A stretch of 64,000 nucleotides of DNA from the NCBI GenBank assembly GCA_015654695.1, contig JAATGJ010000144.1, positions 1 to 64,000 of the forward strand, written 5' to 3'. Shown here in pieces: positions 1-64,000 of this stretch. The notes beneath the pieces were generated by a model. It did not search any database. It saw nothing but the letters and a program-made list of their open reading frames with translations, and was not told where the DNA came from. How positions within the stretch are numbered: position 1 is the stretch's first letter; every line of letters starts with the position of its first letter. The DNA is from Chitinophagales bacterium (GTDB taxonomy: Bacteria > Bacteroidota > Bacteroidia > Chitinophagales > Chitinophagaceae). The position numbers were made by a program, and so were the translations under genes.

Positions 1-102
1 ACTCATAACTCATAACTCAAATCTCAAAACTCATAACTCAAAACTCATAACTCAAAACTCATAACTCAAAACTCATAACTCATAACTCATAACTCATAAC
101 TG
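1..102. repeat. Tandem simple-repeat spacer (ACTCATA/ACTCAAA units)
   Basis: About 100 bases consist almost only of alternating ACTCATA and ACTCAAA-like units. The array runs off the left edge and stops two bases before the murD stop codon. It looks like a non-coding spacer between murD and the next gene of the cluster (ftsW would be expected there from conserved order). Similar short-unit spacers recur at 2896-2992, 6714-6762, 14485-15045 and 45304-45386. Confidence 0.85.
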
Positions 103-103
103 C

Positions 104-1444
104 TTACAAATCTTTCACCGCCTGCTTAAACTGCTTACCCCTGTCTTCATAATTTTTAAACAGATCAAAACTGGCACAGGCCGGGCTTAACAATACCACA
201 TCTCCTTTTGATGAAAAATGAAAGGCAGCGTGTACGGCTTCTAAGGCGCTGCCTGTATTTACAATAGGGCTAATCATATTTCCAAAGGCCTCATGAATTT
301 TCCGGTTATCCGTTCCCAGGCAAATGATTGCTTTTACTTTTTCTTTTACCAGGTCGCTGATCAATGAATAGTCATTTCCTTTATCCACGCCGCCAAGAAT
401 TAAAATTGTTGGCTTTGTCATGGTCTCCAGCGCATACCAGGTGGAGTTTACATTGGTAGCCTTGCTGTCATTGATAAATTCCACTCCCCTGATGGTTGCA
501 ACAGGTTCCATCCGGTGTTCAAGACTTTGAAAATGCCGCACCGCTTCCCTTATATTGACCTTACTTATATCCATAAGGGTAGCGGCTACACAAGCTGCCA
601 TAGTATTGTACTGGTTATGCTTCCCTTTCAAAGCAAAATCAAATACACTCATGGATACAAAGTCCTGTCCTGTTCTGATGTACATGTCTCCGTCTTTAAT
701 AAACGCTCCATTGGGTAGTTCTCTTTTCATACTGATCGGCAGTTGTTTTGATCGGATATTGAATTGGGTTAAATATTTCATGGTTACTTCGTCATCCATA
801 CAGTAAATGAAATGATCACTTTCCTGCTGGTTCTCCGCAACCCGGAATTTGCTGCGGATGTAATTCTCAAAATTGTAATCGTACCTGTCAAGGTGATCTT
901 CAGTAATATTGGTCAGTATGGCGATATCCGGCCTGAATGCTTTGATATCATCCAACTGGAAACTGCTGATCTCGGCTACGTATAATGCTTTCGGATCTTC
1001 TGCCACCTGCCGCGCAAATGAATAACCAATGTTTCCTACCAATGCTGCGTCCCATCCTGCTTCTTTGCAGATGTGAAAGGTCAGCGCTGTGGTAGTGGTT
1101 TTCCCGTTACTGCCGGTGATGGCAATGATCTTACTGTTTCCCCTGAAGCGATAAGCCAGCTCTATCTCGCTGATGATACTGATTCCTTTCGCCCTGATCT
1201 TCTTCACCATTTCATTTTTCTCCGGGATACCCGGGCTTTTCATTACTTCATCAGCGCTGAGAATTTTGTCTTCATCCAACTTACCTTCTTCAAATGCAAT
1301 TCCTGCATTGCGTAACTCGATACGATAATTTTCTTTCAAAGAACTTTCATCCGAAACAAATACGTCATATCCTTTTTGCTTCGCGAGGATGGCGGCGCCA
1401 ACACCGCTTTCCCCTCCACCCAGTATGACAAACCGCTTGTCCAT
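104..1444 (-). CDS. murD: UDP-N-acetylmuramoyl-L-alanine--D-glutamate ligase MurD
   Basis: Cytoplasmic Mur ligase adding D-glutamate to UDP-MurNAc-L-Ala in an ATP-dependent step of peptidoglycan precursor synthesis. The 446-residue length is normal. Visible are an N-terminal Rossmann segment (ILGGGESGVGAA, residues 7-18), the ATP-binding P-loop GSNGKTT at 111-117, the central-domain motif NITEDHLDRYD, and the C-terminal signature FINDSKATN followed by LGGVDKG. It is the last gene seen in the minus-strand division/cell-wall cluster, about 170 bases downstream of mraY. The simple-repeat spacer at 1-102 abuts its stop. Nothing in the frame looks damaged. Confidence 0.96.
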   Translation of the reverse strand: MDKRFVILGGGESGVGAAILAKQKGYDVFVSDESSLKENYRIELRNAGIAFEEGKLDEDKILSADEVMKSPGIPEKNEMVKKIRAKGISIISEIELAYRFRGNSKIIAITGSNGKTTTTALTFHICKEAGWDAALVGNIGYSFARQVAEDPKALYVAEISSFQLDDIKAFRPDIAILTNITEDHLDRYDYNFENYIRSKFRVAENQQESDHFIYCMDDEVTMKYLTQFNIRSKQLPISMKRELPNGAFIKDGDMYIRTGQDFVSMSVFDFALKGKHNQYNTMAACVAATLMDISKVNIREAVRHFQSLEHRMEPVATIRGVEFINDSKATNVNSTWYALETMTKPTILILGGVDKGNDYSLISDLVKEKVKAIICLGTDNRKIHEAFGNMISPIVNTGSALEAVHAAFHFSSKGDVVLLSPACASFDLFKNYEDRGKQFKQAVKDL

Positions 1445-1617
1445 TTTTCACGCCGCTCTTTTTTTGTCAGCCCGTGCGGCACCAGGCTTAGTGTACGGAG
1501 TTTGGTTTTTCAAAAGCATTGGTTTTTTCAATTGCACCACAATTCTTTAAAAATTGGTTCTTTAGTTTCCATCGGGCTTAGAGAATGGTGGTTTTTCAAA
1601 AAAGACTTCCCACAGCA

Positions 1618-2895
1618 TTATCTCAGTTTCAACGTTGCTATACTTAATAAAACACACAACACAGTTACTATCCAGAACCTTGTAACGATCTTCGCTTCAT
1701 GATATCCTTTCTTCTGGTAATGATGATGCAAAGGGCTCATTAAAAAGATCCTTCTGCCAACCCCGTATTTCTTCTTCGTGTATTTGAAATAGCTCACCTG
1801 CATGATCACACTTACATTCTCTACCAAAAACACCCCGCAGAAAATAGGTATCAGTAACTCTTTATGAACTATAATAGCTAATGCCGCAATGATCCCTCCC
1901 AGTGTTAAGCTCCCGGTGTCGCCCATAAAAACCTGTGCGGGATATGAGTTGAACCAAAGGAACCCGATACATGCCCCGATCATCGCCGCAATAAAAATGG
2001 ACAGCTCACCAAGGTTGGGTATATACATGATGTTCAGGTAGTCGGCAAAAACCAGGCTGCCGCTTGCATAGGCAAAAATCCCAAGCAACACGCCGATCAA
2101 TGCCGAGGTTCCCGTCGCCAAACCATCAAGGCCGTCCGTAATATTTGATCCATTTGAAACAGCGGTAATGATAAATATTACGATCAGTATATAAAGAACC
2201 CATGTATAATCTCTCCAGCTTGCCGGCAATAATTTTGAATAATTGAATTCATGATTTTTTACAAAAGGGATAGTGGTGATGGGCACTTTGGTCACCGTAA
2301 AATATTTTGTCCTTCCATTTATTTCCTTGGCAAAAACTGTTGTGTCAGCCGGAGTCGGTGTTCCGATAAACTCTCTCCATATCTTTACATTACTGTTGAA
2401 ATAGAGCGTAGCGCCAACAATAATTCCTAATCCTACCTGCCCTAATATTTTAAACCATCCGGCCAACCCATCCTTATCAGTTTTTTTATATGCGCCTCCT
2501 GCCTGCTGGGCCAGTCTTTTTGCACGCAGCTTTAAATAATCATCTACAAAACCAATTATTCCCAGCCACACTGTACTGATCAGCATCAGCCGGATATACA
2601 CTTTATTCAGGTTCGCTAATAGTAAAGTAGGTATCAGTATCGCCAGGATGATAATAATACCCCCCATCGTGGGTGTTCCCTTCTTGCTTTGCTAACCCGC
2701 TAATCCAAGATCACGTACACCTTCACCCACCTGTTTCTTTCTTAAAAACCATATTATCCTCCGGCCATACAGCATGGAGATCACCAGCGCCAGCAACATA
2801 GCCAGCAGCACACGGAAAGTGATGAATTCGAACAATGCACTTCCCGGAAACTTTATTTCCTGTTCTCTAAACCATTCAAATAAGTGATACAACAT
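1618..2895 (-). pseudogene. mraY: Phospho-MurNAc-pentapeptide translocase MraY, interrupted by an in-frame TAG
   Basis: Integral membrane enzyme that makes lipid I from UDP-MurNAc-pentapeptide and undecaprenyl phosphate. Read through, the frame from ATG 2895 gives about 425 residues, normal for Bacteroidota MraY. It contains [33 protein letters not shown] and [12 protein letters not shown] at 2692-2694 splits it into a 67-residue N-terminal piece ending GLAG and a 349-residue piece starting at the Met of PTMGG. From family memory the position is usually Gln, so one C-to-T change (CAG to TAG) would explain it. The two pieces are in the same frame with no indel. murE, ftsL and tgt in this window stop at TAG, so code reassignment is unlikely. 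A consensus error, a population variant or suppression remain possible; the gene should be essential. Confidence 0.9.
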
Positions 2896-2992
2896 TGTTG
2901 GTTACTGGTTACCGGTTGCTGGTTCCTGGTTTCCCATTTTCCAGCATCCATTTTCAACTTCGACTTTCTTTTTTCTCTTTTAACTCTTAGCT
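2896..2992. repeat. Degenerate GGTTACTGGTT-type spacer between mraY and murE
   Basis: The 97-base spacer begins with several permutations of GGTTACTGGTTACCGGTTGC and then turns pyrimidine rich. The same vocabulary occurs at 55328-55360, upstream of citrate synthase. It has no coding potential. It separates two genes that in many bacteria are nearly contiguous. Confidence 0.6.
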
Positions 2993-4462
2993 CTATCTCT
3001 CTAACATATTAAATACTTCTCTCACTACTTTCTTATCATCAAAATCATATTTTACCCCTTTTATCTCCTGGTACTTCTCATGTCCTTTGCCTGCTATCAG
3101 CACTATATCTTCAGGCTTCGCTAAACTTATCGCTGTCTTTATCGCTTCCTTTCTGTCCGCTATGGAGATATATTTTCTTCTCGCTGCTACAGGCAATCCT
3201 TCTTCCATATCTTTTATGATCTGCAAAGGGTCTTCACTTCTTGGATTATCACTCGTAAATATCACTTTATCGCTATGCTCGCAGGCTGCTTCCGCCATCA
3301 CCGGTCTTTTCGTTTTGTCCCTGTCTCCACCACATCCTACTACTGTTATCACCTTTTCAAATCCTTTCTTCAGTTTTTTGATCGTTGCCAGCACATTCAG
3401 CAAAGCATCCGGTGTATGTGCATAATCTACGATCGCGATCACTTTATCTTTTTTTGATACCATATAGTCAAACCTTCCTTCCGCCCCGGTCAGCACACTC
3501 AGGTTTCGCAATACTTCGTGTTTGTCTTCGCCCATACAAGCCGCCGCTCCATATACCGCCAGCAGGTTGTATGCATTGAACTCACCGATCAACCTGAAAT
3601 GGACTTCGACCGTATTGATATCCATCACCAATCCCGACAAACTGTTTTCAATGATCTTTCCTTTAAAATCCGCCAGTGTCTTCAAACTGTAGAAATACTT
3701 TTTCGCATTTGTATTCTGCAGCATCACCGCTCCCCTTTTATCATCGGCATTGCTAATTGCAAATGCTGATGAGGATAACGAATCAAAAAAAGCTTTCTTC
3801 ACCCGGATATACTCATCAAAAGTTTTATGATAATCCAGGTGATCATGCGTGATGTTGCTAAACAAGCCTCCCGCAAACTGCAACCCGGTGATACGATGTT
3901 GTTGTACCGCATGTGAACTTGATTCCATAAACACATGTGTGCACCCCGCATCCGCCATTTGCTTCAATAATGCATTCAAACTAACGGCATCCGGTGTAGT
4001 ATGCGTAGCAGGCACCACTTTATCACCAATATGATTTTCTACCGTGCTTAACAATCCGCATGTATATCCCAGCGATGTAAAGAGCTTATATAATAATGTT
4101 ACGATTGTCGTTTTCCCATTGGTTCCTGTTACCCCTATGACTTTCATTTTCTCTGACGGCTGGCCATAAAAGTTATGCGCCATATAACCCGCAGCCGCAG
4201 CGCTGTTTTCCACCTGCACATATACCACTCCTTCTTTAGTTGCTGAAGGCATTACTTCGCACACCACAGCGATAGCGCCTGAGCCTGTTGCTTTATCAAT
4301 GAACTGATGACCATCCGCCGCTGCTCCTTTCACCGCCACAAACACGGAACCCGCTTTCACTTTCCTCGAATCAATCTGTATATCCCCTATCTCAACATCA
4401 GTGCTTCCATTCACGGACCTGAGATTCACTTTATATAGTACATCACTCAATAGCACGGTCAA
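2993..4462 (-). CDS. murE: UDP-MurNAc-tripeptide synthetase MurE (meso-diaminopimelate-adding)
   Basis: Cytoplasmic ligase adding the third amino acid to UDP-MurNAc-L-Ala-D-Glu. At 489 residues it is full length. The N-terminal uridine-binding domain contains IDSRKVKAGSVFVAVKG (30-46). The ATP-binding P-loop GTNGKTT is at 113-119. The central HDHLDYH motif and the C-terminal DNPR signature (TSDNPRSEDP) are present. DNPR is the known marker for meso-diaminopimelate specificity, so the wall is inferred to be DAP-type. It lies 20 bases downstream of ftsI, and its stop codon is TAG. Confidence 0.96.
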   Translation of the reverse strand: MTVLLSDVLYKVNLRSVNGSTDVEIGDIQIDSRKVKAGSVFVAVKGAAADGHQFIDKATGSGAIAVVCEVMPSATKEGVVYVQVENSAAAAGYMAHNFYGQPSEKMKVIGVTGTNGKTTIVTLLYKLFTSLGYTCGLLSTVENHIGDKVVPATHTTPDAVSLNALLKQMADAGCTHVFMESSSHAVQQHRITGLQFAGGLFSNITHDHLDYHKTFDEYIRVKKAFFDSLSSSAFAISNADDKRGAVMLQNTNAKKYFYSLKTLADFKGKIIENSLSGLVMDINTVEVHFRLIGEFNAYNLLAVYGAAACMGEDKHEVLRNLSVLTGAEGRFDYMVSKKDKVIAIVDYAHTPDALLNVLATIKKLKKGFEKVITVVGCGGDRDKTKRPVMAEAACEHSDKVIFTSDNPRSEDPLQIIKDMEEGLPVAARRKYISIADRKEAIKTAISLAKPEDIVLIAGKGHEKYQEIKGVKYDFDDKKVVREVFNMLER

Positions 4463-4482
4463 TCATTAAACTTTTAAACTTC

Positions 4483-6618
4483 TTAAACTCTGCTTAACTC
4501 CAGCATGACAGTTATTCCTTTTGCAAGACTTGTTCCCGGCACTACTGACTGTGTTACAATTTTCCCCCTTCCCTTTACTGTTACTTTCAATCCCATATTC
4601 TCCAGTAAGTACAAAGCATCTTTCAATCCCATACCCTTTACATTCGGCATTACCTGTTGTCTCACTGAATTCATCCGCATGACCGGATGGTAATTACTTG
4701 CATATACATTACTCCATTCATTTTGCTGCACAGAATCTGAATACGAAACATCCAGGGTTTTATATACGTTCTTAATATCGTTTGTATTACCCGCATAGAA
4801 ATAAGCAGAGCTATCGGTCTTTATCGCATACATGCCCGGATCTTTCTTTTGTACATACATCGCATATATTTTTGTGGCTACTTCCCTGAATACCGGTCCC
4901 GCCAGCGTACCACCATAGTGAACAGCCGCATGAGGTTTTGATCTTATTACCACGATGCAGGAGTATTGCGGATCGTTTGCCGGAAAGTATCCAACGAATG
5001 ATGCCTGGTACACCCCGTCATAGTATTTAATATTTCCATCCGCCACGTGGGCCGTTCCTGTTTTTCCGGCTATCGCAAATGGCATGTCTTTGAATGCAAG
5101 TTTACCGGTACCCTCAGTGATCACAGCTTCCATACTTTGTTTCGCCTCGTCTATAATGGAAGATTTACAAATATTGTCATCTAATATAGTGGGTAAAAAT
5201 TGCTTTAGCATGATCCCATTGTTCTGAATACTGTTCACGAGATAAGGTTTCATCATCTTACCATTATTAGCGATAGCATTATATAATGTAAGCGTATGTA
5301 AGGGGCTCACCTGGATCGCATATCCAAAACTCATCGTGATCATATTCATTAAACCACCACTCTTCTTTTCCAATGGCGCCATTTGTGGCGACGGAATATT
5401 GGAAAGATCAATGGGTGAGCGGGTATCCATGTGAAACCGGTGCAGGTATTTTTTAAAAGCAGCGGGATCATCTCCAAATGCCTTATACGCCAGCTTGCTC
5501 ATGCCTACATTAGAGCTGTGTGCGAAACATTCTTTCACGGTCATTACAGATTTCGGTGCCCGTTCAGCATCATTTACGTTTCTTGGGCCAACTACCATCT
5601 GGCCTGCACTGCCCACTTCCACCAGGTCATCCAGTTTAGATGTTCCTTTATCCAGTATTGATAAAAGTGTAACCAGCTTAATAGTAGAACCGGGCTCCGT
5701 AACACGCAACGCATAATTATCATCTTCCCAGTAGCTGCCATCCGGTCTGCGACCAAGATTTGCCATCGCTTTTATCTTGCCGGTTTTTGTTTCCATTACA
5801 ATACAGGTTCCATAAAGCGATTCACTTTTCACCATCATCTTCAGCAAAGCATTTTCGGCAATGTCCTGCATGTTTACATCCAGCGTAGTAAAAACATCTT
5901 TACCATTTTCCGGTTCTACCTGGAAACCTTCCACCGGAACTGCACCACCAGCAATGAACCGCACAAGGCGTTGACCTTTCTGACCACTGAGCAAACTGTC
6001 ATAACTTTTTTCCAACCCAACATTTTGCTTCTTCAGTTTTCCATTGCTGGCGATGTGTTCCCTCGATAGACCGATCGTCCTGTTAGCAAGCAATCCGAAT
6101 GGAGATAATCTTTTACTGTTCACTTCCACTATCACACCGCTTTTGTTCTTTCCAAGTTTTACAAGCGGGAATGACCTGAACGTTTTATACTCATCAAATG
6201 ATAATTTCTTCTTTAATGAATAATAACGGTTCCTGCTTTTATACGCCAGTTGCAGTTCCTTCTTATACTGTGCAGGACTCTTATCTTCAAAATAATCAGC
6301 CATCGCGATAGCAAAAGAATCTACATTGGCTTTAAATATCTTTCCCTCTTTAAGCCGTAAACCTTCTGCCAGGAAATCAATGTATATATCAAATTGAGGG
6401 AGTGAAGTGCTCAGCATCTGGCCGTCTTCACTATATATGGTACCACGGTCAGCATCCAGTTCTACGATCCGCTGGTGCATACTGTCGCTCATGCTGCGCC
6501 AGTAATTGCCCTGGAAACGTTGTATATAAAAGGCCTTACCAAGTATCAGCAGGCTAAGTGCTGCTATACCGATAAAACTGAGATATACTCTCCATAATAT
6601 GTCACGCCTGATTTCCAA
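4483..6618 (-). CDS. ftsI: Division-specific peptidoglycan transpeptidase FtsI/PBP3 with C-terminal PASTA domain
   Basis: Class B penicillin-binding protein that crosslinks septal peptidoglycan. The 711-residue protein has an N-terminal membrane anchor (about residues 11-30) and a dimerisation/pedestal region. The transpeptidase domain has catalytic STIK at 311-314 (Ser311), SSN at 368-370 and KTGT at 519-522. A PASTA-like module follows at about 650-711 (VMPNVKGMGLKDALYLLENM). It sits between ftsL and murE in the canonical order. Carrying PASTA on FtsI is usual in Bacteroidota and not in the E. coli protein. Confidence 0.95.
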   Translation of the reverse strand: MEIRRDILWRVYLSFIGIAALSLLILGKAFYIQRFQGNYWRSMSDSMHQRIVELDADRGTIYSEDGQMLSTSLPQFDIYIDFLAEGLRLKEGKIFKANVDSFAIAMADYFEDKSPAQYKKELQLAYKSRNRYYSLKKKLSFDEYKTFRSFPLVKLGKNKSGVIVEVNSKRLSPFGLLANRTIGLSREHIASNGKLKKQNVGLEKSYDSLLSGQKGQRLVRFIAGGAVPVEGFQVEPENGKDVFTTLDVNMQDIAENALLKMMVKSESLYGTCIVMETKTGKIKAMANLGRRPDGSYWEDDNYALRVTEPGSTIKLVTLLSILDKGTSKLDDLVEVGSAGQMVVGPRNVNDAERAPKSVMTVKECFAHSSNVGMSKLAYKAFGDDPAAFKKYLHRFHMDTRSPIDLSNIPSPQMAPLEKKSGGLMNMITMSFGYAIQVSPLHTLTLYNAIANNGKMMKPYLVNSIQNNGIMLKQFLPTILDDNICKSSIIDEAKQSMEAVITEGTGKLAFKDMPFAIAGKTGTAHVADGNIKYYDGVYQASFVGYFPANDPQYSCIVVIRSKPHAAVHYGGTLAGPVFREVATKIYAMYVQKKDPGMYAIKTDSSAYFYAGNTNDIKNVYKTLDVSYSDSVQQNEWSNVYASNYHPVMRMNSVRQQVMPNVKGMGLKDALYLLENMGLKVTVKGRGKIVTQSVVPGTSLAKGITVMLELSRV

Positions 6619-6713
6619 TGCCTGCTTGTAGTTGGTTATATTTAATTGCCGTCGTTCTTTTTTTGGTCATCTGGCCTCATCCCTGGTAAGCCTCCTCCCC
6701 CGGAGCAGATTTC

Positions 6714-6762
6714 ATTCACTACTCACCATTCACTATTCTCCTCCACCATTTTCATTCACCAC
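6714..6762. repeat. ATTCACTACTCACCATTCAC-type spacer overlapping the 3' end of ftsL
   Basis: Variants of ATTCACTACTCACCATTCAC and TTTTCATTCACCACTG run across the ftsI-ftsL gap and into the last codons of ftsL. They supply its TAG stop (6733-6735) and its Asn/Gly-rich tail. The reverse complement of the same motif appears at 45304-45386 between rsmG and a glycosyltransferase gene, so this is a dispersed spacer family. Confidence 0.6.
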
Positions 6763-7083
6763 TGTATCTCTTAATACTATCGGCGATGCGGTCAGTTCTT
6801 TTAGTCCCAGTGGTTCTACTGCTTTAGCCAGTTCGCTTTGTTTACTGCGAAACATCACTTCACTTTTCACCATTTTATATTCGTATTGTAATTCTTTTAC
6901 TTCCCTGGCCGTGCGGTTGATACTGCGGATCGTTTTATCAGCATAATGGCCATTGTATATATATATTACCGCCAGTAATGCCAGGAACAGGAAGAAGGGT
7001 AGCTGTTTTACGAGGGATTGATAATTCAACCAGCGTTTCCAATCTGAACGGGGTTCTTTTTCTTTTACCAATTGATCTTCCAT
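6733..7083 (-). CDS. ftsL: FtsL-like cell division membrane protein
   Basis: A 116-residue bitopic protein: basic cytoplasmic N-terminus, one membrane segment at about residues 29-46 (LPFFLFLALLAVIYIYN), then a periplasmic helical region (REVKELQYEYKMVKSEVMF) of coiled-coil character. This topology and the position between rsmH and ftsI identify it as the FtsL/DUF FtsL-like component, which works with FtsQ/FtsB and FtsI/FtsW at the septum. Sequence similarity alone would be weak; context is decisive. The C-terminal VNENGGGE tail is encoded by spacer-repeat sequence and is probably not functionally constrained. Confidence 0.85.
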   Translation of the reverse strand: MEDQLVKEKEPRSDWKRWLNYQSLVKQLPFFLFLALLAVIYIYNGHYADKTIRSINRTAREVKELQYEYKMVKSEVMFRSKQSELAKAVEPLGLKELTASPIVLRDTVVNENGGGE

Positions 7084-7170
7084 AAAAAATGAGTGTGGAT
7101 TTTGTTTAAATATTCTTAGGGTCCTTATTGTATGCTAAACAAATAATGATAGCTAACGGGATGCAACAGT

Positions 7171-8145
7171 TCATACCATCATTACTTTCTCCGCTATTCT
7201 CAACTTTGCACTTCTTGCTCTTGGGTTTTCTTTCATTTCTTTCTCTGTGGGCAACAGCGGCTTTTTCGTAATCACGTTTAATTCACTTACCTGTCCATCA
7301 TTGATAAAAGGATTTGTTTCCGGCTCATCAAATGTGCCCCGACGGAAAAAGTTCTTTACCAACCTGTCTTCAAGAGAATGGAACGTAATAATGATCACCC
7401 GGCCTCCGGGACTGAGCAGCTTTGGTGTCTGCTCCAGCATTTCTTTCAATGCACCCAATTCATCATTCACTTCAATGCGCAACGCCTGGAAAACCTGGGC
7501 AAAGTACTTGTTGGGATTTCCTTTCACAATTTCACGGAGAGCATTTTTAAAACCATCAATCGTCTTTAGCGATGCGCTACTGCGAACCTGCACGATCGTT
7601 TTGGCCAGCGTTTTAGAATTCGTCACTTCGCCATACTGCTCAAACAGTTTATGCAATTGCTGTTCACTATACGTATTCACTACATCAAAGGCCGTCAGTG
7701 TTTGACGCTGGTCCATTCGCATATCCATATTGGCATTGAAGCGGGTAGAGAATCCTCTACCTGCTTCATCAAACTGGTGGCTGCTCACCCCCAGATCTGC
7801 CAGGATACCGTCCACAGTATTTATTTTATGCAACCGCAAAAATCTTTGAAGGTGCCGGAAATTATGCGGGACAAAAATTATACGTTCATCATCCGGCAGG
7901 TTATTTTTGGCATCCTCATCCTGGTCAAACACTATCATTCTCCCCTTTGCGCCTAGTTTTTCAAGAATCGCTCTTGAATGTCCACCACCGCCAAATGTAC
8001 AGTCCACATATATGCCATCCATTTTGATCTGCAGGCCGTCAATGACTTCGTTAAGCAGAACCGGTACATGGTATTCAGAAGTTGATTTGGTGGCTGGTTG
8101 GCTGGTTAACTGATTATCCGGCTGTATCGTCTTCTTCTTTTTCAT
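7171..8145 (-). CDS. rsmH: 16S rRNA (cytosine1402-N4)-methyltransferase RsmH (MraW)
   Basis: SAM-dependent methyltransferase acting on C1402 in the decoding region of 16S rRNA. The 324-residue protein starts with a Lys/Gln/Thr-rich 24-residue extension before the conserved EYHVPVLLNEVIDGL. Motif I is VDCTFGGGGHS (47-57). Also visible are ADLGVSSHQFDEAGRGFS, the MDMRMD segment and the C-terminal ITFHSLEDRLVKNFF and NPRARSAKLR motifs. It follows mraZ by 13 bases, and the order mraZ-rsmH-ftsL-ftsI is canonical. Confidence 0.96.
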   Translation of the reverse strand: MKKKKTIQPDNQLTSQPATKSTSEYHVPVLLNEVIDGLQIKMDGIYVDCTFGGGGHSRAILEKLGAKGRMIVFDQDEDAKNNLPDDERIIFVPHNFRHLQRFLRLHKINTVDGILADLGVSSHQFDEAGRGFSTRFNANMDMRMDQRQTLTAFDVVNTYSEQQLHKLFEQYGEVTNSKTLAKTIVQVRSSASLKTIDGFKNALREIVKGNPNKYFAQVFQALRIEVNDELGALKEMLEQTPKLLSPGGRVIIITFHSLEDRLVKNFFRRGTFDEPETNPFINDGQVSELNVITKKPLLPTEKEMKENPRARSAKLRIAEKVMMV

Positions 8146-8158
8146 ACTTGTCAGCCTG

Positions 8159-8629
8159 TCAACTTTTCAACCTGTCAGCATTTTTCACCATCACTTCATC
8201 CGCCAGGTAGCTGTATCTCTCCTGTGAAAATGATTCAAAGAGCTCTTGTTTGTACTTATTACTATCCCAGATTTCTATCTTCTTAATTTTCGCGACCAGG
8301 ACAATATCTTTTCCCAGTCCCGTTTGTTCTTTAAGGTTTGGAGGTATCAGCAACCTGCCCGCAGTATCCGGCTCCACGAATGTGGCGCCGTTCAAAAAGT
8401 AGTTAAGAAACTCTCTCACTTTCGGGTCAAAATCATTCAGCTTGCTGATATCCTCAAAAAGAATATCCCAGTTCTGAATAGGGTACAGATTCAAACATTT
8501 TTCAACCCCCCTGTTGATAACAAAGCGCAGGTTTTCTGCTTCCGGGAGCTGCTTTTTGAAGCCCGCCGGCAGAAGGAAACGACCCTTTGTGTCCAAAGTA
8601 GCCTCGTATTCGCCGAGAAACCTTATCAT
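8159..8629 (-). CDS. mraZ: Transcriptional regulator MraZ
   Basis: First gene of the division/cell-wall cluster. The 156-residue protein contains two SpoVT/AbrB-type swapped-hairpin repeats: one around LGEYEATLDTKGRFLLPAGF (residues 5-24) and one around TFVEPDTAGRLLIPPNLKEQ. MraZ is known to bind DNA upstream of its own operon and to modulate dcw transcription in other bacteria. I did not find convincing TGGGN repeats, the E. coli-type MraZ boxes, in the 260 bases upstream. Confidence 0.94.
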   Translation of the reverse strand: MIRFLGEYEATLDTKGRFLLPAGFKKQLPEAENLRFVINRGVEKCLNLYPIQNWDILFEDISKLNDFDPKVREFLNYFLNGATFVEPDTAGRLLIPPNLKEQTGLGKDIVLVAKIKKIEIWDSNKYKQELFESFSQERYSYLADEVMVKNADRLKS

Positions 8630-8891
8630 TATCAGGTAATTGAATCAATTTTCCATTAATTGCCACAAAATAACACATTTCTCCATTCACAAGACAGTTT
8701 TCTTGGTTTTTCTTTTATCCACACTTATTTTTTGGCTGTATCCCTTAACAGGAAAGGGTTTCATTGGTTGGAGTGAATTGAAGACAAAATTTAGAGTTAA
8801 TTGGCTGTGAATTACGGTGGATAATATGTTAATAAGGCAATTTTTGAGCAAAATGGCGGCTCTGATTTCAGGTTTACAGTTCGTACTTTGT

Positions 8892-9305
8892 ATGATGGCA
8901 ATAGCAGGATATTCAGGAACGCCCCTTATTAAAAAACTTGGTATCACGCAAGATTCAATTGTTTTATTAATAAACCCGCCCGATAATTACTTCGATCTGT
9001 TAGAAAAAGATATCAGCGGTCAGCTTTGTAAGAAGAAGGATACACCCGGCCTCATTCATTTGTTTGTCAAAAACACCCGGGAATTTGAAACTGAAATGCA
9101 AAAGCTAAAATCATATTGCAAAAAGAATCCGACTATTTCGATTTGGGTTTCCTGGTATAAGAAAACAGCAAAGATCCCAACAGACATTACTGAAGATGTA
9201 ATAAGAAACTATGCGCTGAAAAATGACCTGGTTGATGTGAAGGTGTGTGCGGTGAGTGATATATGGAGTGGGTTAAAGTTGGTTGTTCCTGTAGCAAAAC
9301 GGTAG
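8892..9305 (+). CDS. DUF3052 family protein
   Basis: The conserved core begins AIAGYSGTPLIKKLGI, typical of DUF3052, whose function is unknown. The frame is open from 8817. I prefer ATG 8892 (137 residues), because family members start a few residues before the AGYSGTP motif and the upstream 25 residues look like non-coding sequence. The protein is soluble with alternating beta/alpha segments and a WVSWYKK motif. A TACTTTG sequence directly abuts the chosen start, resembling a -7 box placed too close for a leader. The gene is divergent from mraZ and precedes queA by 42 bases. Confidence 0.75.
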   Translation: MMAIAGYSGTPLIKKLGITQDSIVLLINPPDNYFDLLEKDISGQLCKKKDTPGLIHLFVKNTREFETEMQKLKSYCKKNPTISIWVSWYKKTAKIPTDITEDVIRNYALKNDLVDVKVCAVSDIWSGLKLVVPVAKR

Positions 9306-9347
9306 TACTTTCGCTCTTCATCAAATGCGACAGTTGGTCGCAGCAGC

Positions 9348-10604
9348 ATGCATCCAAAAAATATTTCCATCCGGGATTATACGTATGATCTTCCTGAAGA
9401 AAAGATTGCACGCTACCCGTTAACAGAAAGAGATGCTTCCCAACTTCTTGTTTATAAGGAAGGTAAAATAACAACCGGTATTTACCGGAACATTGATTCT
9501 TTTCTTCCTGGAAACAGCTTACTCATTTTCAATAATACCAAAGTAGTAGAAGCAAGATTATTATTTCAAAAAGCCACGGGGGGCGTTATTGAAATATTCT
9601 GCCTGGAACCACATGAACAATATGCGGACATTACTTCCGCCATGCTCCAGCAGGAAAAAGTTTTATGGAAATGCCTGGTAGGCGGCGCTTTCAAATGGAA
9701 GCGCGGACAGGTATTGGAGAAAAAAATCACAGCGAATAAAAAAGAAATCCTGCTTCATGCTTCTTATATAGAAAAAAGAACGGATCATTTTATTATTGAA
9801 CTATCATGGTCACCGGTTACTATAAGCTTTGCGGAATTGTTACATCTTGCCGGAGCCATTCCACTTCCTCCCTATATAAAACGAGAAGCAGAACACTCAG
9901 ATGCAGAACGCTACCAAACGATTTACGCACAACATGACGGATCAGTAGCGGCACCTACGGCAGGGCTGCATTTTACGGATACAGTTTTTGAAAAATTAAA
10001 AAAGAAAAATATTCAAACTGATTTTGTGACACTCCATGTTGGCGCCGGGACATTTAAACCAGTGAAAAGCGGCATCATGGAAGAGCATGAAATGCACGCT
10101 GAGTTCATTGATGTTCCTGTGACTACCATTGAAAACATTCTCAGCCATCTTGATAATAATATCATTGCAGTGGGTACAACTTCATTGCGAACTATTGAAA
10201 GTTTGTATTGGCTGGGAGTAAAGGCCCGGAAGCCGGAGCAGAGTTCCGGCGCATCTATACCGGAACAGGCTTCCGGTATCCAACTTTCACAGTGGGAAGC
10301 GTATGAACTTGCCGGGCATAACATTTTCCCAACCGATGCATTGAGCGCCCTTATTGAATGGATGCACAAAAACGCATTAAAAAGGCTGATCACAAAAACC
10401 CGGATCATCATCGCTCCCGGGTATAAAATGAAAATCGTAAAAGGGCTGATCACTAATTTTCATCAGCCCAATTCTACTTTATTATTACTGGTGGCTGCAT
10501 TAACAGGAGAAGACTGGAGAAAAATTTATGCTCATGCTTTGCAAAATGATTTCCGTTTTCTAAGCTATGGGGATGGCAGCCTGTTATGGGTTACTAACTC
10601 TTAG
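9348..10604 (+). CDS. queA: S-adenosylmethionine:tRNA ribosyltransferase-isomerase QueA
   Basis: Transfers and isomerises the ribose of SAM onto 7-aminomethyl-deazaguanine in tRNA to make epoxyqueuosine. The 418-residue protein shows the family motifs YDLPEEKIARYP, LLIFNNTKVVEARL, PPYIKREAEHSDAERYQTIY, GSVAAPTAGLHFT, TLHVGAGTFKPV and TNFHQPNSTLLLLV. Between LYWLGVK and LSQWEAYEL there is an extra segment of about 25 residues encoded by two GC-rich hairpins (10232-10279), probably an in-frame repeat insertion in a loop. The frame remains open. tgt, the partner gene in queuosine synthesis, is at 46686-47825. Confidence 0.95.
   Translation: MHPKNISIRDYTYDLPEEKIARYPLTERDASQLLVYKEGKITTGIYRNIDSFLPGNSLLIFNNTKVVEARLLFQKATGGVIEIFCLEPHEQYADITSAMLQQEKVLWKCLVGGAFKWKRGQVLEKKITANKKEILLHASYIEKRTDHFIIELSWSPVTISFAELLHLAGAIPLPPYIKREAEHSDAERYQTIYAQHDGSVAAPTAGLHFTDTVFEKLKKKNIQTDFVTLHVGAGTFKPVKSGIMEEHEMHAEFIDVPVTTIENILSHLDNNIIAVGTTSLRTIESLYWLGVKARKPEQSSGASIPEQASGIQLSQWEAYELAGHNIFPTDALSALIEWMHKNALKRLITKTRIIIAPGYKMKIVKGLITNFHQPNSTLLLLVAALTGEDWRKIYAHALQNDFRFLSYGDGSLLWVTNS
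10232..10279. repeat. Pair of GC-rich palindromes inserted in-frame in queA
   Basis: The first palindrome pairs GCCGGA (10232-10237) with TCCGGC (10245-10250). The second pairs ATACCGGAA (10257-10265) with TTCCGGTAT (10271-10279) around a five-base loop. Together they encode a Pro/Glu/Ser/Gly-rich stretch that interrupts the otherwise conserved QueA sequence. They resemble the GAAGCCGGAAGTA repeats in the dnaX linker. Confidence 0.7.
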
Positions 10605-10611
10605 CGATACA

Positions 10612-11970
10612 TTACGCCACCGTCTTATTTAAGGGTAACTCTAAAATAAAAATGCTGCCTTTGCCAAGTGTACTATCCGCTTTTATTGATCCGTGGTGGG
10701 CTTCAACTATTGTTTTTACATAGCTTAACCCAAGACCAAAGCCTTTTACATTATGGATATTACCAGTATGTGCCCGGTAAAATCTTTCAAAAACCCTTTT
10801 TATTGTTTCCTTGTTCATCCCGATACCATTATCCTCCACCCGTATGGTCATGTTCTTTCCGTTTGACTGTGTAGTGATCTTTACGAACACAGGCGTATTT
10901 TCTTTTGAATACTTGATGGCATTATCAATCAGGTTATTGACCAGGTTGGAAAGATGCACTTCATCTGCATTGATAAGATCCCTTTCAGCATTAAGCAACA
11001 ACTCCGCCCTGCCCTGTTTTTCTTCCAGTTGCAAAGCAAAATTTTCCGCCACATCTTTTATAATATCATGTACATGTACCGGTTTAAGATTCAGGTCCAC
11101 TTCCTGCTTTTCCAGTTGCGAAGCTTTCAAAATCGTTTCTACCTGCCGGTTCATTCTTTGGTTTTCTTCTTTAATGATCCTGCTGAAATAACTGATCTTC
11201 TCCCTGTCCTGCAATACCTTTTCGTTTTTCAAAGCATCCACCGCCAGGGAAATGGTAGCAATGGGTGTTTTGAATTCATGGGTCATGTTATTGATAAAAT
11301 CATTCTTGATCTCCCCCAGTTTTTTCTGGCGAAGCATGGTGCGGACAGTAAGATAAAATGCGGTGATAATAATAATAGTAAACAGGATAACAGTGATGAT
11401 GCGCAAACGCAGCGACTGGAAAGCAAAATTTTTCCAGTTCAGCGCTACAATGAACAGGGACTCATCCATGGCCAGGTTTTCAGCAGCCGATCCACTGGGT
11501 GTTATCAGTATATACGCACTGGAATAATTACTAAGGCTGTCATCATACTCCCTTCCAAAATTATCTGATTGCCTTTCAATTTTACCAAACAGGTTAGTAC
11601 GCGGGTCGGCGGTAACCAGGCCGAATTCAAATGGCATTTTTTCAAGACCTACCTGCCTGAAAGCGGTTCTTATTTTTTCACTCAGCTCCGCCGCACTAAA
11701 ACGTTTACCAATAGTAGCAGGATTTAAAAAATCAACAGAAAAATCATCAGAGAAAAAATTCTCCGATCCCTGTTTGTTAAGTCCCGTGGAATAAGTACCC
11801 TTATACTGTTTCAATTCGTCACCTACGATCCGGGTAGCCTGGTCTATTTTTTCCTTTATTTGTTCCTGCCGCAACAAGATCATATTCCTGAGCCACGACA
11901 CCTGGAAGAAAATGATGCCTACCAGGGATAAAGTGATCAGTATTGTAATAATAGTAAAGGTTTTCTTCAC
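10612..11970 (-). CDS. Membrane sensor histidine kinase (HisKA/HATPase_c), orphan
   Basis: The 452-residue sensor kinase has a first membrane helix at about 6-28, a periplasmic sensor of about 155 residues without recognised motif, and a second helix at 190-208. The H-box is NNMTHEFKTPIATI with phospho-accepting His231. The N-box (NLVNNLIDNAIKYS), DNGIGM and GFGLGLSYV complete the ATPase domain. The only in-frame initiator is GTG at 11970, since an in-frame TAA lies a few codons upstream. A TATCTTTC motif, close to the -7 consensus, lies about 20 bases upstream. No response regulator is adjacent; the gene converges on queA. Confidence 0.92.
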   Translation of the reverse strand: MKKTFTIITILITLSLVGIIFFQVSWLRNMILLRQEQIKEKIDQATRIVGDELKQYKGTYSTGLNKQGSENFFSDDFSVDFLNPATIGKRFSAAELSEKIRTAFRQVGLEKMPFEFGLVTADPRTNLFGKIERQSDNFGREYDDSLSNYSSAYILITPSGSAAENLAMDESLFIVALNWKNFAFQSLRLRIITVILFTIIIITAFYLTVRTMLRQKKLGEIKNDFINNMTHEFKTPIATISLAVDALKNEKVLQDREKISYFSRIIKEENQRMNRQVETILKASQLEKQEVDLNLKPVHVHDIIKDVAENFALQLEEKQGRAELLLNAERDLINADEVHLSNLVNNLIDNAIKYSKENTPVFVKITTQSNGKNMTIRVEDNGIGMNKETIKRVFERFYRAHTGNIHNVKGFGLGLSYVKTIVEAHHGSIKADSTLGKGSIFILELPLNKTVA

Positions 11971-12195
11971 AGAGATGTATTCTATTTAGGCCGAAAGATA
12001 AAAGGTTTTTGATACACAGCTGACAAAAATACTGTCTGACAGGCAGATGCACTCTATATATCATTACCGCCAGGCTTATTTTAACGCGGTTTTTAACAAG
12101 CATCTATTTGTGTAACGATTGCGTAACACCCGGGCACAGAAGAGAAAAAAGTAATAAGCATTTACTTTTAAAAAGATTTATTACTAAATTGAAGC

Positions 12196-12747
12196 ATGAT
12201 TGAACCCGGACCGGGCATATTGCTGATAGCAGATCCTTTTTTGAAGGACCCGAATTTCCTCCGCACCGTTATATTTCTTTGCGAACATAAAGAGGAAGGT
12301 AGTTTTGGTTTTGTATTAAACAGGAAATATGAGAATACACTGGATGAACTGCTTCCTGACCTGGAAGATATGAAGCTGCCCGTTTTTTTTGGCGGGCCGG
12401 TGCAAATGGATACTATTCATTTCCTTCATCAATACCCGGATGAGATACCCGGTGGTGAAGAAGTGATAAAAGGCGTTTACTGGGGAGGTGATTTTGAAAA
12501 AGTAGTAGAAATGCTGAAAGCAGGAACAGCGCACCCGGATAAAATCCGTTTCTATATTGGTTATTCCGGCTGGAGTGACGGACAATTAACTACTGAACTA
12601 AAAGAAAAATCATGGCTAACCGTAGCCGGTACACGCAAATTAATATTCCACAGTAATTATGAAGAGCTATGGAAAGACTCTCTCAAACAATTAGGCGGCG
12701 ACTATGAAATGATGATCAATTTCCCCATTGACCCGCAGTTGAATTAA
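12196..12747 (+). CDS. YqgE/AlgH family protein
   Basis: A 183-residue UPF0301-type protein with the characteristic start GPGILLIADPFLKDPNFLRTVIFLCEH, then FGFVLNR, FFGGPVQMDTIHFLH and IGYSGWSDGQLTTELKEKSW. The biochemical function of the family is not established; AlgH was linked to alginate regulation in Pseudomonas. It is divergent from the histidine kinase and stands alone, with a DUF4197 gene 100 bases downstream on the same strand. Confidence 0.92.
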   Translation: MIEPGPGILLIADPFLKDPNFLRTVIFLCEHKEEGSFGFVLNRKYENTLDELLPDLEDMKLPVFFGGPVQMDTIHFLHQYPDEIPGGEEVIKGVYWGGDFEKVVEMLKAGTAHPDKIRFYIGYSGWSDGQLTTELKEKSWLTVAGTRKLIFHSNYEELWKDSLKQLGGDYEMMINFPIDPQLN

Positions 12748-12849
12748 TGTGCATATTGCCAGGATATCATCGCACAGATTAAATGGCTTGTAATTAGTTT
12801 ACCTTGCAACTTCATTATTAAAATTCTCATCCCGTTTAAAATAATTTCC

Positions 12850-13578
12850 ATGAAAAAAATTTTCATCGCTGCCGTACTAAGTATTTCCATCATCTTATTA
12901 TCCTGCGAAGGATTAAAACAAATTGCTTCTATACTCGCTCCTTCCGAATTTGAAATGGCAACAGGTCTGAAAGACGCCTTGTCACAGGGGCTCTTCAGGG
13001 GTTTTAATGCGTTTGCTGATCCCAACGGTAACCCATTAGTTCGTTTCGTATTCCCCGGCGATGCCGCTAAAATTGAAAAGACATTGCGTGATCTTGGTAT
13101 GGATAAAATGGTGGACCAGGTTACAGGAAAATTTACCCGTGCAGCATCCTCCGCTGTTGTTGCCGCCAAACCGGTCTTTCTTAATTCTGTAAAGCAAATG
13201 TCCATTAAAGATGCTGCAGGAATTCTTTTAACAGATAATGCTCATGCTGCCACTGATTATTTTAAAACAGCCATGACTCCTGAACTGATGGTGGCTTTCC
13301 GTCCCATTGTTGACAGTTCTATCAAGCTGGAAGGAGCAAATAAAGACTGGAGCAGTATTGTGAATGTTTATAACAAAATTCCTTTTATCAATAAACCACT
13401 TGAACCGAGTCTTACGGATTTTATAGCAGCCCGTGTTATTGACGCTATGTTTATTAGTGTCGCGAATGAAGAAGCGGATATCCGTACCAAGTATGAATTT
13501 CGTAAAACGGATATCATGAAGAGAGTATTTGGATATGCGGAAGAAGAGATGAAGAGAAGGGCGCAGCAGAAACAGTAA
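12850..13578 (+). CDS. DUF4197 lipoprotein
   Basis: A 242-residue exported protein. The N-terminus MKKIFIAAVLSISIILLSC is a lipoprotein signal with a probable lipidated Cys19. The mature part matches the DUF4197 pattern: GLKDALSQGL near the start, a central AADYF-like element (AATDYFKTAMTPEL) and the C-terminal FIAARVIDAMFISVANEEADIR. The function of the family is unknown. A TACCTTGC promoter-like motif lies about 55 bases upstream of the ATG. Confidence 0.88.
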   Translation: MKKIFIAAVLSISIILLSCEGLKQIASILAPSEFEMATGLKDALSQGLFRGFNAFADPNGNPLVRFVFPGDAAKIEKTLRDLGMDKMVDQVTGKFTRAASSAVVAAKPVFLNSVKQMSIKDAAGILLTDNAHAATDYFKTAMTPELMVAFRPIVDSSIKLEGANKDWSSIVNVYNKIPFINKPLEPSLTDFIAARVIDAMFISVANEEADIRTKYEFRKTDIMKRVFGYAEEEMKRRAQQKQ

Positions 13579-13632
13579 CTCTTTCAAACAACCAGTGAAT
13601 AAATTATTTTCATTGCATTTGTTCGTGAAATT

Positions 13633-14028
13633 TTATTTATTCTGAACCCGTTTTCTTTTAGCATAAAAAAAGTCAATAACTAATACAACTACCAGTATCA
13701 GCAATCCAAAAAATTCCCGGGTTTCTTCGATCCAGGGTTTTGTCGCTTTCATAGTTTCCGCAATATTTTCAGCCTGGTGCAATTGTATCCAGTCTAAAAC
13801 CCCATCCTTTGCGAAAAATAAATAGAGGGCGTAACCGGCAAAAACTATAATTCCTGCGATGCAGGCTTTGGGGAAATACTTATTGCGAAAAGCCAGCCAG
13901 CAAAGTATAGCTCCGTACAAATAGATTGGCATCCAGATATACGGATCAGGATCATTGTACTGCAGGGCAGCAGAGAAAACAAACAAGATACAAAAAAAGA
14001 GGTTGAAGAATTTCATTGATTCAAACAT
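13633..14028 (-). CDS. Transmembrane protein of the TMEM220 family
   Basis: A 131-residue protein with four predicted membrane helices: FFNLFFCILFVFSAALQ, WMPIYLYGAILCWLAF, ACIAGIIVFAGYALYLFF and FFGLLILVVVLVIDFFY. The QYNDPDPYIWMPIY motif after helix 1 is the signature of TMEM220-like proteins. No function is known. It lies downstream of atpC, separated by a terminator, so it is probably transcribed separately. Confidence 0.82.
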   Translation of the reverse strand: MFESMKFFNLFFCILFVFSAALQYNDPDPYIWMPIYLYGAILCWLAFRNKYFPKACIAGIIVFAGYALYLFFAKDGVLDWIQLHQAENIAETMKATKPWIEETREFFGLLILVVVLVIDFFYAKRKRVQNK

Positions 14029-14083
14029 ACAAAATGCTCTTCAAAAAGGTCAGGGTATTTAGTATTTCTAATGACAACAGCAA

Positions 14084-14115
14084 CAAAAAACCCTCCGGAA
14101 ATAAATCAGGAGGGC
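14084..14115 (-). terminator. Rho-independent terminator after atpC
   Basis: On the minus strand CCCTCC pairs with GGAGGG (14091-14096 with 14109-14114), and the hairpin is followed by a run of six T. It sits about 105 bases beyond the atpC stop and would end the atpD-atpC transcript. Confidence 0.8.
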
Positions 14116-14219
14116 TATTGATTAGTTTTCACAATCCGGATAGGCTGGGTTTTTCACCAGTCTATTTAGTCCCTTTGGTTCATTGAAGCAGGCAACCGTT
14201 GAAAAGGGACCAACTGCTG

Positions 14220-14483
14220 TTACGCAGTTTCTACCGGTATCGCTCCTTCTACCAATACAGTGACTTTGTTATTGATCACTTCCACAAAGCCGCTTTGTAT
14301 ATCGAAGAAAGCCAAATGATTTTGCTTGTCTTTTAAAACTTTGATACGGCCGGCCTTTAATGCACTTACCAAGGGGGCGTGTTTCTCCAATACTTCAAAA
14401 CTGCCACTGATCCCCGGCATCTGTACGCCATAGACCTCGCCGCTGTATAATTTTTTTTCTGGTGTTAGTATCTCAAGATTCAT
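14220..14483 (-). CDS. atpC: F-type ATP synthase epsilon subunit
   Basis: The 87-residue protein contains the N-terminal beta-sandwich domain of the epsilon subunit (MNLEILTPEKKLYSGEV, MPGISGSFEVLEKHAPLVSAL) and ends after the domain. It lacks the C-terminal two-helix region of E. coli epsilon, as is common in Bacteroidota. It is part of the F1 central stalk. It follows atpD but is separated from it by an inserted four-helix-bundle gene and repeat spacers, giving a gap of about 570 bases where the two genes are normally nearly adjacent. Confidence 0.93.
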   Translation of the reverse strand: MNLEILTPEKKLYSGEVYGVQMPGISGSFEVLEKHAPLVSALKAGRIKVLKDKQNHLAFFDIQSGFVEVINNKVTVLVEGAIPVETA

Positions 14484-14484
14484 A

Positions 14485-14512
14485 GTATTTAGTATTCAGT
14501 ACTTAGACCTTC
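14485..14512. repeat. Left copy of TATTTAGTAyTyAGTACTTAGACC repeat flanking the inserted gene
   Basis: The sequence GTATTTAGTATTCAGTACTT followed by AGACCTT is repeated, with a small deletion, at 14900-14920 on the other side of the four-helix-bundle gene and in the same orientation. The arrangement resembles direct repeats bounding an inserted cassette. Confidence 0.7.
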
Positions 14513-14878
14513 TTATTCATCATCCTTTAAAGAGTTATAAAAAGCAAGGATCATTTTATAAATCTGTAAAGCTTCGCCTATTAGTGATTCATAAGTTTCT
14601 TTCAAAAGATAATTTACCCTGTGGGCCAATTCAATCTGTGTTTGCGCTTCATTGATTGATCCCATTGAAAATTCCAGAAATCTTTTGAACTGGTTATTTG
14701 TCCCTCTTCCGGCCCCTTCCGAAATATTACTAGGAACAGAAACAGCACATCTTCTTAGCTGACCCGTTAATCCATATCGTTCTTCTTTAGGGAACCCCGC
14801 ACTTACCTCATAAACTTTTACAACAAAATCCATAGATCGCTGCCAAATCTTAAGCTCCCTATAATTATGCATCCCCAT
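14513..14878 (-). CDS. Four helix bundle protein (23S rRNA intervening-sequence protein family)
   Basis: A 121-residue, all-helical protein with the family motifs YRELKIWQRSMDFV at the N-terminus, FPKEERYGLTGQLRRCAVSVPSNISEGAGR in the middle and FLEFSMGSINEAQTQIELA. Relatives are encoded in 23S rRNA intervening sequences and scattered in Bacteroidota genomes, where they form pentameric four-helix bundles. Their cellular role is unknown. The gene sits between atpC and atpD, bounded by direct repeats, so it looks like an insertion. The start could also be the second Met, two codons in. Confidence 0.9.
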   Translation of the reverse strand: MGMHNYRELKIWQRSMDFVVKVYEVSAGFPKEERYGLTGQLRRCAVSVPSNISEGAGRGTNNQFKRFLEFSMGSINEAQTQIELAHRVNYLLKETYESLIGEALQIYKMILAFYNSLKDDE

Positions 14879-14882
14879 AGAA

Positions 14883-15045
14883 AAGTATTTAGACTTGCAG
14901 TATTTAGTACTTAGACCTTATACTACACCTGAGCTTATTTTCTTAAATACCCAGTGTCTTATTTCTTTTCCCAAGTCTCAATACTAAATACTCAGTACTC
15001 AAAGTCTTCTCTCCCAGTCTCAATACTAAATACTAAGTACTCACC
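14883..15045. repeat. AGTATTTAGTACTTAG / CTCAATACTAAATACT spacer array
   Basis: The gap between the inserted gene and atpD holds multiple copies of AGTATTTAGTACTTAGACC and its inverse CTCAATACTAAATACT(C/A)AGTACTCA (about 14968-14999 and 15013-15042). The two orientations could pair as long hairpins. No coding potential is seen. Confidence 0.7.
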
Positions 15046-15053
15046 ATCTCCTC

Positions 15054-16562
<1,509 letters not shown>

Positions 16563-16589
16563 TTATAAAGAAGGTTAGATTTCAGGCGG

Positions 16590-16597
16590 CAAAGGTA
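16590..16597 (-). promoter_or_regulatory. Probable atpD promoter -7 element
   Basis: On the minus strand the octamer TACCTTTG matches the Bacteroidota -7 consensus TAnnTTTG exactly and lies 36 bases before the atpD start. The -33 region is only a weak match. The next 260 bases, up to the AHSA1 gene at 16856, contain simple A-rich repeats (GAAAATGGAAAATAGAAATT) and no gene that I can see. Confidence 0.55.
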
Positions 16598-16855
16598 AGG
16601 GGGCAGGGTGAAAATGGAAAATAGAAATTGGGAAATGGAAAATATGTGGAAAAAGGATTTTGATACTGAGTTTTGAGCTCTGAAGGAACCAGCAGCACAG
16701 GGTCTGAACCGGGGTATAGCGAAGTGCCAGTTAGCTTTACCAGCTTTTATATTCCAGTTGATATTTGCTTACCTTTTAAAAAACTTTATTGGTTTGTCCG
16801 GAACAGCCACACCCATTCGTTATTACATCAATTACTTTTACTCTAATTTAATTAT

Positions 16856-17284
16856 ATGGCAAAAATAGTAATTCAGAAAGTTGTTTTCAAAGGCATTTCT
16901 GCCGCCACTTTATACAACACTTATATTGATAAAAAACAACATTCAAAAGCTATCGGCATTGCAGTTACCATCCATGAAAAAGAAGGAAGCCAATTCAAAA
17001 CCCATGATGAATATATTACCGGCAAAACTTTACAATTAATAAAAAATAAACTGATCGTGCAAAGCTGGCGCGCAAGCGACTGGGATGACGCAGATATTGA
17101 TTCCACTTTCATTCTTTCTTTTGAGCAAAAAGAAAAAGATGGCATTCTCAATATGGTGCACACCAATGTTCCTGACGGGCATTACGCAGCCATCAAAGAT
17201 GGCTGGAATACTTACTATTGGCAGCCCTGGAAAGAATATTTTTCTTCTGAAAACCTGCCTGCCGGCAAGGCAGGGAAAAAATAA
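16856..17284 (+). CDS. SRPBCC/AHSA1 (Aha1-like) domain protein
   Basis: A 142-residue single-domain START/Bet v1-like protein. AHSA1-type features are the early ATLYNTYIDKKQHSKAIG segment, IVQSWRASDWDDADIDSTFILSFEQ and the closing GWNTYYWQPWKEYF. Such proteins are often encoded beside ECF41/42 sigma factors and YCII proteins, as here. The last residues LPAGKAGKK are encoded by a GC-rich palindrome (17254-17274) and extend the usual C-terminus, so they are probably repeat-derived. Confidence 0.88.
   Translation: MAKIVIQKVVFKGISAATLYNTYIDKKQHSKAIGIAVTIHEKEGSQFKTHDEYITGKTLQLIKNKLIVQSWRASDWDDADIDSTFILSFEQKEKDGILNMVHTNVPDGHYAAIKDGWNTYYWQPWKEYFSSENLPAGKAGKK
17254..17274. repeat. GC-rich palindrome (CCTGCCT...AGGCAGG) at the 3' end of the AHSA1 gene
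   Basis: CCTGCCT (17254-17260) and AGGCAGG (17268-17274) flank GCCGGCA. The element lies inside the reading frame, nine bases before the stop codon, and an A-rich run follows. It may double as a weak terminator hairpin. It resembles dispersed REP-like palindromes seen in Bacteroidota. Confidence 0.65.
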
Positions 17285-17359
17285 TTTGAATTTGTCCTGA
17301 ATAGTAAAAGTCATTCGTCATCATACAAATCATTTTTAAAACATTTTAAAACAACAATT

Positions 17360-17701
17360 ATGGAAAAGTTCATGCTTATTTTTCATGGAGGTATGCCGTC
17401 CGACCAAAGTCCCGAACAAATGCAGGCCAATATGGGCAAATGGATGGCCTGGATAGACAAACTGGCTAAAGCCGGCCAATATGTATCCGGTGAACCATTG
17501 ATACCGGGCGGAAAATTAATTACAGGTAAAAAGAAAACGGTCACCGACGGACCTTATACCGAAGGAAAAGAAATTGTAGGCGGTTACTTTATCATCAATG
17601 CCGAGAATATGGATGAGGCTGTTAAAGTCTGCGATGATTATCCCGACTATGAAAATGGCGGCAGCATACAGGTACGGCAGGTGATGAAAATGGATATGTG
17701 A
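17360..17701 (+). CDS. YCII/DGPF domain protein associated with ECF42 sigma factor
   Basis: A 113-residue YCII-related protein with KFMLIFHGG at the start, the diagnostic DGPYTEGKEIVGGYFIINA stretch containing the DGPF-type motif, and a C-terminal GGSIQVRQV. DGPF proteins are characteristically encoded next to ECF42 sigma factors, which is the arrangement here (sigma factor 150 bases downstream). The molecular role is unresolved; an enzymatic role is plausible from the conserved His/Asp of YCII folds. Confidence 0.92.
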   Translation: MEKFMLIFHGGMPSDQSPEQMQANMGKWMAWIDKLAKAGQYVSGEPLIPGGKLITGKKKTVTDGPYTEGKEIVGGYFIINAENMDEAVKVCDDYPDYENGGSIQVRQVMKMDM

Positions 17702-17713
17702 CCTCACCCCAAG

Positions 17714-17836
17714 TGGCTGTCTCAAAAGTCAATTACGGAATATATGCCGGTAAGGCGATAAGTATTGAAATTCAATCACCATTTTCTTTCCGCCTTTCCG
17801 TCTTCCCGGCAATAAATAGCTTTTGAGGCAGTCTCA
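17714..17836. repeat. MITE-like imperfect inverted repeat between the YCII and sigma-factor genes
   Basis: GTGGCTGTCTCAAAAGT on the left (about 17713-17729) mirrors GCTTTTGAGGCAGTCTC on the right (17819-17835) with roughly 13 of 17 pairs. Inside it, TGCCGGTAAGGCG mirrors the CGCCTTTCCGTCTTCCCGGC segment with an internal bulge. The whole roughly 120-base unit can fold on itself and has no coding potential. It looks like a small non-autonomous element or its remnant. Confidence 0.55.
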
Positions 17837-17851
17837 ACAGCAACCTGGTTA

Positions 17852-19108
17852 ATGAAGCAACAAACAAATATCAACCAACTGGTGGATCATCTTTTCCGGC
17901 ATGAGTCGGGAAAGATGGTTGCCGTTTTGTCAAGATTACTTGGCTTGCAAAATTTAGAAACAGCGCAGGATATCGTGCAGGATACTTTGTTGCAGGCTAT
18001 GAATACGTGGGGGTTTAAAAATATCCCTGACAATCCCCAGGGATGGCTTTATCGTGTAGCCAAAAACAAAGCCGTTGATTTTTTGCGGCGCCGGAAAAAA
18101 TTTAATGCGATCAGCCCGCAATACGCTTACCTGCTGGAATCTGAATACAGTCTTTCGCCAACAGTAAAAAACCTGTTTCTTGAAAATGAAATACAGGACA
18201 GCCAGCTCAGGATGATGTTTGCCTGTTGCCATCCTTCTATTCCGGAAGAATCACAAATTGCATTGACGTTAAAAACACTTTGCGGTTTAAGTATCCATGA
18301 AATTGCAAGGGCGTTTCTGACCAACGACGAAACCATCAGCAAAAGAATTTACCGGGCCAAAGAAAAGATCAAAACCGAAAAGATTGAAATGGATGTGCCG
18401 CCTGCTGATGAATTAAGGCACCGGCTTGATGCAGTGTTGAAATCACTTTATCTTTTATTCAATGAAGGATATAATTCTTCACACCCCGATCAACTCATCC
18501 GGGAAGACTTGTGCGAAGAGGCCATGCGGCTGTGTAACCTGATCACCGGGCATCCATTAACAGCTTTCCCCCGCAGCAAGGCGCTGCTTGCACTGATGTG
18601 CTTCCAGGCATCCCGGTTGAATGCAAGGCTTGACGATAAGGGTAATATCATTGTTTTAAAATACCAGGACCGCAGTAAATGGTACCGCCCCCTGGTCCAA
18701 AAAGGTTTTGATTTTATGGACGCAGCGGCAGAACCTTTTGAAGCTTCCACGTATCACCTGGAAGCCGCTATCGCCTCTCTTCATGCAGCTTCACCCTCGT
18801 TTGAACAAACCGACTGGAAAAGTATTTATCATTTATATGAAATGCTTTACCAGATGCAGCCTAACCCGGTAGTGGCCATGAACAAAGCCATTGCATCCGC
18901 GTATGCTTTTAATAAACAAAAAGCGCTGGAAGAATTACAACAAATAAAAGGGCTGGAGCAACACCATTTATATTATGCATCCATCGGTGAAATGTATTTT
19001 GACCTGCAGCAAAAAGAAAATGCGAAAAACTATTTTGAGAAAGCGCTCCGTCTTACCAACTCCCGGAGAGAACAGCAATTTTTACTGGAAAAGATCAGTC
19101 TTTGCTGA
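17852..19108 (+). CDS. ECF42-like RNA polymerase sigma factor with C-terminal TPR-type extension
   Basis: The 418-residue protein has an N-terminal ECF sigma-70 region 2 (LETAQDIVQDTLLQAMNTW, PQGWLYRVAKNKAVDFLRR) and region 4 (LSIHEIARAFLTNDETISKRIYRAKEKI). A helical extension of about 240 residues follows, containing LYLLFNEGYNSS, LCEEAMRLCNLI and a TPR-like end (YYASIGEMYFDLQQKENAKNYF). The extension and the neighbouring DGPF gene fit the ECF42 group, which lacks a classical anti-sigma factor. The extension is thought to control activity. The 3' end carries a likely promoter for the next gene. Confidence 0.93.
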   Translation: MKQQTNINQLVDHLFRHESGKMVAVLSRLLGLQNLETAQDIVQDTLLQAMNTWGFKNIPDNPQGWLYRVAKNKAVDFLRRRKKFNAISPQYAYLLESEYSLSPTVKNLFLENEIQDSQLRMMFACCHPSIPEESQIALTLKTLCGLSIHEIARAFLTNDETISKRIYRAKEKIKTEKIEMDVPPADELRHRLDAVLKSLYLLFNEGYNSSHPDQLIREDLCEEAMRLCNLITGHPLTAFPRSKALLALMCFQASRLNARLDDKGNIIVLKYQDRSKWYRPLVQKGFDFMDAAAEPFEASTYHLEAAIASLHAASPSFEQTDWKSIYHLYEMLYQMQPNPVVAMNKAIASAYAFNKQKALEELQQIKGLEQHHLYYASIGEMYFDLQQKENAKNYFEKALRLTNSRREQQFLLEKISLC

Positions 19109-19130
19109 AACGGCTACTTCCCTATTTTTG
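19100..19130 (+). promoter_or_regulatory. Candidate promoter at the end of the sigma-factor gene
   Basis: TTTG at 19100-19103 and TATTTTTG at 19123-19130 (exact TAnnTTTG) are separated by 19 bases. The -7 box ends four bases before ATG 19135, so transcription would begin at or just after the start codon. This implies either a leaderless mRNA or a chance match. Confidence 0.4.
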
Positions 19131-19134
19131 CCCA

Positions 19135-20298
19135 ATGCAATTGACAGAAGTAACCGATAAAAAGACAGCCAAAGATTTTTTACAGGTAAATGCGGACATC
19201 AATAAGAATGATCCTAACTATATACGTCCGCTGGATAAGGATATCAATGAAGTGTTTGATCCCAAAAAAAACAAGGCCTTTCGTTTTGGTGAAGCTACCA
19301 GGTGGATACTGAAAGATAATAACGGGAAACTGGCAGGACGCATAGCCGCCTTTGTCAATAAAAAATATAAGAATAAAGGTGATGAGGTCCCCGTTGGTGG
19401 TGTTGGCTTTTTTGACTGCATCAATGATCAGCACGCCGCCGATATGCTACTGGATGTAGCCAAACACTGGTTGCTGCAAAGAGGAATGCAGGCAATGGAC
19501 GGCCCGATCAATTTTGGTGAAAAAGACCGCTGGTGGGGATTGCTGGTGGAGGGTTTTGAACCTCCTTTATATTGCCTGAACTATAACCCGCCTTATTATA
19601 AGCAATTGCTGGAGACCTATGGTTTTAAAAATTATTACAACCAGGTTTGCTTTGCATTAAAAGTAGTTGACCCTGTGCAACCAAAATTTATTCAGCGTCA
19701 TGCTGAATGTGCCAAAGACCCCCATTTTTCATCTTCGCATATTAAAAAAGATCAGTTGGAAAAATTTGCTGATGATTTTACCACCGTGTATAATAAAGCA
19801 TGGGCGGGCCACGGCGGATTAAAAGAGCTGGACAGGAAAGTAGTGATCAAAATGTTTAAAAGCATGAAACCGGTAATGGATGAAAAGATAAGCTGGTTTG
19901 TCTATTATAAAAACGAACCGGTGGGTACCTGGATCAATCTCCCTGATCTGAACCAATGGTTCAAACACCTGGATGGAAAATTCGGGTTATGGCAAAAGCT
20001 GAAATTTCTATGGCTTAAGAAAACAAAGAAGTGCGACAAGTTTGTGGGCCTTGTCTTTGGCATCGTTCCTGAATGGCAGGCCAAAGGTGTAGATAGCTAT
20101 TTAATAATGGAAGGCGCCAAAGTGATACAACCCAAACCACTATATGATAAATATGAAATGCTTTGGATCGGCGAGTTTAACCCAAAGATGATCAATGTAG
20201 CAGAAGGGCTGGGCACATACCGTAGCCGGGTATTAACTACTTACCGGTATTTATTTGACAGAACAAAAGAGTTCAAACCTCACCCGATTTTATTATAA
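19135..20298 (+). CDS. GNAT-like N-acetyltransferase fold protein (Bacteroidota family)
   Basis: An approximately 387-residue soluble protein of a conserved Bacteroidota family usually annotated as GNAT acetyltransferase. Features are NDPNYIRPLDKDINEVFDP, ATRWILKDNNGKLAGRIAAF, the MDGPINFGEKDRWWGLLVEGF motif, and a second GNAT-like half ending KGVDSYLIMEGAKV and MLWIGEFNPKMINVAEGLG. The frame is open from 19102, overlapping the sigma-factor stop. I chose ATG 19135 because family members begin about there. The substrate is unknown. Confidence 0.8.
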   Translation: MQLTEVTDKKTAKDFLQVNADINKNDPNYIRPLDKDINEVFDPKKNKAFRFGEATRWILKDNNGKLAGRIAAFVNKKYKNKGDEVPVGGVGFFDCINDQHAADMLLDVAKHWLLQRGMQAMDGPINFGEKDRWWGLLVEGFEPPLYCLNYNPPYYKQLLETYGFKNYYNQVCFALKVVDPVQPKFIQRHAECAKDPHFSSSHIKKDQLEKFADDFTTVYNKAWAGHGGLKELDRKVVIKMFKSMKPVMDEKISWFVYYKNEPVGTWINLPDLNQWFKHLDGKFGLWQKLKFLWLKKTKKCDKFVGLVFGIVPEWQAKGVDSYLIMEGAKVIQPKPLYDKYEMLWIGEFNPKMINVAEGLGTYRSRVLTTYRYLFDRTKEFKPHPILL

Positions 20299-20374
20299 GG
20301 TTAAAGGACTGTACCATCCATGAATTTGTCCAGATTAGTTATAAACATATAATCCATTCATCTTTTTAGCAAAA

Positions 20375-20404
20375 TTGTCCATAACCTACTATTCACTAAT
20401 TTAG
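20375..20404 (+). promoter_or_regulatory. Probable dnaX promoter
   Basis: TTG at 20375-20377 and TAATTTAG at 20397-20404 (one mismatch to TAnnTTTG) are separated by 19 bases and lie 12 bases upstream of the dnaX ATG. Confidence 0.45.
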
Positions 20405-20416
20405 CCGCCCGGGATT

Positions 20417-22252
20417 ATGGACAAATTCATCGTTTCAGCAAGAAAATACAGGCCGCAATTGTTCGATACAGTTGTAGGGCAGTCGCATATCACTACTACG
20501 CTTAAAAATGCGATCAGGCATAATCAACTGGCGCATGCTTTTTTATTTTGCGGCCCCAGGGGCGTTGGCAAAACAACCTGTGCAAGGATATTGGCCAAAA
20601 CCATCAATTGTGAAAATCAGACCAAAGAAGGTGAAGCCTGCAATACCTGTAATTCCTGTGTTTCATTTAATGACGGCGCTTCACTCAACATTCATGAACT
20701 GGATGCCGCTTCCAATAACTCGGTGGACGATATACGGGCATTGGTGGAACAGGTCCGTTTTACCCCGCAGGCCGGTAAATACAAAGTATATATTATAGAT
20801 GAGGTACACATGCTCAGTTCCTCCGCCTTTAATGCTTTTTTAAAGACCCTGGAAGAACCCCCGCCTTACGCCATTTTTATTTTAGCTACTACGGAAAAAC
20901 ATAAGATACTTCCCACGATCTTAAGCCGCTGCCAGATATTCGACTTCAAACGCATTACTACCCATGATACGGTACATCACCTGCAGGAAATATGTGAGAA
21001 AGAAGAAGTAAAAGCGGAGAAAGCTGCGCTGCAGGTGATCGCGCAAAAAAGCGAAGGTTGTATGCGGGATGCACTCAGCATCATGGATAAGATCGTCAGT
21101 TTTACCAATGGTGAACTGACATACACCAATACACTGGAACATCTTAATATCCTGGATGCTGATTATTATTTTAAACTATTGGATGGCATGTTGCGGCAGG
21201 ACCTTGCCGGGGCTATGCTGCTCTATGATGATATCAACAGGAAAGGTTTTGAAGGCGACTTGGTAGTAAACGGGTTTGCGGAGTTCATCAGAAATTTATT
21301 AGTGTGTAAAGATGAGAGAGCAGCGGGTTTATTAGAAGTGGTAGAAAGTTTCAAAGATAAATATATAGCCACCGCTAAAAATGTTTCAGCGGCTGTTCTT
21401 ATCAGTACATTGAATATCCTGAATGAGACCGAGATAAATTATAAAGCGGCGCGTAATAAAAGGCTGCATGTGGAATTGGCCATCATCAAACTTTGCTACT
21501 TGCAACAGGCTATTGAACTCACGGCTGACGCAAGCGGGATAAGTAAAAAAAAACTGGTTGAAGGAGTAAAGACGGTTGCATTCAGGCAGATTGCCCCATT
21601 GGAATACAGAAGTACGAAGCCGGAAGTACAGAATCAGAAGCCGGAAGTACGAAGCCGGAAGTCGGAAGAGAAACTCATTATTGAAACTCCGGGTCCCGAT
21701 AGCTACCAGGATGAAAAAATAAAAGTCGCAGAAGATACGCCTTCCTATGACCAGCGATCAACCAGCAACGAACAACCAACAACGAACAAACCAGTACCCG
21801 GCAAGATCTCCGCCTTAGATAAAATACGCAGGCAATACCAGGGCAATGGCGCTTCCACTAACGGCAATACCCATCATCCATTGCAGGAAGATGAATTGCA
21901 AAAAGCATGGGCTGAATATATACTACAACTAAAAGAAGCAAAAAATTCTGCGGCGCAGAGTTTTGACCTGGCAACGCTCCGCATCATAGATGAAAATTCA
22001 TTTGAAGCCATCACGGCCAACAATATTGAACAAAAATTCATCGAACAGGACCGCAATAAACTGTTTGCGTTTTTACAGGAAAGACTGCACAATAAGCTAT
22101 TACAATTTACCGTGGTAATAGTGGACAAACCCGAACTCCGGCCAAAGATCGAAATACCCCTTTCTTCCAAAGACCAGTTTCAAAAAATGATAGAACAATA
22201 CCCGATGGTAAAAGAATTGAAGGACCGGCTCAAGCTTGACCTGGATTATTAA
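20417..22252 (+). CDS. dnaX: DNA polymerase III subunit gamma/tau
   Basis: Clamp-loader ATPase of 611 residues. Walker A GPRGVGKTT is at 46-54. The zinc-binding cysteines lie in CENQTKEGEACNTCNSC. Walker B is IIDEVHML, and sensor 1 is followed by ILSRCQIFDF. The collar domain follows. A hydrophilic linker at about residues 398-490 is built from repeat DNA (KPEVQNQKPEVRSRKSEE, then SDQRSTSNEQPTTNK-like sequence), before a C-terminal tau-like domain of about 110 residues. I see no obvious slippery heptamer for programmed frameshifting to gamma. Confidence 0.95.
   Translation: MDKFIVSARKYRPQLFDTVVGQSHITTTLKNAIRHNQLAHAFLFCGPRGVGKTTCARILAKTINCENQTKEGEACNTCNSCVSFNDGASLNIHELDAASNNSVDDIRALVEQVRFTPQAGKYKVYIIDEVHMLSSSAFNAFLKTLEEPPPYAIFILATTEKHKILPTILSRCQIFDFKRITTHDTVHHLQEICEKEEVKAEKAALQVIAQKSEGCMRDALSIMDKIVSFTNGELTYTNTLEHLNILDADYYFKLLDGMLRQDLAGAMLLYDDINRKGFEGDLVVNGFAEFIRNLLVCKDERAAGLLEVVESFKDKYIATAKNVSAAVLISTLNILNETEINYKAARNKRLHVELAIIKLCYLQQAIELTADASGISKKKLVEGVKTVAFRQIAPLEYRSTKPEVQNQKPEVRSRKSEEKLIIETPGPDSYQDEKIKVAEDTPSYDQRSTSNEQPTTNKPVPGKISALDKIRRQYQGNGASTNGNTHHPLQEDELQKAWAEYILQLKEAKNSAAQSFDLATLRIIDENSFEAITANNIEQKFIEQDRNKLFAFLQERLHNKLLQFTVVIVDKPELRPKIEIPLSSKDQFQKMIEQYPMVKELKDRLKLDLDY
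21610..21790. repeat. Intergenic-type repeats incorporated in the dnaX linker
   Basis: Three or four copies of GAAGCCGGAAGTA (about 21617-21666) are followed by TCCCGATAGCTACCAGGA at 21694-21711. The latter matches the palindrome TCCCGATAGCTATCGGGA at 22660-22677 at 16 of 18 positions. A CAACCAGCAACGAACAACC-type simple repeat follows. All are in frame and encode the low-complexity linker. Confidence 0.65.
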
Positions 22253-22314
22253 CGATACCGCCTTTCTCAAAAAATATTACAATACGCTAAAATCTTTTGA
22301 TTTTACATTATGTG

Positions 22315-22512
22315 TCAGTTAAAATAAGACATAGGAATGGTTTTCCACATACCATGAGACAGGTGGCCTATAAGCAATTCATACAACAGGTAAATGGGCC
22401 AGAATATATAATGCAGAATAAGTAATAGAATAGAATGGTTGTAATGCCAGCTTATCATCAGGGAATATATCCCGAGTAAAAAATACACTATACTTCCGTT
22501 CTGTTTGTTCAT
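22315..22512 (-). CDS. Small conserved membrane protein
   Basis: A 65-residue protein with a start MNKQNGSIVYFLLGIYSL, a second hydrophobic segment ILLLILHYIFWPIYLLYELL, and a conserved-looking end (HGMWKTIPMSYF). The spacing of Trp, His and Pro residues (SWHYNHSI) looks like a real protein and, from memory, similar small proteins occur in other Bacteroidota. There are two membrane helices. It is encoded opposite to dnaX and pdhC in what would otherwise be a 490-base gap. Function unknown. Confidence 0.68.
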   Translation of the reverse strand: MNKQNGSIVYFLLGIYSLMISWHYNHSILLLILHYIFWPIYLLYELLIGHLSHGMWKTIPMSYFN

Positions 22513-22599
22513 GGCATTTTGTATTTGTAGTGAAAACCTTTATGGTATTTATTAAAGGTACTTGTTTTTTACCAGGCCATTGCTCAACAAAGAACAGAA

Positions 22600-22680
22600 C
22601 CCTGAACACTTCGCTTCGCTCTGTGCAGGCTATGCGCCACAACAAAGATGCCCGAAGAATCCCGATAGCTATCGGGATAA
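22600..22680. repeat. Dispersed repeat with perfect palindrome TCCCGATAGCTATCGGGA
   Basis: ATCCCGATAGCTATCGGGAT at 22659-22678 is a perfect 20-base palindrome. It is preceded by CACTTCGCTTCGCTCTGTGC (from about 22607), which on the minus strand would encode the CTERSEV-like peptide often produced by Bacteroidota intergenic repeats. A decayed copy of the palindrome is inside dnaX. The segment carries no gene. Confidence 0.75.
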
Positions 22681-22744
22681 CATAATTCGTATACACCTGT
22701 CAATTCACCATTTTTACCTTAATTTCGGCGAAAATTAAAGGCAA

Positions 22745-24439
22745 ATGGCTGAAGTGATATTGATGCCCCGCCTGAGCGATACCATGACCGAAGGAGTGAT
22801 CGCTGCATGGCATAAAAAAATTGGCGACCCGGTAAAAAAAGGTGATTTGCTGGCCGAGGTAGAAACTGACAAGGCTACCATGGAACTGGAAAGCTATAAA
22901 GACGGTGTATTGCTCCATATAGGAACAGATAAGGGTGGCAAACTACAGGTAAATGACCTGCTGGCTATCATAGGTGCAAAAGGAGAAGACATTTCAGGAC
23001 TGGTAAAAGATGGTGGAAGCGCTGAACCAAAAGAACCCGCAAAGAAAGAAGACAAGGCCCAGGCTACAAAGAGCAAGGAACAAGGTACGAGTGAGAAGAA
23101 ACAGGAAACAACCAGCCAGTCAGCAGCTACAAGTAACCAGTCTGCAATAGATGTATCGAAAATGGAAGAAGTGGTGTTGATGCCGCGTCTCAGTGATACC
23201 ATGACAGAAGGTGTGATAGCCGGTTGGAATAAAAATGTTGGTGATGATGTAAAGAAAGGTGACGTGCTGGCAGAAATAGAAACTGATAAAGCGACGATGG
23301 AACTGGAAAGCTATAAGAACGGAAAGCTTTTGTACCAGGGAGCAAAGAAAGGTGAAAAGATAGCGGTTAACGATCTGCTTTGTATAATTGGCGAAGCAGG
23401 AAAAGTAGATGTAGATAAAATAGTAGCGGCTGCCAAAGGCGGAGCAGCGAAGCCGGAAACCGGGGGCCAGAAGTCAGCAACTGCGACAACTACCACATCC
23501 GCACCGGCAACTAACCCTTCTGCAAGCATAGAACAACAAGCGGAAACATCTTCTTCCTCAAATGGCCGTGTCAAAGCATCTCCATTAGCCAAAAAATTAG
23601 CTGCTGAAAAAGGAATTGATATCAGCAAATTAGCCGGCTCAGGCGATGGCGGCAGAATTGTAAAAGCGGATGTGGATAGTTATACCCCGGCTGCGGCTGC
23701 TCCACCTGCTGAAAAGAAAGCATCAGCACCAGCGATCACGCCGTTTGTTGCAGGACAGGAAGCATACTCCGATATTCCTAATTCGCAGATACGCACTGTT
23801 ATTGCCAAAAGATTAGGTGAAAGTAAATTCAGTGCGCCGCATTTCTACCTGACGATGGAGATCAATATGGACAATGCGATGGTGGCACGTACACAATTGA
23901 ATGAAGCAAGTCCTGTTAAGATCAGCTTTAATGATCTTGTTGTAAAAGCATCCGCTCTCGCATTACGCCAGCATCCTGCTGTTAATGCATCATGGCTGGG
24001 CGATAAGATCCGTCGCTACCAGCATATACATATTGGTATAGCGGTGGCCATTGAAGATGGTTTAATAGTTCCGGTTGTTCGTTTCGCTGATCAGAAAACA
24101 TTACCCCAGATAGCTGCGGAAAGCAAAGAACTCAGCGGTAAGGCAAGAAACAAAAAACTACAGCCAAATGAATTTACCGGCAATACTTTTACAATATCCA
24201 ATCTCGGTATGATGGATATTGATGAATTCACGGCCATTATCAATCCGCCTGACAGTTGCATCATGGCGGTAGGAAGGATAAAAGAAATAGTGGTGAAAAA
24301 AGGTGATGGATTTGGCGTAAGCAACGTAATGAAAGTAACGCTGAGCTGTGACCACCGCAGTGTGGACGGCGCAACAGGAGCGGCTTTCTTACAAACATTT
24401 AAGAAATTCCTGGAAAACCCGATAACAATGTTACTCTAA
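22745..24439 (+). CDS. pdhC: Pyruvate dehydrogenase complex dihydrolipoamide acetyltransferase (E2)
   Basis: Core acetyltransferase of the 2-oxoacid dehydrogenase complex, 564 residues. It has two tandem lipoyl domains, each with ETDKATMEL, giving lipoyl lysines at about 43 and 182. Ala/Pro/Thr-rich linkers follow, then an E3-binding domain (KASPLAKKLAAEKGIDI, GGRIVKADV) and the catalytic domain ending with SCDHRSVDG, which holds the HxxxDG active-site motif. The variant VVKASALALRQHP and NLGMMDIDEF indicate a pyruvate-type E2. E1 and E3 genes are not adjacent. A strong terminator follows. Confidence 0.95.
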   Translation: MAEVILMPRLSDTMTEGVIAAWHKKIGDPVKKGDLLAEVETDKATMELESYKDGVLLHIGTDKGGKLQVNDLLAIIGAKGEDISGLVKDGGSAEPKEPAKKEDKAQATKSKEQGTSEKKQETTSQSAATSNQSAIDVSKMEEVVLMPRLSDTMTEGVIAGWNKNVGDDVKKGDVLAEIETDKATMELESYKNGKLLYQGAKKGEKIAVNDLLCIIGEAGKVDVDKIVAAAKGGAAKPETGGQKSATATTTTSAPATNPSASIEQQAETSSSSNGRVKASPLAKKLAAEKGIDISKLAGSGDGGRIVKADVDSYTPAAAAPPAEKKASAPAITPFVAGQEAYSDIPNSQIRTVIAKRLGESKFSAPHFYLTMEINMDNAMVARTQLNEASPVKISFNDLVVKASALALRQHPAVNASWLGDKIRRYQHIHIGIAVAIEDGLIVPVVRFADQKTLPQIAAESKELSGKARNKKLQPNEFTGNTFTISNLGMMDIDEFTAIINPPDSCIMAVGRIKEIVVKKGDGFGVSNVMKVTLSCDHRSVDGATGAAFLQTFKKFLENPITMLL

Positions 24440-24461
24440 TCCTCTTGAATTTTTTCTGTAT

Positions 24462-24498
24462 AAAAAGCTATCCGCCATGGTGGATAGCTTTTTACTTT
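24462..24498 (+). terminator. Terminator after pdhC
   Basis: AAAAAGCTATCC (24462-24473) pairs with GGATAGCTTTTT (24482-24493) around a short loop containing CCATGG, about 23 bases past the pdhC stop. The flanking A and T runs make it functional in both directions. Confidence 0.85.
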
Positions 24499-24628
24499 GT
24501 AAAATCCCTTATCCTGTTTTGTAATATCCTGTTATGCGATAAGTGTAATATCTTAAACCGGGAAATTTGCCTCCATTTTATTACTCACTTTCAATTATTG
24601 GCTGTTACTTTATCGAAAATCTTATTGT

Positions 24629-24838
24629 ATGAAACCCGGAGAGGATGCTGAATTTTCCTGGACAATGTTATTTGCCGTTACCAGCGGTTCCTTTTTTATC
24701 TTCAGTTTGCTGACTAAATTGCTGGAGGGATCTCCTGATCATGCTGGCTTATTTTTAAAAACCGGGCTTGTTGCCCTTGGCCTGGCTATCATCAGCGCCA
24801 TTGGCAGACTGATAACCAGTCCCGCAGCTGATGATTAG
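24629..24838 (+). CDS. Small hypothetical membrane protein
   Basis: A 69-residue ORF with two hydrophobic segments: TMLFAVTSGSFFIFSLLTKLL at about 12-32 and LFLKTGLVALGLAIISAIG at about 41-59. The N-terminus is acidic and the C-terminus hydrophilic. I do not recognise a family. It is the only credible coding frame between the pdhC terminator and the GbsR-type regulator. Its initiation region resembles other starts here, but a chance ORF cannot be excluded. Confidence 0.5.
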   Translation: MKPGEDAEFSWTMLFAVTSGSFFIFSLLTKLLEGSPDHAGLFLKTGLVALGLAIISAIGRLITSPAADD

Positions 24839-24882
24839 CGGCATCTTTTCTTTCCTTCCAAAAAAAGTTTCATGTAGTTCTA

Positions 24883-24976
24883 ATCCAACATTGGATGATG
24901 ACCCTATTTTATTGAATCCATCTCAAAATATATTTTCAATAAATTTTGAAAGTTCGGAAAGACTGCCGTAGTTTTG
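24883..24976 (+). promoter_or_regulatory. Promoter and operator-like palindromes of the GbsR/MarR regulator gene
   Basis: TTTG at 24945-24948 and TAGTTTTG at 24969-24976 (exact TAnnTTTG) have a 20-base spacer. The palindrome TTTCAATAAATTTTGAAA (24934-24951) overlaps the -33 box, and ATCCAACATTGGAT (24883-24896) lies further upstream. This fits autoregulation by the MarR-type product. The -7 box ends four bases before the ATG, so the mRNA may be leaderless. Confidence 0.55.
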
Positions 24977-24980
24977 AATC

Positions 24981-25487
24981 ATGAAACTAACAGAAGCCAA
25001 ACAACAATTCATCGCCAGCTGGGGAGCCTTTGGTACGCATTGGGGCATCAACAGAACTATGGCGCAGATACATGCCCTGCTCCTGGTAACAGCCGATCCG
25101 CTGACGCAGGATGATATTATGGAGCAACTGAATATCAGCCGTGGCAATACGAATATGAATATCCGCGAACTGATCAACTGGGGGCTGGTAGAAAGGGTTT
25201 TGCTGTCCGGGGAACGCAAAGAATATTTTTCAGCGGAAAAAGATATCTGGAAAGTAGTGAAGCAGATAGTAAAAGAAAGAAAGAAACGGGAACTGGAACC
25301 TATGCTGAAACTGCTGGACCAACTGGAAGAAGTAGAAGGCGATAAAAGAGATAAGAACGTAAAAGCTTTTGTGGATACGGTCAGCGGGATAAAAAAACTG
25401 GGGAAACAAGCTGATAAAACATTAGACGCCATGATCAGGGCGGAAGAAAGCTGGTTTGTGGGAAACATGATCAAGCTCTTTAAATAA
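24981..25487 (+). CDS. GbsR/MarR family transcriptional regulator
   Basis: A 168-residue winged-helix regulator. The DNA-binding part includes AFGTHWGINRTMAQIHALLLV, then the recognition region LTQDDIMEQLNISRGNTNMNIRELINWGLVERV and a wing (GERKEYFSAEKDIWKVVKQIV). The helical C-terminus probably mediates dimerisation. The GbsR group typically represses osmoprotectant or membrane-related genes, but the target here is unknown. Palindromes in its own promoter suggest autoregulation. A terminator follows the gene. Confidence 0.9.
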   Translation: MKLTEAKQQFIASWGAFGTHWGINRTMAQIHALLLVTADPLTQDDIMEQLNISRGNTNMNIRELINWGLVERVLLSGERKEYFSAEKDIWKVVKQIVKERKKRELEPMLKLLDQLEEVEGDKRDKNVKAFVDTVSGIKKLGKQADKTLDAMIRAEESWFVGNMIKLFK

Positions 25488-25508
25488 CCTCCATAGAGAA
25501 ATAACGAT

Positions 25509-25532
25509 AAGCCGGTGATTCCGGCTTTTATT
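25509..25532 (+). terminator. Terminator after the GbsR-type regulator gene
   Basis: AAGCCGG (25509-25515) pairs with CCGGCTT (25521-25527) around a five-base loop, followed by a T-rich run, 22 bases past the stop codon. Confidence 0.75.
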
Positions 25533-25577
25533 TAGTTTTATATTTTCATTTCTTTCTGAAAGTTTAAATTATTCGAT

Positions 25578-25901
25578 ATGCGGATCTTTAAAATTACAGA
25601 TGTTCTTATCAGCAGTATCCTGGTCATCGTTTTTTTTATTGAATACATAATGTACCCATCCCCGGAAAAATTATTTTCCGCTTATTTTATAACAGGTGGC
25701 TGGCAAACGATCAGCATGGTTATTCACGCCATGAAAAGATGGTGTACACGGAAAGGAGGTGCCAGGTACATTTATAACTGGATAACTTTTACCAGTATCA
25801 TCACCATGCCAATAGGCTCGTTTTGGATATTATTTTTAACCGCACCGTTTATGGCATTGTTTTATACTTGTCTCTGTTATTATGAAGTTTTAAAAAAGTG
25901 A
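25578..25901 (+). CDS. Hypothetical membrane protein, 107 residues
   Basis: Three hydrophobic segments are visible: DVLISSILVIVFFIEYIMY, YFITGGWQTISMVIHAM and TSIITMPIGSFWILFLTAPFMALFYTCLC. A basic loop (KRWCTRKGGARY) lies between segments 2 and 3. It is probably an inner-membrane protein of the type often found as a singleton in Chitinophagaceae. I recognise no functional family. It is flanked by a terminator upstream and a DUF2071 gene 51 bases downstream. Confidence 0.72.
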   Translation: MRIFKITDVLISSILVIVFFIEYIMYPSPEKLFSAYFITGGWQTISMVIHAMKRWCTRKGGARYIYNWITFTSIITMPIGSFWILFLTAPFMALFYTCLCYYEVLKK

Positions 25902-25952
25902 AACCAGGCCTTTGCATTTTATTTGAAAATAATTTCTTCTTAAAATGATTTT

Positions 25953-26663
25953 ATGAGAACATTACTGGCTGCTGAATGGACCGACCTGCTAGTGGCTACA
26001 TTTGAAGCCGATAAAAGCCTGCTGCAAAAATACATCCCTTATAAAACTGAATTAAATGACTGGAACGGGAAATATTATATAAGCCTGCTCGGCTTTATAT
26101 TCAACCGCCCGGTAATCGCAGGTATCCCCTCTCCTTTTTACCGGCGTTTTGAAGAAATAAATCTTCGCTTTTATGTGAGGCATAAAACTGGAAACGAATG
26201 GAAAAATGGTGTTGTCTTTATCAACGAGATAGCTCCTTCACCCATCATTGGCCTGGTCGCCAGATGGCTCTATCATGAAAACTTTACCTGTCTTCCTGTC
26301 AAACACTGTTTTACCAATACTGATACTGAACGAAAAACGGAATACCACTGGCATACAGGCAGGGAATGGAATTACCTGAAATTAATTACACCCATTAACC
26401 CGGTTGAGCCCGGTAAATCATCTCTTGAATCGTTTACCCGTGATCATTATTACGCATATACAAAGCAAAGCGAAAATAAAACCCGGGAGTTTGAGATCGA
26501 ACACCCGCTCTGGGATATTTATCCTGCCATTTCCTTTGACATGAAATTGGATGCAGCAAATATCTATGGAAAGGAATTCACTGATTATTTTCAGCAACCA
26601 CCCAGCACCAGCTTTTTAATGAATGGTTCCCAAACAAAAGTATCTTTCCCTTTGTTGTTATAA
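25953..26663 (+). CDS. DUF2071 family protein (YqjF-like)
   Basis: A 236-residue soluble protein with the DUF2071 pattern: WTDLLVATFEADKSLLQKYIP at the N-terminus, YYISLLGFIF, FEEINLRFYVRHK, VVFINEIAP and YHWHTGREWNYLKL. The family is related to the acetoacetate-decarboxylase-like fold, but its activity is unknown. The next gene starts 13 bases after the stop, so the two are likely cotranscribed. Confidence 0.85.
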   Translation: MRTLLAAEWTDLLVATFEADKSLLQKYIPYKTELNDWNGKYYISLLGFIFNRPVIAGIPSPFYRRFEEINLRFYVRHKTGNEWKNGVVFINEIAPSPIIGLVARWLYHENFTCLPVKHCFTNTDTERKTEYHWHTGREWNYLKLITPINPVEPGKSSLESFTRDHYYAYTKQSENKTREFEIEHPLWDIYPAISFDMKLDAANIYGKEFTDYFQQPPSTSFLMNGSQTKVSFPLLL

Positions 26664-26676
26664 CTTTAGCTTTATT

Positions 26677-27042
26677 ATGGAAAAGAAAAAAACTTTGGTA
26701 CTGGGCGCATCTGATAATCCTTCCCGCTATAGCTTCCTGGCCGTGCAAAAGCTGCGGAAATATGAACATCCTGTAGTGGCCATCGGGAGAAAAAATACAA
26801 CGGTGGCCGATGTGCTGATAGAAAAAGATAAAAAACCATTTACCGGCATTAACACAGTTACGCTCTATCTTAATCCACTGCACCAGCAGGAATATTATAA
26901 CTATATTCTTTCTTTAAAACCCGAACGTATCATTTTTAACCCCGGCAGTGAGAATGAAGAACTGGCGGAATTGGCAAAGAAGAATAACATCCGGGTAATG
27001 GAAGCCTGCACATTAGTTTTACTCAGTACCGGCCAGTACTAA
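26677..27042 (+). CDS. CoA-binding domain protein
   Basis: A 121-residue Rossmann-fold protein of the CoA_binding type. It has the nucleotide-binding start KKTLVLGASDNPSRYSFLAV and the later motifs HPVVAIGRK, VTLYLNP and IIFNPGSENEELAELAKKNNI. The frame is open upstream from 26623, overlapping the DUF2071 gene, but ATG 26677 puts the start right before the conserved strand and removes the overlap. These small proteins probably bind CoA or NAD-type ligands; the physiological role is unknown. Confidence 0.88.
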   Translation: MEKKKTLVLGASDNPSRYSFLAVQKLRKYEHPVVAIGRKNTTVADVLIEKDKKPFTGINTVTLYLNPLHQQEYYNYILSLKPERIIFNPGSENEELAELAKKNNIRVMEACTLVLLSTGQY

Positions 27043-27072
27043 TATACTCTTACACCTGCGAACTTTTACGAA

Positions 27073-27088
27073 TACCACTAAAGTAGTA
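27073..27088. promoter_or_regulatory. Palindromic site TACCACTAAAGTAGTA
   Basis: A 16-base near-perfect palindrome (TACCACT-AA-AGTAGTA) lies about 150 bases upstream of the exported-protein gene at 27236. A closely similar site, TACCACAAAAGTGGTA, is at 43911-43926 beside a LuxR-type response-regulator gene. It is a candidate binding site for a dimeric regulator. Confidence 0.4.
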
Positions 27089-27235
27089 CTCCCCGATCTT
27101 GCTTTTTTTATTTCCATCTGCTTGGACGTCTTGAATGTTTTTTCAAATATTTGTTCACCGTCCCCCCTGAAAACTGCAACAGACTAACCTCAGTTGCCAG
27201 TAAGAAATCCTTTTATCTTTTGTAAAAATCATCCA

Positions 27236-27703
27236 ATGAAAAACCTGCAGTTGCCGGGCATTTGCCTGACATTGTTCCTTTTTTGCCTTACTGCTTCGGC
27301 TCAGAATAGCATACCGGTCAACGAACCGGATATGAAGAAGCCTTCCCTATTTACAAATCTTCCCGGCAAAATACCCGTTGATATCAGTGATCTGCAAAGC
27401 CTGCTCAATACTGAATCCGGGAAGGATGTATCCCTCAAGATCAATCAAAGCGCAACTAACAGCTTCAATGGCAAAGTAGTTTCTGCTGCTACCAAGTATA
27501 ACAATATTCGCAGCGTAGTGATACGTTCCAGTAATTTTAACGGTGCCACATTCACCCTGTCCTCTTCCATCCAACCCAACGGCACCGTTAAATTTACCGG
27601 TCGCATTATCAGTATGCAGCACAGCGACCTCTATGAATTACAAAAACAAAACGATCAATATATACTCATCAAGAAAAATTTCTATGACCTTATCAATGAA
27701 TAA
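27236..27703 (+). CDS. Hypothetical exported protein
   Basis: A 155-residue protein with a Sec signal peptide (LPGICLTLFLFCLTASAQ, cleavage likely after residue 21 or so). The mature part is rich in Ser/Asn/Thr and contains DISDLQSLLNTESGKDVSL and SSIQPNGTVKFTGRIIS. The open frame begins at 27194, but the signal peptide shows ATG 27236 is the start. It lies 57 bases upstream of the zinc metallopeptidase gene on the same strand. The central domain could be an inhibitor or propeptide-like partner of that peptidase, which is inference from position only. Confidence 0.72.
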   Translation: MKNLQLPGICLTLFLFCLTASAQNSIPVNEPDMKKPSLFTNLPGKIPVDISDLQSLLNTESGKDVSLKINQSATNSFNGKVVSAATKYNNIRSVVIRSSNFNGATFTLSSSIQPNGTVKFTGRIISMQHSDLYELQKQNDQYILIKKNFYDLINE

Positions 27704-27760
27704 TGCCATGCCCTGACCCGTTTTATCCGTACCTGTTGAAACCCTGAAATCCGCCCTATT

Positions 27761-29362
27761 ATGAAAACAACCATCCGACCCATCATCATGCTGCTGTCAT
27801 TGACAGCAGTCCTGATGGTGAATGCACAAGTTCCCCTTTTAAGCAGCCATCCTTCCGCACAGGCAGTTGTCTTTCTTGATTTTGACGGACATGCTGTTAC
27901 TGGCACCAGTTGGAATTATAACGGCCCCTTTGCCTGCGGGACATCGGGGCTGAATAATTCCCAGATCACAGAAGTCTTTAACCGTGTGGCTGAGGATTAC
28001 CGCCCTTTTAATTTAAACATCACCACCGATTCAACAAAATTCCTGGCGGCTCCGCCAAATAGGAGAATGAGAGTAATACTAACTGTTACATCCAGTTGGT
28101 ATGGCGCTGCTGGGGGTGTGGCTTTTGTCAATTCATTTACCTGGGGCGATGATAATCCCTGTTTTGTTTTTTCAGCCCTGCTGAATTATAATGTAAAAAA
28201 TATTTCAGAAGCCGCTTCACACGAAGCTGGTCATACGCTTGGCTTGTTTCATCAATCCTCTTATGATACTAATTGCAATAAACTTTCGGATTACTATGCG
28301 GGAGAAGGAAGCGGTGAGATTTGCTGGGCGCCCATCATGGGAGTGGGTTATTACAGAAATATGACCTTGTGGAATAATGGTCCCAATTCCTATGGCTGTA
28401 CTAATTACCAAAGCGATCTCGATATTATCACCGCTGCCAGTAACGGGTTTGGTTACCGTACAGATGATCATAGCGGTAATTATGACGGTGCTACTACAGC
28501 CGCTTTTTCCAACAATGAATTCACGACAAGCGGGGTAATAGAAAAAAATACTGATGTAGATGTATTTAAGTTCACTATGCTGTCTTTTGGACGTTTCCAG
28601 TTAAGCGCCATTCCTTATAATGTTGGCACAGGCAATATAGGCTCCGACCTGGATTTACAGGTAACATTATATAATACCTCGCAGGCTCTTCTTAATGTAT
28701 TTAATCCCGGCACTTTGCTCAGCTCTGTTATAGACACTTCGCTGGGTGCAGGAGTATACTATATAAAAGTAGAAGGAAAAGGAAATCAGTATGCTCCTAA
28801 TTATGCAAGCCTTGGGTCATACTCATTACTTGGACAGGCTACACCCGGTAGCCCGTTGGCTGTACGCAAGCTGGAGTTGCATGGTTCTTTAAATGGAGAC
28901 AAACACGAACTGAACTGGGTCATTGATGCGGATGAAAAAATAACGCAACAGTCACTGGAGATCGCTACTGATGGCAGAAACTTCCAGCCGCTTATCCAAT
29001 CAGCCAAGGATGTTCGTTCTTATGTTTATCGTCCTTACAATATTACATCTGCCCAATACAGGTTGAATGTAACATTTGATAATGGCCGCCAGTATTATTC
29101 AAATGTTGTAAAGATACAGCAGGCCGGAGCTACAGAAAGACCACAATTGACAGCAACACTTATTCATTCCAATACAATTGTTGTAAGCAGTCCCGGCAAC
29201 TATAATTATATGATCATGGACATTAATGGCAAGACCATCTCAAAAGGAAAGCTTACTAATGGTATTAATAACATTCATAGCAGCGATGTAGTTAGTGGCC
29301 TGTATATGATCCGTTTTGCGGATAATGTGCAGCAATGGACAGATAAATTCGTACGTCAATAA
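27761..29362 (+). CDS. Secreted zinc metallopeptidase (reprolysin-like) with T9SS-type C-terminal domain
   Basis: A 533-residue exported protein with signal peptide PIIMLLSLTAVLMVNAQ. The metzincin zinc motif HEAGHTLGLFH is at 154-164, with the catalytic Glu155. A later Met-turn candidate is APIMGVGYY. A PPC-like beta domain (residues about 265-360, EKNTDVDVFKFTMLSFGRFQLS) and a C-terminal sorting-type domain follow. The latter has VVSSPGNYNYMIMDINGK, GLYMIRFADN and terminal KFVRQ, indicating export by the type IX secretion system. A terminator follows the gene. Confidence 0.9.
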   Translation: MKTTIRPIIMLLSLTAVLMVNAQVPLLSSHPSAQAVVFLDFDGHAVTGTSWNYNGPFACGTSGLNNSQITEVFNRVAEDYRPFNLNITTDSTKFLAAPPNRRMRVILTVTSSWYGAAGGVAFVNSFTWGDDNPCFVFSALLNYNVKNISEAASHEAGHTLGLFHQSSYDTNCNKLSDYYAGEGSGEICWAPIMGVGYYRNMTLWNNGPNSYGCTNYQSDLDIITAASNGFGYRTDDHSGNYDGATTAAFSNNEFTTSGVIEKNTDVDVFKFTMLSFGRFQLSAIPYNVGTGNIGSDLDLQVTLYNTSQALLNVFNPGTLLSSVIDTSLGAGVYYIKVEGKGNQYAPNYASLGSYSLLGQATPGSPLAVRKLELHGSLNGDKHELNWVIDADEKITQQSLEIATDGRNFQPLIQSAKDVRSYVYRPYNITSAQYRLNVTFDNGRQYYSNVVKIQQAGATERPQLTATLIHSNTIVVSSPGNYNYMIMDINGKTISKGKLTNGINNIHSSDVVSGLYMIRFADNVQQWTDKFVRQ

Positions 29363-29414
29363 ACGCTTTCAGTTCTGTTAACAGAACAATAATCCGTTCC
29401 CTTTTTGCTAATTG

Positions 29415-29448
29415 GAGGTTTTTCTATATCTTAGGAAAACCTCTTTTT
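29415..29448 (+). terminator. Terminator ending three bases before the YkuK-like gene
   Basis: GAGGTTTT (29415-29422) pairs with AAAACCTC (29436-29443) and is followed by TTTTT. It would terminate the metallopeptidase transcript but lies immediately before ATG 29451, so it could act as an attenuator or 5' structure for the next gene. Confidence 0.75.
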
Positions 29449-29450
29449 AT

Positions 29451-29924
29451 ATGCGCTGGAGAAAATTTAACGGCGATCTGATCGAATTACCCATTATCAA
29501 GGCGGTGGAAAATGCTATCAAACGTGAGACAGCAGCAGGTTTCAGGCTGAAGGTTTGCATCGGCACTGATTCGCAGGTAAAGGGAAAAGAGACGGAATTC
29601 GCTACGGTAATTGTATTTCTGCGGGAAGGGCATGGTGGATTTATGTTCATCCACAATGAAAAAACAAAGCATCAGTTCTCTATCAAAGAAAGAATGCTGA
29701 CGGAAGTAGCCAAGAGTATCGAGATCGCTTATGAACTGTGCAACCTGTTCACTGTTTACAATGTGGATATGGAAGTACATGCGGACATCAACACCAACCC
29801 GCAATTCAAAAGCAATGATGCGCTCAAAGAAGCAATGGGCTATATTCTCGGTATGGGCTTTGCCTTCAAAGCCAAACCGGAAGCCTTCGCCAGCAGTAGT
29901 TGTGCCAACAAAGTCGTTAACTGA
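29451..29924 (+). CDS. Ribonuclease H-like YkuK/DUF458 family protein
   Basis: A 157-residue protein with an RNase H-like fold. Motifs are FRLKVCIGTDSQVKGKETEFATVIVFL (first acidic residue D in GTDSQ), EIAYELC, and VHADINTNPQFKSND with a further acidic pair. The C-terminus is MGFAFKAKPEAFASSSCANKV. The family is conserved, but its substrate is unknown. ATG 29451 is preferred over the upstream frame opening at 29412, because that stretch is a terminator hairpin. Confidence 0.85.
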   Translation: MRWRKFNGDLIELPIIKAVENAIKRETAAGFRLKVCIGTDSQVKGKETEFATVIVFLREGHGGFMFIHNEKTKHQFSIKERMLTEVAKSIEIAYELCNLFTVYNVDMEVHADINTNPQFKSNDALKEAMGYILGMGFAFKAKPEAFASSSCANKVVN

Positions 29925-29982
29925 CAGCTACCCCGCTAACACTCAATAATGCGGGGATACTCCCCGGTAAAAGCTGACTTCC

Positions 29983-30057
29983 TTACTTTTTCGTTTTCCT
30001 GCTCAGACCAACGACCAGTACGATCAGAAAAAAGATACCAATACCTAAGTATAGCAT
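29983..30057 (-). CDS. Putative 24-residue single-pass membrane microprotein
   Basis: The minus-strand ORF begins with ATG at 30057 and encodes Met-Leu-Tyr then a hydrophobic core (LGIGIFFLIVLVVGL) and a basic tail SRKTKK, ending with TAA. One membrane helix followed by positive charges is the usual design of bacterial microproteins. It occupies a gap between two oppositely oriented genes and is preceded by AT-rich sequence. There is no family evidence; the composition is suggestive only. Confidence 0.42.
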   Translation of the reverse strand: MLYLGIGIFFLIVLVVGLSRKTKK

Positions 30058-30120
30058 AGATTAATTTTCCTAAATCTATCAACTTATAAAAGAAAAATAA
30101 ATACCAGGAGAAAGGTATTT

Positions 30121-30327
30121 TTAGCGAAGCCGGGTTACAGGAATAGCATTCTTGTTCTCAGTAGTTGCAGCTTTGATTTCCGGGCTTTCGTTTTGGGAAG
30201 TCACGGAGTTAGAATCAAGAAACATTCTCTCAATCTTTTTGGTGTCTTCCTGTGCAAAGGAAAATGTCACCAGTACCATGACAAACAATATAACTACAAT
30301 GTTTCTTTCGGATAAGATTCTTTTCAT
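30121..30327 (-). CDS. Small exported hypothetical protein
   Basis: A 68-residue protein starting MKRILSERNIVVILF, with a signal peptide whose likely cleavage follows VTFSFAQ. The mature part of about 40 residues is polar (EDTKKIERMFLDSNSVTSQN). The frame extends upstream to 30357, but Met at 30327 gives a standard signal peptide. It lies 40 bases downstream of engB on the same strand. I do not recognise a family. Confidence 0.6.
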   Translation of the reverse strand: MKRILSERNIVVILFVMVLVTFSFAQEDTKKIERMFLDSNSVTSQNESPEIKAATTENKNAIPVTRLR

Positions 30328-30367
30328 AATTAAATTCGATGGGCAAAAATAAGCCAATAATCCCGAA

Positions 30368-30985
30368 TCACAATTTTGTAAAATTCTTATTCAGGTTTCC
30401 GATATAGTCAAGAATCGGTTTTCTTCCTTCCTTGCTCAGGGCAGAAGTCACAAAATACGGAGGAGGCACTTCCCAGTTATCAGATAATGCTTTAAGAAAC
30501 TCTTCCACATGCCGTTTCGTAGCCGCGGGTTTATTCTTATCCGTTTTTGTAAAGGCCAGCACAAAAGGAATTTCCCATTTCCCCAATTGGTTGATGAAGT
30601 CCAGGTCTATTTGCTGCGGCTCATGCCGGCTATCTATCAATACGAATAAACAAACAAGGTTTTCTCTTTTGCGGATATAGTTCTCTATCATTTGCTCCCA
30701 GCGACGGCGGCTGCTTTGGGATATTTTAGCATACCCATAGCCGGGAAGATCCACCATATACCATTTCTTCTTATCGTTGGAAACGATTTCAAAATGATTG
30801 ATCAGTTGTGTCTTGCCAGGAGCAGCCGAGGTTTTAGCCAGGTTCTTATTATTGCTGATCATATTCATCAGCGATGACTTGCCTACATTGCTGCGCCCGA
30901 TAAATGCATACTCGGGCCTGTCTGCTTTGGGGCATTGAGCGTATTCAGCGTTACTGATCAGGTATTGAGAAGAAGTGATTTCCAT
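30368..30985 (-). CDS. engB: Ribosome biogenesis GTP-binding protein EngB (YihA/YsxC)
   Basis: A 205-residue TrmE-Era-EngA-EngB-type GTPase required for assembly of the large ribosomal subunit. G1 is GRSNVGKSS (30-38). G2 lies in the KTSAAPGKTQLINHF segment, G3 is DLPGYGYA, G4 is FTKTDK and G5 is VTSALSKEG. Length and motifs are standard. A TATCTTGC -7-like box lies about 25 bases upstream of the start. The gene is followed by the small exported protein. Confidence 0.95.
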   Translation of the reverse strand: MEITSSQYLISNAEYAQCPKADRPEYAFIGRSNVGKSSLMNMISNNKNLAKTSAAPGKTQLINHFEIVSNDKKKWYMVDLPGYGYAKISQSSRRRWEQMIENYIRKRENLVCLFVLIDSRHEPQQIDLDFINQLGKWEIPFVLAFTKTDKNKPAATKRHVEEFLKALSDNWEVPPPYFVTSALSKEGRKPILDYIGNLNKNFTKL

Positions 30986-31012
30986 GGAGGGTGCAAGATA
31001 AAGAGTATCCTT

Positions 31013-31372
31013 TTAACCGGTGAACCATTTAAATATCCCGAAAGGATCAATGATCAGCAGAATCAAAGCGCTGATAAATCCCAATAATCCTATTACAACA
31101 GGAATATGATCCTTCTTTGTGCTCCGCCTGTTGGAAATAACGGCAAGAGGTGTCAGCAGAGCCCAGATGATCATTAAAGCAAACGTGGCAAATAACAAAA
31201 ATCTTAACACGTTAAAATAATTTTCAGAAATTTCATAGGGCTTATCTGTATTGCCATAGTAAAGAACCCTGTCACGGACTAATTTATTATAAAAGAGGAT
31301 GCATACAAAGCCTGCTTGAACTGCAAGCAATGAATAACTTATTACGTAATACAGGTCTTTAAAAGTACGCAT
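31013..31372 (-). CDS. Hypothetical membrane protein, 119 residues
   Basis: Three hydrophobic segments are visible (YYVISYSLLAVQAGFVCILFY, VLRFLLFATFALMIIWALLTPLAVI and IPVVIGLLGFISALILLIIDPFGIF), with a basic SNRRSTKKD loop before the last. The protein ends FKWFTG. It is encoded 28 bases upstream of engB on the same strand. I do not recognise the family. Length and composition look like a genuine inner-membrane protein. Confidence 0.68.
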   Translation of the reverse strand: MRTFKDLYYVISYSLLAVQAGFVCILFYNKLVRDRVLYYGNTDKPYEISENYFNVLRFLLFATFALMIIWALLTPLAVISNRRSTKKDHIPVVIGLLGFISALILLIIDPFGIFKWFTG

Positions 31373-31541
31373 TGTTTAAAGTCCTTATGTTATTCCGGAG
31401 TCATTTAGTGATTGAATTTACATATTAATTTTAGCACTGGATGTCCTGTATAATTGCCAAATCTGAACACTTCGTTTCATATATCATCAATCCGCCAATC
31501 CATCTCAAAAAACTTCACCCCACTAACTCCGTCCAGTTTTT

Positions 31542-31549
31542 TACCTTCG
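31542..31549 (+). promoter_or_regulatory. Probable guaA -7 element
   Basis: TACCTTCG differs at one position from TAnnTTTG and lies eight bases before the guaA ATG. The -33 region is weak. The short distance again suggests a very short leader. Confidence 0.4.
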
Positions 31550-31556
31550 CAGCACT

Positions 31557-33092
31557 ATGACAGAAAAGATCCTGATCCTCGATTTTGGCTCCCAATATAC
31601 CCAATTGATAGCCAGGGCCGTACGCGAGGCCAATGTATATTGCGAGATCATCCCCTACCATAAAAAGTTTGAATTTGAACCCGGTCTGAAAGGCATTATC
31701 CTTTCAGGTTCTCCCTTTTCCGTCAATGAAGAAAAAGCGCCGGACGTAAACGTACAGGAGTTTATAACCAGGGTTCCGGTGCTTGGTGTTTGCTATGGGG
31801 CGCAACTGACTGCCAAACGATACGGAGGAAGAGTAGAAAAAAGCAGCAAGCGGGAATATGGTCGGGCTGTTTTACAAAAAGCAAAGGAAGATCTGCTGCT
31901 GAATGGCGTTTCTCAACAAAGCCAGGTATGGATGAGTCACGCTGATACGATATTGGAACTGCCAAAAGGCTTTGAATTATTAGCTACCACTGAAAGTATT
32001 CCCATTGCTGCATTTAAAAAGAACGGCGCTCACGACTTTCCTCTCTATGGTGTACAGTTTCACCCGGAAGTATATCACTCCACTGAAGGAAAGAAAATAC
32101 TGCATAATTTCCTGGTGAATATCTGCGGTTGTTCGCAGGATTGGACACCGGCTCATTTTATTACTGATACGGTAGCTGCATTGAAGAAAAAGATCGGCGA
32201 TAGAAAAGTCATCATGGCGCTCAGTGGTGGCGTTGATTCTACAGTGGCGGCCACGCTGATACACAAAGCTGTTGGCGACCAGTTGCACGGCATTTTTGTT
32301 GACAATGGAGTACTTCGCCAGGATGAATTCAGCCAGGTACTCGTCACGTATGCGAAACTTGGCCTGAACGTGGAAGGTATTGATGCGAAGCAACGCTTTT
32401 ATGCCGCACTTGCCGGGCAAACCGATCCTGAAACCAAACGAAAGATCATCGGCAGTATGTTTATTGATATTTTCCAGGAAGAGGCTAAAAAAGTAGAGGG
32501 AATAGGTTTGCTTGGGCAGGGAACTATCTATCCTGATGTGATTGAAAGTATGTCTGTTCACGGCCCGTCTGTAACCATTAAATCACATCATAATGTAGGT
32601 GGCCTGCCGGAACATCTGCACCTGGAACTGGTAGAACCTTTACGGTCATTGTTCAAAGACGAAGTAAGAAAAGTCGGGAGAGAACTGGGCATTCCGGCTG
32701 AAATGATAGACCGGCATCCATTCCCCGGGCCGGGACTCGCCATCCGCATTTTGGGAGAGATCACGGAAGAAAAGGTACAATTGTTGCAACAGGCAGACCA
32801 CTTGTACGTAAAAGCATTGAAAGATGCCGGTTTGTATGCAACGGTATGGCAGGCCGGGGCAATCTTATTGCCGGTAAAAAGTGTAGGTGTGATGGGTGAT
32901 GAAAGAACCTACGAATTTACGGTAGCGTTAAGGGCCGTGACCAGTGTGGACGGTATGACAGCGGACTGGGCTCATTTGCCTTATGAGTTTTTGGCCAATA
33001 TCTCTAATGAGATCATTAATAATGTAAAAGGCATTAACAGGGTGGTATATGATATCAGCAGCAAGCCGCCTGCAACGATAGAATGGGAATAA
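31557..33092 (+). CDS. guaA: GMP synthase (glutamine-hydrolysing)
   Basis: Converts XMP to GMP using glutamine and ATP. In this 511-residue protein the class I glutamine amidotransferase domain has nucleophile Cys79 in GVCYGAQL and the His/Glu pair in [11 protein letters not shown]. The ATP pyrophosphatase domain has the PP-loop LSGGVDST, and the C-terminal dimerisation domain ends with PPATIEWE, the conserved terminus. All catalytic features are intact. The next gene, a periplasmic binding protein, starts 48 bases downstream. Confidence 0.97.
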
Positions 33093-33140
33093 ATGGTGAA
33101 TAGGGCGCGGCAACAATAAATCAGCGAATTAAATCAGGAT

Positions 33141-34343
33141 ATGAAAAAGAACATAGTACCATCACTGGCCTTCATCTTATCGCTTTATTCTTCACATGCG
33201 CAGGATACCACTTTACATGCATTGGATACAGCCATAGCTGCCACAAAACATAAGATCGCCATTTTCGCTCCGCTATATCTTGATTCAGCATTTGATGCTG
33301 CCGGTGAATACCGCTATCCCAAAAACACATTTCCAAAATTCATCAACCCTGGTCTTGAATTTTATGAAGGCGCGCAACTGGCGTTGGACTCCATGGCCAA
33401 AGAAGGAAAAGAGCTGGAAGTGCTGGTATATGATACACGATCAGCCACGGAAACGCTGGAAGAACAATTGAATAAACCTGAAATGCAGGACGCTGAATTG
33501 ATCATAGCGCATTGCAGCGGCAACGAAGTAAGGATTTTCTCCGAAGCAGGGCTGAGAAAAAATATTCCTGTTATCAATACTACCGTTCCCAATGATGGAG
33601 GGTCTTCAGGCAATCCATTTTTTCTCATATTGAATTCCACGTTAAAAACACAGTGTGAAGGTATTTACCGGTATGTACAAAAATATTATGCAATCAACCC
33701 GGTAATCGTATTCAGGAAAAAAGGGGCATCAGAGGATCAGATCAAAACTTATTTTGATGATTTCAGCAAGACGACCGTATCTGTTCCATTAAAAATAAAA
33801 TATGTTGATCTTACCGACAGCTTTACGGTGAAACAATTGCAGGCGCATCTTGATACTACACGTACCACGCTTTGCATAGCCGGCACCCTTGATGGTAATT
33901 TTGGGAAACGACTGGCATCACAACTCGCTTCCCTCAAAAAACAATATCCATCAGCAGTAATGGGTATGCCGACATGGGATGCCATTAAAGACTTTAATAA
34001 ACCAGAGTTTAAAGGGCTTGAAATTATTTACGCTACTCCCTTCTACCATACAAAAATGGATAAGATCAGCCAGGCCATCAGCAATCATTTTACCAACAAT
34101 ATGTATGCCCGGCCCAGTGATATGGTTTTTCGCGGTTATGAAGTAACCTGGAAATTCGCGAATCTGTTGCTGCAATATGGAAAAGATATTTCTTCCAATC
34201 TCGGCAGTAAACAAAACAAGGTTTTTACGGATTTCGACATTCAGCCTGTTTTAAACAGGAAGACGATGTCACTTGATTATTTCGAGAATAAAAAATTATA
34301 TTTTCTTAAATGGCAGGATGGAGTGATTAAAAGCGTGAACTGA
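33141..34343 (+). CDS. Periplasmic binding protein-like (type 1 fold, branched-chain amino-acid receptor-like)
   Basis: A 400-residue exported protein with a signal peptide ending about SHAQ. The mature part has the type 1 periplasmic-binding-fold layout: HKIAIFAPLYLDSAFDA at the first strand, FYEGAQLALDSMAKEGKELEVLVYDTRS, DAELIIAHCSGNEVRIFSEAGLRKNIPVINTT, then VMGMPTWDAIKDFNKPEFKGLEIIYATPFY and DMVFRGYEVTWKFANLLLQYG. No ABC permease or ATPase genes are nearby. A sensory or chaperone-like role is therefore as likely as transport. Confidence 0.72.
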   Translation: MKKNIVPSLAFILSLYSSHAQDTTLHALDTAIAATKHKIAIFAPLYLDSAFDAAGEYRYPKNTFPKFINPGLEFYEGAQLALDSMAKEGKELEVLVYDTRSATETLEEQLNKPEMQDAELIIAHCSGNEVRIFSEAGLRKNIPVINTTVPNDGGSSGNPFFLILNSTLKTQCEGIYRYVQKYYAINPVIVFRKKGASEDQIKTYFDDFSKTTVSVPLKIKYVDLTDSFTVKQLQAHLDTTRTTLCIAGTLDGNFGKRLASQLASLKKQYPSAVMGMPTWDAIKDFNKPEFKGLEIIYATPFYHTKMDKISQAISNHFTNNMYARPSDMVFRGYEVTWKFANLLLQYGKDISSNLGSKQNKVFTDFDIQPVLNRKTMSLDYFENKKLYFLKWQDGVIKSVN

Positions 34344-34498
34344 TTCGCTTGCCTTATTTCGAATTCTAAAATATCCGCTTAATAAAAAAACTTCCTGCTA
34401 ATTATCAATTTCTTTTAGCAAACTTGGTAAGGCTTGGCATCAGTTGGATAATAAGTTGCAATGGCATATTTGTCAAAACCAGCTTCCCTCGTTCCATG

Positions 34499-34774
34499 TT
34501 ATTTAGGTCGTGTAAATGTTATTTGCTGCTTTACCTTTTTCAGCATCGCTTCTTCATGCATTCCTTTCATTGTGGCTATCCCTTCTTCGATGGTCTTCGG
34601 GTCGGTTAGTTCTTCAAACAGCCGCTGGTTATCATCGCTGGCTGCCATCCATTCGTCCAGTTCATCATGTTCTTTTTCACTTAGTGTTTGGCGCAGGTAG
34701 CCCGCTATCAGCCAGGCTACTCTGTCCGGTGGCGTGGGCTCATTTTTTAGCATATCCTCCTGTTCGTCTTTCAT
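34499..34774 (-). CDS. FecR-N-terminus-like small protein
   Basis: A 91-residue soluble protein. The segment RVAWLIAGYLRQTLSEKEHDELDEWMAASDDNQRLFEELTDP resembles the N-terminal cytoplasmic (sigma-binding) domain of FecR-type anti-sigma factors. The protein ends soon after with MHEEAMLKKVKQQITFTR, with no membrane helix or periplasmic domain. It could be a free-standing sigma-binding protein or a truncated FecR. No matching ECF gene is adjacent; the only ECF in the window is the ECF42-like one at 17852. Confidence 0.62.
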   Translation of the reverse strand: MKDEQEDMLKNEPTPPDRVAWLIAGYLRQTLSEKEHDELDEWMAASDDNQRLFEELTDPKTIEEGIATMKGMHEEAMLKKVKQQITFTRPK

Positions 34775-34993
34775 GCTATTAAGGTAAAAATATTTTTCAC
34801 CTCCTCCATCTTATTTATGCGGGTTGGTAATGGTAATCTCTAAATTCTTTTAAAAATTATTTTTGTGCCTTAGGGCTTACGGAGTGCAGGAGAAGTATTA
34901 AAATAGCATGCAGGTGCTGTTTCAGTCTCAATACCATTTTGAACGAAAGAAGTATCATTCGTCAAAGAATAGTTTTTCTTTTTTTAAAATGAT

Positions 34994-35040
34994 TAGTTTT
35001 AAGGTAGTTTTACATACTTGAAAAATAGTTTTAAACTACC
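34994..35040 (+). promoter_or_regulatory. Operator-like repeats upstream of the XRE regulator gene
   Basis: TAGTTTTAA occurs twice in direct orientation (about 34994-35002 and 35026-35034). The second copy is part of TAGTTTTAAACTA (35026-35038), an odd-length palindrome. GGTAGTTTTA (35003-35012) also mirrors TAAACTACC (35032-35040). The 300-base gap holds nothing else I can support. The sites are 38 bases upstream of the regulator start and are candidates for autoregulation. Confidence 0.5.
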
Positions 35041-35077
35041 TATATGCAAGATCTAAGATCAGGAAACTCTTACGATA

Positions 35078-35449
35078 TTGGAAAATAAAGCTATTGGCAG
35101 AAATATCTCAATACTTCGGAAGCTCCGCGATAAAAAAGCTTTTGACATAGCTGAACAGCTTGGAATGAAAGAAGCCGCTTATATTAAATACGAACGAGGT
35201 GAAACCCAGATCACTATTGAATTTATTCAAAAGGTCGCTGAAATTCTCAAAATAGACCCTTTACAAATACTCACTGTATCTCCGAATAATATTATTGATA
35301 ACGGCAATTGTTCCCCAATAGCCATACATGGAGAAAGTCATTATCAAACTACAAATGAAGAGCAAACTAAAATGATACTCAAACTTATGGAAAGTGTTTT
35401 ATCACTTAATGACAGGTTGGTTACAATGTTGGAGAAGAAGGAGAGTTAA
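35078..35449 (+). CDS. XRE-family helix-turn-helix transcriptional regulator
   Basis: A 123-residue protein with an N-terminal HTH_3 domain: IGRNISILRKLRDKKAFDIAEQLGMKEAAYIKYERGETQITIEFIQKVAEILKIDP. A polar C-terminal tail follows, with a helical end (TKMILKLMESVLSLNDRLVTML) that may dimerise. The reading frame is closed by TAA at 35054-35056 and contains no ATG near the domain, so TTG at 35078 is the only sensible start. Palindromes in the upstream spacer suggest autoregulation. No toxin partner is adjacent. Confidence 0.88.
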   Translation: MENKAIGRNISILRKLRDKKAFDIAEQLGMKEAAYIKYERGETQITIEFIQKVAEILKIDPLQILTVSPNNIIDNGNCSPIAIHGESHYQTTNEEQTKMILKLMESVLSLNDRLVTMLEKKES

Positions 35450-35495
35450 ATTACCTGATTGAAGACTCTTAACTGAGTTGCTTGCTGAAAAGGAG

Positions 35496-35522
35496 ACATA
35501 AAAAATTCCCGTTGCCGGGATT
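35496..35522 (-). terminator. Terminator after the DUF922 gene
   Basis: On the minus strand AATCCCG pairs with CGGGAAT (35505-35511 with 35516-35522) around a four-base loop, followed by a T run. It lies 35 bases beyond the DUF922 stop codon and may also stop transcription from the XRE gene. Confidence 0.7.
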
Positions 35523-35556
35523 GTAATAAACAAATGTTGAAAAAGAATATAAATTA

Positions 35557-36099
35557 TTAGTTATAATCTGAGTAAGGTTGATACTCTTTTAATAGTTCCT
35601 CTATCTTTTTAATCCATTCAGCCTGTTGGTCTTTTTTCCGGCTATGGTCGGTTTCCCTGTCATATTGATCCTGGAAATCTCCTTTTTCACCGGCAACACT
35701 TTCATAGATTGCCCTGAGATCTTTTTGGTAAGTAGTTGTATTGAACCGGTATTCACTCATTTTCTTATTCAGCTTGCGGGCAAATATTTCTGCAATATCA
35801 AAATGCCCCTGTTCATGTTGCAGTATATACTCTGTTTTGGATTCACCCCATGACCTTGTTTTAGAAAACCTGCATTGAATTTTCCAGGTGAAACTTTTTG
35901 CTTCGATATGGTATTCGATACCCAGGTACGTAGTAGTCAGTGCGGCTGCATCAGAATTGGGGTCGGGCCTGCCTTTATAGTCGCTCCATACCAGTTGCCG
36001 GGATGCAGACCATTCTATAAGCTCCTCGTTTTTGTCCTGTGAGAAACAAAATGCGGGAATAAAGAAAAGCAGCAGGAAAATTTTTCTTAGTTGTTGCAT
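35557..36099 (-). CDS. Exported DUF922 protein (putative zinc-dependent protease)
   Basis: A 180-residue protein with signal peptide LRKIFLLLFFIPAFCFSQ. The mature domain is DUF922-like: IEWSASRQLVWSDYKGRPDP, AALTTTYLGIEYHIEAKSF, and HEQGHFDIAEIFARKLNK, where HEQGH is an HExxH-type metal motif at about residue 95. The family is predicted to be peptidases on this motif; activity is unproven. It is downstream of pckA but separated from it by a terminator. Confidence 0.8.
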   Translation of the reverse strand: MQQLRKIFLLLFFIPAFCFSQDKNEELIEWSASRQLVWSDYKGRPDPNSDAAALTTTYLGIEYHIEAKSFTWKIQCRFSKTRSWGESKTEYILQHEQGHFDIAEIFARKLNKKMSEYRFNTTTYQKDLRAIYESVAGEKGDFQDQYDRETDHSRKKDQQAEWIKKIEELLKEYQPYSDYN

Positions 36100-36145
36100 A
36101 CACAGTTATAAACGTTAAGCTGGTGCAAAAGGTATAAAAGAAATA

Positions 36146-36176
36146 CTAAAAAAGCCTCTCCGGCTAAGGAGAGGCT
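36146..36176 (-). terminator. Terminator after pckA
   Basis: On the minus strand AGCCTCTCC pairs with GGAGAGGCT (36153-36161 with 36168-36176) around a six-base loop and is followed by TTTTTT. It lies 26 bases beyond the pckA stop. Confidence 0.88.
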
Positions 36177-36201
36177 GTAAATAAAGCAGAAGCTGTTAGT
36201 A

Positions 36202-37809
36202 TTAGCTAATATCCGGAGCTGCCCCTATCACTTCTGCAGACACACCGTCCTTATATTTTTCAAAATTCTTTATAAATAAACCTGCCAGGTATTTCGCTTT
36301 TTCATCGTAATCATTTTTATCAGCCCATGTATTTCTCGGATCCAGTACTTGAGAAGGAACACCAGGACATTCTTTAGGAACAGCCATACCAAAAACAGGA
36401 TGAAAATCAAATTCAATATTGTGCAGTTTCCCTTCGAGGGCGGCAGTAATCATAGCCCTGGTAAATTTTAATTTCATGCGCTTGCCAACACCATAAGGAC
36501 CGCCTGTCCAGCCGGTATTGATCATCCATACATTTACTTTATTCTCTCTCATTTTATCGCCAAGCATTTGCGCATACTTTCCGGGGTGTAAGGGAAGAAA
36601 CGGCGCTCCGAAACAAGCGCTGAATGTAGGTTTAGGTTCTGTTACACCCGCTTCCGTACCTGCTACCTTCGCAGTATAGCCGGAGATGAACTGGTACATG
36701 GCCTGGCCCGGGGTCAGTTTTGAAATGGGAGGCAACACACCAAAGGCATCGCAAGTCAAAAAGAAAATATTTTTAGGCAGTTTACCTACAGATGGTTCCA
36801 GTGAATTACTGATATAATCCAGCGGATAAGATACCCTTGTATTTTCTGTAATAGAACCGTCTTCAAAATTGATGGTATTGGTACCCGGGAAAAAAGTAAC
36901 GTTCTCTGCCAATGCCCCTGGCCGGATAGCATTATATATCTCGGGTTCTTTTTCTTCAGTAAGCCCGATCGTTTTAGCATAGCAACCGCCTTCAAAGTTG
37001 AAGATGTTATCACCCGTCCATCCATGTTCATCATCACCGATCAGTTTACGGTTAGGATCAGCGCTTAATGTTGTTTTGCCGGTTCCACTCAGCCCAAAGA
37101 AAATTGCGGTATCACCATCCTTGCCCATATTGGCGCTACAGTGCATACTCAATACATTTTTTTCCTGTGGTAAAATATAGTTGAGGATAGTAAAAATGCC
37201 TTTCTTAGTTTCGCCAGTATAACCAGAGCCTGCGATCAGGATCGTTTTATGCTTAAAGGAAACGACAGCGGCATTGTGTTGCCTTGTACCGCATTTTTGG
37301 GGGTTAAGTTTCAGGCCCGGAGCTGAGATAACATGCCATTCAGGTTCAAATTTTTCCAGTTCCTCTTCGGTTGGCCGCAGGAACATATTGTAGGCAAAGA
37401 GATTATTCCAGGGCTTTTCATTGATGACACGAATGTTGAGCCGGTAACGCGGATCGGCGCAGGCATAACACTCCCTGACCCATAGCTCAGGCAACTGGTT
37501 CAGGTAATTCACTATTTCTTTATAGATGATATCGAAATAGCGGGGTTCAATGGCGATGTTGAAATCGTTCCAGTGAATCGTTTTTTCCGTCATCTCATCT
37601 TTTACTATGAATTTGTCTTTCGGAGATCTGCCGGTGAATTCGCCGGTTTTGATTACCAAAGCGCCGGTATCATTTAAAACACCTTCGCCAATGCGAATAG
37701 TATCCTGTACTAATTCTTCCGGCGATAACTGGTAGTGAATGATTTCTGATGTGGTAAGGCCTAAACGGATCAAAGCTTTTTTAGAAAAAGCTAAAGCAGG
37801 TACTGACAT
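36202..37809 (-). CDS. pckA: Phosphoenolpyruvate carboxykinase (ATP)
   Basis: Gluconeogenic enzyme converting oxaloacetate and ATP to phosphoenolpyruvate, CO2 and ADP. It has 535 residues, the usual length. Visible are GEFTGRSPKDKFIV (59-72), YAGSGYTGETKKGIF-like oxaloacetate region (LIAGSGYTGETKKG), the kinase P-loop GLSGTGKTT at 239-247, DDEHGWTGDNIFNFEGGCYAK with the metal-binding Asp, and RVSYPLDYI. It has its own strong promoter and terminator, so it is a monocistronic unit. Confidence 0.97.
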   Translation of the reverse strand: MSVPALAFSKKALIRLGLTTSEIIHYQLSPEELVQDTIRIGEGVLNDTGALVIKTGEFTGRSPKDKFIVKDEMTEKTIHWNDFNIAIEPRYFDIIYKEIVNYLNQLPELWVRECYACADPRYRLNIRVINEKPWNNLFAYNMFLRPTEEELEKFEPEWHVISAPGLKLNPQKCGTRQHNAAVVSFKHKTILIAGSGYTGETKKGIFTILNYILPQEKNVLSMHCSANMGKDGDTAIFFGLSGTGKTTLSADPNRKLIGDDEHGWTGDNIFNFEGGCYAKTIGLTEEKEPEIYNAIRPGALAENVTFFPGTNTINFEDGSITENTRVSYPLDYISNSLEPSVGKLPKNIFFLTCDAFGVLPPISKLTPGQAMYQFISGYTAKVAGTEAGVTEPKPTFSACFGAPFLPLHPGKYAQMLGDKMRENKVNVWMINTGWTGGPYGVGKRMKLKFTRAMITAALEGKLHNIEFDFHPVFGMAVPKECPGVPSQVLDPRNTWADKNDYDEKAKYLAGLFIKNFEKYKDGVSAEVIGAAPDIS

Positions 37810-37836
37810 AAATCAAGCAGAGCATTTGTTTCGGTA

Positions 37837-37867
37837 CAAAGTTAATCAAACATCTGACCTATACAAA
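37837..37867 (-). promoter_or_regulatory. pckA promoter
   Basis: On the minus strand TTTG (37864-37867) and TAACTTTG (37837-37844, exact TAnnTTTG) are separated by 19 bases. The expected transcript would begin about 20-25 bases before the pckA ATG. The rest of the 325-base divergent gap to the aminopeptidase gene holds no gene I can see. TATCTTTA at about 38108 may be the -7 box for that gene. Confidence 0.7.
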
Positions 37868-38134
37868 CGGGTGTTAGTTTTAAGAATTTGTCATCCTATA
37901 AAAATCCAGTTAATTTTTGAATTAGTTAAAACGGGATAAGCTGATCACTTGAATAATATCTAAAATACCTGTCTGAACGCTAAAGAACCTTTATTTCTTC
38001 CAAATTGGAAAGACGGCTGGATTAATAATGTATTCATATAGTAAGGCCTCTACTTTACTTGATTTTAGATGTGGACTGCTATCGGAGATTTTTTGATACA
38101 GAACCATTTATCTTTAACCCCTTAAAGCCAGCTA

Positions 38135-39424
38135 ATGAAGAATCTGCCTCTTAACTCTGAACTGTTTATTAAAAACCGGGAACGTTTTGTAAGCCGGATG
38201 CAGAAAAATTCCATTGCCATTTTTGTAAGCAATGATGAAGTGCCCTCCAACGGTGATGCCATTTACAGGTATAAAACCAATAGTGATCTCTATTGGTTGA
38301 CCGGAATAACGCAGGAGGATAGCATGCTGATCTTTTTCCCGGATAATCCTGACGCTAAATACAGGGAAGTGCTGGTATTGGTAAGACCCAATGAACTCAA
38401 AGAAAAATGGGACGGAAAAAGATTACGCAGGAATGAAGCGCAGGAAATGAGTGGTATAAAAACGATAGTGTGGCTGGATAGCCTGGAAGGATTATTACAA
38501 TCATGGATACACCTGGCAGATACGATATACCTTGATACAAATGAAAATGACCGCAAAGCGAGTTTGATACGAACAAGAGATTATCGTTTTGTGGATGAAA
38601 TGAAAAGCCGTTATCCCCTGCATCACTACGAACGGGCGGCAAAGATCCTGAAAGAACTCCGTGGCATCAAGACTGCGCTGGAAATAGAGGTATTGCAAAA
38701 AGCCATTGATATTACTGACAATACGTTCCGTCGTTTGCTGAAGTTCATTAAGCCCGGAGTGATGGAATACGAGATAGAAGCGGAGATTATACATTCTTTC
38801 CTTAGCCAGCGCTCTGCCGGTGAAGCGTATGGCAGCATCATCGCCAGTGGCGACAGGGCAAGAACATTGCATTATGTGTCTAACAACCAGGAATGTAAAG
38901 ACGGCGAACTGATATTAATGGACTTTGGCGCTGAATATGGCGGTTATAATGCTGATCTTACAAGGACCATTCCTGTCAATGGAAAATTTACAAGACGTCA
39001 GAAAACAGTTTATAATGCCTGCCTGCATTTACATGATTATGCAAAAAGCTTATTGAAGCCTGGCATCTCTATTATTGATTATACAGATAAAGTAGGTGAA
39101 GAAGCCACGCAGCAATTTTTGAAAATAGGTCTATTGAAAAAAAGCGATGTAAAGAATGAAGACCCGGAGAACAGGGCTTATCGAAAATACTTGTACCATG
39201 GCATTTCGCATCATTTAGGTATAGACGTACATGACCTGGGCACAAGAACAGAACCGGTCAAAGCCGGAATGGTATTTACTGTAGAGCCGGGTATTTACAT
39301 CGAGCAGGAACAAATGGGAGTGAGAATCGAGAATAATTTATGGATCACCAAAAACGGGAACAAAGACCTGATGAAGAACATTCCCATCACGGCGGAAGAC
39401 ATCGAAGCACTCATGAAAAAATAA
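38135..39424 (+). CDS. Xaa-Pro aminopeptidase (aminopeptidase P, M24B)
   Basis: A 429-residue pita-bread-fold metalloaminopeptidase. The N-terminal domain (NSIAIFVSNDEVPSNGDAIYRYKTNSDLYWLTG) is of the AMP_N type. The catalytic domain shows the metal ligands in LILMDFGAEYGGYNADLTRT, HHLGIDVHD, FTVEPGIYIE and GVRIENNLWI. Cytoplasmic, since no signal peptide is seen. It removes N-terminal residues preceding proline. pssA follows after 15 bases, so the two may be cotranscribed. Confidence 0.94.
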   Translation: MKNLPLNSELFIKNRERFVSRMQKNSIAIFVSNDEVPSNGDAIYRYKTNSDLYWLTGITQEDSMLIFFPDNPDAKYREVLVLVRPNELKEKWDGKRLRRNEAQEMSGIKTIVWLDSLEGLLQSWIHLADTIYLDTNENDRKASLIRTRDYRFVDEMKSRYPLHHYERAAKILKELRGIKTALEIEVLQKAIDITDNTFRRLLKFIKPGVMEYEIEAEIIHSFLSQRSAGEAYGSIIASGDRARTLHYVSNNQECKDGELILMDFGAEYGGYNADLTRTIPVNGKFTRRQKTVYNACLHLHDYAKSLLKPGISIIDYTDKVGEEATQQFLKIGLLKKSDVKNEDPENRAYRKYLYHGISHHLGIDVHDLGTRTEPVKAGMVFTVEPGIYIEQEQMGVRIENNLWITKNGNKDLMKNIPITAEDIEALMKK

Positions 39425-39439
39425 ATTTATCTTTCCTGC

Positions 39440-40204
39440 ATGAAGCATATTCCTAACCTTTTTACCTTACTCAATTTATTTTTCGGTTGCTGTGCTATCG
39501 TGTTTGTGTTACAAAATGGTATTTCCATTTTTTACAACGGCGAAAACCCCCAGTTGGTTGATATGCCCGAAAAGATTGTGATCGCTTCGGTGTTTATCGG
39601 GTTAGCAGGCGTTATTGATTTTCTGGATGGCTTTGTTGCCCGTATATTTAAAGCTACTTCTGCTATGGGTAAGCAATTGGACTCCCTTGCCGATGTGGTA
39701 AGTTTCGGCGTGGCTCCCGGAATGATCATCTACCAGTTTCTCCGGTTAAGTTTTGCCAATCAGGAAAATGGCCTGGATGTTTCATTGGTATGGTTGATGC
39801 CAGCTTTTATTCTTCCCTGTGCCGCAGCCTGGAGATTAGCCAAGTTTAATATTGATGAAGGCCAGCAATATTCTTTCAAAGGTGTTCCTACACCCTCAGT
39901 GGGTTTGGTGGTTGCTTCATTACCATTGATATATTGGTACAGTAATAATGAAACGGTCATTGATCTTTTACGCAACAAATGGTTCCTGTATGCTGTCGTT
40001 TTGTTACTCAGCTATCTGATGGTATCTAATTTGTCCATCATGGCCCTGAAGTTCAAAGACTATTCTTTAAAAACTAACCTGCCAAAGATTATTCTGGCAG
40101 CAGCTTCCATCATTCTTATATTATTCCTTAAATGGCTGGCTGTTCCTGCCATATTCATCCTTTACATTGGCGTATCTTTGGCCTTCAAAAATAAATCAGC
40201 ATGA
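39440..40204 (+). CDS. pssA: CDP-diacylglycerol--serine O-phosphatidyltransferase
   Basis: Membrane enzyme making phosphatidylserine, the precursor of phosphatidylethanolamine. The 254-residue protein starts KHIPNLFTLLNLFFGCCAIVFVL. It contains the CDP-alcohol phosphotransferase motif in GVIDFLDGFVARIFKATSAMGKQLDSLADVVSFGVAP (DGxxAR, GxxxDxxxD pattern). Multiple membrane helices follow. It overlaps purS by four bases (ATGA). Confidence 0.95.
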   Translation: MKHIPNLFTLLNLFFGCCAIVFVLQNGISIFYNGENPQLVDMPEKIVIASVFIGLAGVIDFLDGFVARIFKATSAMGKQLDSLADVVSFGVAPGMIIYQFLRLSFANQENGLDVSLVWLMPAFILPCAAAWRLAKFNIDEGQQYSFKGVPTPSVGLVVASLPLIYWYSNNETVIDLLRNKWFLYAVVLLLSYLMVSNLSIMALKFKDYSLKTNLPKIILAAASIILILFLKWLAVPAIFILYIGVSLAFKNKSA

Positions 40205-40455
40205 CCTATACTGTTCAGATAAAAGTAATGCCGTTAAAAGAATTATTGGATCCGCAGGGAAAAGCCATTGTCGGCGGCTTGCAAAATCTTGGATTAAATA
40301 ATATTGCGGATGTACGTGTTGGAAAAAATATTACGTTGCAGATAAATGCCGATTCTCCGGTACAGGCAAAGCAAATCGCGGAAGAAGCCAGTAAGAAACT
40401 ATTGGCAAACCCTGTGATGGAGTATTTTGAAATTGAAACCTCCCAATCCGCCTGA
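40201..40455 (+). CDS. purS: Phosphoribosylformylglycinamidine synthase subunit PurS
   Basis: An 84-residue protein with the PurS pattern YTVQIKVMPLKELLDPQGKAIVGGLQNLGLNNIADVRVGKNITLQI and the end NPVMEYFEIET. PurS bridges PurL and PurQ in the FGAM synthase complex of purine synthesis; neither is adjacent. It overlaps pssA by four bases. The terminal SQSA and the TGA stop come from a GC-rich palindrome at 40447-40461, so the natural C-terminus probably was remodelled by a repeat. Confidence 0.92.
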   Translation: MTYTVQIKVMPLKELLDPQGKAIVGGLQNLGLNNIADVRVGKNITLQINADSPVQAKQIAEEASKKLLANPVMEYFEIETSQSA

Positions 40456-40461
40456 GGCGGA
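40447..40461. repeat. TCCGCC-TGA-GGCGGA palindrome containing the purS stop codon
   Basis: TCCGCC and GGCGGA form six-base arms around TGA, and that TGA is the purS stop (40453-40455). The core TCCGCC...GGCGGA is shared with the terminator palindrome at 43761-43786, suggesting one dispersed family. Confidence 0.6.
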
Positions 40462-40567
40462 GAGTTTATAGACGTTAATCAAATTAAATTTTTCTTCAGG
40501 TTTGAACAGCTCACAAAAAGGAGAGGGTAACAATGATCTAAGTTCTCCCTTTCGGGGGACAGTAGGT

Positions 40568-41236
40568 ATGCTTTTTCTAGTCCCCACTCCTATAGGTAAT
40601 CTGAAAGATATCACACTCCGTGCTATAGAAGTGTTGAAAGATGTTGATCTCATTCTGGCAGAAGATACCCGGACTTCTTCTCACTTGCTGAATCATTACC
40701 AGATAACCAGGCCCCTTTCTCCCTATCACCAGCATAATGAGCATAAAATTTTGCAGCATCTTGTTGTACAATTATCAGAAGGTAAAAAGATCGCATTGAT
40801 GACGGATGCAGGGACGCCTAGTATTTCCGATCCTGCTTTTTTATTGGTCAGGGAATGTATAAAAGCCGGCGTTAAAGTTGAATGCCTGCCCGGCGCTACG
40901 GCATTTGTACCGGCATTGGTAAATAGCGGCATTCCCACCAACCGTTTTTGCTTCGAAGGTTTTTTACCCATTAAAAAAGGACGACAAACATTGTTGAAAA
41001 AACTGTCAGAGGAAGAACGGACGATGATATTTTATGAGTCGCCGGTAAGGTTAGTAAAAACGTTAGAAGAGTTCATGGGTTATTTTGGTGAAGACCGCTT
41101 ATGCTGTGTCAGCCGTGAGCTTACCAAAATGTTTGAAGAGAACAAAAGAGGATCATTAAAGGAAGTCAGCACTTATTTCAAGGAGAAAACTGTAAAAGGA
41201 GAAATAGTAATTGTAGTCGCGGGAAAAGTGCAGTGA
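40568..41236 (+). CDS. rsmI: 16S rRNA (cytidine1402-2'-O)-methyltransferase RsmI
   Basis: Tetrapyrrole-methylase-fold enzyme that 2'-O-methylates C1402 of 16S rRNA, the same nucleotide that RsmH (7171-8145) N4-methylates. It starts MLFLVPTPIGNLKDITLRA, the classic RsmI N-terminus. It contains LAEDTRTSSHLLNHY, ALMTDAGTPSISDPAFLLV, LPGATAFVPALVNSGIPTNRFCFEGFLP and CCVSRELTKMFEE. The frame extends upstream to a TTG at 40502, but ATG 40568 (222 residues) matches the family start. Confidence 0.95.
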   Translation: MLFLVPTPIGNLKDITLRAIEVLKDVDLILAEDTRTSSHLLNHYQITRPLSPYHQHNEHKILQHLVVQLSEGKKIALMTDAGTPSISDPAFLLVRECIKAGVKVECLPGATAFVPALVNSGIPTNRFCFEGFLPIKKGRQTLLKKLSEEERTMIFYESPVRLVKTLEEFMGYFGEDRLCCVSRELTKMFEENKRGSLKEVSTYFKEKTVKGEIVIVVAGKVQ

Positions 41237-41317
41237 TAATAAATTCCTAAAATCTTTCTGGCATGATTTTAATTAGCCTTTCTGTGTCAACTTTGCGACT
41301 GATAAAATCCAAAAATT

Positions 41318-41767
41318 ATGAACAAGAAGATTTTTTTACTGGTATCTGTATCCTTATTTGTTTTAGCTAACATTTCATTTGCCCAGATCCGGGAGATACC
41401 AAAGGTTGTAGAAGAAACCTTTTCACAGCAGTACAACGGCGCTAATAATATTGATTTTAAAGATCAGCTGGTAAGAGTAGATGTACATTTTGAACTCAAA
41501 GGTGATAAGATGATCGCTTCCTATACGAATAAAGGGATATGGAAAGAAACAGAAAAAGAATGGAGTTTTGATAAACTTTCTGAAGAAGTGAAAGATGGTT
41601 TTCAGAAAAGTAAGTATGCGGACAGGGAAGTGGAAGAAACCACTGTATTCTACCTGCCTGGTGGCACAGAGCAGTATCGCATAAAGGCCAAAAAAAGTGG
41701 CGTTGACAAGAAATATCTTTATTTCAATACAAAAGGCAGGTTGTTGCGAACTTCGATAACCTTGTAA
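41318..41767 (+). CDS. Exported PepSY-like (BLIP-like) protein
   Basis: A 149-residue periplasmic protein with signal peptide KKIFLLVSVSLFVLANISFAQ. The mature domain resembles PepSY-like proteins common in Bacteroidota: IPKVVEETFSQQYNGANNIDFKDQLVRVDVHFELKGDKMIASY and WSFDKLSEEVKDGFQKSKYADREV. The function is unknown; inhibition of peptidases or signalling has been suggested for the fold. A CAACTTTG promoter-like box lies about 28 bases upstream. A terminator follows. Confidence 0.85.
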   Translation: MNKKIFLLVSVSLFVLANISFAQIREIPKVVEETFSQQYNGANNIDFKDQLVRVDVHFELKGDKMIASYTNKGIWKETEKEWSFDKLSEEVKDGFQKSKYADREVEETTVFYLPGGTEQYRIKAKKSGVDKKYLYFNTKGRLLRTSITL

Positions 41768-41790
41768 TACTATTTTTCAATGAATATATC

Positions 41791-41814
41791 AACTCCCTTC
41801 AGGGGAGTTTTTTT
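41791..41814 (+). terminator. Terminator after the PepSY-like gene
   Basis: AACTCCC (41791-41797) pairs with GGGAGTT (41803-41809) around a five-base loop, followed by a T run to 41814. Confidence 0.85.
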
Positions 41815-41889
41815 ATTGTCACTGTTCAATTTTAAGGTTTATCCTAACGTTCCTTTACCGAAATTTGCCTTTTAAATAATGAAGGATAA

Positions 41890-43737
41890 ATGAGAAGAAT
41901 AATCCTGGTAACGATTGGTAGCTTTTGTCTTGGTGTTTCATTTGCGCAGCCTGAACGCTGGCAGCAGCGTATCAAATATGCGATGGATGTAAACCTTGAT
42001 GTAAAAACCAATAAGATTACCGGTAAACAAACCATCAATTATACTAATAATTCTCCTGATACTTTAGATAAGATCTTTATTCACCTGTTCTGGAATGCGT
42101 TTCAGCCAAACAGTATGATGGATGTTGTAAGCCGCAATACGGAAAACCTGGTACTTGGAAGAAGCAATGGCACAGACGTCACCGATTTTGACCGCAGGTT
42201 TAAAAAAAGGATCGTTGACCTGTCTCCTGATGAACAGGGATATTGTAATGTGATAAAATTCATTTTTAACGGAAAAGCGCAGCAAACCCAACTTTATGAA
42301 ACGATACTGGAGGTGACTCTTGACAAAAAGATATTGCCCGGATCCACCGTTGTATTTAATACTGAATGTGAATGCCAGGTGCCGAAGCTGACACGCCGCA
42401 GCGGGAGAGATAGTCCGGAAGGAATACGATATAGTTTAGGACAATGGTATCCAAAAATAGCAGAGTATGATTACCTCGGCTGGCATGCTGACCAGTATAT
42501 CCGGGGAGAGTTCTATGGTATATGGGGAGATTATGCTGTGAGTATAACATTGGATAAAAAATATAAACTCGGCGCAACAGGAGAATTACAAAATATCGCT
42601 GATATAGGATGGGGATATGATAAAGAAGGATCGCCATTAAAAAATAGTACAGGCAATCTGCGAACATGGAAATTTCTTGCAAAAAATGTACATGACTTTG
42701 TATGGGCGGCTGACCCGGATTACAAGCATATTACCCGGAAGACAACGAATGGTCCGCTTCTTCATTTTATTTATAAAGAGGATAAGAATATGGAGGAATA
42801 CTGGCAGGCTACTGCAGACAGCTGTGCTATGATCTATCCCTTTATGGCAAAAACGTTCGGGGCATATACTTACCCTGTCTATTCATTCCTTCATGGCGGT
42901 GGAGGAGGCACGGAATATCCTATGGCTACACTGGTTAGAAATTATTCATTTGAGACAGCTGTGCATGAGTGGTGCCATAGCTGGTACCAGATGATGTTAG
43001 GGTCTAATGAGAATTTGTACGGATGGATGGACGAAGGATTTACAAATTATGCGGAAGCCCGTGTGCTGGCATGGTTACGTAATAAAGATTTTTTTGCAAA
43101 TGCTGATGAATACAGGCTTTATTTTAACCTGGTCAAAAGCCCCTATGACGAACCCATGAGCACACCCGCCAACCAGTTTAATACCAACTATGCTTATAAC
43201 TATAATTCCTATTATAAAGGATCAGTGTTTTTAAGACAGCTTGGTTATATAGTCGGTGAGAAGATCATGGATAAAATTTTACTGGAGTATTACAGGGTAT
43301 GGCGTTTCAAACATCCGAACCCGGATGATTTTATTCGTGTGGCTGAGAAAACAAGCGGCCTTCAATTGGAATGGTATAAATCGTATATGGTCAATACAGT
43401 AAAAACGGTGGATTACAGAATTGATAGTCTCTGGGACGACAACTCTAAAACGAAGATCCGCATCAGGCGTACAGGCCAGATGCCCATGCCGATTGATCTG
43501 CAAATAACTTTTAAGGACGGGAGCAAAGAGCTTCATTACATTCCCCTTGACCTGATGTTTGGCGAAAAGCCTGCAGAAGACTCAATAGTACGAAAAACTT
43601 ATCCCGCCTGGAAGTGGACACATGACACGTATGTAATAGAAGGTAGCAGAAAACTCATTGATATTTCAATAATTGAAATTGACCCAACATTACGGCTCGC
43701 CGATATAGAAAGAAGAAACAACAGGCTTAAATTGTAA
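41890..43737 (+). CDS. Exported M1 family metallopeptidase
   Basis: A 615-residue exported aminopeptidase-like protein with signal peptide RIILVTIGSFCLGVSFAQ. An N-terminal beta domain (MDVNLDVKTNKITGKQTINYTNNSPDTLDKIFIHLFWNAF) precedes the catalytic thermolysin-like domain. Its zinc motif HEWCH is at 359-363, with the downstream Glu in MDEGFTNYAE. The usual GAMEN substrate motif is replaced by GGGGTEYPMATL. Such periplasmic M1 members are frequent in Bacteroidota. A very strong terminator follows. Confidence 0.93.
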   Translation: MRRIILVTIGSFCLGVSFAQPERWQQRIKYAMDVNLDVKTNKITGKQTINYTNNSPDTLDKIFIHLFWNAFQPNSMMDVVSRNTENLVLGRSNGTDVTDFDRRFKKRIVDLSPDEQGYCNVIKFIFNGKAQQTQLYETILEVTLDKKILPGSTVVFNTECECQVPKLTRRSGRDSPEGIRYSLGQWYPKIAEYDYLGWHADQYIRGEFYGIWGDYAVSITLDKKYKLGATGELQNIADIGWGYDKEGSPLKNSTGNLRTWKFLAKNVHDFVWAADPDYKHITRKTTNGPLLHFIYKEDKNMEEYWQATADSCAMIYPFMAKTFGAYTYPVYSFLHGGGGGTEYPMATLVRNYSFETAVHEWCHSWYQMMLGSNENLYGWMDEGFTNYAEARVLAWLRNKDFFANADEYRLYFNLVKSPYDEPMSTPANQFNTNYAYNYNSYYKGSVFLRQLGYIVGEKIMDKILLEYYRVWRFKHPNPDDFIRVAEKTSGLQLEWYKSYMVNTVKTVDYRIDSLWDDNSKTKIRIRRTGQMPMPIDLQITFKDGSKELHYIPLDLMFGEKPAEDSIVRKTYPAWKWTHDTYVIEGSRKLIDISIIEIDPTLRLADIERRNNRLKL

Positions 43738-43760
43738 AACAAATATTCTATAAACGACAA

Positions 43761-43792
43761 AACCATCCGCCAGCTGGCGGATGGTTTTTTAT
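43761..43792 (+). terminator. Perfect-palindrome terminator after the M1 peptidase gene
   Basis: The 26-base perfect palindrome from AACCATCCGCCAG to CTGGCGGATGGTT (43761-43786) runs into a T run. Its TCCGCC/GGCGGA core resembles the dispersed repeat at 40447-40461. Confidence 0.9.
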
Positions 43793-43909
43793 CGTTTGAT
43801 TAGGCCCCTTTTATATTCAATTAAGGTAAAATGGTCAATGGATGTTTATGGGCACGAATCATATTACATAAATACGATGCGAAAATAGGTACATGCATTT
43901 ACCTGGCAT

Positions 43910-43932
43910 ATACCACAAAAGTGGTATTTTTT
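43910..43932. promoter_or_regulatory. Palindrome TACCACAAAAGTGGTA beside the response-regulator gene
   Basis: ATACCAC (43910-43916) and GTGGTAT (43921-43927) surround AAAA and are followed by a T run. The element could be a terminator hairpin. The similar site at 27073-27088, which has no T run, suggests a protein-binding palindrome instead. Confidence 0.45.
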
Positions 43933-43958
43933 GTTGCGGGCTTTGAAAAATGGGGTCT

Positions 43959-44600
43959 TTACCGGCCGAAATACTTGTTTACTGCCTCTACCCGGTTGCT
44001 GACATGCAGTTTTTCGTAAATGTGATAGACATGTTTTCTTACAGTTTCAGAGCTGAGAAACAATTGAGAGGCAATTTCCTTATACATCAAACCTTTGGAC
44101 AATTGTTCCAATATCTCCTTTTCCCGGTTGGTCAATAGGTTCAGGCTGCTTGTAGTGCCTGTTGTGGCTGGTTTATTTTGAAAAGCAGCTACTACTTTTC
44201 GGGCTATTTGGCTGCTCATGGGGGCGCCTCCCTGGTATAATTCGCGGATCGCCTCCAACAGCTTAGACGGCGCCGTCTTTTTTAAAATATAACCGCTGGC
44301 GCCTGCGCTCAGCGCTTCAAATATTTTCTCATCTTCTTCATATACCGTACACATCATGTAATTGGTAGCTGGCGTCTGTGGTTTCAGTACCCTTACACAA
44401 TCAATACCGCTTAAAGTGTCCCCGAGGTTGATGTCCATCAATACTACATCGGGCTTCAGGGATGGTATTTTATTGATGGCTTCTTCAGCCGTGCCGATAG
44501 TAGCAATGCACCTGAATCCGTCTGACATGGTGATGATCTCTTCCAATCCATTTCGTAGCTGCTTAATATCGTCAACTATGCAGACAGAAATTTCATTCAT
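43959..44600 (-). CDS. LuxR/NarL-family response regulator (orphan)
   Basis: A 213-residue protein: receiver domain (ISVCIVDDIKQLRNGLEEI, phospho-acceptor Asp56 in VVLMDINLGD, KKTAPSKLLEAI near its end) and a C-terminal LuxR-type helix-turn-helix (NLLTNREKEILEQLSKGLMYKEIASQLFLSSETVRKHVYHIYEKLHVSNRVEA). No kinase gene is adjacent; rsmG lies upstream on the same strand 53 bases away. The palindrome at 43910-43927 lies just beyond its stop codon. Confidence 0.93.
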   Translation of the reverse strand: MNEISVCIVDDIKQLRNGLEEIITMSDGFRCIATIGTAEEAINKIPSLKPDVVLMDINLGDTLSGIDCVRVLKPQTPATNYMMCTVYEEDEKIFEALSAGASGYILKKTAPSKLLEAIRELYQGGAPMSSQIARKVVAAFQNKPATTGTTSSLNLLTNREKEILEQLSKGLMYKEIASQLFLSSETVRKHVYHIYEKLHVSNRVEAVNKYFGR

Positions 44601-44653
44601 GGGCCAAAGGTCATGTTTAGTGAACAGACGGGCAATACTACTAACAGGTATTT

Positions 44654-45298
44654 TTAGCGGGGAACATACAAAATGTATTTTTCTCTGAAAAATTCTTCCG
44701 GGAAAATATCATGAATTTCCATAATGCGTGGACGGGTATCACTTTCTTGTATCTCTGATACCAGGTCGCCACCTTTCAGGCAGATAAGACCAGGTTTCAT
44801 AGTCGTGAGTTCAGAGTTACTTCCAGACTCCATATTTTTTCTCAAAAGAGGTTTACTCCATCGCCATAGGTCTTTCAAAGGTGCTACCGCCCTCGATACT
44901 ACGAAGTCAAACTTTCTTCCCATAATTTTTTCCACCCGGGTATGCTGAGTGGTGATATTTTTCAAACCAATACCTTCAGCTACAGCTTCGGTTACTTTTA
45001 ATTTTTTAGCAATACTGTCAACCATGTGAAATTTTACTTCAGGAAAAAAAATAGCTAACGCAATACCGGGAAAGCCCCCGCCGGTTCCAAGGTCAATTAT
45101 TTCTGAGCCGGGTTGAAATTCAAAAGCAGCAGCAATGCTGAGTGAATGCAAAACATGTTTTTCATACAGCCCATCTATATCTTTCCGGGAAATGACATTG
45201 ATCTTTTCATTCCATTCCTTGTACAAACTTTCCAGTGTTTTCAACTGGTCAAGTTGGTGTGCTGTAAAATCAGAAAAGTATTTAAGGATAATGTCCAT
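44654..45298 (-). CDS. rsmG: 16S rRNA (guanine527-N7)-methyltransferase RsmG (GidB)
   Basis: A 214-residue SAM-dependent methyltransferase. The N-terminal segment LYKEWNEKINVISRKDIDGLYEKHVLHSL and the SAM-binding motif IIDLGTGGGFPGIALAIFFP are diagnostic. Later motifs are MVDSIAKKLKVTEAVAEGIGLKNI and FDFVVSRAVAPLKDLWRW. Length is normal. It methylates G527 in the 530 loop of 16S rRNA. The upstream spacer holds ATTCAC-type simple repeats. Confidence 0.95.
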   Translation of the reverse strand: MDIILKYFSDFTAHQLDQLKTLESLYKEWNEKINVISRKDIDGLYEKHVLHSLSIAAAFEFQPGSEIIDLGTGGGFPGIALAIFFPEVKFHMVDSIAKKLKVTEAVAEGIGLKNITTQHTRVEKIMGRKFDFVVSRAVAPLKDLWRWSKPLLRKNMESGSNSELTTMKPGLICLKGGDLVSEIQESDTRPRIMEIHDIFPEEFFREKYILYVPR

Positions 45299-45303
45299 AA
45301 CAA

Positions 45304-45386
45304 ATTGTGAATGGTGAATAGTCAGTGGTGAATGTAAGTTAATGGTATAAGAGAGAGAGACGGTTCACCAATACCTATTCACTACC
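45304..45386. repeat. GTGAATGGTGAATAG-type spacer between rsmG and the glycosyltransferase gene
   Basis: GTGAATGGTGAATAGTCAGT with GGTGAATG follows rsmG, and the inverse GGTTCACCAATACCTATTCA lies 40 bases further. The motif is the reverse complement of the spacer at 6714-6762. Confidence 0.6.
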
Positions 45387-45391
45387 CGCTT

Positions 45392-46513
45392 TTAACTCCA
45401 GTTCCTTTTCGCCTTTCTCCATAATGCCGGGGCAAAGATGATATAATAAAGAAACATCCAGATATCCAGTACTACAAACCAGGGCCATAGATCTTTTTCC
45501 CCCATTTTTCCCATGGATTTATATAACATATAACCCTGTACTAAAAGACGTAATGCGAAAAGCCCAATGGCGAAACGCCAGTCATAAAAAATAATAGTAG
45601 CCATGAACAGCGGATAAAAAAGAAATTGCGTACCTACATATAAGCCCAGTAGGAATTTGTGTTTAGATTTATAGAACCTCGCTGTTGTGTAATGTCTTGA
45701 TTTTTGCTTTAGCCATGCAGCCCAGGTTTTTTTTGGAACGGAGCGGGTGACTGCTTCCGGATCAATGATGATCGCTGTATTTTTTTTGGTAGCTACTTTA
45801 TTGATGAAGAGATCATCATCGCCGCTGGGTATATGATTAATAGAAGAAAACCCCTTATTGCGAAAAAATAAATCTTTTTTATAGGAAAGATTCCTTCCTA
45901 CGCCCATGTACGGAATGCCGGCCAGTGCATACGAAAGATACTGAAGCGCTGTATGAAAAGTTTCAAAGCGGATAAGTTTATTCAGTATTCCGGGGCGTTT
46001 ATGGTAAGCGCCATAGCCTAATACTATTTCAATATCATCATCATAAGCATCCTGCATTTTTTGTATCCAGAATTCACTGGCAGGTACACAATCCGCATCT
46101 GTCAGCAGCAGCACTTCATGCCTTGATTCTTTAATACCAATGGATAAGGGATATTTTTTTCCGGAAATCAGTTTGGCTTCCTGCGTCAGTTCTACCACAT
46201 TCAATGATTTGAATGTCTTTTTTAACTCCTGCAAAATGTATTTGGAATCATCAACGGAGTTGTCATTTACCGCTACTACTTCATAAGTACTGCGATAGTT
46301 TTGAACTAATACTCCCGGCAAATTGCGGGCAAGGTTTTCATCTTCATCCCTGGCGCAAATGATAACAGAGACGGGATGTTGCTGCGACTTTATTTTCTCC
46401 TTTGGTTTGTAAAAAGCTATCCGGCTGAAGAACCAGGCGTAATAAAAAACCTGTATAGCGGTAGCAGCGACGAAACAATACAAGATAATCTCTTCCCAGT
46501 TAGTTAGTAGCAT
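45392..46513 (-). CDS. Family 2 glycosyltransferase, membrane bound
   Basis: An approximately 373-residue processive-type GT2 protein. An N-terminal membrane helix (IILYCFVAATAIQVFYYAWFF) is followed by the GT-A domain: HPVSVIICARDEDENLARNL, EVVAVNDNSVDDSKYIL, LLLTDADCVPASEFWI (DxD-like), GDDDLFINKVA and the QKSRHYTTARF motif in place of QxxRW. C-terminal membrane helices follow. The frame opens at 46585, but Met at 46513 starts just before the first helix and is preferred. The acceptor is unknown; a cell-surface glycan or lipid role is likely. Confidence 0.88.
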   Translation of the reverse strand: MLLTNWEEIILYCFVAATAIQVFYYAWFFSRIAFYKPKEKIKSQQHPVSVIICARDEDENLARNLPGVLVQNYRSTYEVVAVNDNSVDDSKYILQELKKTFKSLNVVELTQEAKLISGKKYPLSIGIKESRHEVLLLTDADCVPASEFWIQKMQDAYDDDIEIVLGYGAYHKRPGILNKLIRFETFHTALQYLSYALAGIPYMGVGRNLSYKKDLFFRNKGFSSINHIPSGDDDLFINKVATKKNTAIIIDPEAVTRSVPKKTWAAWLKQKSRHYTTARFYKSKHKFLLGLYVGTQFLFYPLFMATIIFYDWRFAIGLFALRLLVQGYMLYKSMGKMGEKDLWPWFVVLDIWMFLYYIIFAPALWRKAKRNWS

Positions 46514-46685
46514 GGCCGCGAAGGTAATCAAGATAAGGCACAAGACACAAGAGAAACACAAGGCAGTATAGTAAGTGTATGACAATGCACTTTTTTTATT
46601 ATATTTTATATGCTGAAATCACCTTTCTTTCCGGTAACCTGAATCTTGTTTCTTCTATACTGTTTCATGTACCTTGCAGGCTTTT

Positions 46686-47825
46686 ATGGCAGCATTACAA
46701 TTTCAACTTCAACATACTGACGCAGGGAGTAAGGCAAGAACCGGCAAAATAACTACCGATCATGGTGAGATACTAACTCCTATCTTCATGCCAGTAGGCA
46801 CAACCGGAAGTGTAAAGGCCGTCACCCAACAACAATTGCTCAATGATGTAAAAGCGCAGATCATCCTGGGAAATACCTATCATTTATATTTGCGGCCGGG
46901 ATTGGAAGTATTGGAAAAAGGAGGTGGCCTGCACCATTTCAACGGATGGCATAAACCGATACTGACTGATAGCGGTGGCTACCAGGTTTTTTCACTGGCA
47001 GGCACCCGCAAGATAAAAGAAGAAGGGGTTACTTTCCAATCACATATTGACGGATCAAAACATCTGTTTACACCGGAAATAGTCATGGACATTCAGCGTA
47101 GTATTGGTGGTGATATCATCATGGCCTTTGATGAATGCCCACCCGGAGGTTGTGAATTTACTTATGCCAAAACTTCCCTGGAACTTACGAACCGCTGGCT
47201 GGATCGCTGTTTCGCCCGTTTCAATACTACAGATGATAAATACGGTTATACCCAAAATCTTTTTCCGATAGTACAAGGAGGAACTTACAAAGACCTGCGG
47301 AAGCAATCCTGCGAATATGTTGCTTCCAGAGAGGCAACGGGTAATGCCATTGGTGGCCTGAGTGTTGGCGAGCCAGAGCCCGTGATGTATGAAATTTGCG
47401 AGTGGTGTTGTGATCACTTACCAAAAGAAAAGCCCCGCTACCTGATGGGAGTAGGTACACCCTGGAATATCCTGGAATGTATCGGCATGGGCATTGATAT
47501 GTTTGATTGTGTAATGCCAACGCGTAACGGAAGAAACGCTATGCTTTTTACCACGCGGGGAGTTATTAATATTGATAATAAAAAATGGGAGTTTGATCTT
47601 TCACCGATTGATGAGGGATTAGACTGTGAGACCAGTAATTATTACTCTAAGGCCTATTTACGCCACCTGATGAAATCAAAGGAGATACTTGGGCTTACCA
47701 TTGCCAGTGTTCATAATCTTGCATTGTATTTATGGCTGGTAGGTGAAGCAAGAAAACATATTGAGCAGGGAGATTTTGCCGGATGGAAAAAGGAGATGGT
47801 GGAAATATTGAAACGAAGGCTATAG
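46686..47825 (+). CDS. tgt: Queuine tRNA-guanine transglycosylase
   Basis: Exchanges G34 of tRNAs with GUN anticodons for preQ1. It has 379 residues from ATG 46686; the frame opens four codons earlier at a TTG. Motifs include TPIFMPVGTTGSVKAVT, LTDSGGYQVFSL with the catalytic Asp, IVQGGTYKDLRKQS, IGGLSVGEPEP, YLMGVGTPWNILE and FDCVMPTRNGRN with the nucleophilic Asp. The zinc-binding CxCxxC site is degenerate (LDCETSNYY). The last Leu codon overlaps the stop of the convergent response-regulator gene. Confidence 0.95.
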   Translation: MAALQFQLQHTDAGSKARTGKITTDHGEILTPIFMPVGTTGSVKAVTQQQLLNDVKAQIILGNTYHLYLRPGLEVLEKGGGLHHFNGWHKPILTDSGGYQVFSLAGTRKIKEEGVTFQSHIDGSKHLFTPEIVMDIQRSIGGDIIMAFDECPPGGCEFTYAKTSLELTNRWLDRCFARFNTTDDKYGYTQNLFPIVQGGTYKDLRKQSCEYVASREATGNAIGGLSVGEPEPVMYEICEWCCDHLPKEKPRYLMGVGTPWNILECIGMGIDMFDCVMPTRNGRNAMLFTTRGVINIDNKKWEFDLSPIDEGLDCETSNYYSKAYLRHLMKSKEILGLTIASVHNLALYLWLVGEARKHIEQGDFAGWKKEMVEILKRRL

Positions 47826-48482
47826 CTTGTATAATCCGTATTTGATGGCAAATATTACCAGCCCGATGCGGGATTGCACTTTAAGTTTCTTTAAAAGCTC
47901 ATCCCGGTAATTGTCAACCGTACGGGGGCTTATTTCCATTTTCTGCGCTATTTCTTTATAGGTTATTTCTGTACAGGCCAGTTGCAGAAAGGTCAGTTCA
48001 TTTTCTGTGAGAGAAGTTACCAACGAAACTTCATTTATCTTATGATCTTTTTCGGTAACGTAGTTGAGCATTTTATGGCTCACGAGGTCATTCATAAAAA
48101 AACCAGTGTCGCGGATACTATCCAGCGCCTGCCTGAATACAGCCGGCTTGCTGTCTTTAAGAATATAACCCCTGGCGCCTCTTTTCAGCATGCTGATGAT
48201 AATGGTATCTACATCCATTACGCTCAACACGAGTATTTTTGCAGCGGGGAGATTTTTTTTTATCCATTCAGCGGTTTCCAGTCCATTCATTTCCGGCATG
48301 GTAATATCAAGGAGTACAATATCGGGAGCCGGGAATGTTTTTAACTGATCAATGAATTCTTTTCCGTTGGCAGCTTCAAAGAGTACAGCATATTCTTCAA
48401 ATGAGGTGATTAATGCAGCAAGACCATTACGAAGCAGGGTGTGGTCGTCAACCAATGCGATCTGTGTAATATTGTTAGCCAA
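47820..48482 (-). CDS. LuxR/NarL-family response regulator of the 48-50 kb operon
   Basis: Receiver domain (ITQIALVDDHTLLRNGLAALI, phospho-acceptor Asp59 in IVLLDITMPEMNG, LKDSKPAVFRQAL) followed by a LuxR-type DNA-binding domain (LTENELTFLQLACTEITYKEIAQKMEISPRTVDNYRDELLKKLKVQSRIGLVI). The frame has no ATG near the receiver start. TTG at 48482 gives MANNITQIALVDDH and an eight-base overlap with the kinase stop; a TTG at 48503 is the alternative. It is the last gene of a four-gene operon with its cognate kinase. The stop TAG overlaps the 3' end of tgt. Confidence 0.92.
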   Translation of the reverse strand: MANNITQIALVDDHTLLRNGLAALITSFEEYAVLFEAANGKEFIDQLKTFPAPDIVLLDITMPEMNGLETAEWIKKNLPAAKILVLSVMDVDTIIISMLKRGARGYILKDSKPAVFRQALDSIRDTGFFMNDLVSHKMLNYVTEKDHKINEVSLVTSLTENELTFLQLACTEITYKEIAQKMEISPRTVDNYRDELLKKLKVQSRIGLVIFAIKYGLYKL

Positions 48483-49254
48483 CTTTATCTGTTTTAATAG
48501 CAATGGTTACCAATGTTCCTTTTCCGGGCTCACTGTCAATGGCGATAGTGGCATTGATCATTTTAGCCCGGTTCTCTAAGTTACGTAATCCGGCACCATT
48601 GGAAACAGACTTGCTGTCAAAACCCTTTCCATTATCCTGTATCCAAATTAATAACTGGCCGTTTTGTTTTTCTGTTTCAAAAGATATTGTATCGGCGGCG
48701 GCATGTTTAGTGATATTATTGATCACTTCCTGTATCATGCGGAATAAGATGATAGGTTTGTCATTTCCAAGAGGCGGCAGGTCATCACTTATTTTACAAT
48801 GGGTTGTATATTTCCCGGTATGCTGTAGTTGCTGTAGTAATTTAATTACCGGCAAGTGCCATCCGTTAATGCGTATATGATCTGCATCAAGCGAATGACT
48901 AAGGTTTCGCAGGTCAACAAGTGCTTTTGTCAGGATATCGTCCATCATCGCTATTTTGATGGCATCATCCGGGGCTTTTAGCGTATTAAGATTAATGCTG
49001 ACCAGGCTCAGTACCTGGCCAATATTATCATGGAGCTCCTGGCTGATATGATGAAAGGTCTGCTCCTGTATTTCAAGCTTGGACTGGAGCAATGCTTGCT
49101 CAAATTGTATGTTCATCCTTTCTTTTTCCAGCAGCAGTTTGTTTTTTCTTTTCAGGTAAATCCGGAAAAGCATGAATACGGCCACCATCAGCAGCAATAT
49201 AAAGAGGCTGGAAAAAAGGATAGGCAGAACGAAATCTAGTTTTTCTTTTTGCAT
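48475..49254 (-). CDS. HisKA_3-type sensor histidine kinase
   Basis: About 259 residues from ATG 49254. One membrane helix (VLPILFSSLFILLLMVAVFMLF, about 9-30) is followed by a coiled-coil region and a HisKA_3 dimerisation domain with phospho-acceptor His75 in ISQELHDNIGQVLSLV. The ATPase domain has QEVINNITKHA, WIQDNGKGFD and GAGLRNLENRAKMINA. There is almost no periplasmic sensor, so the upstream membrane protein may sense the signal. It overlaps the upstream membrane-protein gene by 19 bases and the downstream regulator by about eight. Confidence 0.92.
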   Translation of the reverse strand: MQKEKLDFVLPILFSSLFILLLMVAVFMLFRIYLKRKNKLLLEKERMNIQFEQALLQSKLEIQEQTFHHISQELHDNIGQVLSLVSINLNTLKAPDDAIKIAMMDDILTKALVDLRNLSHSLDADHIRINGWHLPVIKLLQQLQHTGKYTTHCKISDDLPPLGNDKPIILFRMIQEVINNITKHAAADTISFETEKQNGQLLIWIQDNGKGFDSKSVSNGAGLRNLENRAKMINATIAIDSEPGKGTLVTIAIKTDKVG

Positions 49255-49892
49255 AAATAAAAAGCGTAGCTGAAGCAACTGTACATGAAAATACTCATTA
49301 CCTGGGGTATTACCTGGTACAGTTTTAGACCGAAAAGAGTAGAATGGTCAGCTACCAAATATTTTTGAAAGTTGATAGAAATACTGACCACGGGATAAAA
49401 AATAACAATACCAATTGTGATCCATACTACGGGACGCCAGTATTTTTCTTCTGCCAGGTTATCCAGGTAAAAAAAACGAAACAGGAACAATATTCCATAG
49501 AAAGTAATGACAAAACCCCGGGCCAGTGTCAGGTAACTACTTGTGGTAACAATGGATTCAAGAAAAAAATAGTTAGCCAGTGTAAAACCAAGATAAGCAA
49601 GCGTAAGCCATATCATTAGCTTACGCAATGGCTCCATAAATGGTATATGATAGTATATCCAGAAAAAAACAACAGCACTAATGGGCCTGTAAATATTATA
49701 AACGACTGCGTTAGATGCAGTATGATATAGTTGATTAATAGTTACAAGGGTAGTTTCCTGGATAAATACATATAAAAGGTATGGAATCAGGATACGGAGA
49801 TGCCTGCTATGAAGCTGCTTTCGGTAAACACCTGCCATTACAGCACTGAAAAGAATGCTGGCCAGGTATGGTAAAGTAAATATCAGGCTCAT
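49236..49892 (-). CDS. Polytopic membrane protein encoded with the kinase
   Basis: A 218-residue protein with about seven hydrophobic segments (for example LIFTLPYLASILFSAVMAGVY, LMIWLTLAYLGFTLANYFFL, GFVITFYGILFLFRFFYL, PVVWITIGIVIFYPVVSI and VMSIFMYSCFSYAFYL). I know no function. The arrangement membrane protein-kinase-regulator with overlapping ends suggests that it provides the sensory input for the poorly sensing kinase. Its start overlaps the stop of the 112-residue gene by one base (TAATG). Confidence 0.8.
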   Translation of the reverse strand: MSLIFTLPYLASILFSAVMAGVYRKQLHSRHLRILIPYLLYVFIQETTLVTINQLYHTASNAVVYNIYRPISAVVFFWIYYHIPFMEPLRKLMIWLTLAYLGFTLANYFFLESIVTTSSYLTLARGFVITFYGILFLFRFFYLDNLAEEKYWRPVVWITIGIVIFYPVVSISINFQKYLVADHSTLFGLKLYQVIPQVMSIFMYSCFSYAFYLCKKKN

Positions 49893-50230
49893 TATGGATT
49901 TCCCGATCCGTCATTATATGGATTAGTGCGGTTGCCTCCTCCACCCTTTCCTTCTATGGGATCGGTAACCGGGTTGCCGTCTTTATAGGGCCATAATATA
50001 ACGGTGGTCCGGCCTGCCTGGGCATGTCCTTCCGGGTAAAGGCCCATGAACACTCTCAGTTCATCTGCCTTTGGCATTACTCCAGCCAGCCATTCCATGA
50101 CTGCACTGCCGGTAAAAGATACACTCTGCGTTTGCTTTTTCATATCCACGCCCAGCTTTGTCATGTAGTCAAAATAATCTTTGATCATGACATCGGCGGT
50201 GCCGGCGGGAATTGGTTTTCCTGTTGTCAT
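49892..50230 (-). CDS. Small hypothetical protein, first gene of the two-component operon
   Basis: A 112-residue soluble protein: TTGKPIPAGTADVMIKDYFDYMTKLGVDMKKQTQSVSFTGSAVMEWLAG, then DELRVFMGLYPEGHAQAGRTTVILWPY and a Gly/Asn-rich tail (EGKGGGGNRTNPYNDGSG). No signal peptide is seen. I do not recognise a family. It is translationally coupled to the membrane protein and preceded by a promoter and by three 23-bp-spaced repeats, so it may be the main output or a modulator of the system. Confidence 0.75.
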   Translation of the reverse strand: MTTGKPIPAGTADVMIKDYFDYMTKLGVDMKKQTQSVSFTGSAVMEWLAGVMPKADELRVFMGLYPEGHAQAGRTTVILWPYKDGNPVTDPIEGKGGGGNRTNPYNDGSGNP

Positions 50231-50259
50231 AAAATAAAAGGTTTTGGTGATTTGTACTG

Positions 50260-50289
50260 AAAAGGTAAAGAAGACATGGCTATTTACAA
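50260..50289 (-). promoter_or_regulatory. Promoter of the two-component operon
   Basis: On the minus strand TTG (50287-50289) and TACCTTTT (50260-50267, one mismatch to TAnnTTTG) have a 19-base spacer. The -7 box ends 29 bases before the ATG at 50230. The iterons at 50307-50366 lie directly upstream of the -33 region, as activator sites would. Confidence 0.55.
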
Positions 50290-50306
50290 TAGTATAAAAG
50301 GAAAAA

Positions 50307-50366
50307 GGGTGAAAAAACGGTAAATGGCAGGGTGAAAAAACCCTGTTTAACCGGGTGAAAAAACCC
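50307..50366. promoter_or_regulatory. Three GGGTGAAAAAACCC iterons at exact 23-bp spacing
   Basis: Copies start at 50307, 50330 and 50353. Copies 2 and 3 read GGGTGAAAAAACCC, and copy 1 reads GGGTGAAAAAACGG. Each is quasi-palindromic (GGGT...ACCC), and copy 2 extends to CAGGGT/ACCCTG. They sit about 20-80 bases upstream of the operon's -33 box. They are likely binding sites for a dimeric regulator, plausibly the operon's own LuxR-type protein. Confidence 0.6.
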
Positions 50367-50469
50367 TTGACTTGTATTGGTAAATTGATCCATATTTACA
50401 ATAAGGATTATCTACATCCATTTACCATTAGACCGAAAGAAAATTCCCGGGACCAGTGCCCGTTCATAA

Positions 50470-50506
50470 CATCTGTCGCCTGTGAGCGATTTACAGGCGG
50501 CAGATG
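50470..50506. repeat. Long hairpin with 14-bp arms
   Basis: CATCTGTCGCCTGT (50470-50483) pairs with ACAGGCGGCAGATG (50493-50506) with one mismatch around a nine-base loop. No T run follows directly. It could be a REP-like palindrome or a structured RNA end. It is part of a 737-base gap with further palindromes, ACCATTAATTAATTGGT (50581-50597) and GTGCAAA/TTTGCAC (50616-50658). Confidence 0.65.
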
Positions 50507-50711
50507 ATTTTGAAAAGACCCCTCTTCACATGATCTATCCTATCCTTCTAAACTTCAGTTAAATTTCCCCTGCATCCTGTACCATTAATTAATTGGTGAC
50601 TGAAAAGTATTACCTGTGCAAAAGGTGAAAACACGGTGTGGAATTGGGTGATTTGCACCTTGAAAGAATAACCAGCAGCAAGCAACTTTGAAGTATGATT
50701 CATTGATTAAA

Positions 50712-50903
50712 AAGCAAAAGATCCCGAAAGAAAAACAGACCGGTAACAAGACTGGCAAATAGTCGGCGTATCTACGAACAATTGCTTCGTGATGGAATTG
50801 ACGTGTTGCTATTATTGACAACGGCCAGGCCATTAATAGCAAGTCTACATGGGATAAAGATGCGAATGTGAACTATGTGTGGAGCGGAGAGGTAATCAGA
50901 TAA
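50712..50903 (+). pseudogene. Decayed coding remnant
   Basis: Protein-like sequence switches between two frames. RRIYEQLLRDGIDV (from about 50764) continues after a one-base shift near 50806 as IIDNGQAINSKSTWDKDANV then NYVWSGEVIR, ending at TAA 50901-50903. A Lys/Gln-rich stretch precedes it in the second frame. The codon use and the ordered residues suggest a former gene broken by indels. I cannot name its family. Confidence 0.35.
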
Positions 50904-50967
50904 ATTAAAAAACCGAAAGCCGAAAAGGGAATTACCGAATAGGCACAAAACAAGAATATTTATTGAA

Positions 50968-51888
50968 ATGAGGAAGCTGAGAAAAAGTGAAATACTTTTT
51001 TTGGAAAAACAAAGCCAAAAATTACTTCCCAAATGGAGGAAGGAAATTACAAAGAATATTGTCGGTGTTCATTTTGGTAATAAAATGAAAAAATCGAAAG
51101 AGGGAAGTGTGCTTGCTATTGTATTCCATGTAAAACACAAACTTGAGCATCCGATAAAACCGATACCAAAGTTTGTAAAAGTGAAAATGGAAGACGGTAA
51201 AGTAAAAGACATACCAACAGATGTAATCCAGACAGGGACGACAAAATTATTGTCATTGCACATGGGTGACAAAGCAAAGTCAAGGGAAACGAGTATGGAC
51301 GATTATGGCACAGCTGGTTTATTCATGAAAAAGGGCGCTAACTATTATATGTGCTCAAATATGCATGTTTTAGCACCCCAGTTTATCTCACGTGGAAGTG
51401 TACAAATACCTGAAGGAAGTCAGCGATTAAATGTCAGAATTTATAATAGTGAGGATACAGCTTTTGCCTTTTTAGAAAAAGCCAGTTTTCAATCCATTGA
51501 TCTCGCCATGGCAAAAATTGAAAGACCAAGTTTATTGACTAATAAGATCAGGTCAATTGGCAATATTTCCGGTGAAGCAAATATTGGAGCGATAAAACGG
51601 GGAGAAAGAGTTAGTATTTATGGCGCTACTTCAGGCTTTATGAATGGAACTATTGAAAAACTGAATATTGCGAAGTATGTCGAATACGACGGAAAAGAAA
51701 CATTAATTAGGAATCTGATTGCCATTAAATGTGATGCCACTTTCGGTGACTCTGGAAGCCCCGTTGTATTGCGCGGAATAAATGCTGTAGTAGGTATCCT
51801 TGTAAGCATGGATGATGAATATGTCTACCTTATTACTATCGATACGATTAAAACATTTACTAAGGCTCAACTAATAATTATACACTAA
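50968..51888 (+). CDS. Trypsin-fold serine peptidase without signal peptide
   Basis: A 306-residue protein. The catalytic triad can be placed: His133 in CSNMHVLA, Asp178 in SIDLAMAKI, and Ser262 in FGDSGSPVV, the chymotrypsin-family signature. Residues 30-90 (NIVGVHFGNKMKKSKEGSVLAIVFHV...IPTDVIQTG) resemble the N-terminal module of bacterial Nal1-like trypsin-fold proteins. There is no signal peptide or membrane helix, so it should act in the cytoplasm unless exported otherwise. It is the first gene of a tight operon with two exported proteins (11- and 5-base gaps). Confidence 0.8.
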   Translation: MRKLRKSEILFLEKQSQKLLPKWRKEITKNIVGVHFGNKMKKSKEGSVLAIVFHVKHKLEHPIKPIPKFVKVKMEDGKVKDIPTDVIQTGTTKLLSLHMGDKAKSRETSMDDYGTAGLFMKKGANYYMCSNMHVLAPQFISRGSVQIPEGSQRLNVRIYNSEDTAFAFLEKASFQSIDLAMAKIERPSLLTNKIRSIGNISGEANIGAIKRGERVSIYGATSGFMNGTIEKLNIAKYVEYDGKETLIRNLIAIKCDATFGDSGSPVVLRGINAVVGILVSMDDEYVYLITIDTIKTFTKAQLIIIH

Positions 51889-51899
51889 AACATACAATT

Positions 51900-53333
51900 A
51901 TGAGATTCTTTTTTCTTGCAGTTTTTACTGTTTGTCTGTTACAAGCATATTCGCAGGAATTCAACTTTAAACTAACAGAGGACGGCTTTCCGGAGAAACT
52001 GAAAGAAGGAGTAAAGGTCCCGCTAAAGGAAAAAAAAATATTTTTACAAGAACCAAGTGACAATGGCAAAAAATATTATTTACTTCTGAAAACCGGCGTG
52101 GAACTTGAGTTTACAAGCTCAGATGAAAGCAAATTTATACCATTAACCCTCGAAAATGCAGACCCTCGAATAAAACCTAAAATTCTCAATGAAGAGAAAG
52201 AAACTTTAATAACATTTGAATTCACTGCGGAAGAAGACGTTACTGATGATGATCCTGATGGAGACAATAGTCAGAAAAATGGCCCAACAGAAACGGCTCA
52301 GGACATTTTTAATTCTTTGTTCAATGTAACCGCTAAGCCATATGGTCTAATTGTTAATTCAGGAGAAACAAAATTTAAGGGCCCAACATATGTTCATATT
52401 TTCCTGGACCAATATGGCAGTCTGCTTAATTCAACGGTTCCACAAGGTGTTTCTGAAAAACAGTACGTAGTACATGTATTGTATGTTGCCCCGGTTAATA
52501 ACCGGGAAATTTTCTATTCAGTCAGGGAAAACAAAAGCTCCTTTAATCCTGCCCTGAGGTTTAATAATGAAGATTTTAGAAAAATAATTGGCGGAAGTAC
52601 TTTAGGAATAGGCGCAAAAAATAAGCCCACCCTGGACTGGTATCACCAAGAAATACTTTTAAGTACATCTACCACAGATATCGAATTTGAGCTTTTTCTC
52701 ATTGCAGTAAAAAAAACCAATATCTATGACTTTGAAAAGAAGAGCCTGAGCAAATACACTATTAAAATGAGCCCAACCTATCATGGGACTTTTGATGTAG
52801 GACTTATTTACTCCAATTTGGAAAACCCGAATTATGAACTTGTTACATCTCCTGTTGATAATACTAAAAACGTGGCAAAAAGAACTAACCTCGGCAGGCG
52901 GGGCATTATTACAGCAATGGCTACGTTTTACACTTCGCCGGTTGTCCTGATCGAAAAATTTCTAATGAAAAAAGAAATACCTGAATATAAGCTGTATGGA
53001 AGAAATATGCTCGACGATCATGCTTGGTATGAAAGAATATATCCCACTATCGGGATCGGATTCACCGACAAAACGTTTGAAAATCTTTTTTATGGGTTTA
53101 ACTGGGAGTTTGCAAGAGGCGGTTCTTTTTTCGTAGGCTGGCACCTGGGTAAAATTAACACATTAAACGTCGGAGGCAATTTCATATTCGAAGAAACCTT
53201 TATCACAGAATCAGAATTTAAACTTAAAAAAAATGACAAATGGGCAACTTCAACAGCAATTGGCGTTAAGCTGGATGTCAAACTGGTTTTAGGCCTCTTC
53301 GGGCAAGGAAATAATTCAAATAATCAACAATAA
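51900..53333 (+). CDS. Exported protein of unknown family, second gene of the protease operon
   Basis: A 477-residue protein with signal peptide RFFFLAVFTVCLLQAYSQ. An N-terminal domain (FNFKLTEDGFPEKLKEGVKVPLKEKKIFLQEPS) is followed by an acidic linker EEDVTDDDPDGDNSQ at about 110-124 and a central region. The C-terminal part is rich in alternating aromatic/glycine strands (YPTIGIGFTDKTFENLFYGFNWEF, GSFFVGWHLGKINTLNVGGNFIFEETF), suggesting outer-membrane association. I recognise no family. It is probably co-transcribed with the protease gene 11 bases upstream. Confidence 0.72.
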   Translation: MRFFFLAVFTVCLLQAYSQEFNFKLTEDGFPEKLKEGVKVPLKEKKIFLQEPSDNGKKYYLLLKTGVELEFTSSDESKFIPLTLENADPRIKPKILNEEKETLITFEFTAEEDVTDDDPDGDNSQKNGPTETAQDIFNSLFNVTAKPYGLIVNSGETKFKGPTYVHIFLDQYGSLLNSTVPQGVSEKQYVVHVLYVAPVNNREIFYSVRENKSSFNPALRFNNEDFRKIIGGSTLGIGAKNKPTLDWYHQEILLSTSTTDIEFELFLIAVKKTNIYDFEKKSLSKYTIKMSPTYHGTFDVGLIYSNLENPNYELVTSPVDNTKNVAKRTNLGRRGIITAMATFYTSPVVLIEKFLMKKEIPEYKLYGRNMLDDHAWYERIYPTIGIGFTDKTFENLFYGFNWEFARGGSFFVGWHLGKINTLNVGGNFIFEETFITESEFKLKKNDKWATSTAIGVKLDVKLVLGLFGQGNNSNNQQ

Positions 53334-53338
53334 TAATT

Positions 53339-53848
53339 ATGAAATCCTTCTTTCCTACAATTTTGGTACTTGCATCAGGTCTCATTCTTCTGTCAGGTAA
53401 CATTGCAAAATCAGATAAAGAGGATGATAAAACAGATGCTTACCTGCTTGGTAAAGCGAAACTGCTCAATGAATCTAATTTATGCGAAGAGATAGAAGCC
53501 GCCTATCGCAGTCAGCAGGCAAGACTGGAATTAATAAGCCATGTTCCTGAATTGAAAGGCAAACCCGCATTTAATGATCTGACAAAGGCTATTCAATTTA
53601 ACCTTGAAAAACTTGATTGCATTCAAAAGAAACAAATTGAATTTTGTTCATGGAACCTGGAAATCACTGACCCTGTCAGTTATAAAAAATATTCTTCTCC
53701 AATGAATCTTTATCTTATTTCCATTTTATCAGACGAACAGTTAAAACAAATGACAAAAGATATGCCCCCTGGTATGCGTGACAATTTTTTAGCTTATCAA
53801 AAACAAATAACGGAATTGAAAAAGTATTTCAGCAAAAGAAAGGAATAA
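53339..53848 (+). CDS. Exported helical protein, third gene of the protease operon
   Basis: A 169-residue protein with signal peptide FFPTILVLASGLILLSGNIA. The mature part is helical and charged (LCEEIEAAYRSQQARLELISHV, KAIQFNLEKLDCIQKKQIEFC), with three Cys that could form a disulfide. It ends with ITELKKYFSKRK. No family is recognised. It starts five bases after the preceding gene. The 375-base gap that follows (53849-54223) contains no gene I can see, only repeat-like AAATCTGTGAAAATTCGTC (about 54107-54125). Confidence 0.7.
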   Translation: MKSFFPTILVLASGLILLSGNIAKSDKEDDKTDAYLLGKAKLLNESNLCEEIEAAYRSQQARLELISHVPELKGKPAFNDLTKAIQFNLEKLDCIQKKQIEFCSWNLEITDPVSYKKYSSPMNLYLISILSDEQLKQMTKDMPPGMRDNFLAYQKQITELKKYFSKRKE

Positions 53849-54223
53849 CACCTGTTGTTCACTATAGATGTAGCAGTAAATCAAAGGCCTTTATTCATCC
53901 CCTACAACTTCCCCTAAACGCCCCATCCAGCAACCTGACTTTTAACTGCTGCAACTGCGGGATACGGAGCCGGTTAAATAAAGAAATGTATAGAGATAAA
54001 TATCTAAACTCTCAATCAAACATCCCATAACTCCAGCCCTTACTCTCCTTTTGTTTCGGCTTTTTAAAAGTTTCGTTGGCGGCAGGCCTGAACTAATCTA
54101 TAAACAAAATCTGTGAAAATTCGTCTAACCCGTGTGCTATTTTACTCAGATTTTAACGCGTCTTTCCTCGTTTAAAAGGCTTTCACATTTCGTTCCCTGT
54201 AAATTCGCTTACTTCGCACACGG

Positions 54224-55321
54224 ATGAACAAAATAGACTGGTACATACTAAAAAAGCTCCTGGTTACTTTTTTCTTTTGCATGATGCTGTTTACCGTTAT
54301 AGCTGTAGCAGTTGACAGCAGCGAGAAAACGGATGATTTTGTAAACACGGGTCTTAGTTCACTGCAAATCATCAGGCAATATTATTTTGGATTTATTCCT
54401 TTTATCTGGGGACTTCTTTTCCCCCTGTTTGTTTTTATCGCTGTCATCTTTTTTACCAGCCGCATGGCAGCCCGTTCAGAGATCATTGCCATATTGGCGA
54501 GCGGCACCAGCTACAATCGTATGCTGCGGCCGTATATAATCGGTGGCAGCTTATTGGCATTACTGCTTTGGTTTGGCAGCCGCTACCTGATTCCCAAAGC
54601 CAACGAAATCAAGAGCCGTTTTCAAACTACGTATATTGACAAGAGCGATCCTATGAAGGGTCAGCGCTTTGGTGAGTGCTGGAATTGTTTTTACCGCCGC
54701 ATAGACCCGACTACCTATATTGGTATCAGGGGTTATGATACTGCCACAAAATCGGCCAGTTCTTTCTTCATGGAAAGGATAAAAGATGATAAAGTCGTTT
54801 ACAACCTGCGTGCAAATTCTATACGGTGGGATACTGCTGTAAAAAAGTGGAAGGTCTCTACTGTAACGATAAGAACATTGAATAGCATGAAGGAAACAGT
54901 GAAAGTATATCCTGAACTGACGATCCACATGAGCCTGAAACCGGAAGAGCTCCGTAAAGATGAATACCTGAAAGATAAACTTACCACCCCGGAACTCGTT
55001 GCCTTTATAAAGCGGGAAGAAATGAGAGGATCAGAAGGATTAAGCGCATTAAAAGTAGAACAGTACAGGCGCACGGCAACTCCTGTTACTGTTTTATTAC
55101 TTACGCTGATAGGCGTTGTCATTGCAAGCCGCAAAAATCGCGGTGGCAGTGGTATGCACCTGGCCCTTGGTATTGTTATCGCAGCACTTTTTATAATAGC
55201 CGACAGGTTCTCTACTGTATTTGCTACCAAAAGCAATTTCCCTCCCTTGCTGGCAGCCTGGCTCCCTAATATTGCATTCTCAATAGTCGCTTACTGGATG
55301 TACCGGCGAACACCTAAGTAA
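54224..55321 (+). CDS. LptF/LptG family lipopolysaccharide export permease
   Basis: A 365-residue YjgP/YjgQ-type permease. Three N-terminal membrane helices (LLVTFFFCMMLFTVIAVAVD, YYFGFIPFIWGLLFPLFVFIAVIFF, YIIGGSLLALLLWFGSRYLI) and three C-terminal ones (TPVTVLLLTLIGVVIA and following) bracket a periplasmic jellyroll-type region. The SEIIAILASGTSYNRMLRPY coupling-helix segment is typical. With LptB and LptC partners elsewhere, it extracts LPS from the inner membrane. LptF and LptG cannot be told apart here; LptG is a guess. Confidence 0.9.
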   Translation: MNKIDWYILKKLLVTFFFCMMLFTVIAVAVDSSEKTDDFVNTGLSSLQIIRQYYFGFIPFIWGLLFPLFVFIAVIFFTSRMAARSEIIAILASGTSYNRMLRPYIIGGSLLALLLWFGSRYLIPKANEIKSRFQTTYIDKSDPMKGQRFGECWNCFYRRIDPTTYIGIRGYDTATKSASSFFMERIKDDKVVYNLRANSIRWDTAVKKWKVSTVTIRTLNSMKETVKVYPELTIHMSLKPEELRKDEYLKDKLTTPELVAFIKREEMRGSEGLSALKVEQYRRTATPVTVLLLTLIGVVIASRKNRGGSGMHLALGIVIAALFIIADRFSTVFATKSNFPPLLAAWLPNIAFSIVAYWMYRRTPK

Positions 55322-55385
55322 CCAAATTGATTACGGGTTACCTGTTACTGGTAACCGGTATTTATCTTTTCTATCTCCTGATTTT

Positions 55386-55417
55386 TTTGCTGCACCAACG
55401 TCCATTAACTACCTTTA
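55386..55417 (+). promoter_or_regulatory. Citrate synthase promoter
   Basis: TTTG at 55386-55389 and TACCTTTA at 55410-55417 (one mismatch) are 20 bases apart. They lie inside the upstream extension of the open frame, which supports translation starting at ATG 55456, not at 55327. Confidence 0.6.
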
Positions 55418-55455
55418 GCCCTGTATTTTTATATAGGTTTTTTAAACAGTCTGTC

Positions 55456-56781
55456 ATGGGTATTATTAAAGATAGGTTCAAGGCAAAAGCGGAAAAAGTA
55501 AGTACAGAGATCAGGGATCTGCTGAAAGAACACGGCACTAAGGTAATTGGAGAAGTACAGTTGTCGCAGGTGTACCAGGGTATGCGTGGCATGACAGGGC
55601 TGGTTACTGAAACATCATTACTGGATGCGCAGGAAGGTATCCGTTTTCGTGGCTATTCTATTCCTGAATTACAACAAAAATTGCCCAAGGCGGCGGGGGG
55701 CAGCGAACCACTGCCGGAAGCTTTGTTTTACTTAATGCTAATTGGTGAATTGCCCACTGATGAAGATGCTCACCATATAACCAATGTATGGCAACGCCGC
55801 AGTCATGTTCCTAACCATGTGTTCCATACCATGGATGCCCTGCCTTTAAATGCTCATCCCATGACCATGTTTGTTACGGGTGTCATGGCATTGCAAACAG
55901 AAAGTAATTTTTCTAAGGAATATGCCAAAGGGCTTAACAAAAAAGATTACTGGAGCCCCATGTATGACGATGCCATGGATCTTATTGCACGTTTGCCCCG
56001 TATTGCAGCATACGTTTACCGCAGAAAATATAAATTAAGCGAACATATACAACCCAATGGTTTACTGGACTGGGCCGGCAACCTTGCTCACATGATGGGC
56101 TATGATGATGAAAGTTTTAAAGAACTCATGAGGTTATATATGACCATACATGCCGATCACGAAGGCGGAAATGTATCAGCGCATACCACACATTTAGTGG
56201 CCTCTTCGCTCAGCGATCCTTACCTGAGTTATGCGGCAGGCATGAACGGCCTGGCCGGGCCCCTGCATGGTCTTGCTAACCAGGAAGTGATCAAATGGAT
56301 ATTTGAAATGCAGGAAAAGCTTGAAACAGATTCCCCAACAAACGAACAAATAGCACAGTATGTAAAAGATACACTGGCAGGAGGGAAAGTTGTACCGGGT
56401 TATGGTCATGCGGTTCTTCGTAAAACAGATCCGCGTTTTACTGCGCAAATGGAGTTTGGTAAAAAACACATGCCTGATGATAAATTGCTGAATACGGTCT
56501 GGAAAATATATGAAACAGTGCCTCCTATCCTGCAATCTCTTGGAAAGGTGAAAAATCCCTGGCCCAATGTAGATGCGCATAGTGGTGCCTTACTGGTAAA
56601 CTATGGGATGGTAGAATACGAATTCTATACAGTTTTATTTGCAGTAAGCCGCGCATTAGGCGTATTGGCCAGTCTTTGCTGGGACAGGGCGTTGAGCTAC
56701 CCGCTGGAACGACCAAAATCAGTTACAACAGACCAGGTAAAGAAATGGCTGAAAGGTGAAGATGAAATATGGGGGGAATAA
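55456..56781 (+). CDS. Citrate synthase, eukaryotic (mitochondrial) type
   Basis: A 441-residue enzyme condensing oxaloacetate and acetyl-CoA. Starting at MGIIKDRFKAKAEK, it resembles mitochondrial citrate synthases: VYQGMRGMTGLVTETSLLDAQEGIRFRGYSIPELQ, GNLAHMMGYDD, ADHEGGNVSAHTTHLV, the catalytic His in GLAGPLHGLANQEV, PGYGHAVLRKTDPR and a C-terminal VNYGMVEYEFYTVLFAVSRALG. The frame is open upstream to 55327, but that part encodes a spurious hydrophobic leader with the promoter inside it. A terminator follows. Confidence 0.94.
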   Translation: MGIIKDRFKAKAEKVSTEIRDLLKEHGTKVIGEVQLSQVYQGMRGMTGLVTETSLLDAQEGIRFRGYSIPELQQKLPKAAGGSEPLPEALFYLMLIGELPTDEDAHHITNVWQRRSHVPNHVFHTMDALPLNAHPMTMFVTGVMALQTESNFSKEYAKGLNKKDYWSPMYDDAMDLIARLPRIAAYVYRRKYKLSEHIQPNGLLDWAGNLAHMMGYDDESFKELMRLYMTIHADHEGGNVSAHTTHLVASSLSDPYLSYAAGMNGLAGPLHGLANQEVIKWIFEMQEKLETDSPTNEQIAQYVKDTLAGGKVVPGYGHAVLRKTDPRFTAQMEFGKKHMPDDKLLNTVWKIYETVPPILQSLGKVKNPWPNVDAHSGALLVNYGMVEYEFYTVLFAVSRALGVLASLCWDRALSYPLERPKSVTTDQVKKWLKGEDEIWGE

Positions 56782-56806
56782 TCTCATAGTATTAATTATA
56801 ATAAAT

Positions 56807-56831
56807 AGCCCGCGATAAGCAGGGCTTTTTT
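56807..56831 (+). terminator. Terminator after the citrate synthase gene
   Basis: AGCCC (56807-56811) pairs with GGGCT (56822-56826) and is followed by six T. Confidence 0.75.
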
Positions 56832-56833
56832 GT

Positions 56834-56865
56834 TTTGGCAAAAGATGGATATGACAATATATTTG
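56834..56865 (+). promoter_or_regulatory. tRNA-Ala promoter
   Basis: TTTG at 56834-56837 and TATATTTG at 56858-56865 (exact TAnnTTTG) have a 20-base spacer. The predicted start, near 56871, is at the edge of a structured leader that precedes the tRNA. Confidence 0.7.
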
Positions 56866-56868
56866 CAA

Positions 56869-56932
56869 CCCGCTATGGGGTTAGTTCTCCCGATAATAAT
56901 AGGGATGTTAGAGCGTCCTATGGGTTAGCGGG
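56869..56932 (+). ncRNA. Structured leader upstream of tRNA-Ala
   Basis: CCCGCTA (56869-56875) pairs with TAGCGGG (56926-56932), and inside it TCCC (56888-56891) pairs with GGGA (56902-56905). With transcription starting near 56871, most of this fold would be on the tRNA precursor. It may be only a 5' leader removed by RNase P. It matches no RNA family I know. Confidence 0.4.
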
Positions 56933-56950
56933 AAAGTCGCCTAAGAAAAT

Positions 56951-57024
<74 letters not shown>

Positions 57025-57031
57025 CAAATTT

Positions 57032-57062
57032 AAAAAGGCTGTTTCAAAAAAGCAGCCTTTTT
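57032..57062 (+). terminator. Terminator after tRNA-Ala
   Basis: AAAAAGGCTG (57032-57041) pairs with CAGCCTTTTT (57053-57062) eight bases beyond the tRNA. Confidence 0.85.
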
Positions 57063-57205
57063 AATTAATAAAAATGTACTTTATAAAGTTGCTAGAGAAA
57101 CCAGCAGGATTCGGCATCCACAAAGCAAGCTCCGCACTATCCAGGTTTTTTGTAAGGAGCATTGTATTTCAATAAACACGAATATCTTTATAGTAAATAA
57201 GCCAT

Positions 57206-58444
57206 ATGAACAGGGCATTGCAACAAATTGCATGGCTGTGTATGCTGATATTTACAACAGCCTGTAATAATAATACCATACAGGAAAAAGAAATAACGGC
57301 GAATGACGTTCCGCTAAAAGGTACTTATGCTTATGATCTTGCTTTTTTGAAACAACACACTAATGACGTACTGGAATTGTATAGCGATGACAGTGCGGCC
57401 AAAGTATTGCTGTCACCGTCATGGCAGGGAAGGGTAATGACAAGTACGGCTACCGGCGGCAATGGTACCAGTTTCGGTTGGCTCAATTATGATCTTCTTT
57501 CGGCAAAAGAAAAACGAAAACAATTTAATCCTGTTGGCGGTGAGGAACGTTTCTGGATAGGACCGGAAGGAGGTCAGTACGCTTTTTATTTCAGGAAAGG
57601 AGATGCATTTAATATAGCTAACTGGCAGGTACCTGCTATTATTGATACCATTGCCTATGAAGTAGTACAGGCAAGCCAATCAGAGGCTGTTTTTTCCGCT
57701 AAAGCCTTTCTTATCAATTACAGTGGGAGCGGTTTTGACATTAACATCGAAAGAAAAGTAAGCCTAGTAAAAAAGGAACAACTATCAAAGCAACTGGGTA
57801 TCGCTGTTGAAAACAATATTCATTGTGTTGCATACGAAACTATCAATACTATTACCAATACAGGTAAAAGTGACTGGACAAAACAAAATGGCTTACCCTC
57901 CGTCTGGCTGCTGGGCATGTTTACACCCACACCGCAAACCATCGTTATCATTCCTTTTCAGCCGTTGCTTCATGCACGCTCTTTTATCAGTGATAATTAT
58001 TTCGGTTCTATACCACCTGAACGCTTACAGGTAAAAGACAGTGTACTGTATTTTACCTGCGATGGAAAATACAGAAGTAAGATCGGTTTATCACCAGTAA
58101 TAGCAAAGTCCCTGGCTGCCAGTTATGATTTTGCCAACAACGTACTTACGCTGGTATTGCCGGAGGTTCATAAGGACAAACCTTATGTCAATTCCAAATG
58201 GGAAATGCAAAAGGAACCTTATAAAGGTGATGTGATCAATTCATACAACGATGGGCCGCTGGCTGATGGCACTCAGCTTGGCCCTTTTTATGAAATTGAA
58301 TCTTCTTCACCTGCACTTGAACTTAAAAAAGGGCAGGCAGGTTCATATCGTCAAACCACCTGTCACCTGCAGGCCTCCTACCCTGTACTGAAGCAATTTG
58401 TAAAAGACCTGCTGAAAGTGGACATGGATGAATTGAAACGGTGA
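57206..58444 (+). CDS. Lipoprotein of the DUF6786-like family
   Basis: A 412-residue exported lipoprotein: signal IAWLCMLIFTTAC with lipobox Cys20. The mature part is all-beta in appearance: VLELYSDDSAAKVLLSPSWQGRVMTSTATGGNGTSFGWLNYDL, GGEERFWIGPEGGQYAFYF, and IQTTNKLGIAV-like middle (QLSKQLGIAVENNIHCVAYETINTITN). The pattern is like galactose-mutarotase-fold proteins grouped as DUF6786, which accompany carbohydrate loci; no activity is known. It is the first gene of a co-directional set running to the right edge. Confidence 0.72.
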   Translation: MNRALQQIAWLCMLIFTTACNNNTIQEKEITANDVPLKGTYAYDLAFLKQHTNDVLELYSDDSAAKVLLSPSWQGRVMTSTATGGNGTSFGWLNYDLLSAKEKRKQFNPVGGEERFWIGPEGGQYAFYFRKGDAFNIANWQVPAIIDTIAYEVVQASQSEAVFSAKAFLINYSGSGFDINIERKVSLVKKEQLSKQLGIAVENNIHCVAYETINTITNTGKSDWTKQNGLPSVWLLGMFTPTPQTIVIIPFQPLLHARSFISDNYFGSIPPERLQVKDSVLYFTCDGKYRSKIGLSPVIAKSLAASYDFANNVLTLVLPEVHKDKPYVNSKWEMQKEPYKGDVINSYNDGPLADGTQLGPFYEIESSSPALELKKGQAGSYRQTTCHLQASYPVLKQFVKDLLKVDMDELKR

Positions 58445-58504
58445 ACACGTTATTTCCAGTAATAATTAAGGCTGGTTATTATAGAATATTTTAACTTCAT
58501 CATT

Positions 58505-59665
58505 ATGCAAAAAATAATATTAATGATTGCTGCCATCCTGGTGATTGCTCCAAGTTATGCACAACAAAAGTTTAATGGCCTTGATGTAAACATGGGAAAT
58601 ATGTATCGTTTATCTGATGCTAAGACCCGTTCTATCAGTCCTGAAAATTTTAATGGTGAAAAAGGCAAAGGTGGTATGGCGACAACAGGTAATGGCGCTA
58701 ATGCTTCCCGTGACCTTGGAAAAGGATGGAAAGTCAGTCCATCAGTTACCATCAAAGCAAAAACAACTTACACCGTTGCGGAAATTAATGGATCGGGCGC
58801 TATTCAACATATATGGATGACCCCTACCGGTAACTGGCGGTATTCCATCATCAGGTTTTATTGGGACGATGAAACCACTCCCTCTGTTGAAGCTCCTGTT
58901 GGCGACTTTTTTGGAATGGGCTGGGGACAATATGCCTCCTTACAATCACTTGCTGTTTGTGTGAATCCGGGCAGCGCCTTTAATTGTTACTGGCCAATGC
59001 CCTTCAGAAAGAAATGCAAAATAACCATGGAGAATATAGACGCAAAAGATATGGTTTTATATTACCAGGTGGATTATACATTAACGGAAGTTCCGGCAGA
59101 TGCCGCTTATTTTCATGCGCAGTTCAGGAGAGTGAATCCTTTACCGTATAAAGAGAATTATGTATTGGTGGATAGTATTAAAGGCAAGGGCCAATATGTT
59201 GGAACGTATATGGCATGGGGTGTACACAACAATGGCTGGTGGGGCGAAGGGGAGATCAAATTTTTCATGGATGATGATACTGATTATCCAACTATCTGCG
59301 GTACCGGTACAGAAGATTATTTCTGCGGATCTTATGATTTCGATACGCGTAAAAAAAATGCGGCAGGTGTTGAAACGGTAGATTATACTGAGTTTTCAAA
59401 TGCCTATGCCGGTCTTCACCAGGTAATACGCGGTGACGGTCATTACAATGTGTCGCAGCGTTTTGGATTGTACCGCTGGCATATTGCAGATCCAATCCGG
59501 TTTGAAAAAAATCTGAAAGTTACTATCCAGTCGTTAGGTTGGCGCAGCGAAGGCCGCTACCTGCCATTGCAGGATGATATTGCTTCTGTTGTATTCTGGT
59601 ACCAGGCAGAACCTCACGGGGCATTTCCTGTATTGCCATCAAAAGACAGACTTGAAGTTAATTGA
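58505..59665 (+). CDS. Exported DUF2961 protein (glycoside hydrolase family 172)
   Basis: A 386-residue protein with signal peptide KIILMIAAILVIAPSYAQ. DUF2961/GH172 features are SPENFNGEKGKGGM, IQHIWMTPTGNWRYSIIRFYWDDETTPSVEAPVGDFFG, FNCYWPMPFRKKCKITMEN, and ICGTGTEDYFCGSYDF containing the conserved acidic TEDYF motif, followed by RFGLYRWHIADPIRF. Characterised GH172 enzymes act on arabino- or fructofuranosides, and the family is six-fold multimeric. A furanoside substrate is inferred here. Confidence 0.88.
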   Translation: MQKIILMIAAILVIAPSYAQQKFNGLDVNMGNMYRLSDAKTRSISPENFNGEKGKGGMATTGNGANASRDLGKGWKVSPSVTIKAKTTYTVAEINGSGAIQHIWMTPTGNWRYSIIRFYWDDETTPSVEAPVGDFFGMGWGQYASLQSLAVCVNPGSAFNCYWPMPFRKKCKITMENIDAKDMVLYYQVDYTLTEVPADAAYFHAQFRRVNPLPYKENYVLVDSIKGKGQYVGTYMAWGVHNNGWWGEGEIKFFMDDDTDYPTICGTGTEDYFCGSYDFDTRKKNAAGVETVDYTEFSNAYAGLHQVIRGDGHYNVSQRFGLYRWHIADPIRFEKNLKVTIQSLGWRSEGRYLPLQDDIASVVFWYQAEPHGAFPVLPSKDRLEVN

Positions 59666-59721
59666 TCATGATTTTAAAACATAAGTATCCATAATCTTCA
59701 ATAAACCGAAACAACATTCTC

Positions 59722-60624
59722 TTGAACAATCCCTCCATAGTAGTAATTGGCAGTTCGAATACGGATATGGTTATCAAGACAACAAAGCTGCCACAGCCGG
59801 GTGAAACCATCCTTGGAGGTAATTTTTTTATGAATGCCGGCGGAAAAGGCGCCAACCAGGCGGTAGCTGCTGCAAAACTGGGAAGAGCGGTTACCTTTTT
59901 TACCAAAGTAGGAAATGATATTTTCGGCGAACAGGCAATTGCACTGTTCCGTAAAGAAGGTATCGAAACTTCATTTATCTTAACCGACGAAAAATCTCCT
60001 TCGGGTATCGCACTTATAACAGTAGATGAAAAAGGAGAGAATTGTATTGTAGTGGCTCCCGGCGCTAACAATGCATTAAGTGTTGCTGACCTGCGACGGC
60101 AAAAAGCAATTATTGAAAAAGCATCTGTAATACTGGTTCAACTGGAAATACCGTTGGAAACGGTAGAATATGTTGCAAGTATCGCGGCAAATGCTAAAAT
60201 AAAAATGGTATTGAATCCTGCTCCTGCCTGCCAGCTTAGTGATGAACTACTGGGACGAATAAATATCATCACGCCTAATCAAAAGGAAGCTGAAATGCTT
60301 ACCGGTATAAAAATAACTGACAAAAAATCTGTTGAAGCAGCTGCAATGGCCTTACATAAGAAGGGGATTGAAACAGTAATCATTACGTTAGGATCAGAGG
60401 GAGCTTTATTATTGCATGAAAACGTATTCAGCATGGTTAACGCACCTGTAGCAGAGGCCATTGATACTACGGGCGCAGGTGATGTATTTAACGGGGCATT
60501 GGTGGTGGCGCTGTCAGAAGGAATGAAGATGATCAACGCTGTTGAATTTGCCTGTAAAGCTGCATCCATTTCAGTAACAAGATTAGGAGCGCAGGCTTCG
60601 GCTCCGTATCGGAAGGAAATTTAA
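59722..60624 (+). CDS. rbsK: Ribokinase (PfkB family)
   Basis: A 300-residue cytoplasmic sugar kinase. The substrate-binding region is SSNTDMVIKTTKLPQPGETILGGNFFMNAGGKGANQAVAAAKLG; the later motifs are NPAPACQLSD, ITPNQKEAEMLTG, VIITLGSEGALL and the anion-hole/catalytic-base motif DTTGAGDVFNGALVVAL. GGKGANQA and the length are typical of RbsK, which makes ribose 5-phosphate from D-ribose and ATP. The start is TTG 59722; no ATG is available before the conserved NTDM. It lies 56 bases after the GH172 gene. Confidence 0.9.
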   Translation: MNNPSIVVIGSSNTDMVIKTTKLPQPGETILGGNFFMNAGGKGANQAVAAAKLGRAVTFFTKVGNDIFGEQAIALFRKEGIETSFILTDEKSPSGIALITVDEKGENCIVVAPGANNALSVADLRRQKAIIEKASVILVQLEIPLETVEYVASIAANAKIKMVLNPAPACQLSDELLGRINIITPNQKEAEMLTGIKITDKKSVEAAAMALHKKGIETVIITLGSEGALLLHENVFSMVNAPVAEAIDTTGAGDVFNGALVVALSEGMKMINAVEFACKAASISVTRLGAQASAPYRKEI

Positions 60625-60713
60625 AAAGAAATATTTTTTCACAGCGCTTTATATCATTATTCATTTTACTGTATGAATCAGCAGAACGCAATACAAACAC
60701 TCAATCACGAAGT

Positions 60714-62258
60714 ATGAAAAAGCCCATTCTTTTCGTAGTATTCTTTTGCGCAGCAATACATTTATATGCACAAAAAAATATTGTTATCGCCAAAGACCAG
60801 TTGAAAGATAAAATAATGGGAGGATGGGGAGGCCAAACTATCGGCGTAACTTTTGGCGGACCCTATGAATTTCAATTCAATGGAACATTTATTGGCGATT
60901 ACCAGGCTTTGAAATGGTATGACGGGTATCTTAAAAATACGATGCTGAATAACCCGGGTTTGTATGATGACCTTTATATGGACCTTACTTTTGTTGATGT
61001 ATTTGAGAAATATGGATTGAATGCGCCTGTTGATTCATTCGCTAATGCTTTTGCGAACGCCGGTTATATGTTATGGCATGCCAACCAGGCTGCACGGTAC
61101 AATCTTTTGCATAGTATTAAAGCGCCCAATAGCGGCTATTGGATGAATAACCCTCATGCCGATTGTATAGATTACCAGATTGAAGCTGATTTTGCAGGAT
61201 TGATGACACCCGGAATGCCTAATACAGCATCTGCTATCAGTGATAAGATCGGCCATATTATGAACTACGGCGATGGCTGGTATGGTGGTGTGTACATTGG
61301 CGCCATGTACTCGCTGGCATTTATATCTAATGACATTAAGTATATTGTTAGTGAAGCTTTAAAAACAATACCTCCGCAAAGTGAATTTTACCAATGCATT
61401 AATGATGTAATTAAGTCGTATAAAAAATATCCGGCAGACTGGAAACAGACATGGCTGGAAGTACAAAGAAAATGGGCTGATGATATCGGCTGCCCCGATG
61501 GCGTCTTTGTTCCTTTTAATATTGATGCGAAAGTGAACGCAGCTTATGTGGTCATTGGCTTATTGTATGGGAATGGCGATTTTACAAAGACCCTTGAGAT
61601 CAGCACACGTTGTGGCCAGGATGCTGATTGCAATCCCTCTTCTGCAGGAGGTATCTTAGGAGCCATACTGGGATATAATAAAATTCCTGCTTACTGGAAG
61701 ATGGGACTTAAAGAAGCGGAAAACATTAATTTTAAATACACTACCATGAGCCTTGAAGATGTTTACCGGGTTGGATTAAAACATGCTTTGCAGGTGATTG
61801 AAAAAAATGGCGGTCAAATTAACGGAGATAAAATAACAATTAAAACCCAGCAGCCTGTTCCGGTAAAATTTGAAAAAAGTTTTCCGGGTTTATATCCGGT
61901 AGCCAGGTCTTCTGTGAAATGGTCGGATAATAAAGATGAGATCAGTTTCGATTTTGAAGGAACGGGTTTTGCATTAAAAGGTGAAACAGCGAGGTGGGGA
62001 AGTTCATCCGATTCTGTTTATAATACCGAATTGTATATAGATGAAAAATTAGTGGAGTCGCCGAAGCTTCCTGTTAATTTTACAACAAGACGACATGAGC
62101 TATGCTGGAAGTATGATCTGCCAAAAGGAAAGCATACTGTGAGATTAAAAATAATAAATCCATCCAAAGATGGAGTGCGTGTGGGACAGGTAATTATTTA
62201 TAACGATAAGCCTGTTAACGGGATTTTGTATAATGCTGCTGCCGAAAAAAAGCAATAG
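60714..62258 (+). CDS. Exported ADP-ribosylglycohydrolase-fold protein with C-terminal beta domain
   Basis: A 514-residue protein with signal peptide KPILFVVFFCAAIHLYAQ. The ADP-ribosylglycohydrolase domain (about 25-370) has DKIMGGWGGQTIGVTFGG, the metal-ligand-like DDLYMDLTFVDVFEKYG, and CGQDADCNPSSAGGILGAILG, equivalent to the DADTNA motif. A C-terminal domain (about 395-510; ARSSVKWSDNKDEISFDFEGTGFALKG, KHTVRLKIINPSKDG) looks like a carbohydrate-binding beta sandwich. Being extracytoplasmic and beside ribokinase, it is more likely a ribosidase than a protein de-ADP-ribosylating enzyme. Confidence 0.87.
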   Translation: MKKPILFVVFFCAAIHLYAQKNIVIAKDQLKDKIMGGWGGQTIGVTFGGPYEFQFNGTFIGDYQALKWYDGYLKNTMLNNPGLYDDLYMDLTFVDVFEKYGLNAPVDSFANAFANAGYMLWHANQAARYNLLHSIKAPNSGYWMNNPHADCIDYQIEADFAGLMTPGMPNTASAISDKIGHIMNYGDGWYGGVYIGAMYSLAFISNDIKYIVSEALKTIPPQSEFYQCINDVIKSYKKYPADWKQTWLEVQRKWADDIGCPDGVFVPFNIDAKVNAAYVVIGLLYGNGDFTKTLEISTRCGQDADCNPSSAGGILGAILGYNKIPAYWKMGLKEAENINFKYTTMSLEDVYRVGLKHALQVIEKNGGQINGDKITIKTQQPVPVKFEKSFPGLYPVARSSVKWSDNKDEISFDFEGTGFALKGETARWGSSSDSVYNTELYIDEKLVESPKLPVNFTTRRHELCWKYDLPKGKHTVRLKIINPSKDGVRVGQVIIYNDKPVNGILYNAAAEKKQ

Positions 62259-62305
62259 CGTTATTTACAGGTTGCATTGGAATAGAAATACTAAAACAAC
62301 GCCAT

Positions 62306-63307
62306 ATGTTTATTATACACGACTACCCGCTTGCCATTGTATTCTGTATCATCACCATGCTTTGCTGGGGATCCTGGGCCAATACCCAGAAACTGGCGGA
62401 AAAAACCTGGCGTTTTGAATTGTTTTACTGGGATTATGTAATAGGCATTTTATTATTCTCCCTCGTTAGCGCTTTTACACTGGGAAGTATTGGAGAGCAG
62501 GGCAGAAGTTTTATGGATGATTTAAAGCAGGCCGATAGCGCTAATGTAGGCAGCGCCTTCCTGGGAGGTATAATTTTTAATGCTGCCAATATTCTTTTCG
62601 GGGCCGCCATTGCTATTGCGGGGATGTCTGTTGCATTTCCGGTAGGAATAGGCCTGGCATTAGTGCTCGGTGTTTTGGTTAATTATTTTGGAGCGGAGAA
62701 GGGAAATCCTGTTTTGTTATTCGCAGGTGTGGCGTTGGTGGCTATTGCTATCATTATAAATGCAGTTGCTTATAAAAAAGCCAGCAGCGGCAATCAGAAA
62801 GTTTCTTCAAAAGGGATACTGGTATCATTGCTGGCGGGTTTATTAATGTCATTTTTCTATCGTTTTATCGCTTCCGCTATGGACCTTGAAAATTTTGAGC
62901 ATCCTGCTGCCGGTAAAATGACACCTTATACAGCAGTGTTCGTTTTTTCAGTAGGCATATTTGTAAGTAATTTTCTTTTTAATACTATCCTTATGAAAAA
63001 ACCCCTGCAGGGTGGACCGACCAATTATGCTGCCTATTTTAAGGGGAAATTCTCTACTCACCTCGTGGGCATTCTGGGTGGCTTAATCTGGGGAATGGGC
63101 AATTCTTTTAATCTCATAGCTGCCGGTAAAGCAGGACCGGCCATATCTTATGGTTTGGGACAGGGGGCAACATTAGTAGCGGCATTATGGGGTGTATTTA
63201 TTTGGAAAGAATTTAAAAACGCACCTGTGGGAACCAATCGTTTGATAGCCGCTATGTTTTTATTTTTTATTGCCGGCTTAGGTTGTTTGATTTATGCAGG
63301 GACGTAA
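62306..63307 (+). CDS. Sugar transporter of the GRP (glucose/ribose porter) type
   Basis: A 333-residue inner-membrane protein with about ten membrane helices of the drug/metabolite superfamily. Features are PLAIVFCIITMLCWGSWANTQKLAEKTWRFELFYWDYVIG at the start, GGIIFNAANILFGAAIAIAGMSVAFPVGIGLALVLGVLVNYF, and GILGGLIWGMGNSFNLIAAGKAGPAISYGLGQGATLVAALWGVFIWKEF near the end. GRP/RhaT-like members move pentoses or hexoses with protons. Its location just after rbsK and the glycohydrolase points to ribose. Confidence 0.85.
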   Translation: MFIIHDYPLAIVFCIITMLCWGSWANTQKLAEKTWRFELFYWDYVIGILLFSLVSAFTLGSIGEQGRSFMDDLKQADSANVGSAFLGGIIFNAANILFGAAIAIAGMSVAFPVGIGLALVLGVLVNYFGAEKGNPVLLFAGVALVAIAIIINAVAYKKASSGNQKVSSKGILVSLLAGLLMSFFYRFIASAMDLENFEHPAAGKMTPYTAVFVFSVGIFVSNFLFNTILMKKPLQGGPTNYAAYFKGKFSTHLVGILGGLIWGMGNSFNLIAAGKAGPAISYGLGQGATLVAALWGVFIWKEFKNAPVGTNRLIAAMFLFFIAGLGCLIYAGT

Positions 63308-63380
63308 AATATTGACGTATTCCTTTCTATTGTAAAAAGAATTCGAATATCACCAGGACTTTAATAAATAAATAAACTGT

Positions 63381-64000
63381 ATGAAATATTTTCTTTTACC
63401 CCTACTCATATTGCTCTGTGCTTCCGTTACCCATGCCCAGCAAAAAGCGGCCCGGCTGATAATCCGTGGCGATGATATGGGATATTCCCATGCAGGTAAT
63501 GAAGCCATCATACAATCATATAAAAATGGTATCGAGCAATCCATTGAAGTGATCGTTCCTTCGCCCTGGTTTCCCGAGGCTGTAAAAATGTTAGCCGCTA
63601 ATCCCGGGGTGGATGTGGGCATTCATCTCGCCATTACCAGCGAATGGGATAATATAAAATGGCGGCCATTGTCAGACTGTCCGAGTTTAAAAGATGTGGA
63701 CGGTTATTTTTATCCCATGGTTTATCCCAATAAAAATTATCCGGGCAAAGCCATTAACGAGAATAACTGGAAGCTGGCGGATGTAGAAAGGGAGTTTCGT
63801 GCCCAGATAGAGCTGGGGTTAAAAAACATTCCGCGTATCAGCCATATCTCCGCCCACATGGGATGTACAGGAATAAGTGATTCGGTAAAAGCCATGGTAA
63901 AAAAACTGGCAAAGGAATATAAGATTGATATTGATCCGCAGGAATTAAATGTAAAATATGCAGGTTATGATGGACCCCATGCAACAGCCGCTGAAAAAAT
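63381..64000 (+). CDS. ChbG/YdjC-like carbohydrate deacetylase, partial (cut by right edge)
   Basis: An open frame without a stop reaches the window end. Signal peptide KYFLLPLLILLCASVTHAQ is followed by LIIRGDDMGYSHAGNEAIIQ (the DD metal motif), VPSPWFPEAVKMLAANPGVDVGIHLAITSEW with a metal-binding His, and RISHISAHMGC. The pattern fits ChbG/HpnK-type deacetylases of the YdjC family, which deacetylate chito-oligosaccharides or related glycans. The exported version here would act in the periplasm. It starts 73 bases after the transporter gene and probably belongs to the same locus. Confidence 0.85.
   Translation, partial: MKYFLLPLLILLCASVTHAQQKAARLIIRGDDMGYSHAGNEAIIQSYKNGIEQSIEVIVPSPWFPEAVKMLAANPGVDVGIHLAITSEWDNIKWRPLSDCPSLKDVDGYFYPMVYPNKNYPGKAINENNWKLADVEREFRAQIELGLKNIPRISHISAHMGCTGISDSVKAMVKKLAKEYKIDIDPQELNVKYAGYDGPHATAAEK

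Follow-up and report, generated by a model that had tools for sequence, protein, structure and literature searches.

The locus raises the question of whether three adjoining genes on the plus strand of the window (the 64,000-bp stretch of Chitinophagaceae DNA analyzed here) act together, and what such a unit might do for the cell. An earlier note had read them as an accessory conflict or envelope-processing module of three genes: a trypsin-fold peptidase without an export signal followed by two exported proteins. The three ORFs and the gaps between them (11 bases between P1 and P2, 5 bases between P2 and P3) were borne out (Table 1), and comparison with related genomes points to a real, conserved, accessory and apparently undescribed module that includes the first two genes.

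Table 1. Coordinates of the genes and gene remnant discussed, in window positions.
Feature	Position	Strand	Description
P1 ORF	50968-51888	+	306 aa; predicted signal-less, NAL1-like trypsin-fold serine peptidase
P2 ORF	51900-53333	+	477 aa; putative exported partner, beta-rich, with acidic linker and putative barrel-like C-terminal domain
P3 ORF	53339-53848	+	169 aa; putative small exported helical protein, orphan
Amidase remnant	50725..50894	+	tblastn; pieces 50725-50793 and 50805-50894, colinear, middle missing
Tgt	46674..47825	+	left border of variable site
LptF-like permease	54224..55321	+	right border of variable site; match in 114/117 family genomes

P1 is predicted to be a serine peptidase of the trypsin/chymotrypsin fold, combining the double-barrel fold with the catalytic triad. 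It matches the Pfam Trypsin family (21.5 bits, cut-off 20.6), and the triad (His133/Asp178/Ser262) is real: H, D and S occupy these columns in all 22 trypsin-type peptidases of the operons described below, P1 included, although the members aligned to P1 are only 20-41% identical to it. Since the triad is intact in every one of these members, proteolysis evidently matters for the trypsin-type module. Residues 113-305 of the P1 model (pLDDT 72) superpose on Streptomyces protease B (3sgb_E, VIA-align Z 18.1, rmsd 2.5 Å, 164 aligned residues), which Foldseek also matches, and HtrA/DegP-type proteases are further structural neighbors by VIA-align. The Nal1-like module seen earlier in the sequence stands at the level of the fold, the top two PDB matches by Foldseek being chains of rice NARROW LEAF 1 (NAL1, E 2e-8), the best-scoring solved fold by that measure; but NAL1 is a plant protein, superposes poorly over the whole chain (rmsd ~22 Å) and is absent among the best 50 VIA-align rows for P1. 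The only PHROG match of P1 is a "protease" family (phrog_20754, E 2.6e-12), and GTDB contigs, plasmids, phages and viral contigs yielded no relatives of P1, though genome searches did find some.

By a crude hydropathy test, used in place of a signal-peptide predictor, P1 has no N-terminal hydrophobic stretch and P2 and P3 each have one, in keeping with the earlier assignment of export. The acidic linker previously ascribed to P2 is visible in its translation (approximately residues 111-122). The AlphaFold model of P2 has a pLDDT of 54 overall and is best at approximately residues 300-460; Foldseek gave no match at E 0.001 or better, most of its best matches being outer-membrane barrels, and the C-terminal domain may be an outer-membrane barrel. 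VIA-align of residues 145-291 gave Ig-like rows (COPI leaf, Z 7.0; MALT1, Z ~6) and that of residues 34-112 gave rows at Z ~5, all within the range (Z <8) that is common by chance. P2 and P3 have no match in Pfam, NCBIfam, PADLOC or PHROGs, and P2 has none in viral contigs. The compartments assigned here to parts of the module are deduced from sequence features and this low-confidence model.

A P2 profile identified six loci in GTDB contigs. Three are on Chitinophagaceae MAG contigs, and the others come from Mucilaginibacter galii and from one MAG each of Flavobacterium and Prolixibacteraceae. In four of the six, the gene upstream of the P2 relative encodes a P1-type peptidase and stops 2-11 bp short of it; in the fifth (L117, genome G189) a transposase-like gene, recognized by eye, lies between the two; in the sixth (L119, genome G208) the contig opens with the P2 relative, and a P1-type peptidase and the beginning of an exported protein are found on a second contig of this genome, which ends with the same 15 bases as L119. 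Each of the six public relatives of P2 fits the order P1-P2 (interrupted by the transposase in one, spread over two contig ends in another), and this order is kept across P2 proteins of only 18-45% identity. This gene-order survey, set beforehand as the test that could refute the proposal, found the P1-P2 order conserved in other genera and families, and the conserved unit by sequence comparison is this pair, not the trio of the earlier reading. P3 was rejected as a core part because none of 297 other genomes of the order contains a match to it; it also has no BLAST match in four P2-relative loci or in four further loci, and may be an orphan passenger in the operon.

In the window's family 29 of 294 genomes matched a P1 profile, and across the phylum 28 of 395 did, with three genomes common to both sets; nine of the ten members used to build the profile are themselves in the operon count, so that their scores are circular. 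Many of the phylum-wide matches look like generic trypsins. In the 29 family neighborhoods, all of which were read, an exported gene directly follows the peptidase in 16 and follows after an insertion in G189; outside the family, 13 loci were read (25 matching genomes) and one, G693, has a direct exported partner. Including four found through P2, 46 loci have a P1-profile match, of which 21 have the partner directly downstream and one has it after the interruption; 24 loci were left out of the operon count for having no direct exported partner, and these include secreted trypsins, multi-domain proteins, a truncated copy (L018) and a deletion chimera (L087). Re-scanning of another fetched locus, L111, yielded no match to the profile.

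Many of the operons also encode an inner-membrane protein (three hydrophobic segments by eye), fused to the peptidase in four operons and encoded by a separate upstream gene in others, for a total of 20 of 33. Its profile matched 38 of 288 family genomes, of which 31 were read (the seven left out were weak or partial matches), and led to a second operon form, in which a subtilisin-type enzyme occupies the trypsin slot and a large exported partner still follows. Of 20 loci fetched through this protein, ten have the subtilisin form and ten have no peptidase-partner pair; in some of the latter (L231, L244) a wall hydrolase adjoins the inner-membrane gene. The inner-membrane protein has one distant match in viral contigs (29% identity), without other parts of the module.

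The collection comprises 33 peptidase-partner operons, 22 of trypsin type and 11 of subtilisin type, the latter assigned by Pfam in ten cases and in L240 by a profile built in the analysis, which includes the shared N-terminal module and thus cross-matches other enzymes having that module. The partner (cut by a contig end in L025) starts -60 to +15 bp from the peptidase in 32 of 33 operons, with a median gap of 6 and the insertion case as the exception; because operons were chosen for having a partner, these figures describe spacing and do not test linkage. Among 259 same-strand neighbor pairs in the operon loci, 37 combine such a gap with a downstream exported gene of at least 340 aa, and up to 31 of these are peptidase-partner pairs. 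The N-terminal part of the peptidase is absent in the window, G189, L116 and L118; other peptidases begin with an SH3-like module or several transmembrane segments (both by eye; one such N-terminal module has no SH3 match in Pfam) or with the fused inner-membrane protein, and two proteins fuse the peptidase to SLATT_2 above the Pfam cut-off. By a simple motif search, four of the 11 subtilisin-type enzymes contain the full set of three catalytic motifs and another four contain none of them; because of these incomplete motifs, some members may be inactive or divergent.

The aligned partners fall into four sequence types. The P2 type shares a C-terminal domain with the type of L084, L085, L089 and L099 (profile comparison, probability 83%) and does not align with the other two types, nor does A8 align with A9, in profile comparisons that covered all but two of the type pairs. 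Partner type A8 accompanies both trypsin and subtilisin (L020 versus L241, 39% identity over 629 aa), and therefore partner and peptidase have evidently been exchanged separately. Against PDB sequences, the A5 profile had no match and the A8 profile had matches only at E 0.076 or worse.

In nine of the 33 operons a wall hydrolase was recognized on the same strand, at most 200 bp away: GH25 in L020, L025 and L234-L237, CHAP in L019 and L092, and an amidase in L120. The wall hydrolases of the operon loci have no signal-like N-termini, a hallmark of phage endolysins, and the three that were scanned match phage endolysin families (PHROGs). One inner-membrane protein and two four-segment proteins scanned matched no phage family in PHROGs, holins included; small holins are often missed by profiles. 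Four of the 33 operons, including that of the window, form a compact sub-type that has no inner-membrane gene and in which no intact wall hydrolase was recognized. SLATT, caspase, patatin and FRG domains are found in related loci.

Different versions of the module occupy the same chromosomal sites. G058 and G141, which are two species of one genus, have it between the same flanking genes, which we take to encode YidC-like, CBS and ribosomal S1-like proteins (75%, 82% and 94% identical, respectively), and within the module the inner-membrane protein is 33% and the partner 39% identical, while the peptidase is trypsin-type in one genome and subtilisin-type in the other. The region upstream of the gene that we call LptF was read in 42 genomes (at least four sites, in G260, G059, G007 and G025, were ended by contig ends), and Tgt, presumably queuine tRNA-ribosyltransferase, is the next gene of at least 75 aa in 12 of them. 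A peptidase-partner operon directly precedes LptF in three: the window, G048 (trypsin-type with an 845-aa partner; the contig begins inside the peptidase, leaving the left border outside it) and G027 (inner-membrane protein, subtilisin-type enzyme and 664-aa partner, with Tgt on the left); the site holds different module versions in three genera. Genomes of the same genus have other contents there: a papain-like peptidase, a peptidoglycan-binding protein and a patatin (G086); amidase and FRG genes, the left border being beyond the region read (G163); and an 895-aa membrane protein with no Pfam match (G215), for which a "patatin-like" label given by eye was dropped for lack of Pfam support. There was no module upstream of LptF in 20 more distant genomes.

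The GC content of P1, P2 and P3 together is 36.0%, versus a mean of 41.2%, and is below that of all 255 sampled 2,880-bp windows, which suggests that the three genes were imported. The decayed gene that had been noticed beside them is the remnant of an N-acetylmuramoyl-L-alanine amidase (wall amidase) with an SH3-like end (named by eye; Pfam SH3 matches of the amidase end are sub-threshold). With an intact amidase from a same-genus genome (L162:749-1543) as the tblastn query against the whole window, the first piece is 61% identical over 23 aa (E 0.001) and the second 63% over 30 aa (E 4e-7); the query has a relative (L120:7269-8069, Pfam Amidase_2) that is 58% identical to it. Intact copies of this amidase lie before LptF in G163 and, in Prolixibacteraceae L120, next to the peptidase on its upstream side; because the pieces match it, the window once carried amidase, peptidase and partner, its present copy being a compact version that has lost the amidase. 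Inverted repeats are present (e.g., 50470-50506), but terminator-like hairpins are no commoner than in shuffles (4 versus a mean of 3.6), and sigma-70 and terminator scans were at chance level. The accessory reading of the earlier note thus retains the conserved order, the exchange of parts at sites, the low GC content and the SLATT, caspase, patatin and FRG domains nearby, and loses P3 and the hairpins.

We tentatively propose that P1-P2 is a compact version of an exchangeable Bacteroidota envelope module that serves as a triggered self-lysis (suicide) device, the reading that we rank first, although with less than even credence. Its parts, their order and exchange, the intact triad and the remnant are sequence observations, to which we add location, trigger, partner cleavage and lysis by inference. 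At rest, the hydrolases would be held on the cytoplasmic side, apart from the wall and the partner. Phage infection or membrane damage would be the probable trigger, opening or reorganizing the inner membrane; the wall hydrolase, where present, would then reach peptidoglycan, and the peptidase would cleave its exported partner or a different envelope protein, with lysis or death of the cell as the outcome. The window would represent a protease-partner-only version. Because the wall hydrolases have no export signal, they would need passage across the inner membrane before they could act, and together with an unexported peptidase and its exported neighbor they make a compartment-safe triggered device the simplest account.

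Consistent with self-lysis are the P1-P2 order, the partner spacing, the intact triads, the enzyme swap, the endolysin-like hydrolases, the remnant and the site variants. Against it, a wall hydrolase accompanies only 9 of 33 operons and is intact in none of the compact sub-type, the scanned membrane proteins match no holin or other phage family, all three catalytic motifs occur in only 4 of 11 subtilisin-type members, 10 of 20 further inner-membrane-protein loci have no peptidase-partner pair, and the P2 barrel comes from a low-confidence model, its place in the outer membrane being deduced. In four operons the peptidase, being fused to the inner-membrane protein, presumably cannot pass freely to the periplasm. 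A bolder form of the proposal, which we consider rather doubtful, is an undescribed class of suicide system in which protease and exported partner would form a compartment-gated zymogen pair across the inner membrane, fuller forms with an endolysin-like hydrolase would take the envelope apart from all sides, and the catalytic part (trypsin, subtilisin, perhaps papain or phospholipase) would be interchangeable at fixed chromosomal sites.

The main rival, also on the unlikely side, is a sensor relay, in which the exported partner would sense phage or damage, the inner-membrane part would transmit the signal, and the cytosolic peptidase or swapped enzyme would act on a cytosolic target. The fusions of the peptidase to the inner-membrane protein (four operons) and to SLATT_2 (two) agree with it, as do the caspase, patatin and FRG genes in related loci and the several partner types in one position, as expected of varied sensors; because wall hydrolases occur in a minority of operons (24 of 33 have none recognized nearby), self-lysis was weighted lower and the relay higher. 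The endolysin-like hydrolases of the other nine and the remnant in the window nevertheless point to the envelope as target, and a relay needs trans-periplasmic contact, here a supposition. An interbacterial weapon, whose enzymes would be released or delivered against neighbors with the exported proteins as export parts or immunity proteins, is improbable: lysozyme, amidase, protease, phospholipase and FRG domains, all typical of antibacterial effectors, are present, but the enzymes have no signal peptides and no secretion-system, trafficking or immunity gene was recognized by eye in the neighborhoods read. Ordinary envelope maintenance, with processing or degradation of the partner by the peptidase, is equally improbable; HtrA/DegP-type proteases, the structural neighbors of P1, do perform envelope quality control, and peptidase and partner are tightly coupled, but the peptidase has no export signal, the distribution is patchy (P1 profile in 29/294 and inner-membrane protein in 38/288 family genomes), parts are swapped at fixed sites, and broken copies exist. 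That the three window genes are chance neighbors without a functional link is very improbable, since only the orphan P3 speaks for it and the P1-P2 order, kept despite 18-45% identity among P2 proteins, already contradicts it for that pair.

If true, the self-lysis proposal would extend protease-driven bacterial immunity by a branch directed at the envelope, and a group of exported Bacteroidota proteins that are now orphans would gain a role. Because trypsin- and subtilisin-type enzymes replace each other naturally within a single operon frame, the system can be tested directly: the control logic must reside in the parts that the versions have in common. Its logic would resemble that of phage holin-endolysin-spanin cassettes, which combine a signal-less wall hydrolase, an inner-membrane protein and an exported envelope protein, with a protease added. 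Some operons place similar components close together; unlike the cassettes, they are chromosomal, the peptidase is their constant part, and the scanned membrane proteins match no phage family. The signal-less endolysin, a trait of such cassettes, is found in 9 of 33 related operons and in the window as a remnant only.

The earlier statement that no described system has this architecture holds for the libraries and literature searched: P1, P2 and P3 matched no PADLOC-DB 2.0.0 family at E 1 or better, the inner-membrane protein and one partner scanned matched no PADLOC model, and the architecture is absent from those scans and from the literature searched, mostly outside subscription journals. 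Among described systems, the conflict systems of Kaur et al. 2020 (PMC7159879), in the part of that paper available to us, comprise variable operons with peptidases of trypsin, caspase and subtilisin type, SLATT, alpha/beta hydrolase-caspase pairs and effectors that attack peptidoglycan, all of which they share with the loci here. They differ in having MoxR-vWA, GTPase, STAND or NucA cores, and that part describes no exported partner; no such core was recognized by eye among the ORFs listed for the window and its relatives, selected ones of which were profile-scanned. According to the accessible portion of PMC12799240, a trypsin-type protease activates a separate MBL nuclease partner, the genes traveling together and being exchanged between systems, much as P1-P2 pairs a trypsin-type protease with a separate, co-traveling, exchangeable partner gene; there, however, the nuclease is typically upstream and acts on DNA, whereas here the partner is downstream and exported, and immediately upstream of P1 there is no MBL-fold nuclease but the amidase remnant. 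The CARD-NLR system LypABC (PMC13236601, available in part) requires trypsin-like peptidase activity for cell lysis, as the proposed lysis here would; it differs in its NLR-like ATPase and CARD-like domain, which were not recognized here, and the available part describes no exported partner. The one subtilisin-type enzyme scanned (L168) matches the PADLOC "subtilase" model (E 3e-12) and IetS (E 1e-4).

The first part of the peptidase and a partner-like C-terminal domain occupy a single open frame in G015 (L087:6256-7230), apparently a decayed operon, and in G189 the peptidase and partner are separated by a transposase-like gene (L015:8646-9818). At locus L023, a 242-aa trypsin-type gene has neither the N-terminal module nor an exported partner, and a 1175-aa protein is encoded immediately 5' of it (L023:3300-7557).

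A two-component cassette is close to P1-type (signal-less trypsin-fold) peptidases in three genera (see table), and is also carried at the window's variable site just upstream of LptF by P1-less genomes (L160, L163, L167 and L169).

Caspase-domain and FRG-like genes were identified in related loci. Downstream of the P1-P2 (peptidase and exported partner) pair of a Prolixibacteraceae MAG (L120:11940-14360), a 476-aa gene, whose product resembles an alpha/beta hydrolase by eye and matched no Pfam family, precedes a caspase-domain gene (Pfam Peptidase_C14). Upstream of LptF in a same-genus genome (L162:1563-6661), FRG-like genes adjoin an amidase; the first matches Pfam FRG and the PADLOC candidate PDC-S15, and two more were assigned by eye.

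The enzyme-sized proteins in the wall-hydrolase position of two subtilisin-type operons (related operons with a subtilisin-type enzyme in the trypsin slot) matched no Pfam family. Close to peptidoglycan-related genes, two loci (L163:3708-9344; L231:5977-9338) each carry one gene for a small lipoprotein-like product, 146-153 aa long, and another for a ~110-aa helical protein, an arrangement reminiscent of a lysis cassette.

Coordinates of neighbouring features
Feature	Location	Remark
Response regulator, histidine kinase, multi-pass membrane protein	window 47820-49892	
Same cassette	L017:9281-11145	
Same cassette	L023:7566-9764	
tRNA gene	window 56951-57024	downstream of citrate synthase; Rfam
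305-aa protein	L241:6084-7001	wall-hydrolase position
298-aa protein	L242:5887-6783	wall-hydrolase position
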